A stretch of 51,369 nt of DNA from Thermoplasmata archaeon (lineage in GTDB: Archaea > Thermoplasmatota > Thermoplasmata > Lutacidiplasmatales > UBA184). Of this stretch, positions 1-51,369 are shown in pieces. The DNA lies in contig DAHUXZ010000015.1 of the NCBI GenBank assembly GCA_027315455.1, positions 1 through 51,369 of the forward strand, written 5' to 3'. A program made the position numbers and the translations under genes. How positions within the stretch are numbered: position 1 is the stretch's first letter; every line of letters begins with the position of its first letter. The notes beneath the pieces are model-generated. The model saw nothing but the letters and a program-made list of their open reading frames with translations, was not told where the DNA came from and ran no database searches.

Positions 1-72
1 GAACGCCAAGACCACAGTCTGGAAGACGGCGTAGTTGCTGGGTCTATTCATACGGTGCCCGGGCTAGAAACC

Positions 73-1431
73 TCAGTAGATTCGCACTTCGAACGCTGCG
101 GGTGCCTGCCACGGACTGCTGACGTAGAAGAACCCTGGGGCCACTGTTTGGCTGATCGTCCACGGGTCCGTGTTGTTAAGTAATGGCAAGACAAACATCG
201 CCGTGCTGAAGCTGTTGTCGGTGATTGTGGGGTCGTACCAGTATGTATGACCCAGAACTGGTGGAAAGAACCCATCGGTTTCCGTCTCCCATTCGCACGT
301 GTTCCAATTTGGCGAGTATAGTTGATATGGGTAGAGGGTGCTCCAGAACTGAATAGGCGATGCGCCGGTGCCCCAGATTTCCGTTCCGTTCACGTAGACG
401 GCGAAGTTTCCCATTTTACAGGCCGGAACAATTTGGCAGTTGCTCGTCGCAGAAGTAGTCCAGACCTGAAGAGTCAGCGACGCACCCGAGCCCCTTAGCA
501 TGTGCATCAGGTTGAAGCACGTACCGCATTCCGGGTCCGATACCGGGGCGCCGAAATAACAGGGGTACGTGTCACATGGCGGTGCGCTTCCGTTGGCAGC
601 AGTAGGGTCGTAGTCCTCGTACCACACATCAGCACACTGGGTGGGCAATGAGGAACCATTGTTACACGCGATGCTGTCCAAGAAACTGACGCCGACTTGC
701 CAAAGCGTCTTGTTCCCTAACGCACCTCCGATGCCTACCCAGAATACGATCCCCTCCTGATTCCACCCGGTGCCTGAATGGACCGAAAGGGACATGGTCT
801 GTGGAGGGTGGAGGGTGGCACCGACGGCTGTAACCCGGGTCCCGTAGTAGGTGTAGCCCCCCCACCCACCACCCGCCTGGTACTGCTGTAATTCCATGTC
901 GATCTGCGCTTGTTCACCTCCCCACGGCGTCGCATTGAGATAGAAGTTCGTGCTCGGGGTGTAGTTCTTCGCGAAGGTTCCAATATTCGACTGCCAATCG
1001 TTGAATCGGTACCCTGACAGAATCGAGGACGCGGCAACAGAATGCGGCACGCCTAGGACTAAGCCTACCATGGATCCGTTGGGGAAAGTCTGGCCATCGA
1101 CAGTGATGAGATTCTGCCCTGGCGTGTACGACCCTGTTACGTTTGGGACGTACAGGAGTATACCAATTGCCGACACATTTCCTCCGCCACAAAATCCAGA
1201 GTACCAAGTGTCGTTCTCCATAGATTTCTTTGTGAAATCTCCGACACATCCTCCGTACGGCAGGCAAGGTATGCAGTCCAAGGTAAACCGCGAGGCAACG
1301 GGGGTGATCGCGGATTGTACTCCCACCATGGCGGGAGAGAGACTTTCCACTGCCAAAAGCCCGAGCACTAATGTGACTGCGAGCGCACGGATACCGGCAC
1401 GGGCGAGATCGGAGCGCCGCTCCGCGGCCAC
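73..1431 (-). CDS. Secreted Cys-rich protein, possible glutamic (G1/eqolisin-like) peptidase
   Basis: A 452-residue protein starting at a GTG. An N-terminal hydrophobic segment (about residues 14-36) looks like a signal peptide or anchor, and the rest is extracellular in character, with many Asn-X-Ser/Thr sequons and about 15 cysteines. The C-terminal half resembles the two-sheet fold of eqolisin peptidases. A WVGIGG motif at 231-236 is followed by LWQVG with Gln245, then DVWYEDY near 268-274, a strand with GASLTLQVW near 317-324, and CEWETE with Glu380. Eqolisins use a Gln/Glu dyad in equivalent motifs, so Gln245 and Glu380 are candidates. This assignment is inference from motif order; a lectin-like beta-sandwich without catalysis is the alternative. 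The gene has visibly lower GC than its neighbours. The insertion sequence ends 52 bp upstream of its start. Confidence 0.6.
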   Translation of the reverse strand: MAAERRSDLARAGIRALAVTLVLGLLAVESLSPAMVGVQSAITPVASRFTLDCIPCLPYGGCVGDFTKKSMENDTWYSGFCGGGNVSAIGILLYVPNVTGSYTPGQNLITVDGQTFPNGSMVGLVLGVPHSVAASSILSGYRFNDWQSNIGTFAKNYTPSTNFYLNATPWGGEQAQIDMELQQYQAGGGWGGYTYYGTRVTAVGATLHPPQTMSLSVHSGTGWNQEGIVFWVGIGGALGNKTLWQVGVSFLDSIACNNGSSLPTQCADVWYEDYDPTAANGSAPPCDTYPCYFGAPVSDPECGTCFNLMHMLRGSGASLTLQVWTTSATSNCQIVPACKMGNFAVYVNGTEIWGTGASPIQFWSTLYPYQLYSPNWNTCEWETETDGFFPPVLGHTYWYDPTITDNSFSTAMFVLPLLNNTDPWTISQTVAPGFFYVSSPWQAPAAFEVRIY

Positions 1432-1482
1432 GAACTGGGATATGCACTCAGTGAATTTGAAGTTTCGTAGGCACTCAGCCCT

Positions 1483-1510
1483 TGTGGTATCCCGTAAGTA
1501 GTTGCTCTCG
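1483..1510 (+). repeat. Left terminal inverted repeat of the IS481-type element
   Basis: 28 nt beginning TGTGGTATCCCG and ending TTGCTCTCG. It matches the reverse complement of 2509-2536 at 24 of 28 positions, with mismatches at positions 4, 13, 16 and 19. Confidence 0.85.
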
Positions 1511-1536
1511 GCGGCGCGAACCGAAGTGGTTGTGCT

Positions 1537-2490
1537 TCATCGATGCACCTGGTCCTCGGGGTGGGCGGCCAAGTAGGCCGCTCGCGCCTTCGGGGGGAGC
1601 TTCCTCACGAAGGCGTGCTGGGGGGTCTCAGCGCGCTCGAAGTTCAGGCTGAGGTGGGGCTTCTCCTCGTTGTACCACGCCATCAGTTCCTCGAGCGTGT
1701 CGAACAGCGGATCGCCGTCCGGCCACCGGGCGCGCAGCTTGGACTTGAGGGTCCCGAAGACCCGCTCGACCTTGCCGGCCGTCTGGGGGTGCTTCACCCG
1801 CTCCAGAATGTGCTGGACCCGTATCCCCTTCCGCCGCTGGAGCTCCCTCAGCTTCCGATCGAAGTAGGAGAGTTGGCCATACTGGACCTTCGTGAACTGG
1901 GTCCCGTGGTCCGTGAGGATCTGCTTGGGGAACCCGTACCGACGGCCCGCGGTCTCGAAGGTCGCCCAGGCGAGTTCGGCCGTGGCGTTGGGGGTCCGGG
2001 CCCACCCCACGATGAGACGGGAGGCATCGTCGAGGATCACGAGGAGGTGGTCGCCCCGACGGATCTCCGAGTAGTCCATCTGCCAGAGCGAGTTCGAGTG
2101 GCGGCGCTCGAAGCGGACCCACTTGCGTCGGCGTTGCTTCTTGGGAGAGTCGACCACGAGCCCGGCTCCTTTGAGGGTCGCCCAGAGACGATTGTGGGCG
2201 ATATGGGCGCCGTACTCCTCCTCGAGCAGCCGTTCCAGGGCGAGCGGGTGGAGGCGGTGATGCCGCTCGGCGGCGAGGATGAGCTCGGCTTCGTCCGGGT
2301 CCCGGGCCTTCGGGGGTCGTCCGAGGGGTCGCTCGCCGGGTAGCGGGAGCCCGAGCGCCGCCCGACGGCGGATCTCTCGGATCCATTGGGGCGTCACGCC
2401 GTGGACTCGGGCGATGTGGTAGACGGAGAAGCGGTGTCGGGCCAGCTCCCGTAGGATCCCGTGCACTTCGGCTCGGGAGAGCTTCCTCAC
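1537..2490 (-). CDS. IS481-family DDE transposase
   Basis: An integrase-core (rve) transposase of about 317 residues from the GTG at 2490. The N-terminal third is a helix-turn-helix region that includes a VTPQWIREI recognition helix. The catalytic core shows all three acidic residues: Asp in WQMDYSE (codon near 2074-2076), Asp in ILTDHGTQF (codon 1909-1911) and Glu in AGKVERVFGTLK (near 1770). The spacing between the last two residues and the C-terminal YNEEKPHLSL motif are typical of IS481 and related integrases. The open frame extends upstream past the inverted repeat, so the start must lie inside the element; a TTG at 2517 is the alternative. The gene reads away from the nearby regulator. 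No frameshift or missing catalytic residue is seen. Confidence 0.9.
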   Translation of the reverse strand: MRKLSRAEVHGILRELARHRFSVYHIARVHGVTPQWIREIRRRAALGLPLPGERPLGRPPKARDPDEAELILAAERHHRLHPLALERLLEEEYGAHIAHNRLWATLKGAGLVVDSPKKQRRRKWVRFERRHSNSLWQMDYSEIRRGDHLLVILDDASRLIVGWARTPNATAELAWATFETAGRRYGFPKQILTDHGTQFTKVQYGQLSYFDRKLRELQRRKGIRVQHILERVKHPQTAGKVERVFGTLKSKLRARWPDGDPLFDTLEELMAWYNEEKPHLSLNFERAETPQHAFVRKLPPKARAAYLAAHPEDQVHR

Positions 2491-2508
2491 TCCGGCCGCG
2501 ACATCTTC

Positions 2509-2536
2509 CGAGAGCAAGTATTTCCGGGATACTACA
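2509..2536 (-). repeat. Right terminal inverted repeat of the IS481-type element
   Basis: Read on the minus strand it begins TGTAGTATCCCG and ends TTGCTCTCG, pairing with the left repeat. The transposase reading frame begins just inside this end. Confidence 0.85.
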
Positions 2537-2670
2537 GTTCGTATCGCGGACGAAACGAATATGCGGGTCGATGCACGTTCGCCCCTGTGTCCCCCACCCG
2601 CCCGTCGGGAGCGCGTTGTCCTCCGCTCACGGGCCCACCCAGCCCCCCGTCTGCGCGGCCCCGACGGTTG

Positions 2671-3345
2671 GTGAACATCTGTCGGCTGCGCGTGCCGCTT
2701 CCCAACTCGGCCTGGATCGCCCGGTTCAGCCAGCTCCATCCCGAGCTGCGGATCGAGATCCTGAGCCGCCTCGACCTCGACCGGCGGCGGAGCCTAACCG
2801 AGGTGCAGCTCAGGACCCCAGAAACGGATCCGTGGGCCGAAGAGATCCGGGCGCTTCCCCAAGTCGAGGAGGTAGAGGTGCTCGAGAGCGGATTAGACCG
2901 GGTGCACCTGCGGGTGGTCCACCGGAGTTCCGGGTTCGTGCCGATCTTCCGCGAACTCCACCTCATGCGTCGCTTTCCCTTCGAGATCCGGGCCGGGGTG
3001 GCGTCGTGGGTGATCGTCGCCCCCGAAGCGAAGATCCGTCTCCTGCTCCGACGGCTGGAGGAACGGGCCCCGGGGGCGACCCTCGAATCGGTCCGCCACA
3101 GCGATCCCGAACAGAGCAGCGGTCCGCTCACGGCACGGCAAGCCGACCTCCTGCGGCGGGCACTGGCTGCCGGCTACTTCGAGGTCCCCCGGAAGATCAC
3201 GCTCACCGGTCTCGCCCGTCATCTCGAAATGGCCCCGTCGAGCCTATCGGAGGCGCTGGCGATCGTCGAAAAGAAACTCCTAAAACGGTGGCCCACCGAC
3301 GGCATCGCCGGCCCCACGTCGGATCGCCCGAAGCCCGAGAGCTAA
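2671..3345 (+). CDS. HTH_10 (bacterio-opsin activator type) transcriptional regulator
   Basis: About 224 residues from a GTG at 2671; a TTG at 2668 and a GTG at 2692 are other options. The C-terminal ~55 residues match the HTH_10 domain found in archaeal Bat-type regulators: LTARQADLL, then AGYFEVPRKITL, then LARHLEMAPSSLSEAL, ending in a KKLLKRW helix. The N-terminal two thirds is an alpha/beta region without a recognised sensor signature, like the degenerate effector domain of many haloarchaeal and thermoplasmatal HTH_10 proteins. Its target is unknown. The insertion sequence ends 135 bp upstream, so its native promoter may have been replaced or altered. The open frame continues upstream into the element, but that part is out of character and probably not translated. 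Confidence 0.8.
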   Translation: MNICRLRVPLPNSAWIARFSQLHPELRIEILSRLDLDRRRSLTEVQLRTPETDPWAEEIRALPQVEEVEVLESGLDRVHLRVVHRSSGFVPIFRELHLMRRFPFEIRAGVASWVIVAPEAKIRLLLRRLEERAPGATLESVRHSDPEQSSGPLTARQADLLRRALAAGYFEVPRKITLTGLARHLEMAPSSLSEALAIVEKKLLKRWPTDGIAGPTSDRPKPES

Positions 3346-3598
3346 GTTCTCGGAGCCGCCCAGGTGGTGCCCCGACCTTCCGTTCCCCGGCGGTGAATCC
3401 CTCGCGTGGGCCCCGCTCGCAGATGACGACGGCGAACCCGCCCGCAATGCCGCCGCTCAGATCGCGCTCACGGAAGGGCAGTACCGATCGGCCGGCCGGC
3501 GATCCTCGGCGGTATCGGTCGCCATGGCGCGATCGCGCCCCCGCTCGCCGTCGCGGGCCGGCCCCCTGCGATGGTCGCTTCCGTGAGCTATGGTGCGG

Positions 3599-4189
3599 CT
3601 ACGCTTTGAAGCCGTGAAGGGCCTCGTAGTGGAGATACAGCTCGCCATCCTGCGTGGAGTTGGACTCGAGCAGCTTCAGGGTGCATTGCCGGCTCATCGT
3701 GCCCCAGTACCTGGGTCCACGCCCATACACCACCGGCATCATGACGAACCAATAGTCATCCGCAAGATCTCGGCGGAACACCTCCAACATGAGCCGAGGG
3801 CCCCCCTCGATGATGATGTTCCCGCCCTTCTCTCGCTTGAGCTTCGCGACGATCGTTGAGAGATCGCCCTTCAGGATGCGGGAGTTCTCCCACCCCGGTG
3901 TCTTGAGTCGGTGGGAGAGGCAGACCTTGTCGACCCGATCGAGAAACCGGGCGTAGTCGAGCGCGTATTTCGGATCCTTCGGCTTTCGGGCCTTCTCGGT
4001 CCAGACCTTCCGGTGGCCGAGGAACGACCGGCGACCCATGACGACCGTGGTCACGTCGTCGTACCTCGGCGCCCACATCTGGTCGAACAACGGGCTCGTG
4101 TCTCCCGTGTCGCGATCCCACCCGGGATACTTCGGGAACGCCCCTCGTCCGTCGATGGTCATGTAGACGTTTGCCGTGATCTTTCGCAT
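3599..4189 (-). CDS. Dihydrofolate reductase-like protein (RibD C-terminal domain family)
   Basis: A 196-residue single-domain reductase of the RibD_C/DHFR-like superfamily. Features are the opening strand MRKITANVYMTIDG, a VVMGRRSF nucleotide-binding turn near residues 49-56, and the IIIEGGPRL motif near 124-132 that binds the NADPH phosphate region in this family. The family's exact substrates are mostly unknown; stand-alone copies are common in soil bacteria and usually sit beside ArsR and AHSA1 genes, as here. The ATG at 4189 is preceded by a purine-rich Shine-Dalgarno-like stretch (GGAGTGGGAGGGAG), unlike the leaderless genes elsewhere in the window. It is transcribed divergently from the ArsR gene across a 105-bp spacer. 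Horizontal acquisition from bacteria is inferred from context. Confidence 0.85.
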   Translation of the reverse strand: MRKITANVYMTIDGRGAFPKYPGWDRDTGDTSPLFDQMWAPRYDDVTTVVMGRRSFLGHRKVWTEKARKPKDPKYALDYARFLDRVDKVCLSHRLKTPGWENSRILKGDLSTIVAKLKREKGGNIIIEGGPRLMLEVFRRDLADDYWFVMMPVVYGRGPRYWGTMSRQCTLKLLESNSTQDGELYLHYEALHGFKA

Positions 4190-4249
4190 CTCCCTCCCAC
4201 TCCTTTCTGCCGTGACTTGCCGGATGAGGCGGCCGTCCCGATCGAGCCA

Positions 4250-4273
4250 ACGTATACGTGAATGGATATATAT
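4250..4273. promoter_or_regulatory. Divergent promoter: 10-bp palindrome plus TATA box for the ArsR gene
   Basis: The perfect palindrome ACGTATACGT lies at 4250-4259 and is a candidate ArsR operator. Just beside it, GATATATAT at 4265-4273 is a strong archaeal TATA box centred 26 nt upstream of the GTG at 4295, which fits a leaderless transcript. The position between divergent genes suggests autoregulation and co-control of the reductase gene. Confidence 0.55.
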
Positions 4274-4294
4274 CTATCTAGGCATGCCTGTATC

Positions 4295-4624
4295 GTGGCC
4301 GACGTCTTTCAGCTCCTCGCGGAACCGTCACGGCGGCAGCTCCTCGACGCCCTTCGACATGGAGAGCGGTCGGTCAACGAACTCGTCGAGCGCACTTGCA
4401 TGTCCCAGCCGTCGGTGTCGAAGCAACTGCGGCTGCTGCTGGACTCGGGGGTCGTCCGTCTGCGAAAGGACGGTCGGCAACACCTCTACTCGATACAGGG
4501 CCGGCCGCTTCGAGAGGCCTCCGAGTGGCTGTCGTACTACGAGCGGTTCTGGGTGGAAGGCCTGAGCCGGATGGACAAGGTCCTTACGGAGGGAGCGCGC
4601 CTCCGGGATCGAGGCACCCGATGA
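4295..4624 (+). CDS. ArsR-family winged-helix repressor
   Basis: A compact 109-residue ArsR regulator. From the GTG at 4295 it reads VADVFQLLAEPSRRQLLDAL, the usual N-terminus of the family. An upstream ATG at 4262 would overlap the TATA box and is therefore unlikely. The recognition helix is CMSQPSVSKQLRLLLDSGVV, and the wing carries RKDGRQHLYSI. No metal-binding cysteine pair is present, only one Cys, so this is not a classical metal sensor; it belongs to the group that pairs with AHSA1 genes. It overlaps the next gene by 4 nt (ATGA), so the two are co-translated. It probably represses its own operon and perhaps the divergent reductase. Confidence 0.88.
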   Translation: MADVFQLLAEPSRRQLLDALRHGERSVNELVERTCMSQPSVSKQLRLLLDSGVVRLRKDGRQHLYSIQGRPLREASEWLSYYERFWVEGLSRMDKVLTEGARLRDRGTR

Positions 4625-5115
4625 TCCGGTCCGACGGACCGAAAGTCGCCGTTCGGGTCGAGCGGACGCTCAACGCATCTCCCGAACGCGTCTTCCGCGC
4701 CTTTCTCGAGCCGGACCTGCTCCGCCAGTGGATCGCCCCTGACGACCTAAACGTCGACCGAGTCGCGGTAGATCCGAGGGTCGGCGGCCGGATCGAGGTC
4801 TGGCACTCGAGGAACGGGGCGAGCACCGGGCGGTTCGAGGGGTACTTCCTCAAGATCGATCCCCCGCGGGAGCTCGTGTACCGCTGGGCGTTCGTCGGGA
4901 CCGAGCCGGAAAACGGGGAGCACTTCGACACGCTCGTCACGGTCCGCCTGCGGCCGCAGCCGGGGGGTCAGACCCGCATCCACGTGGTCCACGAGAAGCT
5001 CGAGGATCTCGAGCGGGGCGCCCCCCACGTCTACGCTAGGCTCGTTCCGGGGTGGAACAACTGCCTCGACAAGCTCGAGCGAGCGGCGGGCGGGGTCCCT
5101 TCCGATCCGCGGTGA
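4621..5115 (+). CDS. SRPBCC (AHSA1/START-fold) protein
   Basis: 164 residues of the activator-of-Hsp90-ATPase-1 (AHSA1) branch of the SRPBCC ligand-binding superfamily. Visible are the typical opening VERTLNASPERVFRAFLEPDLLRQW, the conserved DPRVGGRIEVW strand, and the later EKLEDLERG and NCLDKLE helices that close the hydrophobic cavity. The ligand is unknown. In bacteria these proteins are almost always co-transcribed with an ArsR repressor, and the ATGA overlap here shows the same arrangement. It lies 166 bp upstream of the VOC gene. Confidence 0.88.
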   Translation: MIRSDGPKVAVRVERTLNASPERVFRAFLEPDLLRQWIAPDDLNVDRVAVDPRVGGRIEVWHSRNGASTGRFEGYFLKIDPPRELVYRWAFVGTEPENGEHFDTLVTVRLRPQPGGQTRIHVVHEKLEDLERGAPHVYARLVPGWNNCLDKLERAAGGVPSDPR

Positions 5116-5252
5116 GCCGATCGACCCGCGCGGCGTGCGGGGGGTCCGGCTCCGCGCGACCGATCACGGCGTCGGCTTCGGACGCGCCGCCGCCCCGTAC
5201 CGGACCGGGCGAATCCCGCGGCTCGCGCCGAACCGGTCCCACGCGGTGCACG

Positions 5253-5259
5253 TTCTATA
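5253..5259 (+). promoter_or_regulatory. TATA box of the VOC gene
   Basis: TTCTATA is centred 26 nt upstream of the ATG at 5282 and is the only A/T-rich patch in the spacer, so a leaderless start is likely. Confidence 0.45.
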
Positions 5260-5281
5260 GCGCCACGGTGTTGCCGGGCGG

Positions 5282-5701
5282 ATGGTCGTCCGGTTCGGAT
5301 ACACCGGCATTCGCGTGCGGGACCTCGACGAGTCGCTCCGATTCTACACCCAGATCCTGGGGATGGAGATCATCGAGCCGGTGCAACGAACGCCCTCGAC
5401 CGACGGCCGGGTAGTGACGCTCCGCAGTCCCGGTTCGTCGCAACGGCTCGAGCTCAACTGGTATGCGCCGGACAGCCGCTTTGGCCCTCCCTACGTGAAC
5501 GGCGCGGAGCTCGATCACCTCGCCTTTGAGTGCGACGACGTGGATCGGCTCGTGAAGGAACTCGAATCCAAGGGGGTCCCGATACGGGTTCGCCCGCGCG
5601 AAATCGGGGCGTCGGAAGGTTGGAACGAGGCGTTCGTGGAGGACCCGAACGGGATATGGATCGAGCTCGTCCCTTCGGGGTCCGGACCGCCCACGGGGTA
5701 A
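5282..5701 (+). CDS. VOC-superfamily (glyoxalase/bleomycin-resistance fold) protein
   Basis: 139 residues forming one VOC domain made of two beta-alpha-beta3 units. Metal-binding positions are suggested by the N-terminal YTGIRVRDLDESLRFY unit, by His in ELDHLAFECDDVD near residues 79-91, and by the terminal strand DPNGIWIELVP with Glu. The motif order matches lactoylglutathione-lyase-like proteins, but the small size and archaeal host (no glutathione expected) argue for another substrate. It follows the ArsR-AHSA1 pair on the same strand but has its own TATA-like box. It probably arrived with the same bacterial-type cassette. Confidence 0.85.
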   Translation: MVVRFGYTGIRVRDLDESLRFYTQILGMEIIEPVQRTPSTDGRVVTLRSPGSSQRLELNWYAPDSRFGPPYVNGAELDHLAFECDDVDRLVKELESKGVPIRVRPREIGASEGWNEAFVEDPNGIWIELVPSGSGPPTG

Positions 5702-6640
5702 GGGGTTCGAGTCCGTTCCCGCGGGCCGAGCGGACCCGCAGGGGGTCGCCGCGCCGCGTGGCTCCGAGGCGGTGGCCATGCGAGGAACCCGCTGCTGGTC
5801 CGGCGGCCCGAGAGAGCCCGCAGAGACCGACCCACCGGGGTCCGTCCCTATGGGCTTCGACTTGGGTGGCACGCGGGGAGCTTGGCGTTGCGCTCGCCGC
5901 GCTCCCGACTCGAGGCGGGCGTGGTTTGCCCACCCCCAAGGGAAGGGGCCGGCCGGTGGCGGGGCCTCACAATGCACCCCCACGGCGACGAGGGGGGACG
6001 GCGCCCGCCGGGGAGGAAGCATCGATCGCGCGCCTAGGGCTCGACGGTTCAACGCACCGTCGGAATCGCCCCGCGCGGGGAACACGGGGAATGAACTCGC
6101 TCGTTCCTCGGTCCGCGAGTCCGGGTCCTGGATTTCGGACCGTGCGTCGGGGGTCCGCGTAACGGCGCACCAGGCGCTGGAACGACGGCGCTCCCGTCCC
6201 GGATCGTCCCTATCTCGACGAGGGGAGGCCGCGGGAGTAAGCGATACGGAGACCTGCCTCAGCGTGAAGTGGTGGACCTCCCTCCACGAACGTCGGCCGC
6301 CGTGGGCCGTTCGGATGGGCGCCCCGTGCGGCTCGGGGTTCCCGGGGGAACGCTACGGCTCCGCCCGGAAGCGGCCTCCCGTATCCGTCGCAGCAGTGGC
6401 GCGTACCGCGGGTCCGAACGAGCGCCGTCACAGACCCGCGTCCCGTGCGAACGGCGTGGACCCTGCCGTTACCGGCCGGCCTCGACCCGGTCCCACCGCG
6501 AGAGGGCCCACCGGTGGCAGGGAGGCGATCCGGTCAGAGGCGATCGTGGTGATACGCGCTCCAACCCCCAGGCCTCGAACGTTCGCGCACGTCCGCCCCT
6601 CGGCCTGGGTGTGGCAGGGTTCGGCCCGGGCGGGGGATTT
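5702..6640. other. Gene-free GC-rich stretch of about 940 bp
   Basis: No reading frame in this interval has recognisable protein character; the long open frames are arginine- and proline-rich products of high GC. No tRNA, RNase P or SRP RNA signature was found. The TTTATC box at its end (6638-6643) belongs to the downstream membrane-protein gene. It may hold a decayed gene or an unrecognised RNA. Confidence 0.5.
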
Positions 6641-6681
6641 ATCTGGTGGGCCCGCTGTCCGCCGGCGAGGTCCCCCGTCCG

Positions 6682-7284
6682 ATGCAGCCCAGCTACACGC
6701 CGATGGGAGCCATGCCGCCAGTGGTCCAGCCTCCCCCTTCCGCGGGTACCGCGAAGACGCTCGTGCTCATCGCACTGATCTTCCAGATCATCGGAACGGG
6801 GATCATCCTTCCGTTCCTGCTGATCCTTCCCTTCTTCGCCTTCGCCGGGGGATTCGGCATCATCCTCGGCGTGGTGCTCGGGGTCGTCCTCCTGATCGGC
6901 CTGTTCTTCCTCTACGCCGGATACGCGTGGGTCTATGTCCGGATCCGCAACGGCCAGTACGCGGCGGCCCGAACGCCGGCGCTCATCCTCGGGATCATCG
7001 GCCTGATCTTCGGCGGGTTCATCACGGGGATCCTCTACCTGATCGCCTACGTCAAGATCGGCGACGCGATGAGCGAGGTGAGCCGACCGGCCATGGCCTA
7101 TGCACCGCCCTACGCCTATGCCCCGGGCGGGGTCGCCCCCGGCTACGCACCCGCGGCTGCGCCGATGCCCGGGGCGGCACCCGCCCCTGCGGTGGCTCCG
7201 AACTGTCCGAGGTGCGGCCGACCCGGCACCTACATCGCCCAGTACGGACGCTTCTACTGCTACACGGACCAGCAGTACCTCTAG
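6682..7284 (+). CDS. Multi-pass membrane protein with Pro/Ala linker and C-terminal zinc ribbon
   Basis: 200 residues from the ATG at 6682. After a short Pro-rich head, three or four hydrophobic segments lie between about residues 22 and 130, followed by a low-complexity Ala/Pro/Tyr/Met linker and a C-terminal CPRCGRPG...YCY zinc-ribbon-like motif. The family is not recognised. The architecture (membrane bundle, flexible linker, cytoplasmic zinc ribbon) recurs in the gene at 46151-46639 and is common in Thermoplasmata. A TATA-like TTTATC lies about 40 nt upstream and a GAGG Shine-Dalgarno-like motif about 12 nt upstream. It is convergent with the radical SAM gene. The role is unknown. Confidence 0.75.
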   Translation: MQPSYTPMGAMPPVVQPPPSAGTAKTLVLIALIFQIIGTGIILPFLLILPFFAFAGGFGIILGVVLGVVLLIGLFFLYAGYAWVYVRIRNGQYAAARTPALILGIIGLIFGGFITGILYLIAYVKIGDAMSEVSRPAMAYAPPYAYAPGGVAPGYAPAAAPMPGAAPAPAVAPNCPRCGRPGTYIAQYGRFYCYTDQQYL

Positions 7285-7347
7285 CGAACGGTCCCGCGCG
7301 CGACGCCCGGTGCGACCGGGCCGCGTCGTACCGAGCGAGGGTTCGGC

Positions 7348-8502
7348 TCAGCCCCGCGCGTCGTGGCCGATCGGGAATCCCGGCCGTCCGGAAGCGGATC
7401 CGTTCCCGGGGACCGGGCTCCGGAACAGGACCTGCGCCTCGTGCGCCAGCTGCGCCAGGTTGCGCGCCTTGAGGTCGTAGGCATAGGAGTAGCCCCGAAC
7501 GCAGGTCCGGACGCAGGAGTTGCAGGTCTCGGCCCGCGCGACGGCCTCCTTGAAGCCGGCGCTCGCGAAGTACTCCCGGAAGGACCCCTGACGGAGGTCG
7601 TAGCTGTAGGCGTAGTCGCAGGAGTAGATCTTGCGGTCCGGGGTGACGTAGACGAACATCTTGGGAAATTGGCAGGTCCAGGGGCGTCCTGCGACGAAGT
7701 CCTCGAGGACCTCCTCGGTCTCGAGGAGCGGATAGCCCTCCCGCTTGAGACGGAGGAGCGTCGTGTAGAACGTCGCGAAGTCCTCGCGGCTGAGACCAAG
7801 TCGGAAGTTCGGTGAGGACGTCGGGTCGGTGAGCCCAAAGTCGAGGGTCGGCTCGACGGCGTTGTAGGAGACCGTCACGTTGAGGTCCCGGGCGAGCCGG
7901 GCCATCGGCTCCATGGCGTCCCGGTTGAGGGCGCTGATCGTGGTCACGAGGGTGATCTTGGTGGGCCCGACCTCCCGCAGCCGCTCGATCCCGCGTATCA
8001 CCTCGTCAAAGTTCCCGCGCCGGCCGCGGATGGTGTCGTGGCGGGCGTCGACCTGGTCGAGCGAAACGAACGCGAAGTCGAGGCCCGTGAGGCTTTCCGC
8101 CTTGGCGGCGAGGAGCGAGCCGTTCGTGTTGATCATCGTGACGAAGCCCGCCGACCGGGCGTGGTCGACGAGCGCGCCGACATCGCGGCGCACGAGGGGC
8201 TCGCCCCCGAAGAGGTAGTACCCGCGCATCCCGGCCGCATACGCCTCGTCGAGCAGGTCGAACACGGCGGCGGTCGGAAGGTCCTCCTTCATCCGGGGCG
8301 TGAGCTTCCAGTACGTGCAGGTCTGGCACCGCGAGTTGCAGCCGAACGTCACGGCGTGCGCGAGGACGAACGGCGTGCGCGTGAGCAGACGTGACCGGAG
8401 CATGGCGCCCAAGGCCCCCACGTAGCGGGAGGCGTTGGAGGGGACGTGGGCGGCCGCTACGGGCCCGAGCCGCGGAGGGGTCAGAGCGGCGGACATAGCC
8501 AT
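7348..8502 (-). CDS. Radical SAM protein with C-terminal Cys cluster (SPASM-like)
   Basis: About 384 residues from the ATG at 8502, which lies 26-28 nt downstream of a T-rich TATA-like box; an ATG at 8496 is also possible. The N-terminal CNSRCQTCTYW supplies the CX3CX2C ligands of the SAM-binding 4Fe-4S cluster. It is followed by GGEPLVR (the SAM-binding GGE motif) and a TIM-barrel core. The C-terminal third holds further cysteines (WTCQFP, YSCDYAYSYD, CNSCVRTC), consistent with auxiliary clusters as in SPASM proteins or HpnH-like enzymes. The substrate cannot be read from the sequence. It is separated from the ABC exporter genes by 130 bp and is probably an independent unit. Confidence 0.85.
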   Translation of the reverse strand: MAMSAALTPPRLGPVAAAHVPSNASRYVGALGAMLRSRLLTRTPFVLAHAVTFGCNSRCQTCTYWKLTPRMKEDLPTAAVFDLLDEAYAAGMRGYYLFGGEPLVRRDVGALVDHARSAGFVTMINTNGSLLAAKAESLTGLDFAFVSLDQVDARHDTIRGRRGNFDEVIRGIERLREVGPTKITLVTTISALNRDAMEPMARLARDLNVTVSYNAVEPTLDFGLTDPTSSPNFRLGLSREDFATFYTTLLRLKREGYPLLETEEVLEDFVAGRPWTCQFPKMFVYVTPDRKIYSCDYAYSYDLRQGSFREYFASAGFKEAVARAETCNSCVRTCVRGYSYAYDLKARNLAQLAHEAQVLFRSPVPGNGSASGRPGFPIGHDARG

Positions 8503-8632
8503 CGGTCCCCGACTCGGGGAGGGTCGCAAAAAGGGCCCGTCGTGTCCGATTGACCCGCGCGGCGCAGGTTCGCGGGTCCGCGGCCACGACCGCGGCTCGG
8601 ACCGTGGGCGTCGGGCGGTACGGTCGGAGGCC

Positions 8633-9475
8633 CTACTCGGCCTTCAGGTACCGGGAGGCCACCGCGGTGCCGATGAGGACCATCGCGGCAGCGAAGATCG
8701 CGAGGTAGGCGAGGTAGTTCCAGTCGGCCTGGCCGCTCAGGACGACCCCCCGGCCGAGGAGCGCCGCGTACGTGACCGGGTTGTAGTTGGAGATCGCCTG
8801 CATCCAGCCGGGGAAGTTCGCCGAGGGAAAGAGCGCCCCGCTCGCGAACATGAGGGGCATCGTGAGGAAGTTGGAGATGACCCCGGGTGTCTGCCAGTCG
8901 GTGCTGGAGGCGGTGACCGCGAGGAAGAAGCAGGAGAAGCCGAACCCCAGCAGGACCAGGCCGAGGATCCAACCGGCCCAGAGCAGGGGATTGCCCTCCA
9001 GGTGGACGCCGAACACGAGGGCCGCCGCGATCATCACCGGGATCTGGACCATTCCCCGCGTGGCGGACCCGAGCGCCTTCGCGAGGTAGACCGTCGCCTT
9101 CGATGTCGGCGTGATCAGGATGCGCTTCATGAAACCGAAACGCTTGTCCTGGATGGTGCTCATCGACCCGAACATCCCGATCGAGAGCATCGACGTCGCG
9201 AGGACCCCGGGCAGAAGGAACTGCAGATAGCTCTGGATCTGGGCATGGAGCAAGAGGTCGAGGGCGCTCAGCGGGACCGCACTGAAGCTGCTGCCGAAGA
9301 AGGCGAGCCACATGAACGGCTGGACGAGGGTGATGACCAGGACCCAGGGGTTTCGGAACGTCTTGAGGAGCTCCCGGCCGTAGAGCCCGGCGAACTGGCT
9401 GCCCTGGGGGACATAGGCCGGGGCCGTCGACGAGGTGGGGCGTGCCGCGTCCGCCCTGCGCGTCGCGCCGTTCAC
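8633..9475 (-). CDS. ABC-2 type transporter permease
   Basis: 280 residues with six predicted membrane spans and the ABC2_membrane pattern. An amphipathic N-terminal GRELLKTFRNPW helix precedes TM1, and the cytoplasmic KRILITPTSKATVYLAK coupling helix follows TM2. The C-terminal half contains the NFLTMPLMFASGALFPSANFPGW segment typical of daunorubicin-resistance (DrrB-like) exporters. It overlaps the upstream ATPase gene by 4 nt (ATGA), so the two subunits are translated together. It probably forms a homodimeric exporter with the ATPase; lipids or drug-like compounds are likely cargo but this is inference. Confidence 0.9.
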   Translation of the reverse strand: MNGATRRADAARPTSSTAPAYVPQGSQFAGLYGRELLKTFRNPWVLVITLVQPFMWLAFFGSSFSAVPLSALDLLLHAQIQSYLQFLLPGVLATSMLSIGMFGSMSTIQDKRFGFMKRILITPTSKATVYLAKALGSATRGMVQIPVMIAAALVFGVHLEGNPLLWAGWILGLVLLGFGFSCFFLAVTASSTDWQTPGVISNFLTMPLMFASGALFPSANFPGWMQAISNYNPVTYAALLGRGVVLSGQADWNYLAYLAIFAAAMVLIGTAVASRYLKAE

Positions 9476-10458
9476 TGGCGAGCCCTCCGCATCTGGGCGT
9501 AGAACTTGCGGTAATCGACCGGCCCGCTCCCCTCGGCGTCCAGCCGCTTTCCCGTGAGGTCGAGGAAGACGGTCTCGAGGCTCGGCTTGTCGACCCGGAT
9601 GCTCCGTATCCCCTCGCCCGAGAGCGCGGCGAGGAGCCGGGGGAGGACCGCCTCGGCGGATTCGACCCGCAGCGTCCAGGCGGGGCCGGAGCTCTTGGCC
9701 TCGAGGACCCCGGGGATCTCCCGCAACCGCGCTTCGGGGACCGGCGGGGTGACCTCGATCTCGATGAAGTCGGTCCGGACCCGCGACTTGAGCTCGCTCG
9801 GGCTGCCCGTGGCCACGATCCGGCCGCGGTCGATGATCGCCACGCGGTCACAGAGGACGTCCGCCTCCTCGATGTAGTGGGTCGTGAGCAGGACGGTGAT
9901 GCCGAACTCCGCGTTCACGCCCCGGATGAGGTCCCAGAGGGTGCGGCGGGTCCCCGCATCGAGGCCGATCGTCGGCTCGTCCATGAAGATCACCCGCGGC
10001 TCATGGAGGAGCGCGAGCGCGATCTCGAGCTTCTTGCGCATCCCGGTCGAGAAGGTGCCGACCTTGTCCCGGCGGCGGTCGTTGAGCTCGAAGTAGCCGA
10101 GAAGGTTCTCGGCCCGCTCGGTCCAGCGGTCGAGGCGCTGGAGCTTCGCCTGCAGCCAGAGGTTCTCCCACGCCGACAGGTCGTCGTCCAGGATCACCTC
10201 GGACGCGACCCACCCGACGTTCTGCTTGACGTGCATCGGGTCGGTGCGGACATCGTATCCCGCGACGCGCGCCTCACCCTCGGAGATCTCGCTCAGGCCG
10301 GTCAGCACCTTGATCAGCGTCGTCTTGCCCGCGCCGTTGGGTCCCAGCAGTCCGAACCGGCCGCCGGCCGGGACCCGCAGGTCGACATGGTCGAGCGCCC
10401 GCAGTCGCCCGTAGTACTTCGTCACCCCCGAGGCGACGATCGCGTCAGTGGCCGCCAT
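9472..10458 (-). CDS. ABC transporter ATP-binding protein (DrrA-like)
   Basis: 328 residues from the ATG at 10458. All nucleotide-binding motifs are present: Walker A GPNGAGKTT near residues 38-46, an FSTGMRKKLEIAL signature region, Walker B VIFMDEP, and the TTHYIEEA switch-histidine loop. The C-terminal 80 residues form the extra domain (DUF4162-like) usual in the DrrA/NodI branch of exporters. It sits in the operon PadR-ATPase-permease: its start overlaps the end of the regulator gene by 14 nt and its end overlaps the permease by 4 nt. Confidence 0.92.
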   Translation of the reverse strand: MAATDAIVASGVTKYYGRLRALDHVDLRVPAGGRFGLLGPNGAGKTTLIKVLTGLSEISEGEARVAGYDVRTDPMHVKQNVGWVASEVILDDDLSAWENLWLQAKLQRLDRWTERAENLLGYFELNDRRRDKVGTFSTGMRKKLEIALALLHEPRVIFMDEPTIGLDAGTRRTLWDLIRGVNAEFGITVLLTTHYIEEADVLCDRVAIIDRGRIVATGSPSELKSRVRTDFIEIEVTPPVPEARLREIPGVLEAKSSGPAWTLRVESAEAVLPRLLAALSGEGIRSIRVDKPSLETVFLDLTGKRLDAEGSGPVDYRKFYAQMRRARQ

Positions 10459-11011
10459 CGTCCTCCGTCCGAGGACGAGGGGCGCGCCCGCCCCGGCCGA
10501 CCGGGCGCTTCCATCGCGGGAGGGCCCGCACGAGCTCCGTCCGGACCGCCGAGGCCAGTCGCCCGGCACGCTCCGGAGGAAGGCCGACGCGCGCCGCCTC
10601 GATCTCGAGAGAAGCGAGGGTCGCCCGGAGCCGCTCGACGAGGAAGCTCCCGGCGTCGGTCGAGCCGAGGACCTCAGCCCATAGGGCGCTCAGGTCCGGG
10701 TTCGGTCGGCGTCCCCCCGCTCGCTCGCGGCGCAGGCGAGCGAGGAGCGCACGCCCGGAGGGCGTGATCGAGTAGATCCGTCGCCGCCCCGACGTGCGAG
10801 CGCGCGCCAGCCCGTGCTCGACCAGCCGTCGCAGGGACGGATAGACCGCGCCGGGCCCCGGCCGCCAGGAGCCCAGGGTCCGGTGCGAGATGCGCCCCGA
10901 GAGGGCATAGCCGTGCAACGGGCCGTCCCGTTCCATCAGCGTGAGGGCGTAGAGGCCCACGAGCCGACGACGCATCGGGAGGCGATGGCCCGAACCGAGG
11001 CGCCCCGGCAT
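10445..11011 (-). CDS. PadR-family transcriptional regulator
   Basis: 188 residues. The PadR winged helix is clear: LYALTLMERDGPLHGYALS, then GAVYPSLRRLVEHGLARAR and the wing RRRIYSITPSGRALL. A C-terminal helical region (about residues 110-175) serves dimerisation in this family. The ATG at 11011 lies 26 nt from the TATA-like ATATATCT, so a leaderless start is preferred; an ATG at 10975 would also keep the domain. It heads the exporter operon, and the perfect 16-bp palindrome over its promoter suggests self-repression relieved by a transported compound, the usual PadR logic. Confidence 0.88.
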   Translation of the reverse strand: MPGRLGSGHRLPMRRRLVGLYALTLMERDGPLHGYALSGRISHRTLGSWRPGPGAVYPSLRRLVEHGLARARTSGRRRIYSITPSGRALLARLRRERAGGRRPNPDLSALWAEVLGSTDAGSFLVERLRATLASLEIEAARVGLPPERAGRLASAVRTELVRALPRWKRPVGRGGRAPRPRTEDDGGH

Positions 11012-11032
11012 GCTCCCCGCAGGTCCCGGTCC

Positions 11033-11052
11033 AGATATATCGATATCGATAT
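11033..11052 (-). promoter_or_regulatory. PadR promoter with a 16-bp perfect palindrome (operator)
   Basis: AGATATAT at 11033-11040 is a TATA box centred 26 nt upstream of the ATG at 11011. It overlaps ATATCGATATCGATAT at 11037-11052, a perfect palindrome in a region otherwise very GC-rich. Binding there would block TBP, so it is a strong candidate operator for the PadR protein. Confidence 0.6.
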
Positions 11053-11253
11053 AGTATCGGGCCCTCCGCCCACCCCGGCCCGCGGGAAGGGGAGTGACGG
11101 TCGACCCGGGGGGGCGGGCGTGAAGCGGCGAGACGGTCGGTACCGTTCTAGGGCGCGCGGAGGCCGGGGGCAGCCGGAACAGAAAGTGGTATTGCTACGA
11201 AGGTCTTCGCACCCGTGCCCTGTTCTTCGGAATACACAGGTGGTTGCCCTCGG

Positions 11254-11850
11254 ATGCCCGTCCTGTTCCGTCGTGACGTCCCGATCCAGCAGGTCCTCGT
11301 GGTCTCGGCCCGCCAGGCCCGGGCGCTGCAAGCGCCGATCCGGCTCGCTATCCTCGACCTGCTGTCGACCCGCGCGATGTCGATCGAGGAACTGGCCGAA
11401 GAACTGAGCGACCATGGGTTCTCGAAGGCGCTCAACACCCTTCGCCACCACGTGGAGGTCCTCAAGCGGGCCGGGCTCATCGACCTCGCGTTGCTCGAGC
11501 AGTCTCGGGGGGCGGTGCTCAAGTCCTACGCGGCCAGCGCACGGCCGGTCTATCTGGAGTATCCCCCCGATCTCGACGCCGAGCTCGAGGCGTTCGTGAA
11601 GAAGCTGCGCCCGACCTTCCAGACCGCGGTCGCGTCGTTCGCGAAGGGCGACGCCGCGCGCCTGCGACGGATCGCCGAGCGCATCCGCCCGTGCGAGCGG
11701 TGCGCGACCGATCATATCGTCGAGAGCGTGATCCTCGAAGTGCTCCATCGCACCTGCCGGGACGTCCTTCGGTCCGAACCCGCGGGGCGCCCTCCCGCGG
11801 GCGCCGTCCCGGGCGGCCGACGGCTCCCCCGGGTCGGCCCGCCGGTCTGA
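11254..11850 (+). CDS. ArsR-like winged-helix regulator
   Basis: About 198 residues from the ATG at 11254. The N-terminal half is an ArsR/HTH_20-like winged helix: ALQAPIRLAILDLLS, SIEELAEELSD, then KALNTLRHHVEVLKRAGLIDLAL and a wing with RGAVLKSYAAS. The C-terminal half is helical with a CERCATDHIVE segment whose two cysteines and His could bind metal. This type of long archaeal ArsR-like regulator is frequent in Thermoplasmata and haloarchaea. A GGAATACAC element about 22-26 nt upstream may be the TATA box. The following Cys-cluster gene starts 18 bp after its stop and may be co-transcribed. Confidence 0.78.
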   Translation: MPVLFRRDVPIQQVLVVSARQARALQAPIRLAILDLLSTRAMSIEELAEELSDHGFSKALNTLRHHVEVLKRAGLIDLALLEQSRGAVLKSYAASARPVYLEYPPDLDAELEAFVKKLRPTFQTAVASFAKGDAARLRRIAERIRPCERCATDHIVESVILEVLHRTCRDVLRSEPAGRPPAGAVPGGRRLPRVGPPV

Positions 11851-11868
11851 GGCCCCGGACGATCCCCG

Positions 11869-12945
11869 ATGGCGCGTGAAAGCGACGAGCGCCCCGGCCC
11901 ACCGGTCGACCTCACGCTGTTGTCGGTGGGGGAGTTCGGCTGCCGTCCCGGCTGCGCCCTCTGCTGCTTCGCCACACCGGCGGCGTCGGGCGAGGAGGTC
12001 CGAGCCCTTGTCCAGCGCCATCCGAATCTACCGCTCCTCCCCGCCGCGGGCGGGTTCCGACACATCGCGAGCCGTCCGGAGGGGGGCGCCTGCGAGCTGC
12101 TCCGCGACCTCCGCTGCTCGGCCCACGATCTCCGTCCGTTCCCCTGCCGCGAGTACCCGATCACCGTGCACATGGGCGAGCGCCTGCAGGCGTCCCTTGT
12201 GCTGAGCTGCCCCGGGGTCGACCCGGCCCGGCTCGACGGATGGGGAACGTCGCTCGCGCCCGGCCCGGTTCATTCCGGCCTCGACGGGGAGGTAAACGCC
12301 GTGATGGTTGAGGCCCGTCGGCCGGCGACGGGGGTCCGCTTCGCCGCGGCGCGACGACGGTGGGTACGGGGGGCCCGGCGCCTTCTCGGCCCGAACTGGT
12401 CCGGTCGGCTCGCGGACCTCCGCGCGACCCTGCACGAGGAGGTCGAGACGCTCGCGCGGGCGGCCCCCGCCGGCGGCGAGCCCCCCGACGACGAGGAGGG
12501 CCTCGAGCGTCTGCCGCTCTTCTTCGATGAGAACGCCGGGCGGATCGCGATCGCGGCCCACCCGGTCGGCTGGGCGTTCCTTGCGATGCGAGAGTCCGGG
12601 GGGACCGACGGACCGCCGACGATCGTCCCCTCGCCTCCTTCGAGCGTCGACATGGAAGCTCCCGCCCGCTCGCTGCTCGTCGGCTACCTCCGCTACTGGA
12701 TCGAACGGGACTCCCTGTTCGGCGCGGCGATGGCCGTCGCCGAACCGTCGGACCCCGAGGACCTTCGGATGACCCTCCGTGGCGACCTCGAGGAGATCGC
12801 GTCGACCGTCAAGGGTCGGGGCTGGGCACGACGGCGCCTCGCCGGCGACCATCGACGCGAGCTCTCGCGCGCGGCGATCCTCGAGGGGATCCGCGCGACG
12901 GACGCCGACCTGCTCGACCGCCCCGGCCTCGGCGAGAACCTCTAG
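11869..12945 (+). CDS. YkgJ-family Cys-cluster (zinc/iron-chelating) protein
   Basis: 358 residues. The N-terminal ~90 residues carry the YkgJ/UPF0153 pattern: Cys25, Cys29, Cys32 and Cys33 in GCRPGCALCC, followed later by CELLRDLRCSAHDLRPFPCREYP, which supplies the remaining cysteines thought to bind a zinc or Fe-S centre. The rest of the protein is a long alpha-rich extension without a recognised domain. The biochemical role of the family is not established. It lies just behind the ArsR-like gene on the same strand and ends with a 4-nt tail-to-tail overlap with the deacetylase gene. Confidence 0.78.
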   Translation: MARESDERPGPPVDLTLLSVGEFGCRPGCALCCFATPAASGEEVRALVQRHPNLPLLPAAGGFRHIASRPEGGACELLRDLRCSAHDLRPFPCREYPITVHMGERLQASLVLSCPGVDPARLDGWGTSLAPGPVHSGLDGEVNAVMVEARRPATGVRFAAARRRWVRGARRLLGPNWSGRLADLRATLHEEVETLARAAPAGGEPPDDEEGLERLPLFFDENAGRIAIAAHPVGWAFLAMRESGGTDGPPTIVPSPPSSVDMEAPARSLLVGYLRYWIERDSLFGAAMAVAEPSDPEDLRMTLRGDLEEIASTVKGRGWARRRLAGDHRRELSRAAILEGIRATDADLLDRPGLGENL

Positions 12946-14093
12946 CCGCTCGCCGGTAGCCGCCGACCGAGGGCTTCCTCGAGCTCGCCCACGAGCGCCT
13001 CCTCCGACGCGGGGCTCCACGGCGAGGGGAGCCGCGGCGGGTCCTCCACCCAGTGGCGGGGGGCGGATTCATGGGTCGTCGACTCGAACTCCCGACGCCA
13101 CGCCCCCGGGAGTCCTCCGTCCGGCGCGCCGCCGGCGAGCAGCGCCCCGGCGCGCGCGAGGGAGACCGCGACCGTCCCCGGAGCGTAGCCGCCGCCTCCC
13201 GTGACCAGCAGCCGGCCCCTTGCGACCTCCGCGGCGAGCGCGCGGACGGTCGCGACGGCGGCGTCGTAGGAACGGTGGGTCAATTGGAGCGAGCCGAGCC
13301 GGTCGCCGGCGTGACCATCCACCCCGTGCTGGAGGACGATGAGCTCGGGGCGGAACTCCCGCAGGAGAGGGGGCACGAGGCGGCGGAACAGCGGCACGAA
13401 CGCCTCGTCCCCGGCTCGCGGGGGAAGCGGAACGTTCACCTTGAGCCCCGCCCCGTCGCCCCGTCCGACCTCCGACGGGTCACCGGTCCCCGGGAAGATC
13501 GTCCGCCCGTCCTGGTGGAAGTCGATGTCGAGGACCCTCCCCTCCGAGTAGAACCCGTACATCACCCCATCCCCGTGGTGGACGTCGATGTCGATGTAGG
13601 CGATACGGCGGAAGGGGCCGGCGAGCGCGGTACGGATCGCCACCGCAAGGTCGTTGAAGATGCAGAAGCCGCTCGCGCGGTCGGGGTGGGCGTGGTGGAG
13701 ACCGCCGCCCGGATGGAACGCCATGCGGGACGGCCCCCGCTCGATCGCGGCGAGGGCGGCGAGGGTGGCGCCGACCACGCGGGACGCGGCGTCGAAGCAT
13801 CCCGGGAACGACGGGGTGTCGCCCCGGTCGAGGTACTCCCGCCGGCCGCGCCGATCCAGACGACGGACGAGGGCGAGGTAGTCGGGTTCGTGGAACCGGG
13901 CCAGGGCGGCCTCCTCGGCCGGTTCCGTCCGGTCGATCCACGCCGCCGGGCCCTCGGGGCCTCCGACCACCCCCGCGGCGACGAGGAGGCGGACGGCCAG
14001 GGCACGGCTGGCCTCGGAGAACGGGTGGCCGGCGCCGAAGTCGTAGGCGCGCAGCCGTTCGTCCCAGACCAGCGAGAGCGTGGGGTGGGTCAT
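12942..14093 (-). CDS. Histone-deacetylase-family (AcuC/HdaH-like) amidohydrolase
   Basis: 383 residues covering the whole arginase/deacetylase fold. The active site is readable: His-His in GGGLHHAHPDRASGFC (133-134), zinc ligands in YIDIDVHHGDG (Asp170, His172) and in QHGVDGHAGDRLG (Asp259), and the glycine-rich loop TGGGGYAPG near 300. Substrates in archaea may be acetyl-lysine proteins, acetylpolyamines or small acetylated metabolites; the sequence does not decide. The start lies about 27 nt downstream of the box CTTTACC (minus strand of 14117-14123), so the mRNA is probably leaderless. Confidence 0.9.
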   Translation of the reverse strand: MTHPTLSLVWDERLRAYDFGAGHPFSEASRALAVRLLVAAGVVGGPEGPAAWIDRTEPAEEAALARFHEPDYLALVRRLDRRGRREYLDRGDTPSFPGCFDAASRVVGATLAALAAIERGPSRMAFHPGGGLHHAHPDRASGFCIFNDLAVAIRTALAGPFRRIAYIDIDVHHGDGVMYGFYSEGRVLDIDFHQDGRTIFPGTGDPSEVGRGDGAGLKVNVPLPPRAGDEAFVPLFRRLVPPLLREFRPELIVLQHGVDGHAGDRLGSLQLTHRSYDAAVATVRALAAEVARGRLLVTGGGGYAPGTVAVSLARAGALLAGGAPDGGLPGAWRREFESTTHESAPRHWVEDPPRLPSPWSPASEEALVGELEEALGRRLPASG

Positions 14094-14116
14094 CCGGTGC
14101 GCCGAAGGCGCCGTCC

Positions 14117-14123
14117 GGTAAAG
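14117..14123 (-). promoter_or_regulatory. TATA-like box of the deacetylase-family gene
   Basis: The minus-strand sequence CTTTACC is centred about 27 nt upstream of the ATG at 14093. Confidence 0.4.
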
Positions 14124-14191
14124 AGCTCCGCCCCAGCCGGCCGCGAACTGGTTTTAATACCCCGTCCGAATCGACCGGTCACGGTGGCGGG

Positions 14192-14416
14192 ATGGCGATC
14201 GAGGACGAGCTCTCTCCGAACGGGGTCAAGGTCTACAAGGCGATGAAAGAGCTGGGCCACATCTCCGAGGAGAAGATGGGGACCGCGGAGCGGATCACCC
14301 AGAGCTCCCGCCTTCCGAAGACGATGGTGATGAACGCGCTGCAGGAACTCCAGACGAAGGGCTTCGCCCGTCGCAAGGTCCGCGAGAAGGCCGCGGGCTA
14401 CTACCTTCTCAAGTAG
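14192..14416 (+). CDS. Small winged-helix DNA-binding protein
   Basis: 74 residues that are almost entirely one winged helix. SPNGVKVYKAMKELG forms helix 1, AERITQSSRLPKTMVMNALQEL provides the helix-turn-helix, and the wing is RRKVREKAAGYYLL. It is a minimal archaeal regulator or chromatin-like protein; no effector domain is present. A strong TTTTAATA box at about 14153-14160 lies 32-39 nt upstream of the ATG. It is convergent with the TFB gene, with only 5 bp between them. Similar stand-alone proteins occur widely in Thermoplasmata, where their targets are unknown. Confidence 0.8.
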   Translation: MAIEDELSPNGVKVYKAMKELGHISEEKMGTAERITQSSRLPKTMVMNALQELQTKGFARRKVREKAAGYYLLK

Positions 14417-14421
14417 TCCCG

Positions 14422-15390
14422 CTACGGCGGCTCCCGGCCCCGACCCAACCGCGAGAGCATCCGCTCGGCGAGTCGGCTCGTCGAGCGCAGGGTCACCTCG
14501 GTCACCGAGCTCACCCGGGCGACCTGGGCGCGCGACCGGTGCTCCCCGTTGCGCTCCGCCGCGAGGTAGATGAGCGCCGCGACCAGCCCGTGGGGCGACA
14601 GGCCCGAGAGCTCCGGGTCCCGGTACGCCTCCTCGAGCATCTGCTCGACGTGCGAGCGGACATGCGAGGAGAGGGCGAGCTCATCGGCGTACCGAGAGAG
14701 GAACGCGCGGGTCCCGACCGAAGGGATCGCCACGTCGACCCCCCGCTGGACGACCTTGAACGCCCGGCCGACCTCGCTCCGGCGGGCCCCGAGGGCCTTG
14801 GCGACCTCGCCGAGGGTCCGCGGGACGCTGTAGCGGCGGCACGCCGCGTAGACCACCGCGCCGACGCTCGACGGGAGGCTGCGCCCGCGGAACAGCCCGC
14901 GGAGCTTCGCCTCGCGGAAGATGCGCTCGGCCTCGGCCAGGACGACGGTCGGCAGCCCGAGACGCTCTCCGCACTGCGCGATCTCCCCCCGTGCCTGCGA
15001 GCGGTCGAGCGGACCGTCGATCGCACGCGCCGTCTGGCGCTGCATCACCCGCTTGAGATGCTGGTACTCGTAGCGGCGGTGCCAGTCGAGCGGGCGGCCC
15101 TGCCCGTCGCGGCTCAGCGTCAGGGTCGACCCGAGGGCACGGCGCGACCCCCCTGGGGTCACGAACGGACCGATCCCCCGCCCGCTCCCGTCACTGCCGT
15201 CGTCGGCCGGAAGCCGCGGCGGCGCGGTGACGAGCTCGTGGCCCTCGAAGACCAGGCCGCAGTCGGCACAGTGCTCCTCGAGACGGGCCGGATCGACGAT
15301 GCGGTGCGGGCTTCCGCACATCGGACACGTCCGCGATGGCGCCGACGGCTCCGCGTTCGGCCCCGTCGGCGGGGACCCGGGCCCTGTCAC
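14422..15390 (-). CDS. tfb: Transcription initiation factor TFB
   Basis: About 322 residues from the GTG at 15390. An N-terminal zinc ribbon (CPMCG ... CADCGLVF) is followed by a linker containing the B-reader/B-linker region, and then two cyclin-like repeats (about 110-200 and 205-300). The second repeat carries the recognition helix with TEVTLRSTSRLAE for the BRE. It recruits RNA polymerase to TBP-bound promoters. The open frame continues far upstream, but GTAAATACC-like DNA (GGTATTTA on the plus strand at 15414-15421) lies 27 nt before the GTG, which fixes the start and suggests a leaderless mRNA. The zinc-ribbon spacing is long (about 18 residues between the Cys pairs), a mild variation. 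Confidence 0.9.
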   Translation of the reverse strand: MTGPGSPPTGPNAEPSAPSRTCPMCGSPHRIVDPARLEEHCADCGLVFEGHELVTAPPRLPADDGSDGSGRGIGPFVTPGGSRRALGSTLTLSRDGQGRPLDWHRRYEYQHLKRVMQRQTARAIDGPLDRSQARGEIAQCGERLGLPTVVLAEAERIFREAKLRGLFRGRSLPSSVGAVVYAACRRYSVPRTLGEVAKALGARRSEVGRAFKVVQRGVDVAIPSVGTRAFLSRYADELALSSHVRSHVEQMLEEAYRDPELSGLSPHGLVAALIYLAAERNGEHRSRAQVARVSSVTEVTLRSTSRLAERMLSRLGRGREPP

Positions 15391-15413
15391 GGCATGGGTC
15401 GGAACGGCCCGGT

Positions 15414-15421
15414 GGTATTTA
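15414..15421 (-). promoter_or_regulatory. TATA box of tfb
   Basis: The minus-strand sequence TAAATACC is centred 27 nt upstream of the GTG at 15390 and is the basis for choosing that start. Confidence 0.5.
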
Positions 15422-15634
15422 GCGTTCGGTCCCGCACACGGCGACCGCCCCGCGCCGAAGGACCGCCCCGGCACCGGCCGCCCCCGAGCGGCGGCACGGT
15501 ACGGGCACGCGCCGGCCAGGCCCCGCGCTGCACCGGCGGCCCGATGCACGGGCCCACGGCGAAGGGGGCGCGCCGACCGGGAGCCTGGCGCGCGGCGGCG
15601 AAGTGTATTTCCTCCCTTCGTTGGTGGGAGGAGC

Positions 15635-16246
15635 GTGCGGCCCGGCCTGGTGAGCGTGGGGGTCCTCTTCGCGGTGCTCGCCGCCGGGATGCTCCTGGCG
15701 GTCAACCTCTCCCCGTCGACGTCGGAGAACCGGGACTGGTTCACGCTCCCGCCTCAGCCGGTCGGGGGCAACGCGACGGGCGCCGCGCTGATCCAGGGGA
15801 CCGACACCGCGTCGGGGACCTTCGAGCTCCACTGGAGCGCCACCATGGCCGCGCGCGTCGACCTCTATGCCGTGCCGGGATGCACCGCGCCGGCCCCCAC
15901 CTGCGCGACCGGGACCCCCCTCGTCGGCTGGGCCTCCCAAGCTTCGGGGAACTGGTCGACCTCGGGCGATCTCCGCTTTCCCTACCTGCTGGTCTGGTCG
16001 AGCCCGTCGGGGGCTCCGGGGACGTTCTCGGCGAACGCGCTCGAATCGTCCCCCGGCAGCCCGTCGTACCTGGCCCTCGGGAACCTCGTCATCGACGGGG
16101 GGGCCGCGACGCTCGCGCTGGTCGGCGCGGTCGCGATCTTCCTCGGTCTGTTCCTTCGGGGAGGCGTCTACCGCGGACCCGCGCCCCTCGTCTCCCGTTC
16201 GGCGGAGGACGCGGCCGAGATCGCCCGCGGTCCCCCCCGGCCCTGA
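15635..16246 (+). CDS. Membrane-anchored extracytoplasmic protein, two spans
   Basis: 203 residues from the GTG at 15635. A hydrophobic segment at about residues 5-25 is followed by an extracellular Ser/Thr/Gly-rich region of about 120 residues with several sequons. A second span (ATLALVGAVAIFLGLFL) lies near 155-172, then a short cytoplasmic tail. Two cysteines in GCTAPAPTCATG may form a disulfide. The domain is probably a small beta-sandwich; no family is recognised. TGTATTT at 15604-15610 is a TATA box about 28 nt upstream of the GTG. The gene is convergent with aIF5B with 6 bp between the stops. Confidence 0.65.
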   Translation: MRPGLVSVGVLFAVLAAGMLLAVNLSPSTSENRDWFTLPPQPVGGNATGAALIQGTDTASGTFELHWSATMAARVDLYAVPGCTAPAPTCATGTPLVGWASQASGNWSTSGDLRFPYLLVWSSPSGAPGTFSANALESSPGSPSYLALGNLVIDGGAATLALVGAVAIFLGLFLRGGVYRGPAPLVSRSAEDAAEIARGPPRP

Positions 16247-16252
16247 GCCGCG

Positions 16253-18016
16253 CTAGCGTCCCCAGAACGGCCCGAGGGCCGCCCGGCGGATCCGCAGCAC
16301 CTCGTCGAGGATCGCGCGCTCCTCACCGGTGAGCTCGGCGGACTGGAGGATCCGGGCCGCCGACTCGGACAGGGCGACGTAGAGGATGTCGCCCGGATGG
16401 AGAGTGCGGCCGACGACGGCCCCGTCGATCGACGCCGCAAGCTCGGTCCCCGCGTCGGCGTGGTCGACGGAATCGCCCTCCTTCTGGAGCGCCTTGAGCA
16501 GCCCGACCTCGGTCCCGTCGGCGCGCATGAGGCGCACTCCGGAGCGCACGGTCCCCCCGATGACCCGGATCCCCACGATCGCGGGCTTCGAGCTGCGGAA
16601 GACGAAGTCCGGCAGGAACTCGACCTTCGCCGGGTGCGCCGTCGCGAGCCGGCGCTCCGCCCCGATCGCCGCGAGCCGCTGGGTCCGCCACGTGGTGTAC
16701 TCCTCGAGGATGCGGTACATCACCTCGCCGCGGAAGATCCGCGGCTCGGTCGCCTTCGGGTCCGGCTGGGCGTCGGGGAGGACGGGGACGTTGAACGCGA
16801 GGATCGCCCGGTGGGTCGGGTCCCTCATCGTCGCGAGCTTGAGGACCATGGCGCGGTGGACGGGGCCGACCTCGGCCTGGTGGATCGGCAGTCCCGCCTG
16901 GCGGCACTCGAACGCGAGCGCCTCGAGGCCGCCGAGGGCGTCGGCGCAGAGCGCGACGCCGCTCTCCGCGAGCTCGGCGACGGGATGGCTCTCCCGGGTC
17001 AGGGCCTCGCGGACCGCCGCAACGTCATCGCCCGGGGCGACGACCTTGAGGAGCCCTCCCGGTACGGCGGCCTCGATCCCCGGGGCCGAGAGGTAGACCC
17101 CGGCCGCCGCGCGCACCTCGGTGGCCGGAGCGAGGCGCAGGGTCCGGCTGCCGTGGCCGCGGGTCGGCTCGGGCCGGTAGAGCCCCCGGACCCGGGCGCT
17201 GAACGGATCGCCGCGCCCGGTGACCAGGAGGTCGTCGCCGACCCGCAGGCGTCCGCGATAGAGGATGATCGAGGAGACCGGGCCGATGCCCCGCTGCTCG
17301 CTGCGCTCGAGGATCGTCGCCTCTCCCCCCTCGGTCACGAGCTCGAGCTCGGTCGTCAGGAACCGCTGCGAGAGGCCGACCAACAGCGCGAGCAGCTCGG
17401 GGATCCCGACCCCGGTCTTCGCCGACACGGGGACGATCCCCACGTTGCGGGTGAAGTCACTGACCCGGTCGAACCGGTCGGCCGAGAAGCCGGCACCGAC
17501 CAGGTCCTCGGCGACGGCGTAGAGGCGTTCGTCGAGCGCCTTGACGAAGTCGGCGCCGCAGCGGCGGGTCTGCTCGGTCAGGGAGATGGGGCCGGTCGGC
17601 CGCCGCCAGCCCGGGAGCAGGTCGATCTTCGTGAGGGCCACGGCGAACGGCGTCTTCTCGTGGCGGAGGATCTGGATCGACTCCCGGGTCTGGGGCATCG
17701 CGCCCTCGCGGGCGTCGATGACGAGGATCGCGAGGTCGGCGAGCGCTCCTCCGCGCCGGCGCAGGGTCTCGAAGGACCGGTGGCCCGGAGTGTCGACGAA
17801 CAAAAGGCCGGGAACGCTGAACCCCTCGGTCCGGACGATCCCCTCGCAGAGCCGGAGGATCGCCGCCTGGGAGACCTCGATCGCCCCGATGTGCTGGGTG
17901 ATCCCGCCCGCCTCCCGCTCGGCGCGACCGGAGCCCGCGATGCGGTCGAGGAGCGTCGTCTTGCCGTGGTCGACGTGGCCGAGGAGCGAGAGGATCGGCT
18001 GCCGCAGCTCGGGCAC
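16253..18016 (-). CDS. infB: Translation initiation factor aIF5B
   Basis: 587 residues, the usual length for archaeal aIF5B, starting at a GTG. The GTPase domain shows G1 GHVDHGKT at 13-20, G3 DTPGH at 75-79 and G4 TKID near 129-132. Domains II, III and IV follow, including the [16 protein letters not shown] strand region and the C-terminal helix ([16 protein letters not shown]) that contacts aIF1A. It promotes subunit joining and initiator tRNA positioning. A CTTTACGG-type TATA box (18038-18046) is centred 26 nt upstream of the GTG, so translation is likely leaderless. No intein is present, although archaeal infB is a known intein site. Confidence 0.95.
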
Positions 18017-18037
18017 GGGCGTCGCACCTCGTCCGGC

Positions 18038-18046
18038 GCTTTACGG
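18038..18046 (-). promoter_or_regulatory. TATA box of infB
   Basis: Minus-strand CCGTAAAGC is centred 26 nt upstream of the GTG at 18016. It overlaps the last codons and stop of the upstream phosphodiesterase-like gene. Confidence 0.5.
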
Positions 18047-19339
18047 TTTCGCCGCCGGGTCCTCCGCGAGGTCGGTGAACGCCAGGTGGACGAGGGGCAC
18101 GACGAGCTCGTCCGGCTCGAGGCCGCCGTGCGCGCCGAAAAGATGGCGGGTCGGGACCGGCCCCCCCGGGAGCCGGTAGGTGAGTCCGTGCGGGGCCGGG
18201 ACGAGGACGAGGAGGTCCCCGAGACGTTCGGAGATCTCCGGATGGTACGGCGGCGGGCCGAAAAGCCCCTCGGCCAGGGCGGCCTCCATCGTCACGATGC
18301 GGGCCCCGACGGGGAGGTGCGCGGCGACGGCGCGGGCGAGCGCGTCGGCGCGTCCGGGACGGGCGGCGAGGAAACCGGCGCGTCGGTCCCCCGCGAGCGG
18401 TCGGCTCATCTCCGTTACGATCTCGCGGTGCTCCTCCAGCGCGAGCCGCGACGCGAGCGCGCTCGGGACCTGGCCGTGGTCGCCGGTGACGAGCAGCGTC
18501 GTCCGCGCCCGGAGCGACGGCGACAGTCGGCGGGCGACGTGGGAGAGAACGAGCCCCAGCTGCTCGAGCTCGAGGCCGGCGAGCTCGGGGTCCGGTCCCT
18601 TGAGATGCTGGATGGTGTCGAGGCCATCCCAGTAGAGGAAGACCGCCGGGGGCGGGCTCGGCCGCTCGAGGACCCCGCGAAGCTCGTCCGCGAGGTCGGT
18701 GAGTGTCGCGTAGCCCACGTACTCCGCGCCGTCGTAGAGGAGCCGCGTGAACCCCGAGCCGAGGAACCGGTCGCGGGACACCGCAATCGCGCTCAGCCCG
18801 CGTCGGAACAGCGTCGGAGCGCCGGAGACGTCCGAGGGCGACCAGGTCGGGCCGACGAGCAGGTCGGCGCCGGGCAGCCCGGTCGGCGTCATCCGCAGGA
18901 GATCCGCCACCACCCCGAACCGGGGGAGGTACTGGCGGTAGCCGATCAGGCCGTGCCGGGCCGGCGGGACCCCGGTCGAAAGGGAGGCGAGGGCCGCGGT
19001 GGTCGTCGTCGGGAACACCGAGGTGATCGGGCGGGCGTGCCGGTCCCAGAGCGCCGCGCGCGCCGAGCCGCCCTTCACCCACGCTCCGAGCGTCGACCAT
19101 CCGAGCCCGTCGATCAGGAACAGCACGACGGGCCCCTCGGCCCGACGACCCCCGAACGGGTCGAGCGGGGCGGCCAGCGGGGGGGAGAGCGGTGGCTCGC
19201 CGTCCGAGCCGCCGCCGGCGGCCCGGTGGACGGAGACCGCGAGGTTGACGAGCGATCGCCCGTCGTACGCGGGGAGGGGGAGGCCGAGGGGCGACCGGGG
19301 GACGACCAGGTCGGAAATCTCGGCCGCCCGATGGCTCAC
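18041..19339 (-). CDS. Alkaline-phosphatase-superfamily phosphodiesterase/nucleotide pyrophosphatase-like protein
   Basis: About 432 residues from a GTG at 19339 that overlaps the stop of the preceding gene (GTGA). The type I phosphodiesterase fold is recognisable. [15 protein letters not shown] gives the first metal-binding Asp. [19 protein letters not shown] carries the threonine nucleophile region. Further metal ligands are in [14 protein letters not shown] and LLVTGDHGQ, and a final His in [16 protein letters not shown]. No signal peptide is seen, so it is probably cytoplasmic. The substrate (nucleotide-sugar, phospholipid or diphosphate) is not apparent. It is the last gene of the TauE-DUF1634-phosphodiesterase run. 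Confidence 0.8.
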
Positions 19340-19740
19340 GCGATGACCCCCACCACGACGCTCAGCACCAGCACGGTGAGGACGGTGATCGTCAGCCACA
19401 TGAACTGACGGTCTCCCGACGCCGAGAACAACGCGACCGAGATCACCACGCGCGAGACCGGCGTCAGGACGAGGACGAGGAGGCCCAGAAGGAGGAAATC
19501 GAACGGGGCGAGGTGGGCGACTCCCGACACGAGGCCGACGAGGCTGAAGGTGGTCGACGGGGTCATGAGGTTCGGCCCGCCCCGGAATGCGACGAGGATC
19601 ATGCCGATGATCACGAGGATCACGGCGAGCACGGTTCCCCCGCGGAGGGCCCGGCTGACGAGCCCCTGCAACCCTTGCGGGACCCCGCGCTCCTCCGGCC
19701 GCAGGGACCTCGGTTTGGCCGGGCCGTCGTCGTCGGGCAT
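19336..19740 (-). CDS. DUF1634-family membrane protein
   Basis: 134 residues from the ATG at 19740, preceded by a GGGTGAGCGAG ribosome-binding stretch; an ATG at 19758 would overlap the upstream gene by 13 nt. Three hydrophobic spans are visible: TVLAVILVIIGMILVAF, then FDFLLLGLLVLVLTPVSRV, then LTITVLTVLVLSVVVGVI, as in DUF1634 proteins. Genes of this family are regularly placed next to TauE/SafE transporters, and the same pairing is seen here with 5 bp between the genes. It is probably a small accessory subunit of the transporter; function is inferred only from linkage. Confidence 0.8.
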   Translation of the reverse strand: MPDDDGPAKPRSLRPEERGVPQGLQGLVSRALRGGTVLAVILVIIGMILVAFRGGPNLMTPSTTFSLVGLVSGVAHLAPFDFLLLGLLVLVLTPVSRVVISVALFSASGDRQFMWLTITVLTVLVLSVVVGVIA

Positions 19741-19745
19741 CTCGC

Positions 19746-20630
19746 TCACCCGAGCCATCCGACGCCCCGGGCCAGCATCAGGAGCGCGGCGAGGACCAGG
19801 ATCCCGACGAAGAGCGCCTTGAGACCGTGGACGGGGGCGCGGAACTGGTGGCGGCTCGCGAGGAGGCTCCCCGCGAGGGTGCCGAGGCTCACGGGGGCGG
19901 CGATGCCGAGGTAGACGTCGCCGGCGAACAGGTAGATGAGCGCCCCGGCCGAGGCGGTGACCCCGATCATGAACGTCGAGGTCGCGCTCGCCGCCCGCAT
20001 CGGGAGGTTCATGAGCGCGTTCATCGCGGGTACGTTGAACACCCCGCCGCCGACCCCGAGCAGCCCCGACGCGGCCCCCGAGACCCCGGCCAGCGCGAGG
20101 CCGGTCCCGCTGCGGGTGACATGGTAGTCGACGTCCCGGCCCGTGCGGACGTCGTAGTAGCTGCCCGAGAGCCGGAACCGCGCCGAGAGACGGTCCGGCG
20201 GAAGGTCGGGACGGGTGTCGACGCGCCGGGTCAGGTACATGGCGAGGGCCGCGAGCAGGACCACGGGGACGAAAGCGAGGATCAGGATCTCCCCGTGGGC
20301 GGCGAGGATCGTGACCGAGACGATGGCCCCGACGAGCCCGCCGATCGCCGTCGCGATCTCGAGGAACATGCCGATGCGCAGGTTGGTGAGCCCCTCCTCC
20401 ACGAACGTCGACGCGGCGCCGCACGACGTCGCGATGACGGAGACGAGGCTCGCGGCGATGGCGATGTGGATCTCCACGCCGAAGATCAGGACGAGCGCGG
20501 GGACCATGAACAGGCCGCCCCCGAGACCGAGCAGGGTGCCGAGGGCCCCCGCGGCGAACGAGACCAGGATGAGCAGGGCGAAGGCGACCAGGATCTGGGT
20601 TCCGCCGCTGAGGTCTAAGTAGGGAAGCAT
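19746..20630 (-). CDS. TauE/SafE-family anion permease
   Basis: 294 residues with about eight membrane spans in two homologous halves. The first half has the GALGTLLGLGGGLFMVPAL motif and the second GAASGLLGVGGGVFNVPAM, the repeated Gly-rich pattern of TauE/SafE transporters. The family moves sulfite, sulfonates or organic anions across the membrane; the direction and substrate here are unknown. A TTAAGTAG box about 34 nt upstream lies within the end of the dpo4 gene, so the permease probably has its own promoter and leads the TauE-DUF1634-phosphodiesterase operon. Confidence 0.88.
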   Translation of the reverse strand: MLPYLDLSGGTQILVAFALLILVSFAAGALGTLLGLGGGLFMVPALVLIFGVEIHIAIAASLVSVIATSCGAASTFVEEGLTNLRIGMFLEIATAIGGLVGAIVSVTILAAHGEILILAFVPVVLLAALAMYLTRRVDTRPDLPPDRLSARFRLSGSYYDVRTGRDVDYHVTRSGTGLALAGVSGAASGLLGVGGGVFNVPAMNALMNLPMRAASATSTFMIGVTASAGALIYLFAGDVYLGIAAPVSLGTLAGSLLASRHQFRAPVHGLKALFVGILVLAALLMLARGVGWLG

Positions 20631-20659
20631 TCCAGAATCCCCCGCGTAGCCGAACCGGG

Positions 20660-21802
20660 CTACTTAACGGTAAGCGCCGTCCCTGCGCCGAACTCGTCAA
20701 GCCGGCGCTGGCGGGCCTCCTCCGCGACCAAGCGCTCCGCCCCGACCGACAGGGCCCGGACCGCCCGCCCCCGCCCCCGTCCCTCGGCGGCCCGGATCTC
20801 GTAGAGGAGGCGGGCGGCCGTCGTGGCGAGGGCGGCCGGGCCGGACTGGGCCGAGGGGAAGGAGCGGCTGCGCTGGACCCGGTCGAAGTCCGACCATCGG
20901 ACCGCGAGCGTGACGGTCTGGTAACGGAGGTGCTCGCTCGCGAGCGACGCCGCAAGGCCGACGGCGAGGGCCTCGACCTCCCGCGCGAGCTCGTCGGGAT
21001 CGGCGGAGTCGGCCGACAGCGTCCGGGCGGCGCTGCGCGAGCGCGGTCCGTGCTCCTCCTCGACCTCCGGGGCGGGATCCCCCCGTGCGAGGCGCCGAAG
21101 CTCCTCCCCGAAGCCTCCCAGCTGCGCCCGCAGGACGGCGCCCGGGGCCTCCGCGAGCGCACCGATCGTCGCGGCCCCGAGCGACTCGAGCACCGCCCGC
21201 GTCTTGGGCCCGACCCCGGGGATCGCGCCGACCGGTAACGGCGCGAGGAACGCGGCGATCCGGTCGGGGGGCACGACGACGATGCCCCCCGGCTTCGCGC
21301 GGTCGCTCGCGATCTTCGCGACGGTGCGGTGGGTCGCGACCCCGAGCGAGGCGGGAAGGCCGAGCTCCGAGGTCAGCGCGTCCTTGAGCTCGCGGGCGAA
21401 CCGTTCCGCGCCGGCGGCGTCGGCGACCGGGCAGTCGACGGCCGCCTCGTCGATGCTCAGGGCGACCACCCGCGGGGAATGCCGCCGCAGAAGGGCCCGC
21501 ACGGATTCGGCCATCCGCTCGTAGCGGGGGAAATCCGCCGGGAGCCACACGGCCTCCGGGCAGAGCCGGGCGGCGAGCGCGGCCGGCTGGGCGCTATGGA
21601 TGCCGAACGCCCTCGCCTCGTAGGAGGCGGAGAGGACGACCCCGCGCGTCGGGCCGAGCGTGGGGTCCGGTCCCACGATCACGGGGCGGCCCACGAGGTC
21701 CGGCCGCGAGGTGAGCTCGCAGGAGACGTAGTAGGCGTCCATGTCGACGTAGACGACCCACCGGGGCGCCCCCGTAGGCTCCGGGTCCGGCAGGGCCGGC
21801 AT
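20660..21802 (-). CDS. dpo4: Y-family DNA polymerase IV (Dpo4)
   Basis: About 380 residues from the ATG at 21802. Minus-strand CCCTAAGGG at about 21824-21832 is centred 26 nt upstream, so a leaderless start is likely; a GTG at 21817 would add five residues. Catalytic motifs are VVYVDMDAYY and VVALSIDEAAVD in the palm, with SYEARAFGI in the fingers, followed by a thumb helix-hairpin-helix (GAIPGVGPKTRAVLESLG) and the little-finger domain. The C-terminus carries QRRLDEF, a PCNA-interacting peptide (QxxLxxF). It performs translesion synthesis past damaged bases. Confidence 0.93.
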   Translation of the reverse strand: MPALPDPEPTGAPRWVVYVDMDAYYVSCELTSRPDLVGRPVIVGPDPTLGPTRGVVLSASYEARAFGIHSAQPAALAARLCPEAVWLPADFPRYERMAESVRALLRRHSPRVVALSIDEAAVDCPVADAAGAERFARELKDALTSELGLPASLGVATHRTVAKIASDRAKPGGIVVVPPDRIAAFLAPLPVGAIPGVGPKTRAVLESLGAATIGALAEAPGAVLRAQLGGFGEELRRLARGDPAPEVEEEHGPRSRSAARTLSADSADPDELAREVEALAVGLAASLASEHLRYQTVTLAVRWSDFDRVQRSRSFPSAQSGPAALATTAARLLYEIRAAEGRGRGRAVRALSVGAERLVAEEARQRRLDEFGAGTALTVK

Positions 21803-21854
21803 GGCCGGTCGAGGCACCGGCGCCCTTAGGGCTTCGCTGCCGACCCGCGCGCCC

Positions 21855-22577
21855 CTATCGGCCGAAGTCGACGGCCTTCGCGTCCACGGCGATGCCGTGC
21901 TCGCCGATCGCGTAGGGCTGGACGCTGCGCGCGTGGCGGGTGCGGCGCATCTTGAGGATGCGCAGCGACAGGCCGACCTGGCGTCCGTCGGCGGCGGTGT
22001 TGTAGCCGAGGAGGATGACCCCGTCGGCGACGTACTCGGAGAGCCCGTCGCGCGAGACCCCGGGGTGCTGCGGGTCCGCCTCGGCGGTGAGGACCGTCGT
22101 CGCGCCGGCCCCCCGGCACGCCTCGGCGAGGGCGAAGAGCGTCGCGCGTCGCGCCGGTTCGTCGTCGCTCAGCATGTTGAGCAGGGAGACCGAGTCGACG
22201 ACGATCCTCCGCGCCCCGAGGGCCTTGAGCTCCTTGCCGATCTCGCCCTGGATGCGGTGGAGGTTCGAATGCGTCTCCTTCGGGTCGAGCCGGAGGATCT
22301 TGAGCTTCCCGTCCTTCTCCGCGGCGTCCACGGGCCAGCCGAACTGCCGGGCGCTCGCGAGGAGGGCGGGGGCGTCCTCCTCGAGGGAAAGGTAGACTCC
22401 CACCTCGCCGCGCGCGAGGCCGGCGGCGAGGAACTGGAGACCGAAGCACGTCTTGCCGGTGCCGGGAAGGCCGGTGACCAGGACGACGTGCCCCGGGGGA
22501 AAGCCCCCCTCGAGCATCTCGTCCAGGCCGCCGATGCCGGTCGGCACTCGGGAGCCGGTCGCGCTAGACTCGCTCAT
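21855..22577 (-). CDS. KaiC-like RecA-fold ATPase (single domain)
   Basis: 240 residues. It opens with the KaiC/RadA pattern VPTGIGGLDEMLEGGFPPG, followed by an intact Walker A GLPGTGKT at residues 36-43, a catalytic Glu pair in SLEED, and Walker B in RRIVVDSVSLLN. Single-domain KaiC-like proteins in archaea act as signalling ATPases, often with partners, and have been linked to motility and stress control; the role here is unknown. It overlaps the upstream KaiC-like gene by 14 nt, so the two products probably work together. Confidence 0.88.
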   Translation of the reverse strand: MSESSATGSRVPTGIGGLDEMLEGGFPPGHVVLVTGLPGTGKTCFGLQFLAAGLARGEVGVYLSLEEDAPALLASARQFGWPVDAAEKDGKLKILRLDPKETHSNLHRIQGEIGKELKALGARRIVVDSVSLLNMLSDDEPARRATLFALAEACRGAGATTVLTAEADPQHPGVSRDGLSEYVADGVILLGYNTAADGRQVGLSLRILKMRRTRHARSVQPYAIGEHGIAVDAKAVDFGR

Positions 22578-23484
22578 ACTGCGTGGTCACCAACCCGCTC
22601 ACGTTGCTGATGCGGATCACGAACCGCCCCTGGTGCTCCGGCGGGACGCGCGAGAGCACGGGCATGAACTTCTCGATGAGCATCGAGCGCTGCCGGTGGG
22701 AGTGGAGGGGGCTCGCGGTCCACATGAACGACAGCACGCCGTCGACGGAGTCGTAGAGCGCCTGCTCGCTCGCGGCCGGGACGACGCCGCGCGAGAGGAG
22801 GAGGTAGACGAGGCCGCCCCAGCTCTTGGCCTTGCGACGAAGGCCCTTGACGAGCGTGAGCATCTCCTCGGGGTCGACCCCGCGCCGGACGAGAAGGTCC
22901 GTCAACGAGTCGACGATGACGAGCTGGTCCGGCCCGCTCGCTTCGACCGCCTCGGCCAGCGCCCCGAGCGCATTCGAGGATCGGCGGGGCCCCGCGGCCA
23001 TCGTGGAGAGGAGCGGGCTCTCGAGGGCGGACCACGACGGGGGCACGACCGAGTCGGCGAAGTACGACGGGGAGAGGTCGTGGAAGGTGAGGTGACGGGC
23101 GAGGACCTTGCCGTAGTCCTCGTCGAACGCCCCGTCGACCTCGCGGAGGACCTGCGCCTTCGACCGGGTGAGGCTCACGTAGGCGACCCCCTTCGGATAG
23201 ACGTAGTCGCCCCGGGTCGTGCCGAGGTGGAACGGGTGCATCGCCGGGTCGTCCTGGTGGAGCATCAGCTGGGCGGCGCTGGTGAGCGCGAACTCCTGGT
23301 GCCCGGCCCCGGCCTCGCCGGCGAGGAGGACGACGGACCCGAGGGGGAGCCCCCCGCTCAGGTGGTCGAAGTCCGGCACCCCGGTCGGGACCCGGTCGGG
23401 AACGACCGGAGCGGGCCCGGCCGCGGCCGGGTACGCGGGGCGCCCGATCGGCGCGATCCAAGGGCGGGGGGCGTCGATGGCCAT
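22564..23484 (-). CDS. KaiC-like RecA-fold protein with degenerate Walker A
   Basis: 306 residues. It starts with the same VPTGVPDFDHLSGGLPLGSVV element as KaiC-like ATPases, but the P-loop reads GEAGAGHQEF (56-65): the essential Lys is His and the following Ser/Thr is Gln. Walker B (QLVIVDSLTDLL) is retained. It resembles the haloarchaeal HTR-like proteins, which also have altered P-loops. ATP hydrolysis is therefore doubtful, and a regulatory or sensor role for the intact partner encoded immediately downstream is likely. A TCTAATACG TATA-like box about 38 nt upstream lies in the 3' end of truD, and a GGAGG motif abuts the start codon. Confidence 0.82.
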   Translation of the reverse strand: MAIDAPRPWIAPIGRPAYPAAAGPAPVVPDRVPTGVPDFDHLSGGLPLGSVVLLAGEAGAGHQEFALTSAAQLMLHQDDPAMHPFHLGTTRGDYVYPKGVAYVSLTRSKAQVLREVDGAFDEDYGKVLARHLTFHDLSPSYFADSVVPPSWSALESPLLSTMAAGPRRSSNALGALAEAVEASGPDQLVIVDSLTDLLVRRGVDPEEMLTLVKGLRRKAKSWGGLVYLLLSRGVVPAASEQALYDSVDGVLSFMWTASPLHSHRQRSMLIEKFMPVLSRVPPEHQGRFVIRISNVSGLVTTQYERV

Positions 23485-23514
23485 GGCCTCCGTATCGGGG
23501 GTGCGTGGCGAGAC

Positions 23515-24879
23515 TCACGTATTAGAAAACTGGCCTCGACTGGCGCTGGCCGCGCTGCCGGCCTTCAGGAACTCGCGCAGGAGGACCGTCGCATACGCGC
23601 CCTTCGGGAGGGCAAAGACGAACTCGACGGACCCGGTCGGGTCCTCCGTCGAGGGCGCGGAATGCGCCAGGGCGATGGGAGGCAGCGGTAGCCAGACCGG
23701 CCGCCACGCACCGAGGCTCGCGATCTCGGGGAACTTCGGAAGGCGGAAGTCCGCGCGCTCGACGCCTTCCTCGGCGAGGAGGCCCCCGAGGATCTCCCCC
23801 GGGATCCCGGTCAGCTCCGGGGTCTCCATCCCGACCAGCGGTCCGGCGAGGCGGGCCCGGGACCGCTGGACGAGCTCCCGTGCCTCGGGGAGGTTGTCCG
23901 CGCTCACGGGGATGGGGTCGAGGCTGGGCACGGTCCCGTCCCTCGCCACCCGGAGAAGATGGTCGCCCTCGACCGGCGCGGTCAGCGACACCCCCATCGC
24001 GAACCGCCGGCTCACCCAGCGGTTGAACAGGAGGGCCTGGAAGGCGTGGACGAACAGCATCCGGAGCTCCCGGGAGAGGGCGCGGAGCGCCCGCTCCGGC
24101 GGCTGGCCGCGGGCGAGGTGGTCGAGCATCTGCCGCTCGAACCTATAGTGCGGCGGGAACTCGGCCAGGGCCCGGACCGCGTCGTGGGAGGCGGCGTACG
24201 CGCGCCGCGCGGCATCGCCGACGGACTCCGGGCCGGGAGGGATCTCGGCGAGGTAGATCTCCACCGCGCGGGCCGGGTCGTCGTGCACGAGGGCCCGGCC
24301 GACCTCGTGGGTGATCGGGCGCACCTCGCCGAAGCGCTGGGGCCCGAAGAGATTCGCGAACCCGCCGAGCCGGCGCAGCTCGTCGTGGACCGCCGCGACC
24401 CGGAAGGGGGCGTCGTCGGGGGCCCCCGGAGCGAGGCGCGCACGGATGGCGAAGGCGTTGCCGAAGTGGTGGCCCAGGACGAGGCCGTCGCGCGCGCGGT
24501 AGCTCTCCAGGACCGTCGCCCCCGGCAGATCGATCGGTCCGGACGGCGGGGTCCCCCGGTAGGAGACGAGCCGCTCGGCGACGGCGCGGCGGTCCTTGGT
24601 CCCCGCCCAGGAGAGCGCGTGGGGACGGAGGCCGAGGCGCCCGGCGAGCCGCTGGGCGAGCTCGTGCTGTTCCCAGTCCCGGCTCGCGATGCGCAGGACG
24701 GTGAACGCCCCGTCGGGGTCCGGGCGCGGGTAGAGGGAGATCTCGGTCACCCGGAAGTCCTCGGGGGTCCCCTTGAGGGTGGCGTCGAGCCCGGGGGCTT
24801 CCGTCACGTAGAACTCGAGGCCCAAGGCCTGCTCGCGGTCGGGGGGGAGGGGGCGCGACGGCTCCACGCCCGCGGTCAC
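23515..24879 (-). CDS. truD: tRNA pseudouridine(13) synthase TruD
   Basis: 454 residues from a GTG. The family motifs are visible: WAGTKDRRA with the catalytic Asp96, the GGFANLFGPQRFG segment that marks TruD, and the inserted TRUD domain (about 160-370) between two halves of the catalytic domain. Archaeal members modify U13, and in some cases other sites of tRNA. The start faces the conserved gene at 24933 across a 53-bp divergent spacer that contains one A/T-rich patch (CTTTTC near 24897-24902), probably a shared promoter region. Confidence 0.93.
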   Translation of the reverse strand: MTAGVEPSRPLPPDREQALGLEFYVTEAPGLDATLKGTPEDFRVTEISLYPRPDPDGAFTVLRIASRDWEQHELAQRLAGRLGLRPHALSWAGTKDRRAVAERLVSYRGTPPSGPIDLPGATVLESYRARDGLVLGHHFGNAFAIRARLAPGAPDDAPFRVAAVHDELRRLGGFANLFGPQRFGEVRPITHEVGRALVHDDPARAVEIYLAEIPPGPESVGDAARRAYAASHDAVRALAEFPPHYRFERQMLDHLARGQPPERALRALSRELRMLFVHAFQALLFNRWVSRRFAMGVSLTAPVEGDHLLRVARDGTVPSLDPIPVSADNLPEARELVQRSRARLAGPLVGMETPELTGIPGEILGGLLAEEGVERADFRLPKFPEIASLGAWRPVWLPLPPIALAHSAPSTEDPTGSVEFVFALPKGAYATVLLREFLKAGSAASASRGQFSNT

Positions 24880-24932
24880 CGCCGAGGGCTCATCCGCTTT
24901 TCCCGCCCCCGTGCCGACCGCTCACAACGACT

Positions 24933-25439
24933 ATGAGCCGACCTTCCCTCCCACGTCCTCGGATGATCCAGGCCACGGCCCGGGTGCTGCAGAACGTCGT
25001 GGAGATCAAGCTCGCCCAGGAGACCTGGGTCTGCCGCCCGGTCGCGAACATCCAGAGCCCGATCGTCCGGCGGATCGCGGAGCTGTTCTCGACGGTCTAC
25101 GAGACCTACCGATCGACCGCCCCGGACGAGGTCCGCTCGACGGTGAGCTACCATCCGAAACGGGACGAGATCATCATCCAGACCGGGGAGCAGAAGTGGA
25201 GGACCCACTCGAGCTCCTTCGGCCCGATGACGTTCGAGTACGGCGGGCTGAACTACGCCGTCCACGAGAAGCTCACCGGCCGCTTCACGATCGTCCGCGA
25301 GGAGAAGGTCCTCGCGACCGGGGAGCTCGGCTTCCGGACCTGCACGGTCCGGGACGCCCCGGCCGAGGTCGAGGAACTGCTGGCGAACCTGGCCCTCGGC
25401 TACCTCATCCGCAATCTCTTCTGGGAGATGCTCCGCTGA
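24933..25439 (+). CDS. Conserved archaeal protein, possible LURP-one/tubby-like fold
   Basis: 168 residues; a second ATG at 24963 is also possible. No membrane span or signal is seen. The middle of the protein has the strand pattern FEYGGLNYAVHEKLTGRF, then TIVREEKVLATGELGF, reminiscent of the beta-barrel of LURP-one or scramblase-like proteins. It ends in a helix of Leu/Glu repeats (EVEELLANLALGYLIRNLFWEML). This fold assignment is tentative. The gene is divergent from truD and stands alone; the region behind it leads into the surface-protein pseudogene. Its composition fits the host, so it is a native gene. Confidence 0.7.
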   Translation: MSRPSLPRPRMIQATARVLQNVVEIKLAQETWVCRPVANIQSPIVRRIAELFSTVYETYRSTAPDEVRSTVSYHPKRDEIIIQTGEQKWRTHSSSFGPMTFEYGGLNYAVHEKLTGRFTIVREEKVLATGELGFRTCTVRDAPAEVEELLANLALGYLIRNLFWEMLR

Positions 25440-25825
25440 CGCAACGCCGGGCCCGGCTCCGACGCTCGGGTCCCCCGGGGTGACCGGCCGCGCCTTAACC
25501 GCCGTGGGCGGCCTCCGGTCCGGCTCGCGACCGACCGGCCCGCGATCAGAAGCCGGTGTCGCCCGGCGGCTCCGCGGGCGCGGAGTCCTCTAGAACGGTC
25601 GGGGACGGGGCCCCCGCTTCGAACTCCTCCGCGGGCGCTCGCGCCCCCGCTCCGGGGGAACGGCGGCGGACGAGGAGCACGACGACGGCGATCGCCAGGA
25701 CGCCGACCGAGATGGACAGGGCGTCGAGGAGGCCGTTCGGGAGGATCGAGGACCCCGGGCCCGCGCCGGCGGCCGGCTCGCGCTGGTCAGGGCGAGGCTC
25801 ACGGAGGCCCGAGCGACGACATCGA

Positions 25826-25834
25826 CCCCCCCCC
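25826..25834 (+). repeat. C9 homopolymer in the surface-protein pseudogene
   Basis: Nine consecutive C (nine G in the coding sense) lie exactly where the reading frame of the last Ig-like repeat changes. Such tracts slip during replication and are also error-prone in sequencing. Confidence 0.7.
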
Positions 25835-26025
25835 GGCGACGACCGTCGCCCCCGGGCGATCGGTCGCCCGGGCGCTCACGTCAGGCCGCCCCGCCGTCGA
25901 AGGCCGGCATCGGATCGAGGCGTTCCCCACGGTCGCGCATCCCGCCGGGGGGGCCGGCCCGGAGATGTTCACCGTCGGCCAGCCGCCGGTCTTTACGGCG
26001 GTGAGGTTGACCGACCGCCCGACCC

Positions 26026-26610
26026 TTAGGAGCCGGCCCGACCCCACGACGACGAGCGTCGGGACCGCGTAGACCGCGACCGCGACGGTGGGGGCGGAGA
26101 AGGAGATGATCCGTCGGGTCGAGACCCGTCCGCACCGTAGAGTCTCTGAAAACGGCTCCAGGAGCGCCGTCGAATCTCTTCCTCTGAGCTTCCGGAGGAA
26201 TACGCGGGCGAGATCAGAGGGGCTACGGAGGTTACTCGAACCAGAACCACGGAGCGAATTCTCCGGGGCGCGTCCGGCAGGTTGAGCCGTTCAAAGAATT
26301 GAACGGCGGCGTGAAATCGATCTCCCGTGTGAAGAACCTCCGCAGTACCGCGAAACCGCCAACCCTTTCGGGCCACGGGATCAACGACATTTACCTCGAC
26401 CCTCGGATCCCGTTCTAGATTTCGGACGGTTCCCGGGGATGCGAGGTCGGCAAAAATGAGGTGCTGGTCATCCCAGACGGTCACGGTTCCTTTCGGAGAG
26501 ACGTTCGGACTCCCATCCGGGCGGACTGTCCCAACGAATCCGAGCTTCTGCTCCTCAACGAAGGCGCGGAGATCCTTTGAGAGCCGAGAGAACCCCGGTG
26601 TTTCTCCCAT
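26026..26610 (-). CDS. PNPOx-fold flavin-binding protein (pyridoxamine 5'-phosphate oxidase family), inserted gene
   Basis: 194 residues in frame. Residues 1-165 form a split-barrel PNPOx-like domain: FVGTVRPDGSPNVSPKG, then DDQHLIFADLASPGTVRNL, then PRVEVNVVDP and WRFRGTAEVL, all flavin-binding strands of this family. Members bind FMN, F420 or haem; the cofactor here is undetermined. The last ~29 residues are Ser/Arg/Pro-rich and come from out-of-frame surface-protein sequence, so the natural stop codon appears to have been lost on insertion. GC content is clearly lower than in the flanking DNA, indicating recent transfer. It is a separate gene sitting inside the pseudogene. Confidence 0.8.
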   Translation of the reverse strand: MGETPGFSRLSKDLRAFVEEQKLGFVGTVRPDGSPNVSPKGTVTVWDDQHLIFADLASPGTVRNLERDPRVEVNVVDPVARKGWRFRGTAEVLHTGDRFHAAVQFFERLNLPDAPRRIRSVVLVRVTSVAPLISPAYSSGSSEEEIRRRSWSRFQRLYGADGSRPDGSSPSPPPPSRSRSTRSRRSSSWGRAGS

Positions 26611-28124
26611 GAACGTCGGTCACGTCGTCATCCCTCGGCGCTCAAAATCTGTTGCCCTCGGATGGAGTTTAGGCAAGATTCGCGACCGAACCGTTCCCCA
26701 TCTGGGCACTTTCGCCGACCCCGCCTGGCCAAGTCTCCTACGTGGATCGACGCCGCGACGGGGATCGAGGGGCCGATCGCGCGGACAAACGTTGCGGTCC
26801 CGCCGGGAGGAGCGTAGAGGTCGGTGCCGCGGACCGACGGGGTATAGTTGCGCGCCGTCGAGGGCTGGCGGGTCACCCGCGAGGCATTGACGCTCGCACC
26901 GCCGACGGGCAGACCAGAATAGCGGAAGCGGTACCCGTACGGGCCGCCGGCGACCTGGGTCGTGAGGGTCCAGCGGTGTTCGCGTCGAGGCGGGTCGCGC
27001 GGGCCGCGAGCGAGGACGCGGAGCGGTGGTACCTGAACCGATAGGTGGCGTTCAGGCTCGTCGCGCATCCGATCGCGGTGCACCCGCCGAACAGGACGAC
27101 CGCGTGGGACGTCGGGTCGTGGACGATCCCCGGGCGGAAGAGGGCGGGCGGGGAGTAGGCGATGTCCGAGGAGAGGTTCGTCCAGCGGCCCTCGGAGTGG
27201 AGCCTCCGTACCGCGCCACCGCTCCGATGCGGGCGTCGTAGGTCATCGCCGCGTACTCGCGGGCCGATGGGGCGGCCGGAAGTCCCGCGGTCCGGTTCGT
27301 CCAGACCCCCTTCGAGCGCGACCCGGTGTCTCCCAGCACGCCGTTCTCCGACGCTCCCCCGAACCGGACAACGTGCCCGTCGGCCGCGTCGTAGGCCATC
27401 GCGGCCACGTGGCGGGCGGGGAGCCCGCGAGGCTCACGGTCCGGTTCGTCGACGTCCCGTCAGCGAACGTCCACGTCGCGTTGGCCGAGGTCCCACCGCA
27501 GCCGTTGACGCCACCGACGAACAGGAAGTAGCCGTCGGCGCCGTCCCACACGCGCGAGCCACCGGCGTCCGGCGGCGGGGCGCGCGAGAGCGAGGAGGTC
27601 AAGTCCGTCCCGGTGCCGTTCGCGAGCTCCCAGGTCTCGTCGTCGGCGCGGTGGCTGGCCCCGGCCCCCGGGAACAGGAGGGTTTGGTCCTCCGTCGGGA
27701 AGCTCGCGATCGCCGGACTCCCGCGGTCCCCCGGCGTCACCGGCGTGCGGAGCGCGGCCCACCCGGGCCCGGTCGGGGTGAACGAGGGGGGCGGGCATGC
27801 GCCGATCGGGGCGCTGCTGTTGCCCCGGGCCCCCGACGCGGTCGAGAAGGCGATCCGGGATCCGGTCGCCCCGTGCGGCCACCCCCCGGTGGCGGCGATG
27901 GGGGTGCCGGCCTGCCCGGGGCTCCCACCACGGATTGGCACGCGGAGGAGGGCCACGAGGGCGGCCACGACGACGAGGGCGGAGCGGCTCCCACGTCGGA
28001 CGGAGCGGAGAGGGCGCACGGCGCGGGGATGCCCGCGATCGTTCGCGGGGGTCTCTGCGGCGCCGCTCGGGCACCGGTCCCGGAGGCCCGCCCGCCGGTT
28101 CGTCACCGGCCGGACCGCGGCCGA

Positions 28125-28841
28125 TCAGCCCGCGGGCGACGGCGCGGGGAGGCGCACGACCCCGAGGTCATGGTCCAGCTCCTCGTCGTGGGCGAGCGCG
28201 TGTCCCGCCAGGAAGTCCGCCCACGCGGCGTTGGCGTGGACGTCGTGCGAGGCGAGCAGCGCGCCCGGCCCGAGGGCCGGGAACGCCGTCGCGTACTCCC
28301 AGCTCATCGTGGGGTACTGGTGGAGGCTGTCGTGCAGGAAGAGGTCGAGCGGCCCCCGGCCCGCCGCAAGCAGCGGGGGGAGCCGTTCCTGGCTCGTCCC
28401 CAGGTGGAGCGTCCACCACGGGGCGAGGCGGTCGGGGACGAGCCAGCCGACGTGGAGGCCGGCCTCCGCGAGGTCCGGGGCCCCGCGGTCCTTCCTCATC
28501 CCGAAGACATCGACTCCGATGGAGTCGAGGTGGCCCGCGCCGTTCCGTGCGAGCGCCTCGAGGATCAGACGGGCGCTGTAGCCGCTCGAGATCCCGGTCT
28601 CCACGACCCAGCGCGGGCGCAACGCCCGGACGAGGAGGTAGAGGAGCGGAGCCTGGACGAGGGCCCCGGCGCTGGGCCGGCGTCCGACCTCCTGGCGGAG
28701 CGCCGCGTGGAGCGGCGGCAGTTCCGCGTAGAACGCCTCGAGGGCCGCGGGGGCGAGCCCGGTCAGGCGGAGCAGCGCCGGTCGGGCGACGTCGTACATC
28801 GGGCGCCAGTCTCGGAACCGGGGGTTCTGGTCGAACCGCAC
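28125..28841 (-). CDS. Class I SAM-dependent methyltransferase-like protein
   Basis: 238 residues from a GTG. A Rossmann methyltransferase core is visible: RWVVETGISSGYSARLILEAL is the SAM-binding motif I, HLDSIGVDVFG the acidic strand 2, and DLFLHDSLHQYPTMSWEYATAF the motif around strand 4, as in class I O-methyltransferase-like proteins (Methyltransf_24 type). The substrate is unknown. Protein-like sequence continues in frame upstream to about 28950 (including RHPLLWAAYVWHREIRH), but that extension contains no ATG, GTG or TTG start, so the true N-terminus is unclear. It lies between the surface-protein pseudogene and an MFS transporter. Confidence 0.75.
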   Translation of the reverse strand: MRFDQNPRFRDWRPMYDVARPALLRLTGLAPAALEAFYAELPPLHAALRQEVGRRPSAGALVQAPLLYLLVRALRPRWVVETGISSGYSARLILEALARNGAGHLDSIGVDVFGMRKDRGAPDLAEAGLHVGWLVPDRLAPWWTLHLGTSQERLPPLLAAGRGPLDLFLHDSLHQYPTMSWEYATAFPALGPGALLASHDVHANAAWADFLAGHALAHDEELDHDLGVVRLPAPSPAG

Positions 28842-29066
28842 CTCGCGGTGCCGGATCTCCCGGTGCCAGACGTAGGCCGCCCACAGGAGCGGATGCCGGC
28901 CGAGATGGACCAGGCGCCGGCGCCACCGCTCCCCCGACGTCTCGCCGATGCGCGTCCCTCCGGCGGCGGGCGAGATTCGGCGCGGGCTTAAGGGTGCCGC
29001 CGGGCCAAGGGTGGCGCCCGGGGGGTCGGCGTCCCACTCGCAGCGCGTCGGCCGCTCCGCGCGACC

Positions 29067-30509
29067 CTACCGGGGTCCGCGGATCAGCACGCCCGGGGAC
29101 GGGGTCCCCTCGGAGGAACCGACGTGGATGCGGGGCGCGGAGGTCGCGCGCGCGCTGCGCAGGGAGCGGTGGCGGTGCGCCGACGGGTGGGGAAGCGAGA
29201 AGACGTGGTACGGGATCGGGAGGAGGAGCGCCGCGCCGCCGACGACGATCACCGCGGCGAGGGCGTAGGCGAAGTGGACCCCGTCGGTCGCGTAGAGATA
29301 CCCCCCGAGCAGCGTGCCGAACAGGCCGCCGGCCCCCGCGACGGCGTTGTACAGACCGAGCGCGCGTCCCCGGTTCGACCGTCCCACGAGCCGGACGAGG
29401 AACAGCGTGCTCGCCGTGCTGATGAACGCCCAGGTGACCCCCATGAGGCAGTTGAGGAGCGTCACCCAGCCGACCAGCGCGGGGCTTCCGAGGCCGAAAA
29501 GGATGTAGGCGGGCCCCCAGAGGAACAGCAGCATCAGCAAGAGGCGCCCGCCCAGCGACTCGAGGAAGACCAGCTTCGGGGAGTGGGCCTCGACCGCCTT
29601 TCCCGAGTGGAAGAAGAGCGCCGTGGAGGCCGCGCTCGCCCCGAGGTAGACGATGAACACCGACGCGTCGCTGAAGTTCGCGTCCTGCCAGAGGAAGACG
29701 GGGAAGGGACCGTAGAACATCTCGAATCCGACGGTCATGACGCCGAGCGCGGCCAGGAACAGCATCTCCCGGCGCGGGAGCGACTCGTCGGAGGCGCGGG
29801 TCAGGTCGATGATGTTGAGGACCCGGGCGCGAACGCGGCGCAGGCGCTCGACCACTCCCCGATGCAGGTTCACCAGGTCCGCGACGTTCCGGCGGTCGAG
29901 CCGGACGGCCGGCTCCTCGATCCAGGCCCAGGCGATCCCGGCGGAGAGGAGCGCGAGGCAGCCGGCCAGGACGAGCAGGCCGGTCATCACCGAGACCACC
30001 GGGGAATGCAGGCCGATGACGAACATCCAGATGAACCCGAGGCCGAGCCCGGCGGTCGTCCCGAGCCCCGAGATGAGACCGAAGAACCCGATGTCCTGGG
30101 GCCACCAGCGCTTGTGCCGGGTCTCGAGGAGCAGCATCGTACCGATGGGGGCGCTCGCCGCCATCGTGAGGCCCTCGACGACGTTCCACCAGAAGTAGCT
30201 GATCAGCGAGGTCGCGAGGGCGATCGCGATGAGGCTCACGCCCGTCGCGAGGAACGACCCGACCAGGAAGAACTTCCGGTGCGCGACCCGGTCGGAGAGG
30301 TTGCCCCAGAGGATCGTGAAGGGCACCTGGCTCATCGCGCTCGCCGCGATGATGATCGTGACGGCGAAGGCGCCCGCATTGTAGTGCTGGAGCGCCAGGA
30401 GCGGGATGAGCGGCGTCGCGATCCCGTCGGAGATCGCGAGCGGAAGATAGGCGAGGAACCAGAGGTCGCTGGACGAGGGCCGGATCGGGGTCCGGGTCTT
30501 GATGTCCAT
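29067..30509 (-). CDS. MFS transporter
   Basis: 480 residues from the ATG at 30509, which follows a GGGCCGGAG ribosome-binding stretch. Twelve hydrophobic spans fit the major facilitator superfamily, with the loop 2-3 signature GNLSDRVAHRKFF and the second-half counterpart GRSNRGRALGLYN. A long cytoplasmic loop with VERLRRVRARVLNIIDL joins the two halves, and a basic His/Arg-rich tail follows the last span. The substrate is not recognisable; it could be a sugar, drug or organic acid. A TTTATGG box on the minus strand at about 30559-30565 is the probable TATA element. Confidence 0.88.
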   Translation of the reverse strand: MDIKTRTPIRPSSSDLWFLAYLPLAISDGIATPLIPLLALQHYNAGAFAVTIIIAASAMSQVPFTILWGNLSDRVAHRKFFLVGSFLATGVSLIAIALATSLISYFWWNVVEGLTMAASAPIGTMLLLETRHKRWWPQDIGFFGLISGLGTTAGLGLGFIWMFVIGLHSPVVSVMTGLLVLAGCLALLSAGIAWAWIEEPAVRLDRRNVADLVNLHRGVVERLRRVRARVLNIIDLTRASDESLPRREMLFLAALGVMTVGFEMFYGPFPVFLWQDANFSDASVFIVYLGASAASTALFFHSGKAVEAHSPKLVFLESLGGRLLLMLLFLWGPAYILFGLGSPALVGWVTLLNCLMGVTWAFISTASTLFLVRLVGRSNRGRALGLYNAVAGAGGLFGTLLGGYLYATDGVHFAYALAAVIVVGGAALLLPIPYHVFSLPHPSAHRHRSLRSARATSAPRIHVGSSEGTPSPGVLIRGPR

Positions 30510-30650
30510 CTCCGGCCCTCCGTCTCCCCTCGGTAACGGTGAACGAGCCGGGCGCGGTCCATAAAGGCTCGGCTGCTCTGGCAAGGTCGCGACGCGTCGG
30601 ACGGTCCGTCGCGGGTTCGCGCGGGCCCGATCGCGTCGTGGAACCGCGGT

Positions 30651-31235
30651 CTACCGCCGGGCGACGCCGACCGCGTCGAGCAGCGTACGGTGCTCGTCGT
30701 CGTCGATCCATTCGACGCGCAGATAGTCGCGGAGGATGGCGTCGGCGACCCCGTAGCGATGGGCCTCGTCCACGACGAACCGGTACGCCTCGACCTCCGT
30801 CGGCCGCTCGACGTAGCTCAGGTCCTCCGGCCAGAGCTCGCGGCCGGCGGCCCGCTGCCGGATGTGGCAGAGCTCGTGGAAGATGTCGAGGAACAAGGTC
30901 AGCTCGGGGCTCTCCCTCAGGTGCTCCTGCCCGACGACGATGCAATCGGCGTCGGGGGAGACGACCGGCCGCCAGGCGCGCCGCATCCCTTTGGGTAGCG
31001 CGCGGGGCGCGACGTACATCCAGACGTCCTGGCTGACCACCTCGACGAGAGTCTGGTGATGCAGCCGCTCGCGCGCGGCCTCGTCCGGTTCGTGCCGGCG
31101 CGCGGTGTCGAGCCGGTCGAGGCCGGGGAACGCCGCGAGCAGCGGATGCCGTCCCACGGAAAGGTCGCGCTCCACGCGGAACCCGGGAGGGACCCCCTCG
31201 AGCGGCGCCGGGCGGGACGGCTTGGCGGGCGGCAT
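30651..31235 (-). CDS. Zincin-like metalloprotease (HExxH), ImmA/IrrE-like size
   Basis: 194 residues. The zinc site is HELCH at 120-124 (His120, Glu121, His124), with a downstream Glu in TEVEAYRF (147 or 149) as third ligand, the layout of gluzincin or ImmA-like enzymes. The N-terminal half shows no clear domain; the C-terminus is helical (VEWIDDDEHRTLLDAVG). No signal peptide is present, so the protein is probably cytoplasmic. Many proteins of this kind cleave repressors or partner proteins, but no HTH partner is adjacent. A CATAAATC box (31259-31266) is centred 27 nt upstream of the ATG, indicating a leaderless transcript. Confidence 0.7.
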   Translation of the reverse strand: MPPAKPSRPAPLEGVPPGFRVERDLSVGRHPLLAAFPGLDRLDTARRHEPDEAARERLHHQTLVEVVSQDVWMYVAPRALPKGMRRAWRPVVSPDADCIVVGQEHLRESPELTLFLDIFHELCHIRQRAAGRELWPEDLSYVERPTEVEAYRFVVDEAHRYGVADAILRDYLRVEWIDDDEHRTLLDAVGVARR

Positions 31236-31258
31236 CGGCCGGGGGAGCCTCCTTTCCT

Positions 31259-31266
31259 CATAAATC
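31259..31266 (-). promoter_or_regulatory. TATA box of the HExxH protease gene
   Basis: Minus-strand GATTTATG is centred 27 nt upstream of the ATG at 31235, in the 92-bp divergent spacer shared with the S58 peptidase gene. Confidence 0.5.
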
Positions 31267-31327
31267 TGCGCGGCCGCTGAACGCCGCGGCCCCGCAATGC
31301 CTAATCCCTGCCGGCCCTCGTCCGTCC

Positions 31328-32287
31328 GTGCCGCCGGCGACGCGCCGTCCGACCCTCACCCGGGTGCCGGGCGTGCGCGCCGGCCACGCGCACGACGCGC
31401 TCGGTCGGTCCGGGGTGACGGTCCTTCGGTTCGCGCAACCGACCCCGACGGCCGTCGACGTCCGCGGAGGCGCCTCGGCCACCTACGACACCGCCTCGCT
31501 CGGTCTCGAGGCGACCTACGGCCGGCGCTGGGGCCTCTTCTTCGCCGGCGGCAGCATCTTCGGCCTCGACGCCGCGCGAGGGCTGCGCGAGTGCATCCTG
31601 GAGGACGGAGAGGGTCACCCGGCGTTCGAGCGCGGGCGACGCATCGCCCCGGTCTCCGGGGCCGCGCTGTTCGACCTTCCCCCGGACGGGACCGCGCTGC
31701 CGGACTACGCCGTCCTGGGCCACGCCGCGGCCCGCGCGGCGTCGGAGCGACCCCTGGCGAGCGGACGGGTGGGTGCGGGGGCGGGGGCCACCGTCGCGAA
31801 GTACCGGGGGCGCAGCTCGGCGCGCCCCGGCGGGATCGGCTCGGTCGCGGCTTCGACGGAGGACGGGATGGTCGGCGTAGTGGCCGTGGCGAACTCGGTC
31901 GGCGCGATCCGGGACCCCTTCCGCGGCCGCTGGATCGCCGCCGCGCGGGACCGCAACGGCCGCCTGCTCTTGCCCGACGCCCGGGTCCCACCCCCCGCCC
32001 GGCGGTCGTCGCCCGGCCCCGGGACGAACCTGGTGGCCGTGGTCACCGACGCGTCCATCGACCGGCCCGGGCTCTTCCGCGTCGCGGTCCTCGCGCACAC
32101 GGGACTGTCCCGGGCGGTGGTGCCGGTCCACACCGCGACCGACGGCGACGTCGTCTTCGCGTCGTCGACGGGCAGCCCGGCGGGGCCGCGAAGGACCGAA
32201 GCGCCCGGAGCCCTCGCCGATCGCATCGGGGGCCTCGCCGCGCGCCTCGTCGCCGAGGCCCTCCTGCGGGCCGTCGGCGCCGGCTAG
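31328..32287 (+). CDS. P1/S58-family aminopeptidase (DmpA-like)
   Basis: 319 residues from a GTG. The family signature is readable: VPGVRAGHAHD near the N-terminus, GLFFAGGSIFGLDAA in the middle, the segment GPGTNLVAVVTDASI where self-cleavage yields the nucleophile in this family, and the conserved LSRAVVPVHTATDGDVVFASSTG. DmpA-type enzymes release N-terminal D- or L-amino acids or beta-aminopeptides and mature by internal cleavage into two chains. The Thr before Asn-Leu is the probable nucleophile position. The gene ends with a 4-nt tail-to-tail overlap with the HTH-CBS gene. Confidence 0.85.
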   Translation: MPPATRRPTLTRVPGVRAGHAHDALGRSGVTVLRFAQPTPTAVDVRGGASATYDTASLGLEATYGRRWGLFFAGGSIFGLDAARGLRECILEDGEGHPAFERGRRIAPVSGAALFDLPPDGTALPDYAVLGHAAARAASERPLASGRVGAGAGATVAKYRGRSSARPGGIGSVAASTEDGMVGVVAVANSVGAIRDPFRGRWIAAARDRNGRLLLPDARVPPPARRSSPGPGTNLVAVVTDASIDRPGLFRVAVLAHTGLSRAVVPVHTATDGDVVFASSTGSPAGPRRTEAPGALADRIGGLAARLVAEALLRAVGAG

Positions 32288-32871
32288 GTGTCGCCGCGGT
32301 CCGCGGGGCGGCGGAGCGCCGTGCCGCGGAGCCCCCGGATGAGGTCCGTCTTCGTGACGATCCCCTCGAGCTCGCCCCGCCGGGTCACGAGGACCGCGGG
32401 GTAGCGGGTCAGGAGCGACGCGAGGAGGTCGGCGGGGAAGTTCCGGTCGACCTGGGGATAGGCCGACTCCTGCACGTCGCGGACCCGCATCCGCCGCCCG
32501 CCGGGAAGGGCGAGGGCCCGGAGGAGCGCGGTCTCCGAGATCGACCCCGTCACCCGGCCCGAGTCGACGACGGGCAGCTGGGAGAACCCACCCCCCTCCA
32601 TCGCCTGGGCCGCGGCGGCGAGGGTGGCGGCGCCGTCGACCGTCACCGGGCTCGGCTTCATCACGTCGGCGACGGTGAGATGGGGGGCGGCGACCCCTTC
32701 GCGCTCCTCGAGGTAGGCGAGGATGCGCTGGACGAGCTCGTAGCTCGGGCGGATCTGCCCCCGCTCGATGCGGGAGAGCGTGGCGTTGCTCCGGCCGATC
32801 GCGCGGGCCAACTCCCCGAGCGACACCCCGAGGGACACGCGGCGCTTGCGGATCTCCGCGAGGGAGTCCAT
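32284..32871 (-). CDS. HTH (XRE-type) plus CBS-pair regulator
   Basis: 195 residues. The N-terminal ~55 residues are an XRE helix-turn-helix (LGELARAIGRSNATLSRIERGQ), and the remaining 130 are two CBS motifs (TVADVMKPSPVTVDGAATLAAA, then VRDVQESAYPQV and TRRGELEGIVTKTDLI). CBS pairs bind adenosine nucleotides, so the protein may read energy status and control transcription; this is inferred from domain content. HTH-CBS fusions of this kind are common in Euryarchaeota and Thermoplasmatota. A TATA-like GATAAC (minus strand of about 32898-32904) lies about 30 nt upstream. It is divergent from the small zinc protein gene. Confidence 0.85.
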   Translation of the reverse strand: MDSLAEIRKRRVSLGVSLGELARAIGRSNATLSRIERGQIRPSYELVQRILAYLEEREGVAAPHLTVADVMKPSPVTVDGAATLAAAAQAMEGGGFSQLPVVDSGRVTGSISETALLRALALPGGRRMRVRDVQESAYPQVDRNFPADLLASLLTRYPAVLVTRRGELEGIVTKTDLIRGLRGTALRRPADRGDT

Positions 32872-32939
32872 GGTCGGGGACCGGACCCCGGGGAGGGGTT
32901 ATCTGGCTTTGCCCCGGGCCGCGGAGGGGCGAAACCTAC

Positions 32940-33242
32940 ATGGGCGAGCTTCCCGTGCCGGCGCGCGGGTACCCGGACCCGAGCATGACCGCTCCGCCGC
33001 GACGGATCGCATGGATCAGCCCGCCCCCGGAGGTCTGCACCCTCTGCAAGGAGCCGTTGACCCAGCCGAGCGAGGTCAGCAGCTGGAACGGAAGCCCCGC
33101 CCACCGTGACTGCGTCCGCATCCATCTCATGCAGCGCGACCCGGCGTTCCGCGAGGGCGAGCCGGAGGAGCTCCCGGAGGACGCTTCCGAGGCGATCGAC
33201 GGGGTGCTGCCGCGGGACGACGACGACCCCGACCTCGGCTGA
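32940..33242 (+). CDS. Small acidic zinc-finger protein
   Basis: 100 residues; an internal ATG at 32985 would give 85. A single Cys2-His-Cys motif, VCTLCKEPL followed 21 residues later by HRDCV, looks like a treble-clef or LIM-like zinc site of the kind found in small archaeal nucleic-acid-associated proteins. The C-terminal third is strongly acidic (Glu/Asp runs). The family is not recognised. A GGAGGGG stretch 14-20 nt upstream could serve as ribosome-binding site. It lies 100 bp ahead of the radical SAM gene on the same strand. Confidence 0.65.
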   Translation: MGELPVPARGYPDPSMTAPPRRIAWISPPPEVCTLCKEPLTQPSEVSSWNGSPAHRDCVRIHLMQRDPAFREGEPEELPEDASEAIDGVLPRDDDDPDLG

Positions 33243-33285
33243 GCCGCGGCGGAGGCGGGCGGGATGTCGCCCCGTGCGCTTCGCA

Positions 33286-33337
33286 ACCAATAAGAACGTG
33301 GTTCCCGTCGGACTGCCTATCCGCCCCGCGCGGAGGT
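33286..33337 (+). promoter_or_regulatory. TATA-like box and Shine-Dalgarno of the radical SAM gene
   Basis: ACCAATAAGAA (about 33287-33297) is an A/T-rich promoter element and GGAGGT at 33332-33337 is a strong Shine-Dalgarno 4 nt before the ATG at 33342. Leadered translation is thus used here, unlike most neighbours. Confidence 0.45.
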
Positions 33338-33341
33338 TTCG

Positions 33342-34934
33342 ATGCCGGAGGTCGTCATCACCTGCGACTGGACGATGATGAGCAACCACCACGGGAAGGA
33401 GTTCCTGGGGTTCGGAACGACGACCCCCGCCTACCTCCTGCCCGAGTCGGTCTACCAGCGGCTGTTCTTCCCCACGATGGCCGTCGACGAACACGGATTC
33501 CCGACGCAGGCCCCGTACGGGATGCGGAAGGTCGAGGCGTCGCTCCTCGACGCGGGGATCGACGCCCGCATCGTGCACCCGAGCTACCTCGACCGCTACA
33601 TGCCCGGGGACGCGAAGGTGATGCTGATCTCGGGCCACGACTACTTCGGCCTCAACCCGCCCAGCTCGACGTTCGGCGGGGTGATGGCGAAGGAGCCGCT
33701 CAACTGCGTCAACTTCAAGCGGATGCTCTCGCAGCCGCACGTCCTGAGGGCGCGCCGGGAGGGGATGAAGCTCATTGCCGGCGGGCCGTGCGCCTGGCAG
33801 CTCGCCCCGGCGACCCGGCAGAAGGTCCCCTGGATCGGCGAGTTCGTCGACTCGATCGGCGGCGTCGACTCGGTCGTCGAGGGCGAGGCCGACGTCTTCG
33901 TCCGGGATATCGTCCGGAAGGCGCTGAACGACGAGTTCCTCCCCCCGCACGTCGTGCTCTCCCCCAAGGAGGCCCCGAGGGTCGAGCAGATCTCCTCGAT
34001 CCGCTACCCCAGCGTCAACGGCCTCATCGAGATCGGCCGCGGGTGCTGCCGCGGCTGCTCGTTCTGCTCCGTCACGACCCGGCCGACCCGGTGGTACCCC
34101 CTCGAGAAGGTCGAGGAGGAGCTCAAGGTCAACTCCGCCATCGGGGTGCGCAAGGGGCTTCTCCACTCCGACGACGTCTACTTCTACGGCAGCCCGAACA
34201 TCATGCCGCGCGAGGACAAGCTCATCCCCCTCCTCCAGCTCGCGAAGCGCTACTACGAGCAGGTCGGCTGGAGCCACGTCGCGATCGCCTCCCTGATGAC
34301 CAAGCCCCGCCTGCTCTCGCAGTGCGCCGAGGTCCTCCTGGACGATCAGCAGGACTGGTGGGGCGTCGAGGTCGGCGTCGAGACCGGCAGTCCCCGCCTC
34401 ATCACCGCGGCGATGCCGGGGAAGGTCGCCCCGTTCAAGGCCTCCCAGTGGCCCGAGCTCGTCGTGCAGGCCGCCGGCCTGATGAACGACAACCACGTCT
34501 TCCCGGCGTGCACGTTCATCGTCGGCCTCCCCCAGGAGACCGAGGACGACGTCCTTCGGACGATCGAGCTCATCGACAACCTCTGGGACTTCAAGGCGAT
34601 CCTCGTCCCGATGTTCTTCGTCCCGCTCGGGCACTTGAAGTCGAAGGACTGGTTCTCCCGCGACCGCCTCTCCGATGTCCAGGTGGAGCTGTTCAAGCGG
34701 GCCCTCAGCCACGGGCTGCGCCAGTCGAAGCGCCTCCTCCGCGACTTCTTCGACTGGGAGGGGGCCCACACCCGCGCCTACCGCGCGACGTTCCGCGGGT
34801 TCATCGGCTTCCTCGACCTCATCTCCCGGATGCACGGGCTCAACAGCGAGCCGCAGCGCGCCGTGCCGGCGATCGAGAACCCGCTGCGCCACCCGGAGCG
34901 CATCCCGTCGCCGACGATCCCGGTGCGGGAGTGA
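33342..34934 (+). CDS. Radical SAM protein with B12-binding-like N-terminal domain (COG1032 type)
   Basis: 530 residues. The first ~190 residues form an alpha/beta region similar to the cobalamin-binding domain of this group (DAGIDARIVHPSYLDRY, VMLISGHDYFGLNPPSS, KLIAGGPCAWQL), but the DxHxxG cobalamin-ligating motif is absent. The radical SAM core begins at EIGRGCCRGCSFC, with the three cluster cysteines in CX3CX2C spacing, followed by EVGVETGSPRLI and FIVGLPQETEDDV. The C-terminal ~100 residues are helical (QSKRLLRDFFDWEG, AYRATFRGFIGFLDLI). The substrate is unknown. It ends 1 bp before the stop of the convergent JAMM gene. Confidence 0.88.
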   Translation: MPEVVITCDWTMMSNHHGKEFLGFGTTTPAYLLPESVYQRLFFPTMAVDEHGFPTQAPYGMRKVEASLLDAGIDARIVHPSYLDRYMPGDAKVMLISGHDYFGLNPPSSTFGGVMAKEPLNCVNFKRMLSQPHVLRARREGMKLIAGGPCAWQLAPATRQKVPWIGEFVDSIGGVDSVVEGEADVFVRDIVRKALNDEFLPPHVVLSPKEAPRVEQISSIRYPSVNGLIEIGRGCCRGCSFCSVTTRPTRWYPLEKVEEELKVNSAIGVRKGLLHSDDVYFYGSPNIMPREDKLIPLLQLAKRYYEQVGWSHVAIASLMTKPRLLSQCAEVLLDDQQDWWGVEVGVETGSPRLITAAMPGKVAPFKASQWPELVVQAAGLMNDNHVFPACTFIVGLPQETEDDVLRTIELIDNLWDFKAILVPMFFVPLGHLKSKDWFSRDRLSDVQVELFKRALSHGLRQSKRLLRDFFDWEGAHTRAYRATFRGFIGFLDLISRMHGLNSEPQRAVPAIENPLRHPERIPSPTIPVRE

Positions 34935-34935
34935 G

Positions 34936-35469
34936 CTAGGCCTCGTCCGGCAGCTCGCGCATCGGGCCGCTCGGCAGCGGGCGGTGGACCGTCTGCGGGC
35001 GGTAGAGCGGCACGTCGGACGGCGCGGGGCCCGCCCCGCCCTGCCCGATGACGGCGAGCGTCACTTCGCGTCCGTTCCCGTCGTACGCCCGCCACGACCC
35101 CTCCGAGAAGGGGGTGCCGAGGATGACGTGCCGCTGGCCCCAGTGCCGGAAGAGGGTGATGTCCGCCTGGGAAGGGTAGAGGGCACCGGAGGGGTGGGAG
35201 TGGACCGTCCCCACTACGCCCAGGTCGACGTGGAGCATGTGGAGCTGGAAGTTCGCGTGGCGGCGACCGGCGGTCGTGCCGGGCAGGAGGAGGAGCTCGC
35301 TGATCGTCCCCGGCACGTCCGCCCGCAGGATCCCGCCGAACTCGTTCGGATAGGCGGAGCGGGCGCAGGCGAGGGCGCTGTCGAGACAGCGGCGGGTGAT
35401 CGCCGACGGGGCGGTCCCGAGCCGGGGGGTCCCCTCGGCCCGCCTACGTCGGGGGCGGAAGATCGGCAT
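34936..35469 (-). CDS. JAMM/MPN+ metalloprotease (desampylase-like)
   Basis: 177 residues with one complete JAMM site: Glu43 in NEFGG and the zinc motif HSHPSGALYPSQAD with His90, His92, Ser100 and Asp103. Archaeal JAMM enzymes of this size remove ubiquitin-like SAMP modifiers (desampylation). Here a deconjugating role is inferred; no SAMP gene is in the window. It overlaps the end of the NAD kinase gene by 26 nt and so is the third gene of the IMPase-NAD kinase-JAMM operon. The final ~45 residues are Pro/Gly-rich and look disordered. Confidence 0.88.
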   Translation of the reverse strand: MPIFRPRRRRAEGTPRLGTAPSAITRRCLDSALACARSAYPNEFGGILRADVPGTISELLLLPGTTAGRRHANFQLHMLHVDLGVVGTVHSHPSGALYPSQADITLFRHWGQRHVILGTPFSEGSWRAYDGNGREVTLAVIGQGGAGPAPSDVPLYRPQTVHRPLPSGPMRELPDEA

Positions 35470-36328
35470 CGTCGGTCGTCTCGGTGTCCCCGAGCTCCTC
35501 GCTCCAGGGGAGGATCTTCTTGCCTTGAAGCCGGCGGAAGAACCCGGAACCGAACCGGACGAACCGCGCGCGGCGCGGGCTGCGGTACGCGACGACCGTG
35601 GAGCCGCCGGGGATGTGCTGCTCGGTCTGGCCGTCGACGACGACGACCCCCTCCTTCTCCGGGTGCACGAGCCGGACGCTGACGGTGCGCAGCGGGTCGA
35701 CCAGGACGGCGCGCTGCGTCGCCTGGAACGGCGCGAGCGCGCTCACGACGATCCCCTCGACCGCCGGGTCGACGATCGGGCCGAGGGCCGAGAGCGAGTA
35801 GGAGGTCGACCCGGTGGGGGTGGCCAGGATGACCCCGTCGGCGCGCAGCCGCCCGACCGCCCGGCCGTCGACGCCGATCTCGAACAGGCGCATCTTGGCG
35901 ACCTGCGAGGTGTGGACGACGATCTCGTTCATCGCGTCCGGGAGGCTCGTGCCGGAGAGCTGGCTCGCGAGCCGCATCCGGGCCTCGACGAAGTAGCGGC
36001 CCGTGAGGAGGCGGTCGATGGCGCCGTCGAACGCCGCCAAGCGGCTCCCGTCGACCTCGGCGAGGAACCCCATGGTCCCCGCGTTGATCGGAAGGAGGGG
36101 GAGCTCCGTCCGCTGCAGCGTCCACAGGAAGGTGCCGTCGCCGCCGATCGCGACGAGCGCGTCGGCCGCGATCGCCTCGAGCGGCGCGTGGGGCCGGTCG
36201 GTCCCTGCGACGGCCGCCATGTCGCTCGCGACGACGACCTCGGCCCGGTCCCCGATCCGCTCGACGGCCCGCCGCGCGAGTTCGACGGCGAGCGGCTTTC
36301 CGGGGTTGCCCGCGATCCCGATCCTCAT
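35444..36328 (-). CDS. nadK: NAD kinase
   Basis: 294 residues from the ATG at 36328, which overlaps the preceding gene by 4 nt. The NAD kinase signature is complete: AIGGDGTFLWTL with GGDG at 62-65, NAGTMGFLAEV, NEIVVHTSQVAKM and the GVILATPTGSTSYSLSALGPIVDP loop. It phosphorylates NAD(H) to NADP(H). In some archaea NAD kinase is fused to an IMPase/FBPase domain; here the two are separate but translationally coupled genes in the same order. The C-terminal ~30 residues (including KKILPWSEE) form a short extension. Confidence 0.93.
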   Translation of the reverse strand: MRIGIAGNPGKPLAVELARRAVERIGDRAEVVVASDMAAVAGTDRPHAPLEAIAADALVAIGGDGTFLWTLQRTELPLLPINAGTMGFLAEVDGSRLAAFDGAIDRLLTGRYFVEARMRLASQLSGTSLPDAMNEIVVHTSQVAKMRLFEIGVDGRAVGRLRADGVILATPTGSTSYSLSALGPIVDPAVEGIVVSALAPFQATQRAVLVDPLRTVSVRLVHPEKEGVVVVDGQTEQHIPGGSTVVAYRSPRRARFVRFGSGFFRRLQGKKILPWSEELGDTETTDDADLPPPT

Positions 36329-37137
36329 GCGGGCCGCTCCTCGCCCATCCGCTCGACGAACGCGCGGTCGCCCCAGGCCAGGACGCTCGTGTGCCGGCCG
36401 AGCTCCAGGGGGAAGCTTCCGAGGGGGCGCCGCCGGGCGTCGAACGTCCCGCCGCCGGCCTCGGCGAGGATGCGGTAGGCCGCCGCGATGTCCGTGACGC
36501 GCAGGTTGCGGTTCTCGGTGTCGTTCTCGAAGAAGTAGAGGTCGGCGCCGCCCTCCGCGACCATCACCATCTCGTACGACGCGCACCCGAGGGAACGGAT
36601 CCGGCGCCCCCGCCCGGCGAGCTCGAGGGCCCGCGGGGTCGAATGCCGGCCGAGGTTCACGAAGAAGATCTCCTGGTGCGCGTCCCACGGGCGGACCGAG
36701 ATCCGCCGCCCGTCGCGGAACGCCCCGCCGCCGCGGGAGGCCCAGTACGTCGTGCCGCCGAAGAGGTCGTGGACGACCCCGAGGTCGATCCCGTCGAGGT
36801 CGTTCCGTCCGAGGGCCAGCGAGATCGTGGCGAACGGGAGCGAGCGCAGGACGTTGTGGCTGCCGTCGACGGGGTCGACGACGAGGGTCCGGTCGCCGCC
36901 GCGGCGCACGAGGCCGATCTCCTCGCTCAGCACGTCCCAGTCGATCCCTTCGGCCTCGAGGATCGAAAGGATCTGCCCCTCGGCGACCCGGTCGACCTGC
37001 TCGGTCGGCGAGCCGTCGGCGCCCATCGCCACGATGTCCCCCCGGTGGGGCGAGGTCACCTCGCGGCGGACCGCGCCCTGGACCGCGGCGCAGATGCGGA
37101 AGAGGACCTCGAGCTCGGCCGGTCCGCCGGAGGGCAT
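36325..37137 (-). CDS. Inositol-monophosphatase-family phosphatase (IMPase/FBPase-like)
   Basis: 270 residues. Metal-binding motifs are WDVLSEEIG (Glu72/Glu73) and VVDPVDGSHNVLRSLPF (Asp88, Asp91), with a second metal Asp in ENRNLRVTDIAAAYRI. Archaeal members hydrolyse inositol monophosphate, fructose-1,6-bisphosphate or NADP(H). Its 4-nt overlap with the NAD kinase gene makes an NADP- or sugar-phosphate role attractive, since a fused NAD kinase/phosphatase is known in methanogens. It is the promoter-proximal gene of the three-gene operon. Confidence 0.9.
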   Translation of the reverse strand: MPSGGPAELEVLFRICAAVQGAVRREVTSPHRGDIVAMGADGSPTEQVDRVAEGQILSILEAEGIDWDVLSEEIGLVRRGGDRTLVVDPVDGSHNVLRSLPFATISLALGRNDLDGIDLGVVHDLFGGTTYWASRGGGAFRDGRRISVRPWDAHQEIFFVNLGRHSTPRALELAGRGRRIRSLGCASYEMVMVAEGGADLYFFENDTENRNLRVTDIAAAYRILAEAGGGTFDARRRPLGSFPLELGRHTSVLAWGDRAFVERMGEERPA

Positions 37138-37228
37138 CGCGGTCGGGACCCGGAGCCGGGTATTAGAGCGTGGGGGCTCCCGCGGCGTCCCGGTGCGCGC
37201 GGGGAGGCGGCGGCGACCGCCGCGAGGC

Positions 37229-37236
37229 GTTAAATC
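37229..37236 (+). promoter_or_regulatory. TATA box of the beta-CASP nuclease gene
   Basis: GTTAAATC is centred 27 nt upstream of the ATG at 37259 in otherwise GC-rich DNA, implying a leaderless transcript. Confidence 0.55.
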
Positions 37237-37258
37237 GACCGCCCGATAGCCGCACGAA

Positions 37259-38491
37259 ATGGAGCTGCAGTTCCTCGGGGGCGCGTCGGAGGTCGGATCC
37301 CTCGGGCTCGTCGTCCGCGACCAGGGGCGGACACTACTCTTCGATTACGGCCTCACCCCGACCGACCCGCCGTCGTACCCCCGACCGGCCCCGATGAACC
37401 TCGATGCCGCCTTCCTCTCCCACGCCCACCTCGACCACTCCGGCATGACCCCGCTGCTCAGCCGCCTGCCGAAGGCGCGCATCGTCGCGACGCCGGTGAC
37501 GCTGGCCGTCGCCGACCTGCTGACCCGGGACTCGCTCAAGGTCGCGAAGCTCGAGGGCTATCTCCCGCCCTACGCCCCCGAGGACATCCGTAGCCTCCAC
37601 GCCCGGGCCCACGCCGTCGAGCGCAAGGGGACCTACCGCCACCAGGGGATCGAGGTCGACCTCACCCCGGCCGGGCACATCCCCGGGGCCTCGATGTTCC
37701 TCTACCGCGGCGACAAGGACGTGCTCTTCACCGGCGACGTCCAGACGATCCCGACGCATCTCGTCGGCGCCGCCGAGCCCGTCACCTGCGACGTCCTCGT
37801 GATGGAGTCGACCTACGCCGGGCGCGAGCACCCGGACCGGAAGGAGACCGAACGCCGGTTCCGTGACAAGGTCGCGGAGACGATCGAGCGGGGCGGCAAG
37901 GTGATCGTTCCCGCGTTCGCGGTCGGCCGGGCCCAGGAGGTCCTCATGACCCTCGCCTCGAGCGGCTACGCCATCTGGCTCGACGGCATGGCGCGGGCCG
38001 TCAACGCGATCTACCTCAGCGCGCCGGAGTACCTGGCCGATTCCCGGCGGTTCCGACGCGCCCTCGATGGGGTCCACGTCGTCGAGCACTCCGGCGAGCG
38101 GCGCCATGCGCTGCGCGAGGCCGACGTGATCGTGACGACGGGGGGGATGCTCGACGGCGGCCCGGTCCTGTACTACCTGTCCGAACTCTACCGGGACGCG
38201 AACAGCTCCATCCTGCTCACCGGCTTCCAGGTGGAGGGGTCGAACGGCCGTCAGCTCCTCGACCACGGCACACTGACGATCGACGAGGTCACGATCCGGC
38301 CCGAATGCGAGGTCCTCAAGTTCGACTTCTCCGCCCACGCCGGCCACTCCGACCTCGTGAACCTGGTCCGGGCGACCGGGGCGCGGACCCTCGTCCTGAT
38401 GCACGGCGACCAGCGCGAGAAGCTCAGCGAGGCCCTCGGCCACGAGTGCGAGGTCCTCATGCCGGCGAACGGCGAACGGTTCACCGTCTGA
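37259..38491 (+). CDS. Metallo-beta-lactamase/beta-CASP ribonuclease (aCPSF/RNase J type)
   Basis: 410 residues. The metallo-beta-lactamase core shows SHAHLDHSG (motif 2), the motif 3 His in TPAGHIPGASMF and Asp in FTGDVQTIP. The beta-CASP insert runs from about 180 to 330, with ESTYAGREHPDRKE and VPAFAVGRAQEVLM, and the C-terminus has the FSAHAGHSDLV and VLMHGDQRE motifs. No N-terminal KH domains are present, so it is the short aCPSF2-like or RNase-J-like type. It acts on RNA as an endonuclease or 5'-3' exonuclease in decay or maturation. It faces the phosphatase operon across a 121-bp divergent spacer. Confidence 0.92.
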   Translation: MELQFLGGASEVGSLGLVVRDQGRTLLFDYGLTPTDPPSYPRPAPMNLDAAFLSHAHLDHSGMTPLLSRLPKARIVATPVTLAVADLLTRDSLKVAKLEGYLPPYAPEDIRSLHARAHAVERKGTYRHQGIEVDLTPAGHIPGASMFLYRGDKDVLFTGDVQTIPTHLVGAAEPVTCDVLVMESTYAGREHPDRKETERRFRDKVAETIERGGKVIVPAFAVGRAQEVLMTLASSGYAIWLDGMARAVNAIYLSAPEYLADSRRFRRALDGVHVVEHSGERRHALREADVIVTTGGMLDGGPVLYYLSELYRDANSSILLTGFQVEGSNGRQLLDHGTLTIDEVTIRPECEVLKFDFSAHAGHSDLVNLVRATGARTLVLMHGDQREKLSEALGHECEVLMPANGERFTV

Positions 38492-38515
38492 GGGTGAGCT
38501 CCCCGGTCGGCCCGG

Positions 38516-38851
38516 TCAGTCGAGCTCGACCTCGAGCATCCCGTCGACGACCCGCGTGCGGTAGGCGGTGAGCGGGTCGGCCACCCCGGTCGGGGGCACG
38601 ATCGCGTCGGGGTCCGCGAGGACCGCGCCGGACCGGACGTCGAACTTCGCGGCGTGCTCCGGGCAGATCACCCCAGGGCCGTCGAGGGTGCCGTCCGCAA
38701 GGCTCCCGCCCTCGTGGGTGCAGACCCCGTCGAGCGCGTAGGCTGCCGTCCCGAGGTGGACCAGGAGGTAGGTTCCCCCGTCGATGTTCACCGCGCGCAT
38801 CGTTCCCGGTGCGAACGCCGCCCACGCGACGCCCGTCGCCTTCCACGCCAT
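38516..38851 (-). CDS. Rieske-type [2Fe-2S] ferredoxin
   Basis: 111 residues from the ATG at 38851, making up a single Rieske domain. Cluster ligands are in CTHEGGSL (Cys-X-His) and CPEHAAKFDVRSG (Cys-X2-His). The two motifs are about 15 residues apart, as in soluble ferredoxin components of dioxygenase and nitrite-reductase-like systems rather than cytochrome bc1 proteins, and the bc1-type disulfide cysteines are absent. The redox partner is not encoded next to it. The TATA box GGATAATGT (minus strand, 38874-38882) is centred 26 nt upstream. Confidence 0.9.
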   Translation of the reverse strand: MAWKATGVAWAAFAPGTMRAVNIDGGTYLLVHLGTAAYALDGVCTHEGGSLADGTLDGPGVICPEHAAKFDVRSGAVLADPDAIVPPTGVADPLTAYRTRVVDGMLEVELD

Positions 38852-38873
38852 GGTCCCGGGAGCGGGGGTGGTT

Positions 38874-38882
38874 ACATTATCC
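38874..38882 (-). promoter_or_regulatory. TATA box of the Rieske gene
   Basis: Minus-strand GGATAATGT is centred 26 nt upstream of the ATG at 38851. Confidence 0.5.
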
Positions 38883-38928
38883 TGTGGGCCCGGCCGGCGC
38901 CGCGCCGTCGCGCCGCCCGCCGTGATCC

Positions 38929-39951
38929 TCAGCTCGCGGCCGGCGGGGGCGGCGCGGGAGGGGGCGGGAGCGTCGCGAGGAGCCGGCGGATCGCCTCGCG
39001 CAGGGCGTCGATCCCCGCGCCGGTCTTCGCCGACACCGCGAGGCGGCGGGAGGTACCTCCGGGAAGGTCGGATTTCGTCTCGACCTCGAGGAACGGGATG
39101 CCGTGGAGCTCCGCCTTCCATCGTTCGCAGAGCGCCTCCTGCTCGGCGAGCGAGTGGCCGCACTCCCCGCTCGGGTCCAGGAGGAACAATACGATCGTCG
39201 CCGCCCGCCGGAGAGCGACCTCCGCCTCGGCTTCCGCCGGATTGATCCGGCCCGCCCGGCCGAGCACGCCCGGGGTGTCCATGACCTGGAGCCGATCGAA
39301 GCCGAGGTCGGCGTGCCCGACGGCGACCGCGAGCGTCGTGAACGGGTACTCCGCGACCTTCGGGCGCGCGCTGCTCAGCCGGGCGACGAGCGAGGACTTC
39401 CCGACGTTCGGGAATCCGCCCACGACGACCGTGGGTAGTCCCGGATCGATGCGCGGGCGCTCGCGCAGGAACCGCTCGATCTTCTCGAGGCGGGCGAGGT
39501 CGGGGTCGACCTCGCGCAGATGGCTCGCGAGCCGGCCGTAGAAGCGGCGCACGGCCGCGGCCCACTCCGGGGCCGACTCCGCCTTCGCGAGGTCCCGCTG
39601 TTCGTCGCGCGAAAGGTCCCGGATCCGCCGCTGGGCCCGCCCGACCCGTCGCTCCGCCGACCCCAGGGCATCGGGCCCGAACGCCTCGGCGACGAGCGAC
39701 ACCTGGAACGGCGACAGTCCTCCGCCCCGGACCGCCTTGAGCGCGAGGCCGAGGTGGCGCACGGTGACGGCGGCGCTGCGGATGATCTTGAGCTGGGCCC
39801 GGCGGCGCCCGCGCTCGTGGGCCGTCGCGCCGTGCGGGGTCGCGCGGTACGCGCGCCGGAAGGCGGTGTCGAGGATCGCCGCCGAGGCGGGCGCCCCGGG
39901 CCGGCGGGCCCGGGAGGCCCCCCGATCCTCGCGTCCCTTGGAGACGGGCAT
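38929..39951 (-). CDS. NOG1-family GTPase
   Basis: 340 residues from the ATG at 39951. A basic helical N-terminal domain (to about residue 165) is followed by the GTPase: G1 GGFPNVGKSS, switch strand VAEYPFTTLAVAVG, G3 DTPGV, and G4 ETKSD. The N-terminal extension with LAKAESAPEWAAAVRRFYGRL is characteristic of NOG1, which in eukaryotes works in 60S ribosome assembly; archaeal members probably aid large-subunit maturation. It ends in a proline-rich tail. It is divergent from the glycine-cleavage operon. Confidence 0.9.
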   Translation of the reverse strand: MPVSKGREDRGASRARRPGAPASAAILDTAFRRAYRATPHGATAHERGRRRAQLKIIRSAAVTVRHLGLALKAVRGGGLSPFQVSLVAEAFGPDALGSAERRVGRAQRRIRDLSRDEQRDLAKAESAPEWAAAVRRFYGRLASHLREVDPDLARLEKIERFLRERPRIDPGLPTVVVGGFPNVGKSSLVARLSSARPKVAEYPFTTLAVAVGHADLGFDRLQVMDTPGVLGRAGRINPAEAEAEVALRRAATIVLFLLDPSGECGHSLAEQEALCERWKAELHGIPFLEVETKSDLPGGTSRRLAVSAKTGAGIDALREAIRRLLATLPPPPAPPPPAAS

Positions 39952-40049
39952 CGCTCCCAAGAGGCCGGCGGGGTGGGAAGACCTTTCCGGTCGGCGCCGA
40001 GGGTAAGGCTTTATGGACGGGCTGGCTCGCGGCGACCCCGGGGTCAGTC

Positions 40050-41432
40050 GTGGCTCGCTGGATACCCGGGGACCGGAGCGAGGAGGTCGCGCTCCTCAAG
40101 GAGCTCGGCCTGAGCGACACCGAGGAGCTCTTCGCCGACGTTCCGAAGAAGGTCCGCCTCGGTCGGATGGGGGTCGGGGCCGGCAAGGACGAGCCCGACG
40201 TCGTCCGCGCCGTCGACCAGATCCTCGACCGCAACCGCCCGTACTCGAAGTTCGCGAGCTTCCTGGGCGGACGCATCGGGACCCGGTTCGTCCCGGCCGC
40301 GGTGGACGCGATCCTCTCCCGCAGCGAGTTCTACACCGCCTACACCCCCTACCAGCCCGAGGCGAGCCAGGGGACCCTGCAGGCGATGTTCGAGTTCCAG
40401 AGCCTGTGGGTCGAGCTCACGGGGATGGACGCCGCCAACGCTTCGCTCTACGACGGTGCGACCTCCATGGGCGAGGCGCTCCTCCTCTGCCACCGCGTCC
40501 ACGAGGGCCACCGGTTCCTCGTCCCGGCCAGCCTGCCGTGGGAGGAGCGCAGCGTCCTCGAGAACTACGCGACCGGGTTTCCGATCCGCATCGAGTCGAT
40601 CCCGTTCGACCCGCGCACCGGGTGCCTCGACCTCGCCTGGGTGCGCACGGAGGTCGGCCGCGGCGACGTCTTCGGTCTCCTCGCCGACGTCCCGAACGGC
40701 TTCGGCCACCTCGACGAGGGGCTGCTCGAGCTCAAGAGCCTCCTCGGCACGGTACCGCTCGTCATCGGCGCGGATCCTCTCGCGCTGTCGGTCCTCGAGC
40801 CGCCGGGCTCCTGGGGCGCCGACGTCGTGGTCGGCGAGGGGCAGGGGTTCGGCATGCCGCCGAACTTCGGCGGTCCCCTGGTCGGGCTCTTCGCCTGCCG
40901 CAAGGAGCTGCTGCGCGTCTCCCCCGGACGCATCGTCGGGGCGACGCGGGACGTGGAGGGGCGGCGGGCGTTCACCCTCACCCTGCAGACCCGCGAGCAG
41001 CACATCCGCCGCTCCCGGGCGACCTCGAACATCTGCACGAACCAGTCGCTCGTCGCGCTCGCGTTCGTCGTCTACGCCAGCCTGGTCGGGGCCCGGGGCC
41101 TCGCCGAGCTGCAGGGCCGGGTCACCGAGAGGGCCCACACGCTCGCCTCGGCCCTCGGCGGGGTCGACGGGCTCAGTGCCCCGCGCTTCGAGGCGCCGTA
41201 CCTCGGCGAGTTCGCGATCGCGGTGGGACGGGGCAACGCCCATGCCTTCCTCGACCGGCTGCGCCGCCGGAAGGTGCTGGGCGGCCACCCGCTGGCCGAC
41301 CCGCGCCCGGGCCGACCGGGCCTCGGCGAGGAGCTGATCCTGACCGCCGCGCGCGACACGACCGACGACAAGGAGATCCAGCGCTACGCGAAGGCCGCCC
41401 GCGCCGCGCTCGCCGCCACGGGGGCCGCATGA
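40050..41432 (+). CDS. gcvPA: Glycine dehydrogenase (decarboxylating) subunit 1
   Basis: 460 residues from a GTG. This is the N-terminal half of the P-protein as found in archaea and many bacteria. Visible are the SKFASFLGGR opening, FYTAYTPYQPEASQGTLQAMFEFQS, the YDGATSMGEALL segment and HIRRSRATSNICTNQSL near the end. With subunit 2 it forms the PLP enzyme that decarboxylates glycine and loads the aminomethyl group on the H-protein lipoyl arm. A CTTTATGG box about 40 nt upstream is the probable promoter. The gene overlaps gcvPB by 4 nt (ATGA). H- and T-protein genes are not in the window. Confidence 0.95.
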   Translation: MARWIPGDRSEEVALLKELGLSDTEELFADVPKKVRLGRMGVGAGKDEPDVVRAVDQILDRNRPYSKFASFLGGRIGTRFVPAAVDAILSRSEFYTAYTPYQPEASQGTLQAMFEFQSLWVELTGMDAANASLYDGATSMGEALLLCHRVHEGHRFLVPASLPWEERSVLENYATGFPIRIESIPFDPRTGCLDLAWVRTEVGRGDVFGLLADVPNGFGHLDEGLLELKSLLGTVPLVIGADPLALSVLEPPGSWGADVVVGEGQGFGMPPNFGGPLVGLFACRKELLRVSPGRIVGATRDVEGRRAFTLTLQTREQHIRRSRATSNICTNQSLVALAFVVYASLVGARGLAELQGRVTERAHTLASALGGVDGLSAPRFEAPYLGEFAIAVGRGNAHAFLDRLRRRKVLGGHPLADPRPGRPGLGEELILTAARDTTDDKEIQRYAKAARAALAATGAA

Positions 41433-42904
41433 CGTTCCGCCAGGCCCGCTACGACGAGCCGCTCGTCTGCGAGCTCGCCCCCGGCCGCGCCGCCGCCGAG
41501 GCGCCGGCCGCGATCCCGGGGCTTCCCGAACGCTGGCGACGGAAGACGCCGCTCGCGTGGCCCGAGCTCTCCGAGCTCGAGGTCGTCCGCCATTTCACCC
41601 GCCTCTCGCAGATGAACTTCGGGATCGACACCTCGGCCTACCCGCTCGGTTCCTGCACGATGAAGTATAACCCGAAGGTCTCCGAACTCCTCGCCCGCCG
41701 GCGGACCGCCGCGGAGCTCCACCCGTACCAGCCCGAGGAGACGGTCCAGGGCGCCCTCGAGATCCTCTGGCGCCTCGAAAAGGGGCTCGCGAAGGTGACG
41801 GGCCTTCCCGAGGCGTCGCTGCAGCCGGCCGCGGGAGCGCACGGGGAGTTCGCGGCCCTCCTCATGGTCCGCGCCTACTTCCGCGAACGGGGCGAGGAGG
41901 CCCAGCGCACCGAGGTCCTCCTGCCGGACACGGCGCATGGGACGAACCCCGCGTCGGCGATGATGGCCGGCTACACGACGCGCGAGATCCCCTCGAAGGA
42001 CGGCTGCGTCCACCTGGACGAGCTCCGGGCGGCCGTGGGGCCGAAGACCGCCGCGTTCATGCTGACCAATCCGAACACCGCCGGCCTCTTCGAGAGCGAG
42101 ATCGTCGAGATCGCGGGCGCGGTCCACGACGCGGGGGGGCTCCTCTACTACGACGGCGCGAACCTCAACGCCATCCTCGGGGTGACGAACCCCGGACGGA
42201 TGGGCTTCGACGTCGCCCATCTCAACCTCCACAAGACCTTCGCGACGCCCCACGGCGGCGGCGGTCCCGGTGCCGGGGTCCTCGCCGCGAACGACCGCCT
42301 CGCCCCGTACCTTCCGGTCCCGCGGGTGGTCAAGCGCGGACGCAAGTTCGCGCTCGACTACGACCGGCCGAAGTCGATCGGCAAGATCAAGACCGCCTAC
42401 GGCAACTTCGGCCTCGACCTGCGGGCCTACGTGTTCCTGCTCTCGCACGGGGAGGAGGGTCTCAAGCACATCGCGCGCCGGGCCGTGCTCAACTCGAACT
42501 ACCTCGCCCACCGTCTCGGGCGGTTCCTTCCGCGGCCGTTCCGGCCGCTCGTCAAGCACGAGTTCCTCCTTTCCGGCGCTCCGCTCAAGGAAAAGGGGGT
42601 CCGCACCCTGGACGTGGCGAAGCGGCTGCTGGACGAGGGGGTGCACGCCCCGACGATCTACTTCCCGTCGCTCGTCGAGGAGGCGATGATGATCGAGTTC
42701 CCCGAGACCGAGAGCCGGCAGGAGCTCGATGCGTTCGTCGCCGCGTTCGAGCGGGCCGTCTCCGACACTCCGGAGAACCTCCACGCCGCCCCGCGCAACA
42801 CCTCCGTGGGTCGGGTCGACGAGGTGCTCGCCGCCCGCCAGCTCCTCCTCTCCTGGAAAGACCTCCGGGCGGCGGCCGCAAACCTTGAAGCGTCCGGCCG
42901 CTGA
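41429..42904 (+). CDS. gcvPB: Glycine dehydrogenase (decarboxylating) subunit 2
   Basis: 491 residues. This is the C-terminal half of the P-protein and carries the PLP-binding lysine in NLHKTFATPHGGGGPGAG. Other family motifs are YPLGSCTMKYNP, PDTAHGTNPASAMMAGY and YYDGANLNAI. It begins in the ATGA overlap with gcvPA, so equal synthesis of both subunits is expected. It is followed 9 bp later by the M24 peptidase gene. Length and motifs are normal. Confidence 0.96.
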   Translation: MTFRQARYDEPLVCELAPGRAAAEAPAAIPGLPERWRRKTPLAWPELSELEVVRHFTRLSQMNFGIDTSAYPLGSCTMKYNPKVSELLARRRTAAELHPYQPEETVQGALEILWRLEKGLAKVTGLPEASLQPAAGAHGEFAALLMVRAYFRERGEEAQRTEVLLPDTAHGTNPASAMMAGYTTREIPSKDGCVHLDELRAAVGPKTAAFMLTNPNTAGLFESEIVEIAGAVHDAGGLLYYDGANLNAILGVTNPGRMGFDVAHLNLHKTFATPHGGGGPGAGVLAANDRLAPYLPVPRVVKRGRKFALDYDRPKSIGKIKTAYGNFGLDLRAYVFLLSHGEEGLKHIARRAVLNSNYLAHRLGRFLPRPFRPLVKHEFLLSGAPLKEKGVRTLDVAKRLLDEGVHAPTIYFPSLVEEAMMIEFPETESRQELDAFVAAFERAVSDTPENLHAAPRNTSVGRVDEVLAARQLLLSWKDLRAAAANLEASGR

Positions 42905-42913
42905 CCGGAGGGC

Positions 42914-44023
42914 ATGAAGGACCGGGTCCGCCGTCTCTTCGCAGAGATCAACCCGAAGGCCGACCGCCTGCTGATCGGCAACGCGACCGACCCCCACCTC
43001 GATCAGACGTTCTTCTACCTGTTCGATGTCGCCGGCGGGCTGTTCGAGGGCTCGTGGCTCGTCGCGACGCCCGACGGCGCGCTGACGGTCCTTTCGAGCC
43101 CGCTCGAGGAGGAGAGCGCGCGCCAGGCCGCGAAGGCCGACCGCGATGTCGAGGTCCATGTCTGGGCGAGCCGCGAGGAGCGCGAGCGCCTGCTGACCGA
43201 TCTGGTCCCGCCGACGTCGACCGTCGCCCTCAACTACCGCGAGCTCACCCACGAGCAGTTCCTCCAGCTCGAGAAGACCTTCTCCCGGGCGAAGTGGGTC
43301 GACGCGTCGAACGCGGTGCGCAAGACCCGTCAGATCAAGGACGCGAGCGAGGTCGAGCGCCTCGAGCGCGCCGGGGCGATCGGCTCGACGGTCGCGAAGA
43401 AGATCCCCGGGTTCCTCCGCCGCGGGGTGACCGAGCTCGAGGTCGCCGCCGAGATCGAGCACGCCATGAACCGCGAGGGGGCGAGCGGACGGAGCTTCGC
43501 CACGATCGTCGGGTTCGGCCCGGCGAGCGCCGAGCCGCACTACGCCCCCGGTGATCGCCCGCTCGCGCCGGGAAGCTCGATCGTCTGCGACTTCGGGGCG
43601 TTCTACCGGCGCTACGCGAGCGACATCACCCGCTCGTTCCGCTTCGGTCCGCGCGACGCCGAGCTCCAGAAGGTCCACGAGACCGTCCTCGAGGCCCAGC
43701 GGGCGGCGCTCGCGGTCCTCAAGCCCGGCGTGCCGGCGAAGGACGTCCACCTTGCGGCGCAGAAGGTCGTGGACGCCTCCCCGTGGAAGGGCCGCTTCAC
43801 GCACGGGCTCGGCCACTCGGTGGGGCTCGCGGTCCACGATGGCTTCGCGATGAACCCGACGATCGACGAGCCGATCGAGGTCGGCATGACGATCACCGTC
43901 GAACCCGGCATCTACCTCCCCGGCCGCGGGGGGGTCCGCATCGAGGACGATGTGGTCGTGACGCCGAACGGCTACCGCTTCCTGACCACCGCCCCGCGGG
44001 AGTATCTCGAGGTCAGCGCGTGA
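42914..44023 (+). CDS. M24-family aminopeptidase (Xaa-Pro dipeptidase type)
   Basis: 369 residues. A creatinase-like N-terminal domain (to about 140) precedes the pita-bread catalytic domain. All five metal ligands can be placed: Asp in CDFGAFY, Asp in ASDITRSF, His in HGLGHSVGL, Glu in VEPGIYLPG and Glu in GVRIEDDVVV. The enzyme should cleave peptides with proline at the second position. A GGAGG Shine-Dalgarno lies 4 nt before the ATG, and its stop overlaps the GTG start of the phosphofructokinase gene (GTGA), so it belongs to the glycine-cleavage operon transcript. Confidence 0.93.
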   Translation: MKDRVRRLFAEINPKADRLLIGNATDPHLDQTFFYLFDVAGGLFEGSWLVATPDGALTVLSSPLEEESARQAAKADRDVEVHVWASREERERLLTDLVPPTSTVALNYRELTHEQFLQLEKTFSRAKWVDASNAVRKTRQIKDASEVERLERAGAIGSTVAKKIPGFLRRGVTELEVAAEIEHAMNREGASGRSFATIVGFGPASAEPHYAPGDRPLAPGSSIVCDFGAFYRRYASDITRSFRFGPRDAELQKVHETVLEAQRAALAVLKPGVPAKDVHLAAQKVVDASPWKGRFTHGLGHSVGLAVHDGFAMNPTIDEPIEVGMTITVEPGIYLPGRGGVRIEDDVVVTPNGYRFLTTAPREYLEVSA

Positions 44024-45045
44024 GGTTCGGGGTCCTGACCGGCGGGGGCGACTGCCCGGGGCTCAACGCCGCCGTTCGCGCCGTCGTCTACCGCGCGGCG
44101 CGGGCCGGGCACGAGAGCGTCGGGTTCCTGGACGGATGGAAGGGGGTCCGCGACGGACAGAGCCGCCCTCTCCGGCCCTCGGATCTCGTCGACGCCGTTA
44201 CCCGCGGCGGGACGATCCTCGGCAGCTCCCGGACCAACCCGTTCGCGAAGCCGGAGGATGCCGACCGGGCCCTCGCGACGCTCGACCGCCTCGGGATCGA
44301 CGTCCTCGTCGCGATCGGCGGGGACGACACGCTCTCCGCGGCCCGCGAGCTTCACCGCCGGGGCCGCCGGGTGGTCGGCGTGCCCAAGACGATGGACAAC
44401 GACGTCGGCGGGACCGACTGGACGTTCGGGTTCGACTCCGCCTCGACGGTCGCCATGGACGCGGTCGGGCGCCTGCGGGACACGGCCGCGAGCCACCACC
44501 GCGTCGTCCTGCTCGAAGTGATGGGACGCCACGCGGGCTGGGTCGCCCTCGCGACCGGTCTCGCCGCGGCGGCGGACGCCACGCTGCTCCCCGAAGAGCC
44601 GTACGACGAACCCCGCCTGCTCGCGCGCGTCCGGGCGGCCGTCGCCGCCCGGGGCTATGCGCTCGTCGTGGTGAGCGAGGGGGTCGACCTCGGCCAGGCG
44701 GCCGGGACGGCCGCCGCGCACGACGAGTTCGGCCACGAGCTCCTGCGCGAGCGCGGCGTCGGCGCGACGCTGGCCCGGCGGATCGAGGCCGCGACCGGCA
44801 TCGAGAGCCGCAGCGCGCAGATCGGCCACATCCAGCGCGGCGGGCCCCCGACCCTGTTCGACCGCCTCCTCGCGACGCGCCTCGGGGCGGCCGCCGTCGA
44901 CCTCGCGCTCGCGGGGCGGTTCGGCGAGGTCGCGGTCCTCCGTGGCGAGGAGGTCCGGGGGGTGCCGTTCGACGACGCCCTCCGCGAGACGAAGCGGGTG
45001 CCGCCGGCCTGGCGCGACCTCCTCCACACCTTCGAAGCGGAGTGA
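44020..45045 (+). CDS. 6-phosphofructokinase, pyrophosphate-dependent type by active-site residues
   Basis: 341 residues from the GTG at 44020. The PfkA fold is clear: GVLTGGGDCPGLNAAVRA at the phosphate loop, AIGGDDTLSA at 99-108, PKTMDNDVGGTD with Lys123 and the catalytic Asp126, and VMGRHAGWVAL. Two positions separate ATP- from PPi-enzymes in this family. Asp103 (GGDD instead of GGDG) and Lys123 (PKT instead of PGT) both match the PPi type. It would therefore make fructose-1,6-bisphosphate reversibly with pyrophosphate. It is embedded in an operon between a peptidase and mtnA. Confidence 0.9.
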   Translation: MRFGVLTGGGDCPGLNAAVRAVVYRAARAGHESVGFLDGWKGVRDGQSRPLRPSDLVDAVTRGGTILGSSRTNPFAKPEDADRALATLDRLGIDVLVAIGGDDTLSAARELHRRGRRVVGVPKTMDNDVGGTDWTFGFDSASTVAMDAVGRLRDTAASHHRVVLLEVMGRHAGWVALATGLAAAADATLLPEEPYDEPRLLARVRAAVAARGYALVVVSEGVDLGQAAGTAAAHDEFGHELLRERGVGATLARRIEAATGIESRSAQIGHIQRGGPPTLFDRLLATRLGAAAVDLALAGRFGEVAVLRGEEVRGVPFDDALRETKRVPPAWRDLLHTFEAE

Positions 45046-45048
45046 CCC

Positions 45049-46086
45049 GTGGCGGTCCGCGCCCTCTGGTACGCGAACGGGACCCTGTCCCTCATCGACC
45101 AGCGTCGGTTGCCCCAGACGCGGCGGCTCCTTCGGCTCACCCGCGTCGCCGAGGTCGCCCAGGCGATCCGCACGATGGCGGTCCGCGGCGCCCCGGCGAT
45201 CGGGGTCGCGGCGGCGTACGGGATGGTTCTCGCCGCGCGCGAGCGCGGCCGCACGCCCGACGCCGCCGCGCGTATCCTCGGGGCGACGCGGCCCACCGCG
45301 AACGATCTGTTCGTGGGGATCGAGGCGGTGCGGCGCGCCTGGGCCGAGGGGGAGGACCCGGTGGCCGCCGCGGACGCCTACCGGGAGCGGATCGTCGGCG
45401 AATGCCGCGCGATCGGCGAGGCCGGTGCCCCGCTCTTCGCCGAGCGGCCCCGCGTCCTCACCCACTGCAACGCCGGCGCCCTCGCGACCGTCGAGTGGGG
45501 GACCGCGCTCGCGCCGCTGCGCGTCGCGCACGACCGCGGGGTCCGCATCTTCGTCTGGGTCGACGAGACCCGCCCCCTCCTCCAGGGGGCGCGGCTCACC
45601 GCCTGGGAGCTCGCGCAGGAGGGGATCCCGCACGCCGTGATCGCCGACAACGCGGCGGGGCACTTCATGCACACCGGTGAGGTCGACGCGGTCATCGTCG
45701 GCGCCGACCGCATCGCCCGCAACGGCGACTTCGCGAACAAGATCGGCACCTACGAAAAGGCCGTCCTCGCCCACGAGAACGGACTCCCGTTCTACGTCGC
45801 CGCCCCGTTCAGCACCTTCGACGCGGGGTGTGCCGACGGGCGGGGCATCCCGATCGAGGAGCGGGCCGGCCGCGAGGTGACCGAGCTCGGCGATCGGAGC
45901 CTTACTCCCCGGGCGAGCCCCGCGCGCAATCCGGCGTTCGACGTGACGCCGGCCCGGTACGTGACCGGCTTCGTCACGCCGGTCGGGGTCGTCCGTCCGT
46001 CCGCGGTGGCGCGGCTCGCGACCGGCTCCGGGCTGGGCTCCTTCCGGACCGGTCGGGCCGCGACGCCCCGCCATCGGCGGCGATGA
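45049..46086 (+). CDS. mtnA: S-methyl-5-thioribose-1-phosphate isomerase (MtnA)
   Basis: 345 residues from a GTG 3 bp after the phosphofructokinase stop. Family motifs are VRGAPAIGVAAAYG, the catalytic Cys140 in THCNAGAL and the catalytic Asp220 in VGADRIARNGDFANKIG. It converts methylthioribose-1-phosphate to the ribulose form in methionine salvage; related archaeal isomerases act on ribose-1,5-bisphosphate in AMP degradation, but sequence and length fit MtnA better. The basic tail (RTGRAATPRHRRR) is unusual and probably disordered. It is the last gene of the operon. Confidence 0.92.
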   Translation: MAVRALWYANGTLSLIDQRRLPQTRRLLRLTRVAEVAQAIRTMAVRGAPAIGVAAAYGMVLAARERGRTPDAAARILGATRPTANDLFVGIEAVRRAWAEGEDPVAAADAYRERIVGECRAIGEAGAPLFAERPRVLTHCNAGALATVEWGTALAPLRVAHDRGVRIFVWVDETRPLLQGARLTAWELAQEGIPHAVIADNAAGHFMHTGEVDAVIVGADRIARNGDFANKIGTYEKAVLAHENGLPFYVAAPFSTFDAGCADGRGIPIEERAGREVTELGDRSLTPRASPARNPAFDVTPARYVTGFVTPVGVVRPSAVARLATGSGLGSFRTGRAATPRHRRR

Positions 46087-46107
46087 CCCTGCGACGCGTG
46101 CGCACGC

Positions 46108-46117
46108 ATATTTAAGT
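46108..46117 (+). promoter_or_regulatory. TATA box of the second zinc-ribbon membrane-protein gene
   Basis: CATATTTAAG is a near-consensus archaeal TATA box about 39 nt upstream of the GTG at 46151. A GAGGG motif 5-10 nt before the start suggests a short leader. Confidence 0.55.
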
Positions 46118-46150
46118 AAGACGACCCCCGTCCGCCCGCCGAGGGCGGAC

Positions 46151-46639
46151 GTGTCGCACCATGTGCCGACAACGGGGTTCGTGCTGTCGCTGATCGGAGG
46201 GATCTTCGTGCTGCTGGGCGGGCTGGCGCTCGCCTACGTCGAAACGATCCTCTCGGCCTTCGGCTTCGGGTTCATCCTGGGCGGCCTCGCCATCGTGGGC
46301 CTCCTGGTCGGGGTGCTGATCATCGTCTTCGCGATCCTGCTCTACGTGATGCCGCAGATGAAGGTCGCCTGGGGCGCGCTGATCATCGTCCTGTCGATCG
46401 TCAGCTGGCCGTTCGCGCTCGGCGGGTTCTTCGTCGGCTTCCTCCTCGCGCTCATCGGCGGGATCCTCGCGATCGTCTACAAGCCCCCCGTGGTAGCCCC
46501 GATGATGGGGCAGCCGATGATGGGCCAGCCCATGATGGGCCAGCCGATGGGTGCGCCGCCCCCCGCCGCGTGCCCGGCGTGCGGCGGCCAGGTGAACCCC
46601 CAGACCCGGACGTGCATGTCGTGCGGACGGATGGTCTAG
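46151..46639 (+). CDS. Four-span membrane protein with MMGQP repeats and C-terminal zinc ribbon
   Basis: 162 residues from a GTG. Four hydrophobic spans lie between about residues 8 and 108, followed by a linker with three MMGQP repeats and a zinc ribbon (CPACGGQ ... CMSCGRMV). The same layout, without sequence identity in the linker, is seen at 6682-7284. The cytoplasmic ribbon suggests contact with nucleic acid or another protein, but no function is known. It has a strong promoter and stands alone between the metabolic operon and the glycosyltransferase gene. Confidence 0.75.
   Translation: MSHHVPTTGFVLSLIGGIFVLLGGLALAYVETILSAFGFGFILGGLAIVGLLVGVLIIVFAILLYVMPQMKVAWGALIIVLSIVSWPFALGGFFVGFLLALIGGILAIVYKPPVVAPMMGQPMMGQPMMGQPMGAPPPAACPACGGQVNPQTRTCMSCGRMV
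46501..46549 (+). repeat. Three tandem 15-bp repeats encoding MMGQP
   Basis: Three near-identical 15-nt units (ATGATGGGGCAGCCG and variants) in the linker of the membrane protein. Third-position changes between units show that they are not brand-new copies. Confidence 0.8.
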
Positions 46640-46692
46640 GCGGACCGGGGCCCAACCGACACCCGTAAGCCCCCGGCACTGCTCCGCCCCCC

Positions 46693-47829
46693 GTGCGGGT
46701 CGTCCTCGCCTGTCACCGTTACCACCCGGTCCCGGGCGGCTCCGAGCGGATCGCCCAGCTCCTCGCCGAGGCGGCGGCCCGGGCCGGACACTCGGCGACC
46801 GTCGTGACCCAGCAGGAGCCCGGGTCCGCGGAGCGCGAGCAGCTCAACGGCGTCGAGATCCGCCGGCTACGGATGCGCCGGGTCGGCGGCGTCCGGGTGC
46901 CGGTCGGCTATCACCGGCTCCTGCGGGAGCTCGGCGGGGACGTCTTCCACCTGCACGGGAACCGGATCTGGTGCGCCGACTTCTACCTCCCCCTCGCCGG
47001 CCTCTATCCCTGGCCCCAGCTCGGCACCGGCCACGGATTCTACCAGTACGCGATCGGCCGGCGGCCGTGGGACCGGTGGTACTTCGAGCGGTACTTCCCG
47101 CGGGTGCTCCGCAACCTGGACGTCTACGTCTGCGACACCGAGCACGAGCGTCGCCAGCTGCTCGGCTGGGGGTTCCCCGAGGAGAAGCTCGAGCGCATCC
47201 CGCTCGGGGCCGTGACCGAGGAGTTCGCACGCAGCCCCCTCCCGGTCGCGGAGGTGCGGGCGAAGTGGGGCTTTCACGCCCCGCACGTCGCCGTCTATGT
47301 GGGCGGCTTCTTCGCGAACAAGCGCGTGGACCGCCTGATCGAATCCATCGCGCGGACCCAGGGTCGATGGGCGCTCGTCGCGATCGGTCGGGACCTTCCC
47401 GACTCCCCGTACCGCCGGGAGGTCTGCGAATCGCTCGCCCGGGCCCGGAACGTCGAGTTCCTCGCCCCCGGGCCGCTTCCCCGCGACGCGACGGTCGCCG
47501 CGATCCTCGCCGGTGACGCGGTGGTGAGCGCGAGCGAGTACGAAGGGTTCGGGGTCACCCTCGCCGAGGCCCTCGCGGCGGGTCGGCCGTTCGTCACCTG
47601 GCCGGCGGGCGCCGCGCCCGAGATGGCGGCGACCGGCGGGGGCCTGCTCGCCGACAGCCCGGACGCGTTCGCCGCGGCGCTCGCCACGCTCGAGGACGAG
47701 CCGACCCGCCGGGCGATCGGCGCGCGGGGACGTGCGGCGAGCCCGGAATGGTCGGAGGCGGCGATGGCCCGGCGCTACCTCGCCCTCTACGAGCGGCTCA
47801 CCGGGGCCGGTGCCGGGCGAACCGCCTAG
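46693..47829 (+). CDS. GT4-family glycosyltransferase
   Basis: 378 residues from a GTG. The GT-B fold is evident: an N-terminal Rossmann half with HRYHPVPGGSERIAQLLAEAA, and a C-terminal half with VAVYVGGFFANKRVDRLIESIA and the sugar-nucleotide motif SASEYEGFGVTLAEALAAGRPFV, whose E-x7-E glutamates bind the donor. It likely adds sugars to a lipid-linked oligosaccharide or surface glycan. It lies close to a second GT4 gene and a cis-prenyltransferase gene, suggesting a glycan assembly neighbourhood. Confidence 0.9.
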   Translation: MRVVLACHRYHPVPGGSERIAQLLAEAAARAGHSATVVTQQEPGSAEREQLNGVEIRRLRMRRVGGVRVPVGYHRLLRELGGDVFHLHGNRIWCADFYLPLAGLYPWPQLGTGHGFYQYAIGRRPWDRWYFERYFPRVLRNLDVYVCDTEHERRQLLGWGFPEEKLERIPLGAVTEEFARSPLPVAEVRAKWGFHAPHVAVYVGGFFANKRVDRLIESIARTQGRWALVAIGRDLPDSPYRREVCESLARARNVEFLAPGPLPRDATVAAILAGDAVVSASEYEGFGVTLAEALAAGRPFVTWPAGAAPEMAATGGGLLADSPDAFAAALATLEDEPTRRAIGARGRAASPEWSEAAMARRYLALYERLTGAGAGRTA

Positions 47830-47969
47830 AGCGGCTGGCCGAGAACATGGACGACGCCCTTGAGGACCGTCCCCACTGTCGGACCGACATCGAATCCGAC
47901 CTGGTGGAGCACGACGACGACGCTCAGCAGCAGCACGACGGCAGTGAACCAGGCGACTCCGGCACTCAT
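47826..47969 (-). CDS. Small single-span membrane protein, 47 residues
   Basis: A short gene missed by length cut-offs. From the ATG at 47969 it reads MSAGVAWFTAVVLLLSVVVV followed by LHQVGFDVGPTVGTVLKGVVHVLGQPL. One strong transmembrane helix covers residues 6-21, followed by a Val/Gly-rich tail. The start has a GGAGGG Shine-Dalgarno 4 nt upstream, and a TATTATG box on the minus strand (48008-48016) lies about 44 nt upstream. An ATG at 48004 would add 12 residues but sits too near the TATA box. It overlaps the stop of the glycosyltransferase gene tail to tail. The family is unknown. Confidence 0.6.
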   Translation of the reverse strand: MSAGVAWFTAVVLLLSVVVVLHQVGFDVGPTVGTVLKGVVHVLGQPL

Positions 47970-48138
47970 CTTCCCTCCGGCGGTAACCTCCGTTCTCGGG
48001 CTCATCGTACATAATACGAACGTTCCACCGGCACGGCGGCCTCACTGCCGGCGCTGCGAGCAGAGGAGCGGGGGGAGGGCGGCTCGCGGGCGTCCGCGCA
48101 AGGTTCAAGAGTGGGACCGTCTAACGCGCTCCGGCGCT

Positions 48139-48243
48139 GCCCTGGTAGTCTAGTGGTCTAGGATCTAGGTCTGTCGAGCCTGGGACTCGGGTTCGAAGGA
48201 TACGGGCGGACCCCCGCCCGTGCCGGAACTCCCGACCAGGGCG
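48139..48243 (+). tRNA. tRNA-Asp(GTC) with a T-loop intron
   Basis: A complete tRNA once a 32-nt insert is removed (73 nt mature). The acceptor stem is GCCCTGG (48139-48145) with CCAGGGC (48236-48242) and discriminator G48243; CCA is not encoded. The D-arm occupies about 48148-48163. The anticodon stem is TAGGT/GCCTG, with loop CTGTCGA and anticodon GTC at 48173-48175. The T-stem TCGGG (48187-48191) pairs with CCCGA (48231-48235). The T-loop TTCGAA (48192-48197) is continued by T48230 after the intron, giving a normal 7-nt loop TTCGAAT. It lies between two glycosyltransferase genes. Confidence 0.93.
48198..48229 (+). other. 32-nt tRNA intron at position 59/60 with bulge-helix-bulge motif
   Basis: The precursor folds as the archaeal splicing endonuclease requires. 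The T-stem is the outer helix. Bulge ACT (48228-48230) lies on the 3' side. A 4-bp central helix pairs TTCG (48192-48195) with CGGA (48224-48227). Bulge AAG (48196-48198) lies on the 5' side. Inside, an 8-bp hairpin pairs ACGGGCGG (48202-48209) with CCGCCCGT (48214-48221) around a 4-nt loop. Cutting after the second base of each bulge restores the T-loop exactly. Confidence 0.85.
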
Positions 48244-48314
48244 CTCCGTCCGACCCGGACCCGGCATCGACCCGGGTCCCCCGGGGCCGGCGAGGCCGGC
48301 CCCGCGCCCCGATC

Positions 48315-49574
48315 TCAGTCAAGAAGGTCCGCGGCCCGCGAGAGCGTCGGGAGGGTCCGTCCGTCGAGCACCGCCGCGTAGACCGCCAGGAGCCGGCGGA
48401 CGTGCAGCTCCGGCGTGAACCGCTCGAGCGCGCGGCGTCGGCCTTCGACCGCATAGCGCCGCGCCGTCGCGGGATCGTCGAGAAGCTCCGCGATCGCCGC
48501 GGCGAGCGCCGGCGGGCTCGCCATCGGAACGAGCCGGCCGGTCTCACGGTCCTGGACGACGTCCGGGAGTCCGCCGAAGTCCGTGGCCACGACCGGACGC
48601 TCCCGCGTGAGCGCCTCGAGGGCGACGAGGCCGAAGTTCTCCCAGGCGTTGGACGGCACGATGACCATCTCGACCGAGCGGTACCACGCCTCCTTCGCTT
48701 CCCCCGCGACGTGGCCGGCGAACTCGACCCGGTCCGCGATCCCTAGCCGGTCGGCCTGCGCCCCGAGCGCCGCGCGCGACGGTCCGTCCCCGGCCACGCT
48801 CAGCCGCAGTTCCGGGCGCTGCCGCGACAGCGGAGCGAACGCCGTGAGGAGGTCGTGGACCCCCTTGTACGCCTCGAGCCGGCCGATGTAGCCGATCCGG
48901 CGGGTCGCACCGGCCGCGGCGGGGGCGAAGGGGCCGGAACGCACCGCCGGCGGGATGCGGGCGAACGGGGGGAGATGGACGGCCGGTCGGTAGCCGTTCG
49001 CGTCCAGGTACTCCGCCAGCCGGCGGCTCGGGCAGAGGAAGACGCGGGTCCTCGGGGCGAGCACCGAGTCGAAGACGGCGCGCTGCGCGAGGTTGTACGG
49101 CCCGCCGAGGCCGACACGGCAGCCCGTGAAGAGGCAGCGGGGGCGGATCCCTCCGTCGCAGATCACCCCGCCCGGCCGCACGAGCGTCGAGATCGGGCAG
49201 ACGAGCTCGGCGTCGTGCGCGGTGACGACGAGCGGGATCTCGGAGGCGGCGAGGAGCCGGGCGATCGGGGTGAACGACGCATCGAAGTGGTGCAGGTGCA
49301 CGAGGTCCGGGTGGAACGATCGGACCTCCTCACGGAACACCGCCGCGAGCGCCGGGTCATCGACCAGGTCCCGTCCGAGGCGGGCAACGGGGGACGACGG
49401 GCGGCCCAGATACCGCTCGTCCGGTCGGGGCGCCTCGGGCCGCCAGTCCGTGAGCTGGATCAGGCGCTGGCCGTGGCCGGCCGCCGCGAGCTCGTCCGCC
49501 ACGGACCGGACGTACTCCTGCCCGCCGCCGGGGCGTCCCGACCAGCTGTCCAGCCTCAGGACGCGCAGGCCCAC
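48315..49574 (-). CDS. GT4-family glycosyltransferase
   Basis: About 419 residues from the GTG at 49574; the open frame extends upstream but that part is Ala/Pro-rich, and the TATA-like GGATAAGG element lies 28 nt before the GTG. The GT-B fold shows WSGRPGGGQEYVRSVADELAAAGH in the N-terminal half, HLHHFDASF and TAHDAELVCP, then the C-terminal IGYIGRLEAYKGVHDLLTAF and the donor-binding NAWENFGLVALEALTRERPVVATDFGG. A Cys-rich insert (CDGGIRPRCLFTGCRVG) near residues 155-172 is typical of one GT4 subgroup. It probably acts in surface glycan or glycolipid synthesis with the other local GT4 enzyme. Confidence 0.9.
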   Translation of the reverse strand: MGLRVLRLDSWSGRPGGGQEYVRSVADELAAAGHGQRLIQLTDWRPEAPRPDERYLGRPSSPVARLGRDLVDDPALAAVFREEVRSFHPDLVHLHHFDASFTPIARLLAASEIPLVVTAHDAELVCPISTLVRPGGVICDGGIRPRCLFTGCRVGLGGPYNLAQRAVFDSVLAPRTRVFLCPSRRLAEYLDANGYRPAVHLPPFARIPPAVRSGPFAPAAAGATRRIGYIGRLEAYKGVHDLLTAFAPLSRQRPELRLSVAGDGPSRAALGAQADRLGIADRVEFAGHVAGEAKEAWYRSVEMVIVPSNAWENFGLVALEALTRERPVVATDFGGLPDVVQDRETGRLVPMASPPALAAAIAELLDDPATARRYAVEGRRRALERFTPELHVRRLLAVYAAVLDGRTLPTLSRAADLLD

Positions 49575-49654
49575 GGCCCGCCCCGAGCGCGCTCCGGCGG
49601 ATAAGGGCGGGGTGGGAGGCGCGGCCCGGCGGTTCCCCGCCGCCGCGGCCGTCA

Positions 49655-49664
49655 ATTCTTAAGG
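49655..49664 (+). promoter_or_regulatory. TATA box of the cis-prenyltransferase gene
   Basis: ATTCTTAAGG is centred 27 nt upstream of the GTG at 49686; a leaderless start is inferred. Confidence 0.5.
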
Positions 49665-49685
49665 CTCCCGCCGGGCTACCGGGGC

Positions 49686-50498
49686 GTGGACGAGGAGAAG
49701 CGCCCCCGCCCGAACTCGCCGCCGTACCTCTCCCACGCCGTCGCCGGGGCGCTGCGCGAGACCACCGAGCGCCAGCTCCTGGAGAAGGTCAAGGAAGGAC
49801 CGCTCCCGCGGCACCTCGCGATCATCATGGACGGGAACCGGCGCTTTGCCGCCGACCACGGCCTCCTCATCGAGGTCGGCCACGTCCGCGGCAAGGACAA
49901 GCTCGAGGAGCTCCTCAACTGGTGCCTCGAGGTCGGGATCCGCATCCTGACGGTCTACGGACTCTCGACGGAGAACTTCCGGCGCTCCTCGAACGAGCTC
50001 GACGCGCTGATGGAGCTGTTCGCGCGGAGCTTCCGGGAGGTCGCCGACGACCCCCGGGTGCACCGCCACCACATCCGGGTCCGCGCGATCGGCCATATCG
50101 GTCTTCTGCCGAAGGCGGTCCAGGAGGCGATCGCCTTCGCGGAACAGGCGACCGCCGCGTACTCCGACTACACCTACAACGTCGCGATCGCCTACGGGGG
50201 CCGGGAGGAGATCGTCGACGCCATCCGGGAGATCGCCGGCGAGGTCGCGGCCGGCCGCCTGCGTCCCGAGGAGATCGACTCGGCGATGGTCTCCTCGCAC
50301 CTCTACACCGCGGACCTCCCCGACCCGGACCTCGTCTTCCGGACGAGCGGGGAGGAACGGATCTCGAACTTCCTCCTCTGGCAGAGCGCGTACTCGGAGC
50401 TCTACTTCTCCGACGTGATGTGGCCGGGGCTCTCCAAGGTCGACTTCCTCAAGGCGATCCGGGCCTTCCAGAACCGGCAGCGGCGCTACGGCACCTGA
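49686..50498 (+). CDS. uppS: cis-Prenyltransferase (undecaprenyl/polyprenyl diphosphate synthase)
   Basis: 270 residues from a GTG. Conserved regions are HLAIIMDGNRRFA with the catalytic Asp49, the TVYGLSTENFRRSS region, NVAIAYGGREEIVDAI, and the C-terminal PDLVFRTSGEERISNFLLWQSAYSELYF that binds the diphosphate. It builds the long-chain polyprenyl (dolichol-type) carrier used for protein glycosylation. The nearby GT4 genes fit such a pathway. The N-terminal ~40 residues before the core are longer than in bacterial UppS and match archaeal enzymes. Confidence 0.95.
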   Translation: MDEEKRPRPNSPPYLSHAVAGALRETTERQLLEKVKEGPLPRHLAIIMDGNRRFAADHGLLIEVGHVRGKDKLEELLNWCLEVGIRILTVYGLSTENFRRSSNELDALMELFARSFREVADDPRVHRHHIRVRAIGHIGLLPKAVQEAIAFAEQATAAYSDYTYNVAIAYGGREEIVDAIREIAGEVAAGRLRPEEIDSAMVSSHLYTADLPDPDLVFRTSGEERISNFLLWQSAYSELYFSDVMWPGLSKVDFLKAIRAFQNRQRRYGT

Positions 50499-50785
50499 CC
50501 CGACCGGGGCCTCGACCCGAAGGGACGCCAGCGACCGTCCGTCGAAGGTCGAGGCCACGGCGGAACCCCTTCCTCTCGACCTCCATCGCCGAGACGGTCC
50601 CCGAGCGGTTCCCCGCGATCGGCCCGAGGCCGCCCACCTGGGGCGAGCCCCCCGTCCCCCGCCCCGCCCGGTCCGTGGCCGCTCCCCCCTCCGGGTCGCT
50701 ACCGGCCGGCGGGCGGCCCGACCCGCAGGTCGAGGGGGGACGGAGCTCCCGCGTCCGGGGGTCATCGCTCGCCCACGCAGAGGCC

Positions 50786-51001
50786 ATGGCGGGAGGTCCC
50801 GGCTACGTCGATGGCTGCAAGTCCGAGGGAATCTCCGGCTCATCTGGCGGCACCGTCGCTCGCGTCCTTGACAAGATCGCCGTCGGAACAATTCCAGCGA
50901 AGAATTGGATTCGGGCGCGCGGCCAGCGCCTACTCGAACAGGCTTCTGAACTCCTCGCCCTCCGAGGGCTTTCCATCGGGCATCGGATAAGCCCCCCTTA
51001 A
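50786..51001 (+). CDS. Small hypothetical protein, 71 residues
   Basis: A short frame from an ATG at 50786 with a plausible protein character in its second half (VARVLDKIAVGTIPAKNWI, then RLLEQASELLALRGLSIG). It could be an amphipathic helical protein or the remnant of a larger one. No family is recognised. Codon usage is slightly less GC-biased than in neighbouring genes, and it lies just ahead of the IS4-type transposase. The 287 bp between uppS and this frame hold nothing recognisable. Confidence 0.3.
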   Translation: MAGGPGYVDGCKSEGISGSSGGTVARVLDKIAVGTIPAKNWIRARGQRLLEQASELLALRGLSIGHRISPP

Positions 51002-51065
51002 CCCCCACCCTTCCCCTATAGTCCCCTTCCCAGGAGTGATGCGCATGGAGACTGTCGTGTTTATG

Positions 51066-51081
51066 GACGTCCCACGACGTC
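51066..51081 (+). other. GACGTC-CCAC-GACGTC hairpin before the IS4-type transposase
   Basis: Two GACGTC copies separated by 4 nt can form a 6-bp stem just upstream of the ATG at 51088. It may affect transposase translation, or be chance, since GACGTC is itself palindromic. Confidence 0.35.
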
Positions 51082-51087
51082 TCCGGG

Positions 51088-51369
51088 ATGGCAGGCTCTC
51101 CCCCTCGAGCCCGAAAGCGCCGACGTCTCCCCGAGATCCCGGGTCCCCTCCTCCCGACTCTCGGGCTTCCCAACTGGACCCGACTCGCTCCCACCGACAT
51201 CCCCGAGATCCTCGCCCGGATGTTCCCTCCCGAGACGCTCCGTCGTCTCGCCGAGGAGAGCGGGATCGTCGAGCGCGACCGCAAGGTCGATCCCGTGGCG
51301 CTCTTCTGGGTCCTCACTCTCGGCTTCGGGGTCGGACTCCAGCACGAGCTCGAGCAGCTCCGACGCGCC
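51088..51369 (+). CDS. IS4-type transposase, N-terminal part (cut by window edge)
   Basis: 94 codons are visible and the frame is open at the window end. After a basic start (MAGSPPRARKRRRLPE), the sequence IPEILARMFPPETLRRLAEE, then SGIVERDRKVDPVALFWVLTLGFG, then LQHELEQLRRA matches the N-terminal helical region of IS4-family transposases. The DDE core would lie beyond the window. The upstream terminal repeat has not been located; the preceding 90 bp are a candidate. It is a second insertion sequence, unrelated to the IS481-type element at the other end of the window. Confidence 0.7.
   Translation, partial: MAGSPPRARKRRRLPEIPGPLLPTLGLPNWTRLAPTDIPEILARMFPPETLRRLAEESGIVERDRKVDPVALFWVLTLGFGVGLQHELEQLRRA

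Follow-up and report, generated by a model that had tools for sequence, protein, structure and literature searches.

The window, by which we mean the whole stretch of 51,369 nucleotides analysed here (contig DAHUXZ010000015.1 of a Thermoplasmata archaeon of acid-soil type), carries a tRNA-Asp(GTC) gene between two glycosyltransferase genes, one at 46693-47829 (+) and the other at 48315-49655 (-), and this tRNA gene is interrupted within its T-loop (Table 1). Once positions 48198-48229 are removed, the unjoined form of 105 nt becomes a mature tRNA of 73 nt in which the acceptor stem (GCCCTGG/CCAGGGC) pairs at 7/7 positions and the T-stem (TCGGG/CCCGA) at 5/5; the anticodon arm reads TAGGT-CTGTCGA-GCCTG, the discriminator base is G73, and CCA is not encoded. 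Removal of the insert therefore restores a complete tRNA-Asp, which is one of the properties expected of a BHB tRNA intron. A single boundary, and no other, gives the mature loop TTCGAAT. The sequence-only reading of this DNA had claimed a tRNA that is complete only without 32 nt at 59/60, an exact TTCGAAT loop after removal, and BHB-compatible junctions in the T-loop of a euryarchaeal-type genome, and its coordinates prove exact. Elsewhere the window encodes an IF-2 of archaeal type, which exceeds its NCBIfam cut-off, and a protein resembling TFIIB, which stays below its own.

Table 1. Parts of the interrupted tRNA-Asp(GTC) gene, in window positions
Feature	Position	Strand	Remarks
tRNA-Asp(GTC) exon 1, positions 1-59	48139..48197	+	sequence and pairing; anticodon GTC at 48173-48175
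T-loop intron, 32 nt, at 59/60	48198..48229	+	sequence differs in each of 41 Asp genes
tRNA-Asp exon 2: T60, T-stem 3' strand, acceptor 3' strand, G73	48230..48243	+	
T-stem 5' strand; outer helix of proposed BHB	48187..48191	+	pairs with 48231-48235
TTCG (54-57); proposed central helix with CGGA at 48224-48227	48192..48195	+	base-57 co-variation 82/82; not in the MFE fold here
5' bulge AA/G; putative cut after A59 (48197)	48196..48198	+	bulge starts AA in 81/82 genes
3' bulge AC/T; putative cut after 48229	48228..48230	+	ACT in 56/82 genes
Intron hairpin, 9 bp (48201-48209 with 48214-48222)	48201..48222	+	G48199-C48223 beyond bulged A48200

Standard searches pass over this gene: neither ARAGORN nor Rfam at its gathering score reports a tRNA in the whole window, and RF00005 matches the gene only at E 0.83. 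A scanner that tolerates inserts returns it as the single hit in the window, and returns 0 hits in 40 dinucleotide-shuffled windows (4.1 Mb, both strands counted).

The interruption is one of many in the same genome (1.98 Mb in 87 contigs, 94% complete), in which 14 of the 40 located tRNA genes have an insert at exactly 59/60, as called from sequence; further noncanonical introns are what the sequence-only reading had proposed to look for. RF00005 at E<=0.001 identifies 28 tRNAs, Asp not among them, and four of the five that score lowest have the 59/60 insert (Glu(CTC), Arg(TCT), Asn and Gly(TCC)), the fifth, Arg(GCG), having its insert in the D-loop. Extending the search to E 10 adds nine matches, which are the window gene and eight tRNAs that all have a 59/60 insert: Arg(TCG), Ser(GCT), Ala(GGC), Ser(GGA), Ser(CGA), Gln(CTG), Lys(TTT) and His. 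Leu(TAG), beside Gln, is interrupted at the same site, and Pro(GGG) and Pro(TGG) complete the 40 in an inventory that is itself incomplete (Ile and Trp, for example, are missing from it). Default RNA-family searches therefore under-call tRNAs here, with 27 above the RF00005 cut-off vs 40 located. A second, uninterrupted tRNA-Asp(GTC), which the sequence-only reading had named as part of the evidence that would count against it, does not occur among these 40 genes of the 94%-complete genome.

Comparison of the 14 introns with one another gives a mean identity of 0.568 vs 0.555 for shuffled sequences (sd of the mean 0.008), and the most similar pair, at 0.741, lies inside the shuffled range; with no interior similarity beyond chance, there is no sign that an intron has spread from one tRNA gene to another. 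An AT-rich peak near -35 upstream is equal (0.52) for the 14 genes with T-loop introns and 23 other tRNA genes.

Introns at other positions are also present in this genome. By eye, D-loop introns can be recognized in Arg(GCG), Pro(TGG), Lys(TTT) and Leu(TAG) (L028, L087, L081 and L088, respectively); those of Arg(GCG) and Pro(TGG) both start TACGGGG, and Lys(TTT) and Leu(TAG) have a T-loop intron besides. ARAGORN reports anticodon-loop introns near 37/38 in Tyr (L017, 34 nt) and Leu(TAA) (L023, 25 nt), so that the canonical site, or its immediate vicinity, is interrupted in this genome as well.

The distribution of the 59/60 insert extends well beyond this genome. Homologues of the M24 peptidase encoded at 42914-44023 of the window occur at 34 loci, 31 of them from Thermoplasmata archaeon MAGs and three not so titled; AcS1-3, SubAcS9-61, SubAcS15-25, AcS5-107 and SubAcS13-24, all MAGs with this M24 locus, are listed in a paper on the Lutacidiplasmatales (PMC9287336), a study that used tRNAscan-SE -A and in whose main text the word 'intron' does not appear. 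From 14 interrupted tRNA genes we built a covariance model, R1, with correct pairs for the acceptor, the T-stem and the central helix and a shift of one column in those for the D-stem and the anticodon stem; of 5496 first-look candidates in the host genome it scored 150, and in each same-genus genome at most 64. At E<=2e-8 there are 4-12 matches in each of the 36/36 same-genus genomes, counts that are model matches, only partly read as sequence; in the host genome all 11 matches at this threshold are genes with T-loop introns. Among near relatives (33 loci, L041-L073), tRNA-Asp was found in 26 and is interrupted in every one; the remaining seven yielded none. In total, the insert was collected from 41 distinct Asp genes, and all 41 introns differ, with mean identities of 93.1% for exons, 58.9% for introns (minus the last 6 nt) and 52.6% for shuffled introns.

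Outside the family, where R1 matches include uninterrupted tRNAs, the 30 loci that match best (from 24 genomes) comprise 19 T-loop inserts from 18 genomes, 9 uninterrupted genes and 2 without a call. T-loop introns are thus widespread in the class. Three genomes (G037, G039 and G042) have an uninterrupted tRNA-Asp gene, and in G038 and two further members of the phylum, L155 and L157, this gene has the insert; the uninterrupted Asp genes of G037 and G039, which belong to the same order as the host, are identical to the predicted mature tRNA at 69/73 positions, and at 25/25 from position 49 on. Across the phylum, R1 at E<=1e-11 finds matches in 11/116 genomes, five of them in the host family, a figure that understates the spread since the model was trained on the high-GC genes of that family. 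The 59/60 intron is therefore a clade-wide feature, a point that the sequence-only reading overlooked.

A 3-4-3 register can be drawn for the window precursor, with bulge AAG, central helix TTCG/CGGA (one pair being T-G) and bulge ACT; on its inner side a G-C pair is followed by a bulged A and then the 9-bp hairpin. This BHB fold, at -25.1 kcal/mol, is not the predicted MFE, which is an open T-arm with the intron hairpin at -29.0 kcal/mol, and its pair probabilities are 0.002-0.009. The energy favours the open T-arm, and the case for a BHB at this intron rests on comparison. We collected 82 genes, leaving out those with a stem score <11, without T60 or failing the D-arm pattern (the host's own Leu(TAG) is thus absent from the set). 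Opposite TTCR (54-57) in this set lies an intron tetranucleotide whose end is two bases short of the 3' site, and base 57 co-varies with its intron partner in 82/82: G faces C in 55/55, and A (27 genes) faces T in 7 and G in 20 (Fisher 2.9e-22, a statistic that ignores relatedness among the genes). Four central pairs are possible in 62 of the genes and three in 20. Of the 80 genes taken into the fold test, 74 have an intron core that folds over its full length, vs 506/1600 shuffles. The TTC bases pair at a probability >0.5 in 21/82 genes overall, 16/20 in the outgroup and 0/13 in the host genome, and in 7/14 T-loop introns of the host genome an A-G apposition replaces the fourth central pair, as in Ser(CGA) with its A57 (Leu(TAG) being judged by eye). 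The co-variation at base 57 supports a predicted BHB junction at 59/60. The 'textbook BHB' of the sequence-only reading is thus an overstatement: a 3-4-3 register can be drawn and has comparative support, but its inner side includes a bulged A and another fold is predicted to be more stable.

Splicing of such introns would call for a splicing endonuclease and a ligase. The RtcB ligase gene is present in the host genome. The EndA domain (PF01974) is absent from the host assembly and present in 54/61 genomes surveyed, including 30/36 of the same genus, usually as two matches ~540 bases apart. An M20 peptidase gene lies ~1.4 kb from EndA in 4/4 relatives, and neither it nor PyrE, a further neighbour of EndA in relatives, was found in the host assembly (the PyrE search had no positive control); as these neighbours are missing too, the absence of EndA is likely an assembly gap, and with the M20 peptidase gone we judge a real loss of EndA unlikely.

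The subunit type of the enzyme, which the sequence-only reading had proposed to look up in the full genome, can accordingly be read from relatives and not from the host. A relative's EndA aligns with that of A. fulgidus across both repeats, 3/3 relatives' EndA proteins scanned contain two PF01974 stretches, and the Tyr/His/Lys columns are invariant in 9/9 aligned EndAs (6 of the same genus, 3 outgroup). The CSL site was placed from chain 3p1y, which we take to be A. fulgidus EndA carrying the crenarchaeal loop and which has an extra stretch at that site, against 1r0v; none of the 9/9 relatives' EndAs in the alignment, to which the host's own does not belong, has an insert at the CSL/ASL loop site. 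By these sequence features the relatives' EndA is classed as a two-repeat, alpha'2-like enzyme without a known broad-specificity loop.

We consider it very probable that the window holds a functional, apparently single-copy tRNA-Asp(GTC) gene with a BHB-type T-loop intron spliced by EndA and RtcB, one member of a clade-wide set at 59/60. Anatomy, conservation, co-variation and the RtcB gene all point this way, and by analogy with the known archaeal EndA/RtcB pathway the steps would be as follows. In the precursor the T-stem would form the outer helix, T-loop bases 54-57 would form the central helix with the intron bases immediately preceding the 3' site, and the intron hairpin would be the inner helix; EndA would cut after A59 and before T60, and RtcB would join the exons to produce the TTCGAAT loop. 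The cutting enzyme would most likely be the alpha'2-like EndA seen in relatives, which has no known broad-specificity loop. One site may serve many isotypes since the near-invariant T-loop supplies half of the central helix.

The sequence-only reading had gone further and held that an intron at this place implies a splicing endonuclease of relaxed specificity. This would be an (alpha-beta)2 or epsilon2 enzyme or one with a CSL/ASL-like loop; the literature assigns relaxed junctions to the (alpha-beta)2 and epsilon2 types (PMC6379350, PMC12397907). The A-G appositions in half of the host's T-loop introns would be in keeping with such an enzyme, as would the missing host EndA and the finding that one genome (G011) has, on a separate contig, an additional partial match to EndA. 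Against this stand the alpha'2-like type and uninterrupted loop site of all nine aligned EndAs and the window intron itself, which can form a full 3-4-3 BHB with four central pairs, so that a relaxed endonuclease is not required for it; the implication is not supported, and we regard such an enzyme as improbable. Reviews describe alpha'2 EndAs, that of T. acidophilum included, as narrow, though with a full-length precursor the A. fulgidus enzyme is able to cleave at 37/38 where the junction is of the bulge-helix-loop kind (PMC6379350, PMC12397907). A different proposal, which concerns why the introns persist and not how they are removed, is that they are kept because they break the 3' half of the tRNA, where mobile elements integrate. 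This has been published as an idea for split and intron-bearing tRNAs (PMC3218864), and the three tRNA genes found near 15 integrase loci in five genomes (L175, L177 and L180) are without a T-loop intron; three cases are too few, however, since at the host genome's 26/40 rate this would arise by chance at ~0.27, and one of the three was called by the insert-tolerant scanner only. We treat this function as a speculative possibility.

Two further readings deny that splicing takes place at all. If the mature tRNA kept the insert as part of a larger T-loop, the open T-arm with its intron hairpin, the predicted MFE, would be the final structure; but base 57 co-varies with its partner amid otherwise free divergence of the intron sequence, uninterrupted orthologues exist, and the tRNA elbow needs the T-loop, which together make retention very hard to credit. 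That the gene is a pseudogene, or the product of an assembly or binning error, could be suspected from the failure of standard tools to report it and from the MAG origin of the data; it is rejected on the 41 distinct insert-bearing Asp genes, whose exons are intact and whose introns all differ, and no other tRNA-Asp was found in the genome, so that we give this reading the least credence of all. Splicing at 59/60 by EndA and RtcB is thus the reading we carry forward.

Introns of the T-loop that have BHB motifs are already on record (PMC6379350). Euryarchaeal noncanonical introns, too, are known (PMC3218864, among others), as also follows from the noncanonical-intron model of tRNAscan-SE 2.0, which was trained on Crenarchaeota and Euryarchaeota. 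The Thermoproteales (Sugahara 2008 and Fujishima 2010, as cited in PMC4033280 and PMC4090602) are alike in having many tRNA genes per genome interrupted outside 37/38 with BHB-type junctions, but in them similar introns are reported from different tRNA genes and at varying positions (PMC4033280, PMC4090602), and these hosts belong to a group with heteromeric, broad EndA; in the present clade the T-loop introns always lie at 59/60 and their interiors are not alike beyond chance, unlike transposed introns. The permuted tRNAs of Thermofilum pendens and Cyanidioschyzon merolae share the 59/60 T-loop joint, with gene halves in reversed order where the window gene has an ordinary insert (PMC3218864). 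The Atabeyarchaeia and Freyarchaeia likewise live in soil, are not thermophiles and have numerous noncanonical introns in their tRNA genes; they are, however, Asgard archaea in which 92-95% of tRNA genes are interrupted, at various positions (PMC11291895). The alpha'2 EndAs of A. fulgidus and Thermoplasma acidophilum resemble those of the host's relatives in their two repeats, Tyr/His/Lys positions and lack of CSL/ASL (PMC6379350, PMC12397907), yet they are described as narrow, whereas the host clade carries many noncanonical introns.

A literature search that does not extend to key older work, which leaves priority uncertain, did not turn up any description of T-loop introns as characteristic of the Thermoplasmata, nor of a single-site, class-wide set in the Thermoplasmatota together with an alpha'2-like EndA. 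Noncanonical tRNA introns have been described as almost exclusively crenarchaeal and as tied to broad-specificity endonucleases (PMC4090602, PMC6379350, PMC3218864), and the clade-wide set is in tension with the view that the two go together. We see about as much reason to accept as to doubt the broader proposal that a euryarchaeal class has repeatedly fixed introns at 59/60 and splices them, those with mismatched central helices included, by an alpha'2 EndA without known broad-specificity loops; if it is true, noncanonical introns can expand without an endonuclease of relaxed specificity, and the co-evolution model now current would be contradicted. With 14/40 genes interrupted at one site and a narrow-type EndA in relatives, the link between intron and enzyme can be tested with one purified enzyme.

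Two individual loci are of separate interest. At L128, in G038, a tRNA-Asp gene has an anticodon-loop insert together with a T-loop insert of 14 nt, and on the opposite strand of the same locus a second tRNA (GTT by eye) shows the same combination of anticodon-loop and T-loop inserts. In the host genome, the L022 match at 1501-1600 is called by ARAGORN as Arg(TCG) with an odd intron; its acceptor and D-arm are of the Glu(CTC) type, and it may be a Glu(TTC) tRNA with an unusual anticodon loop.
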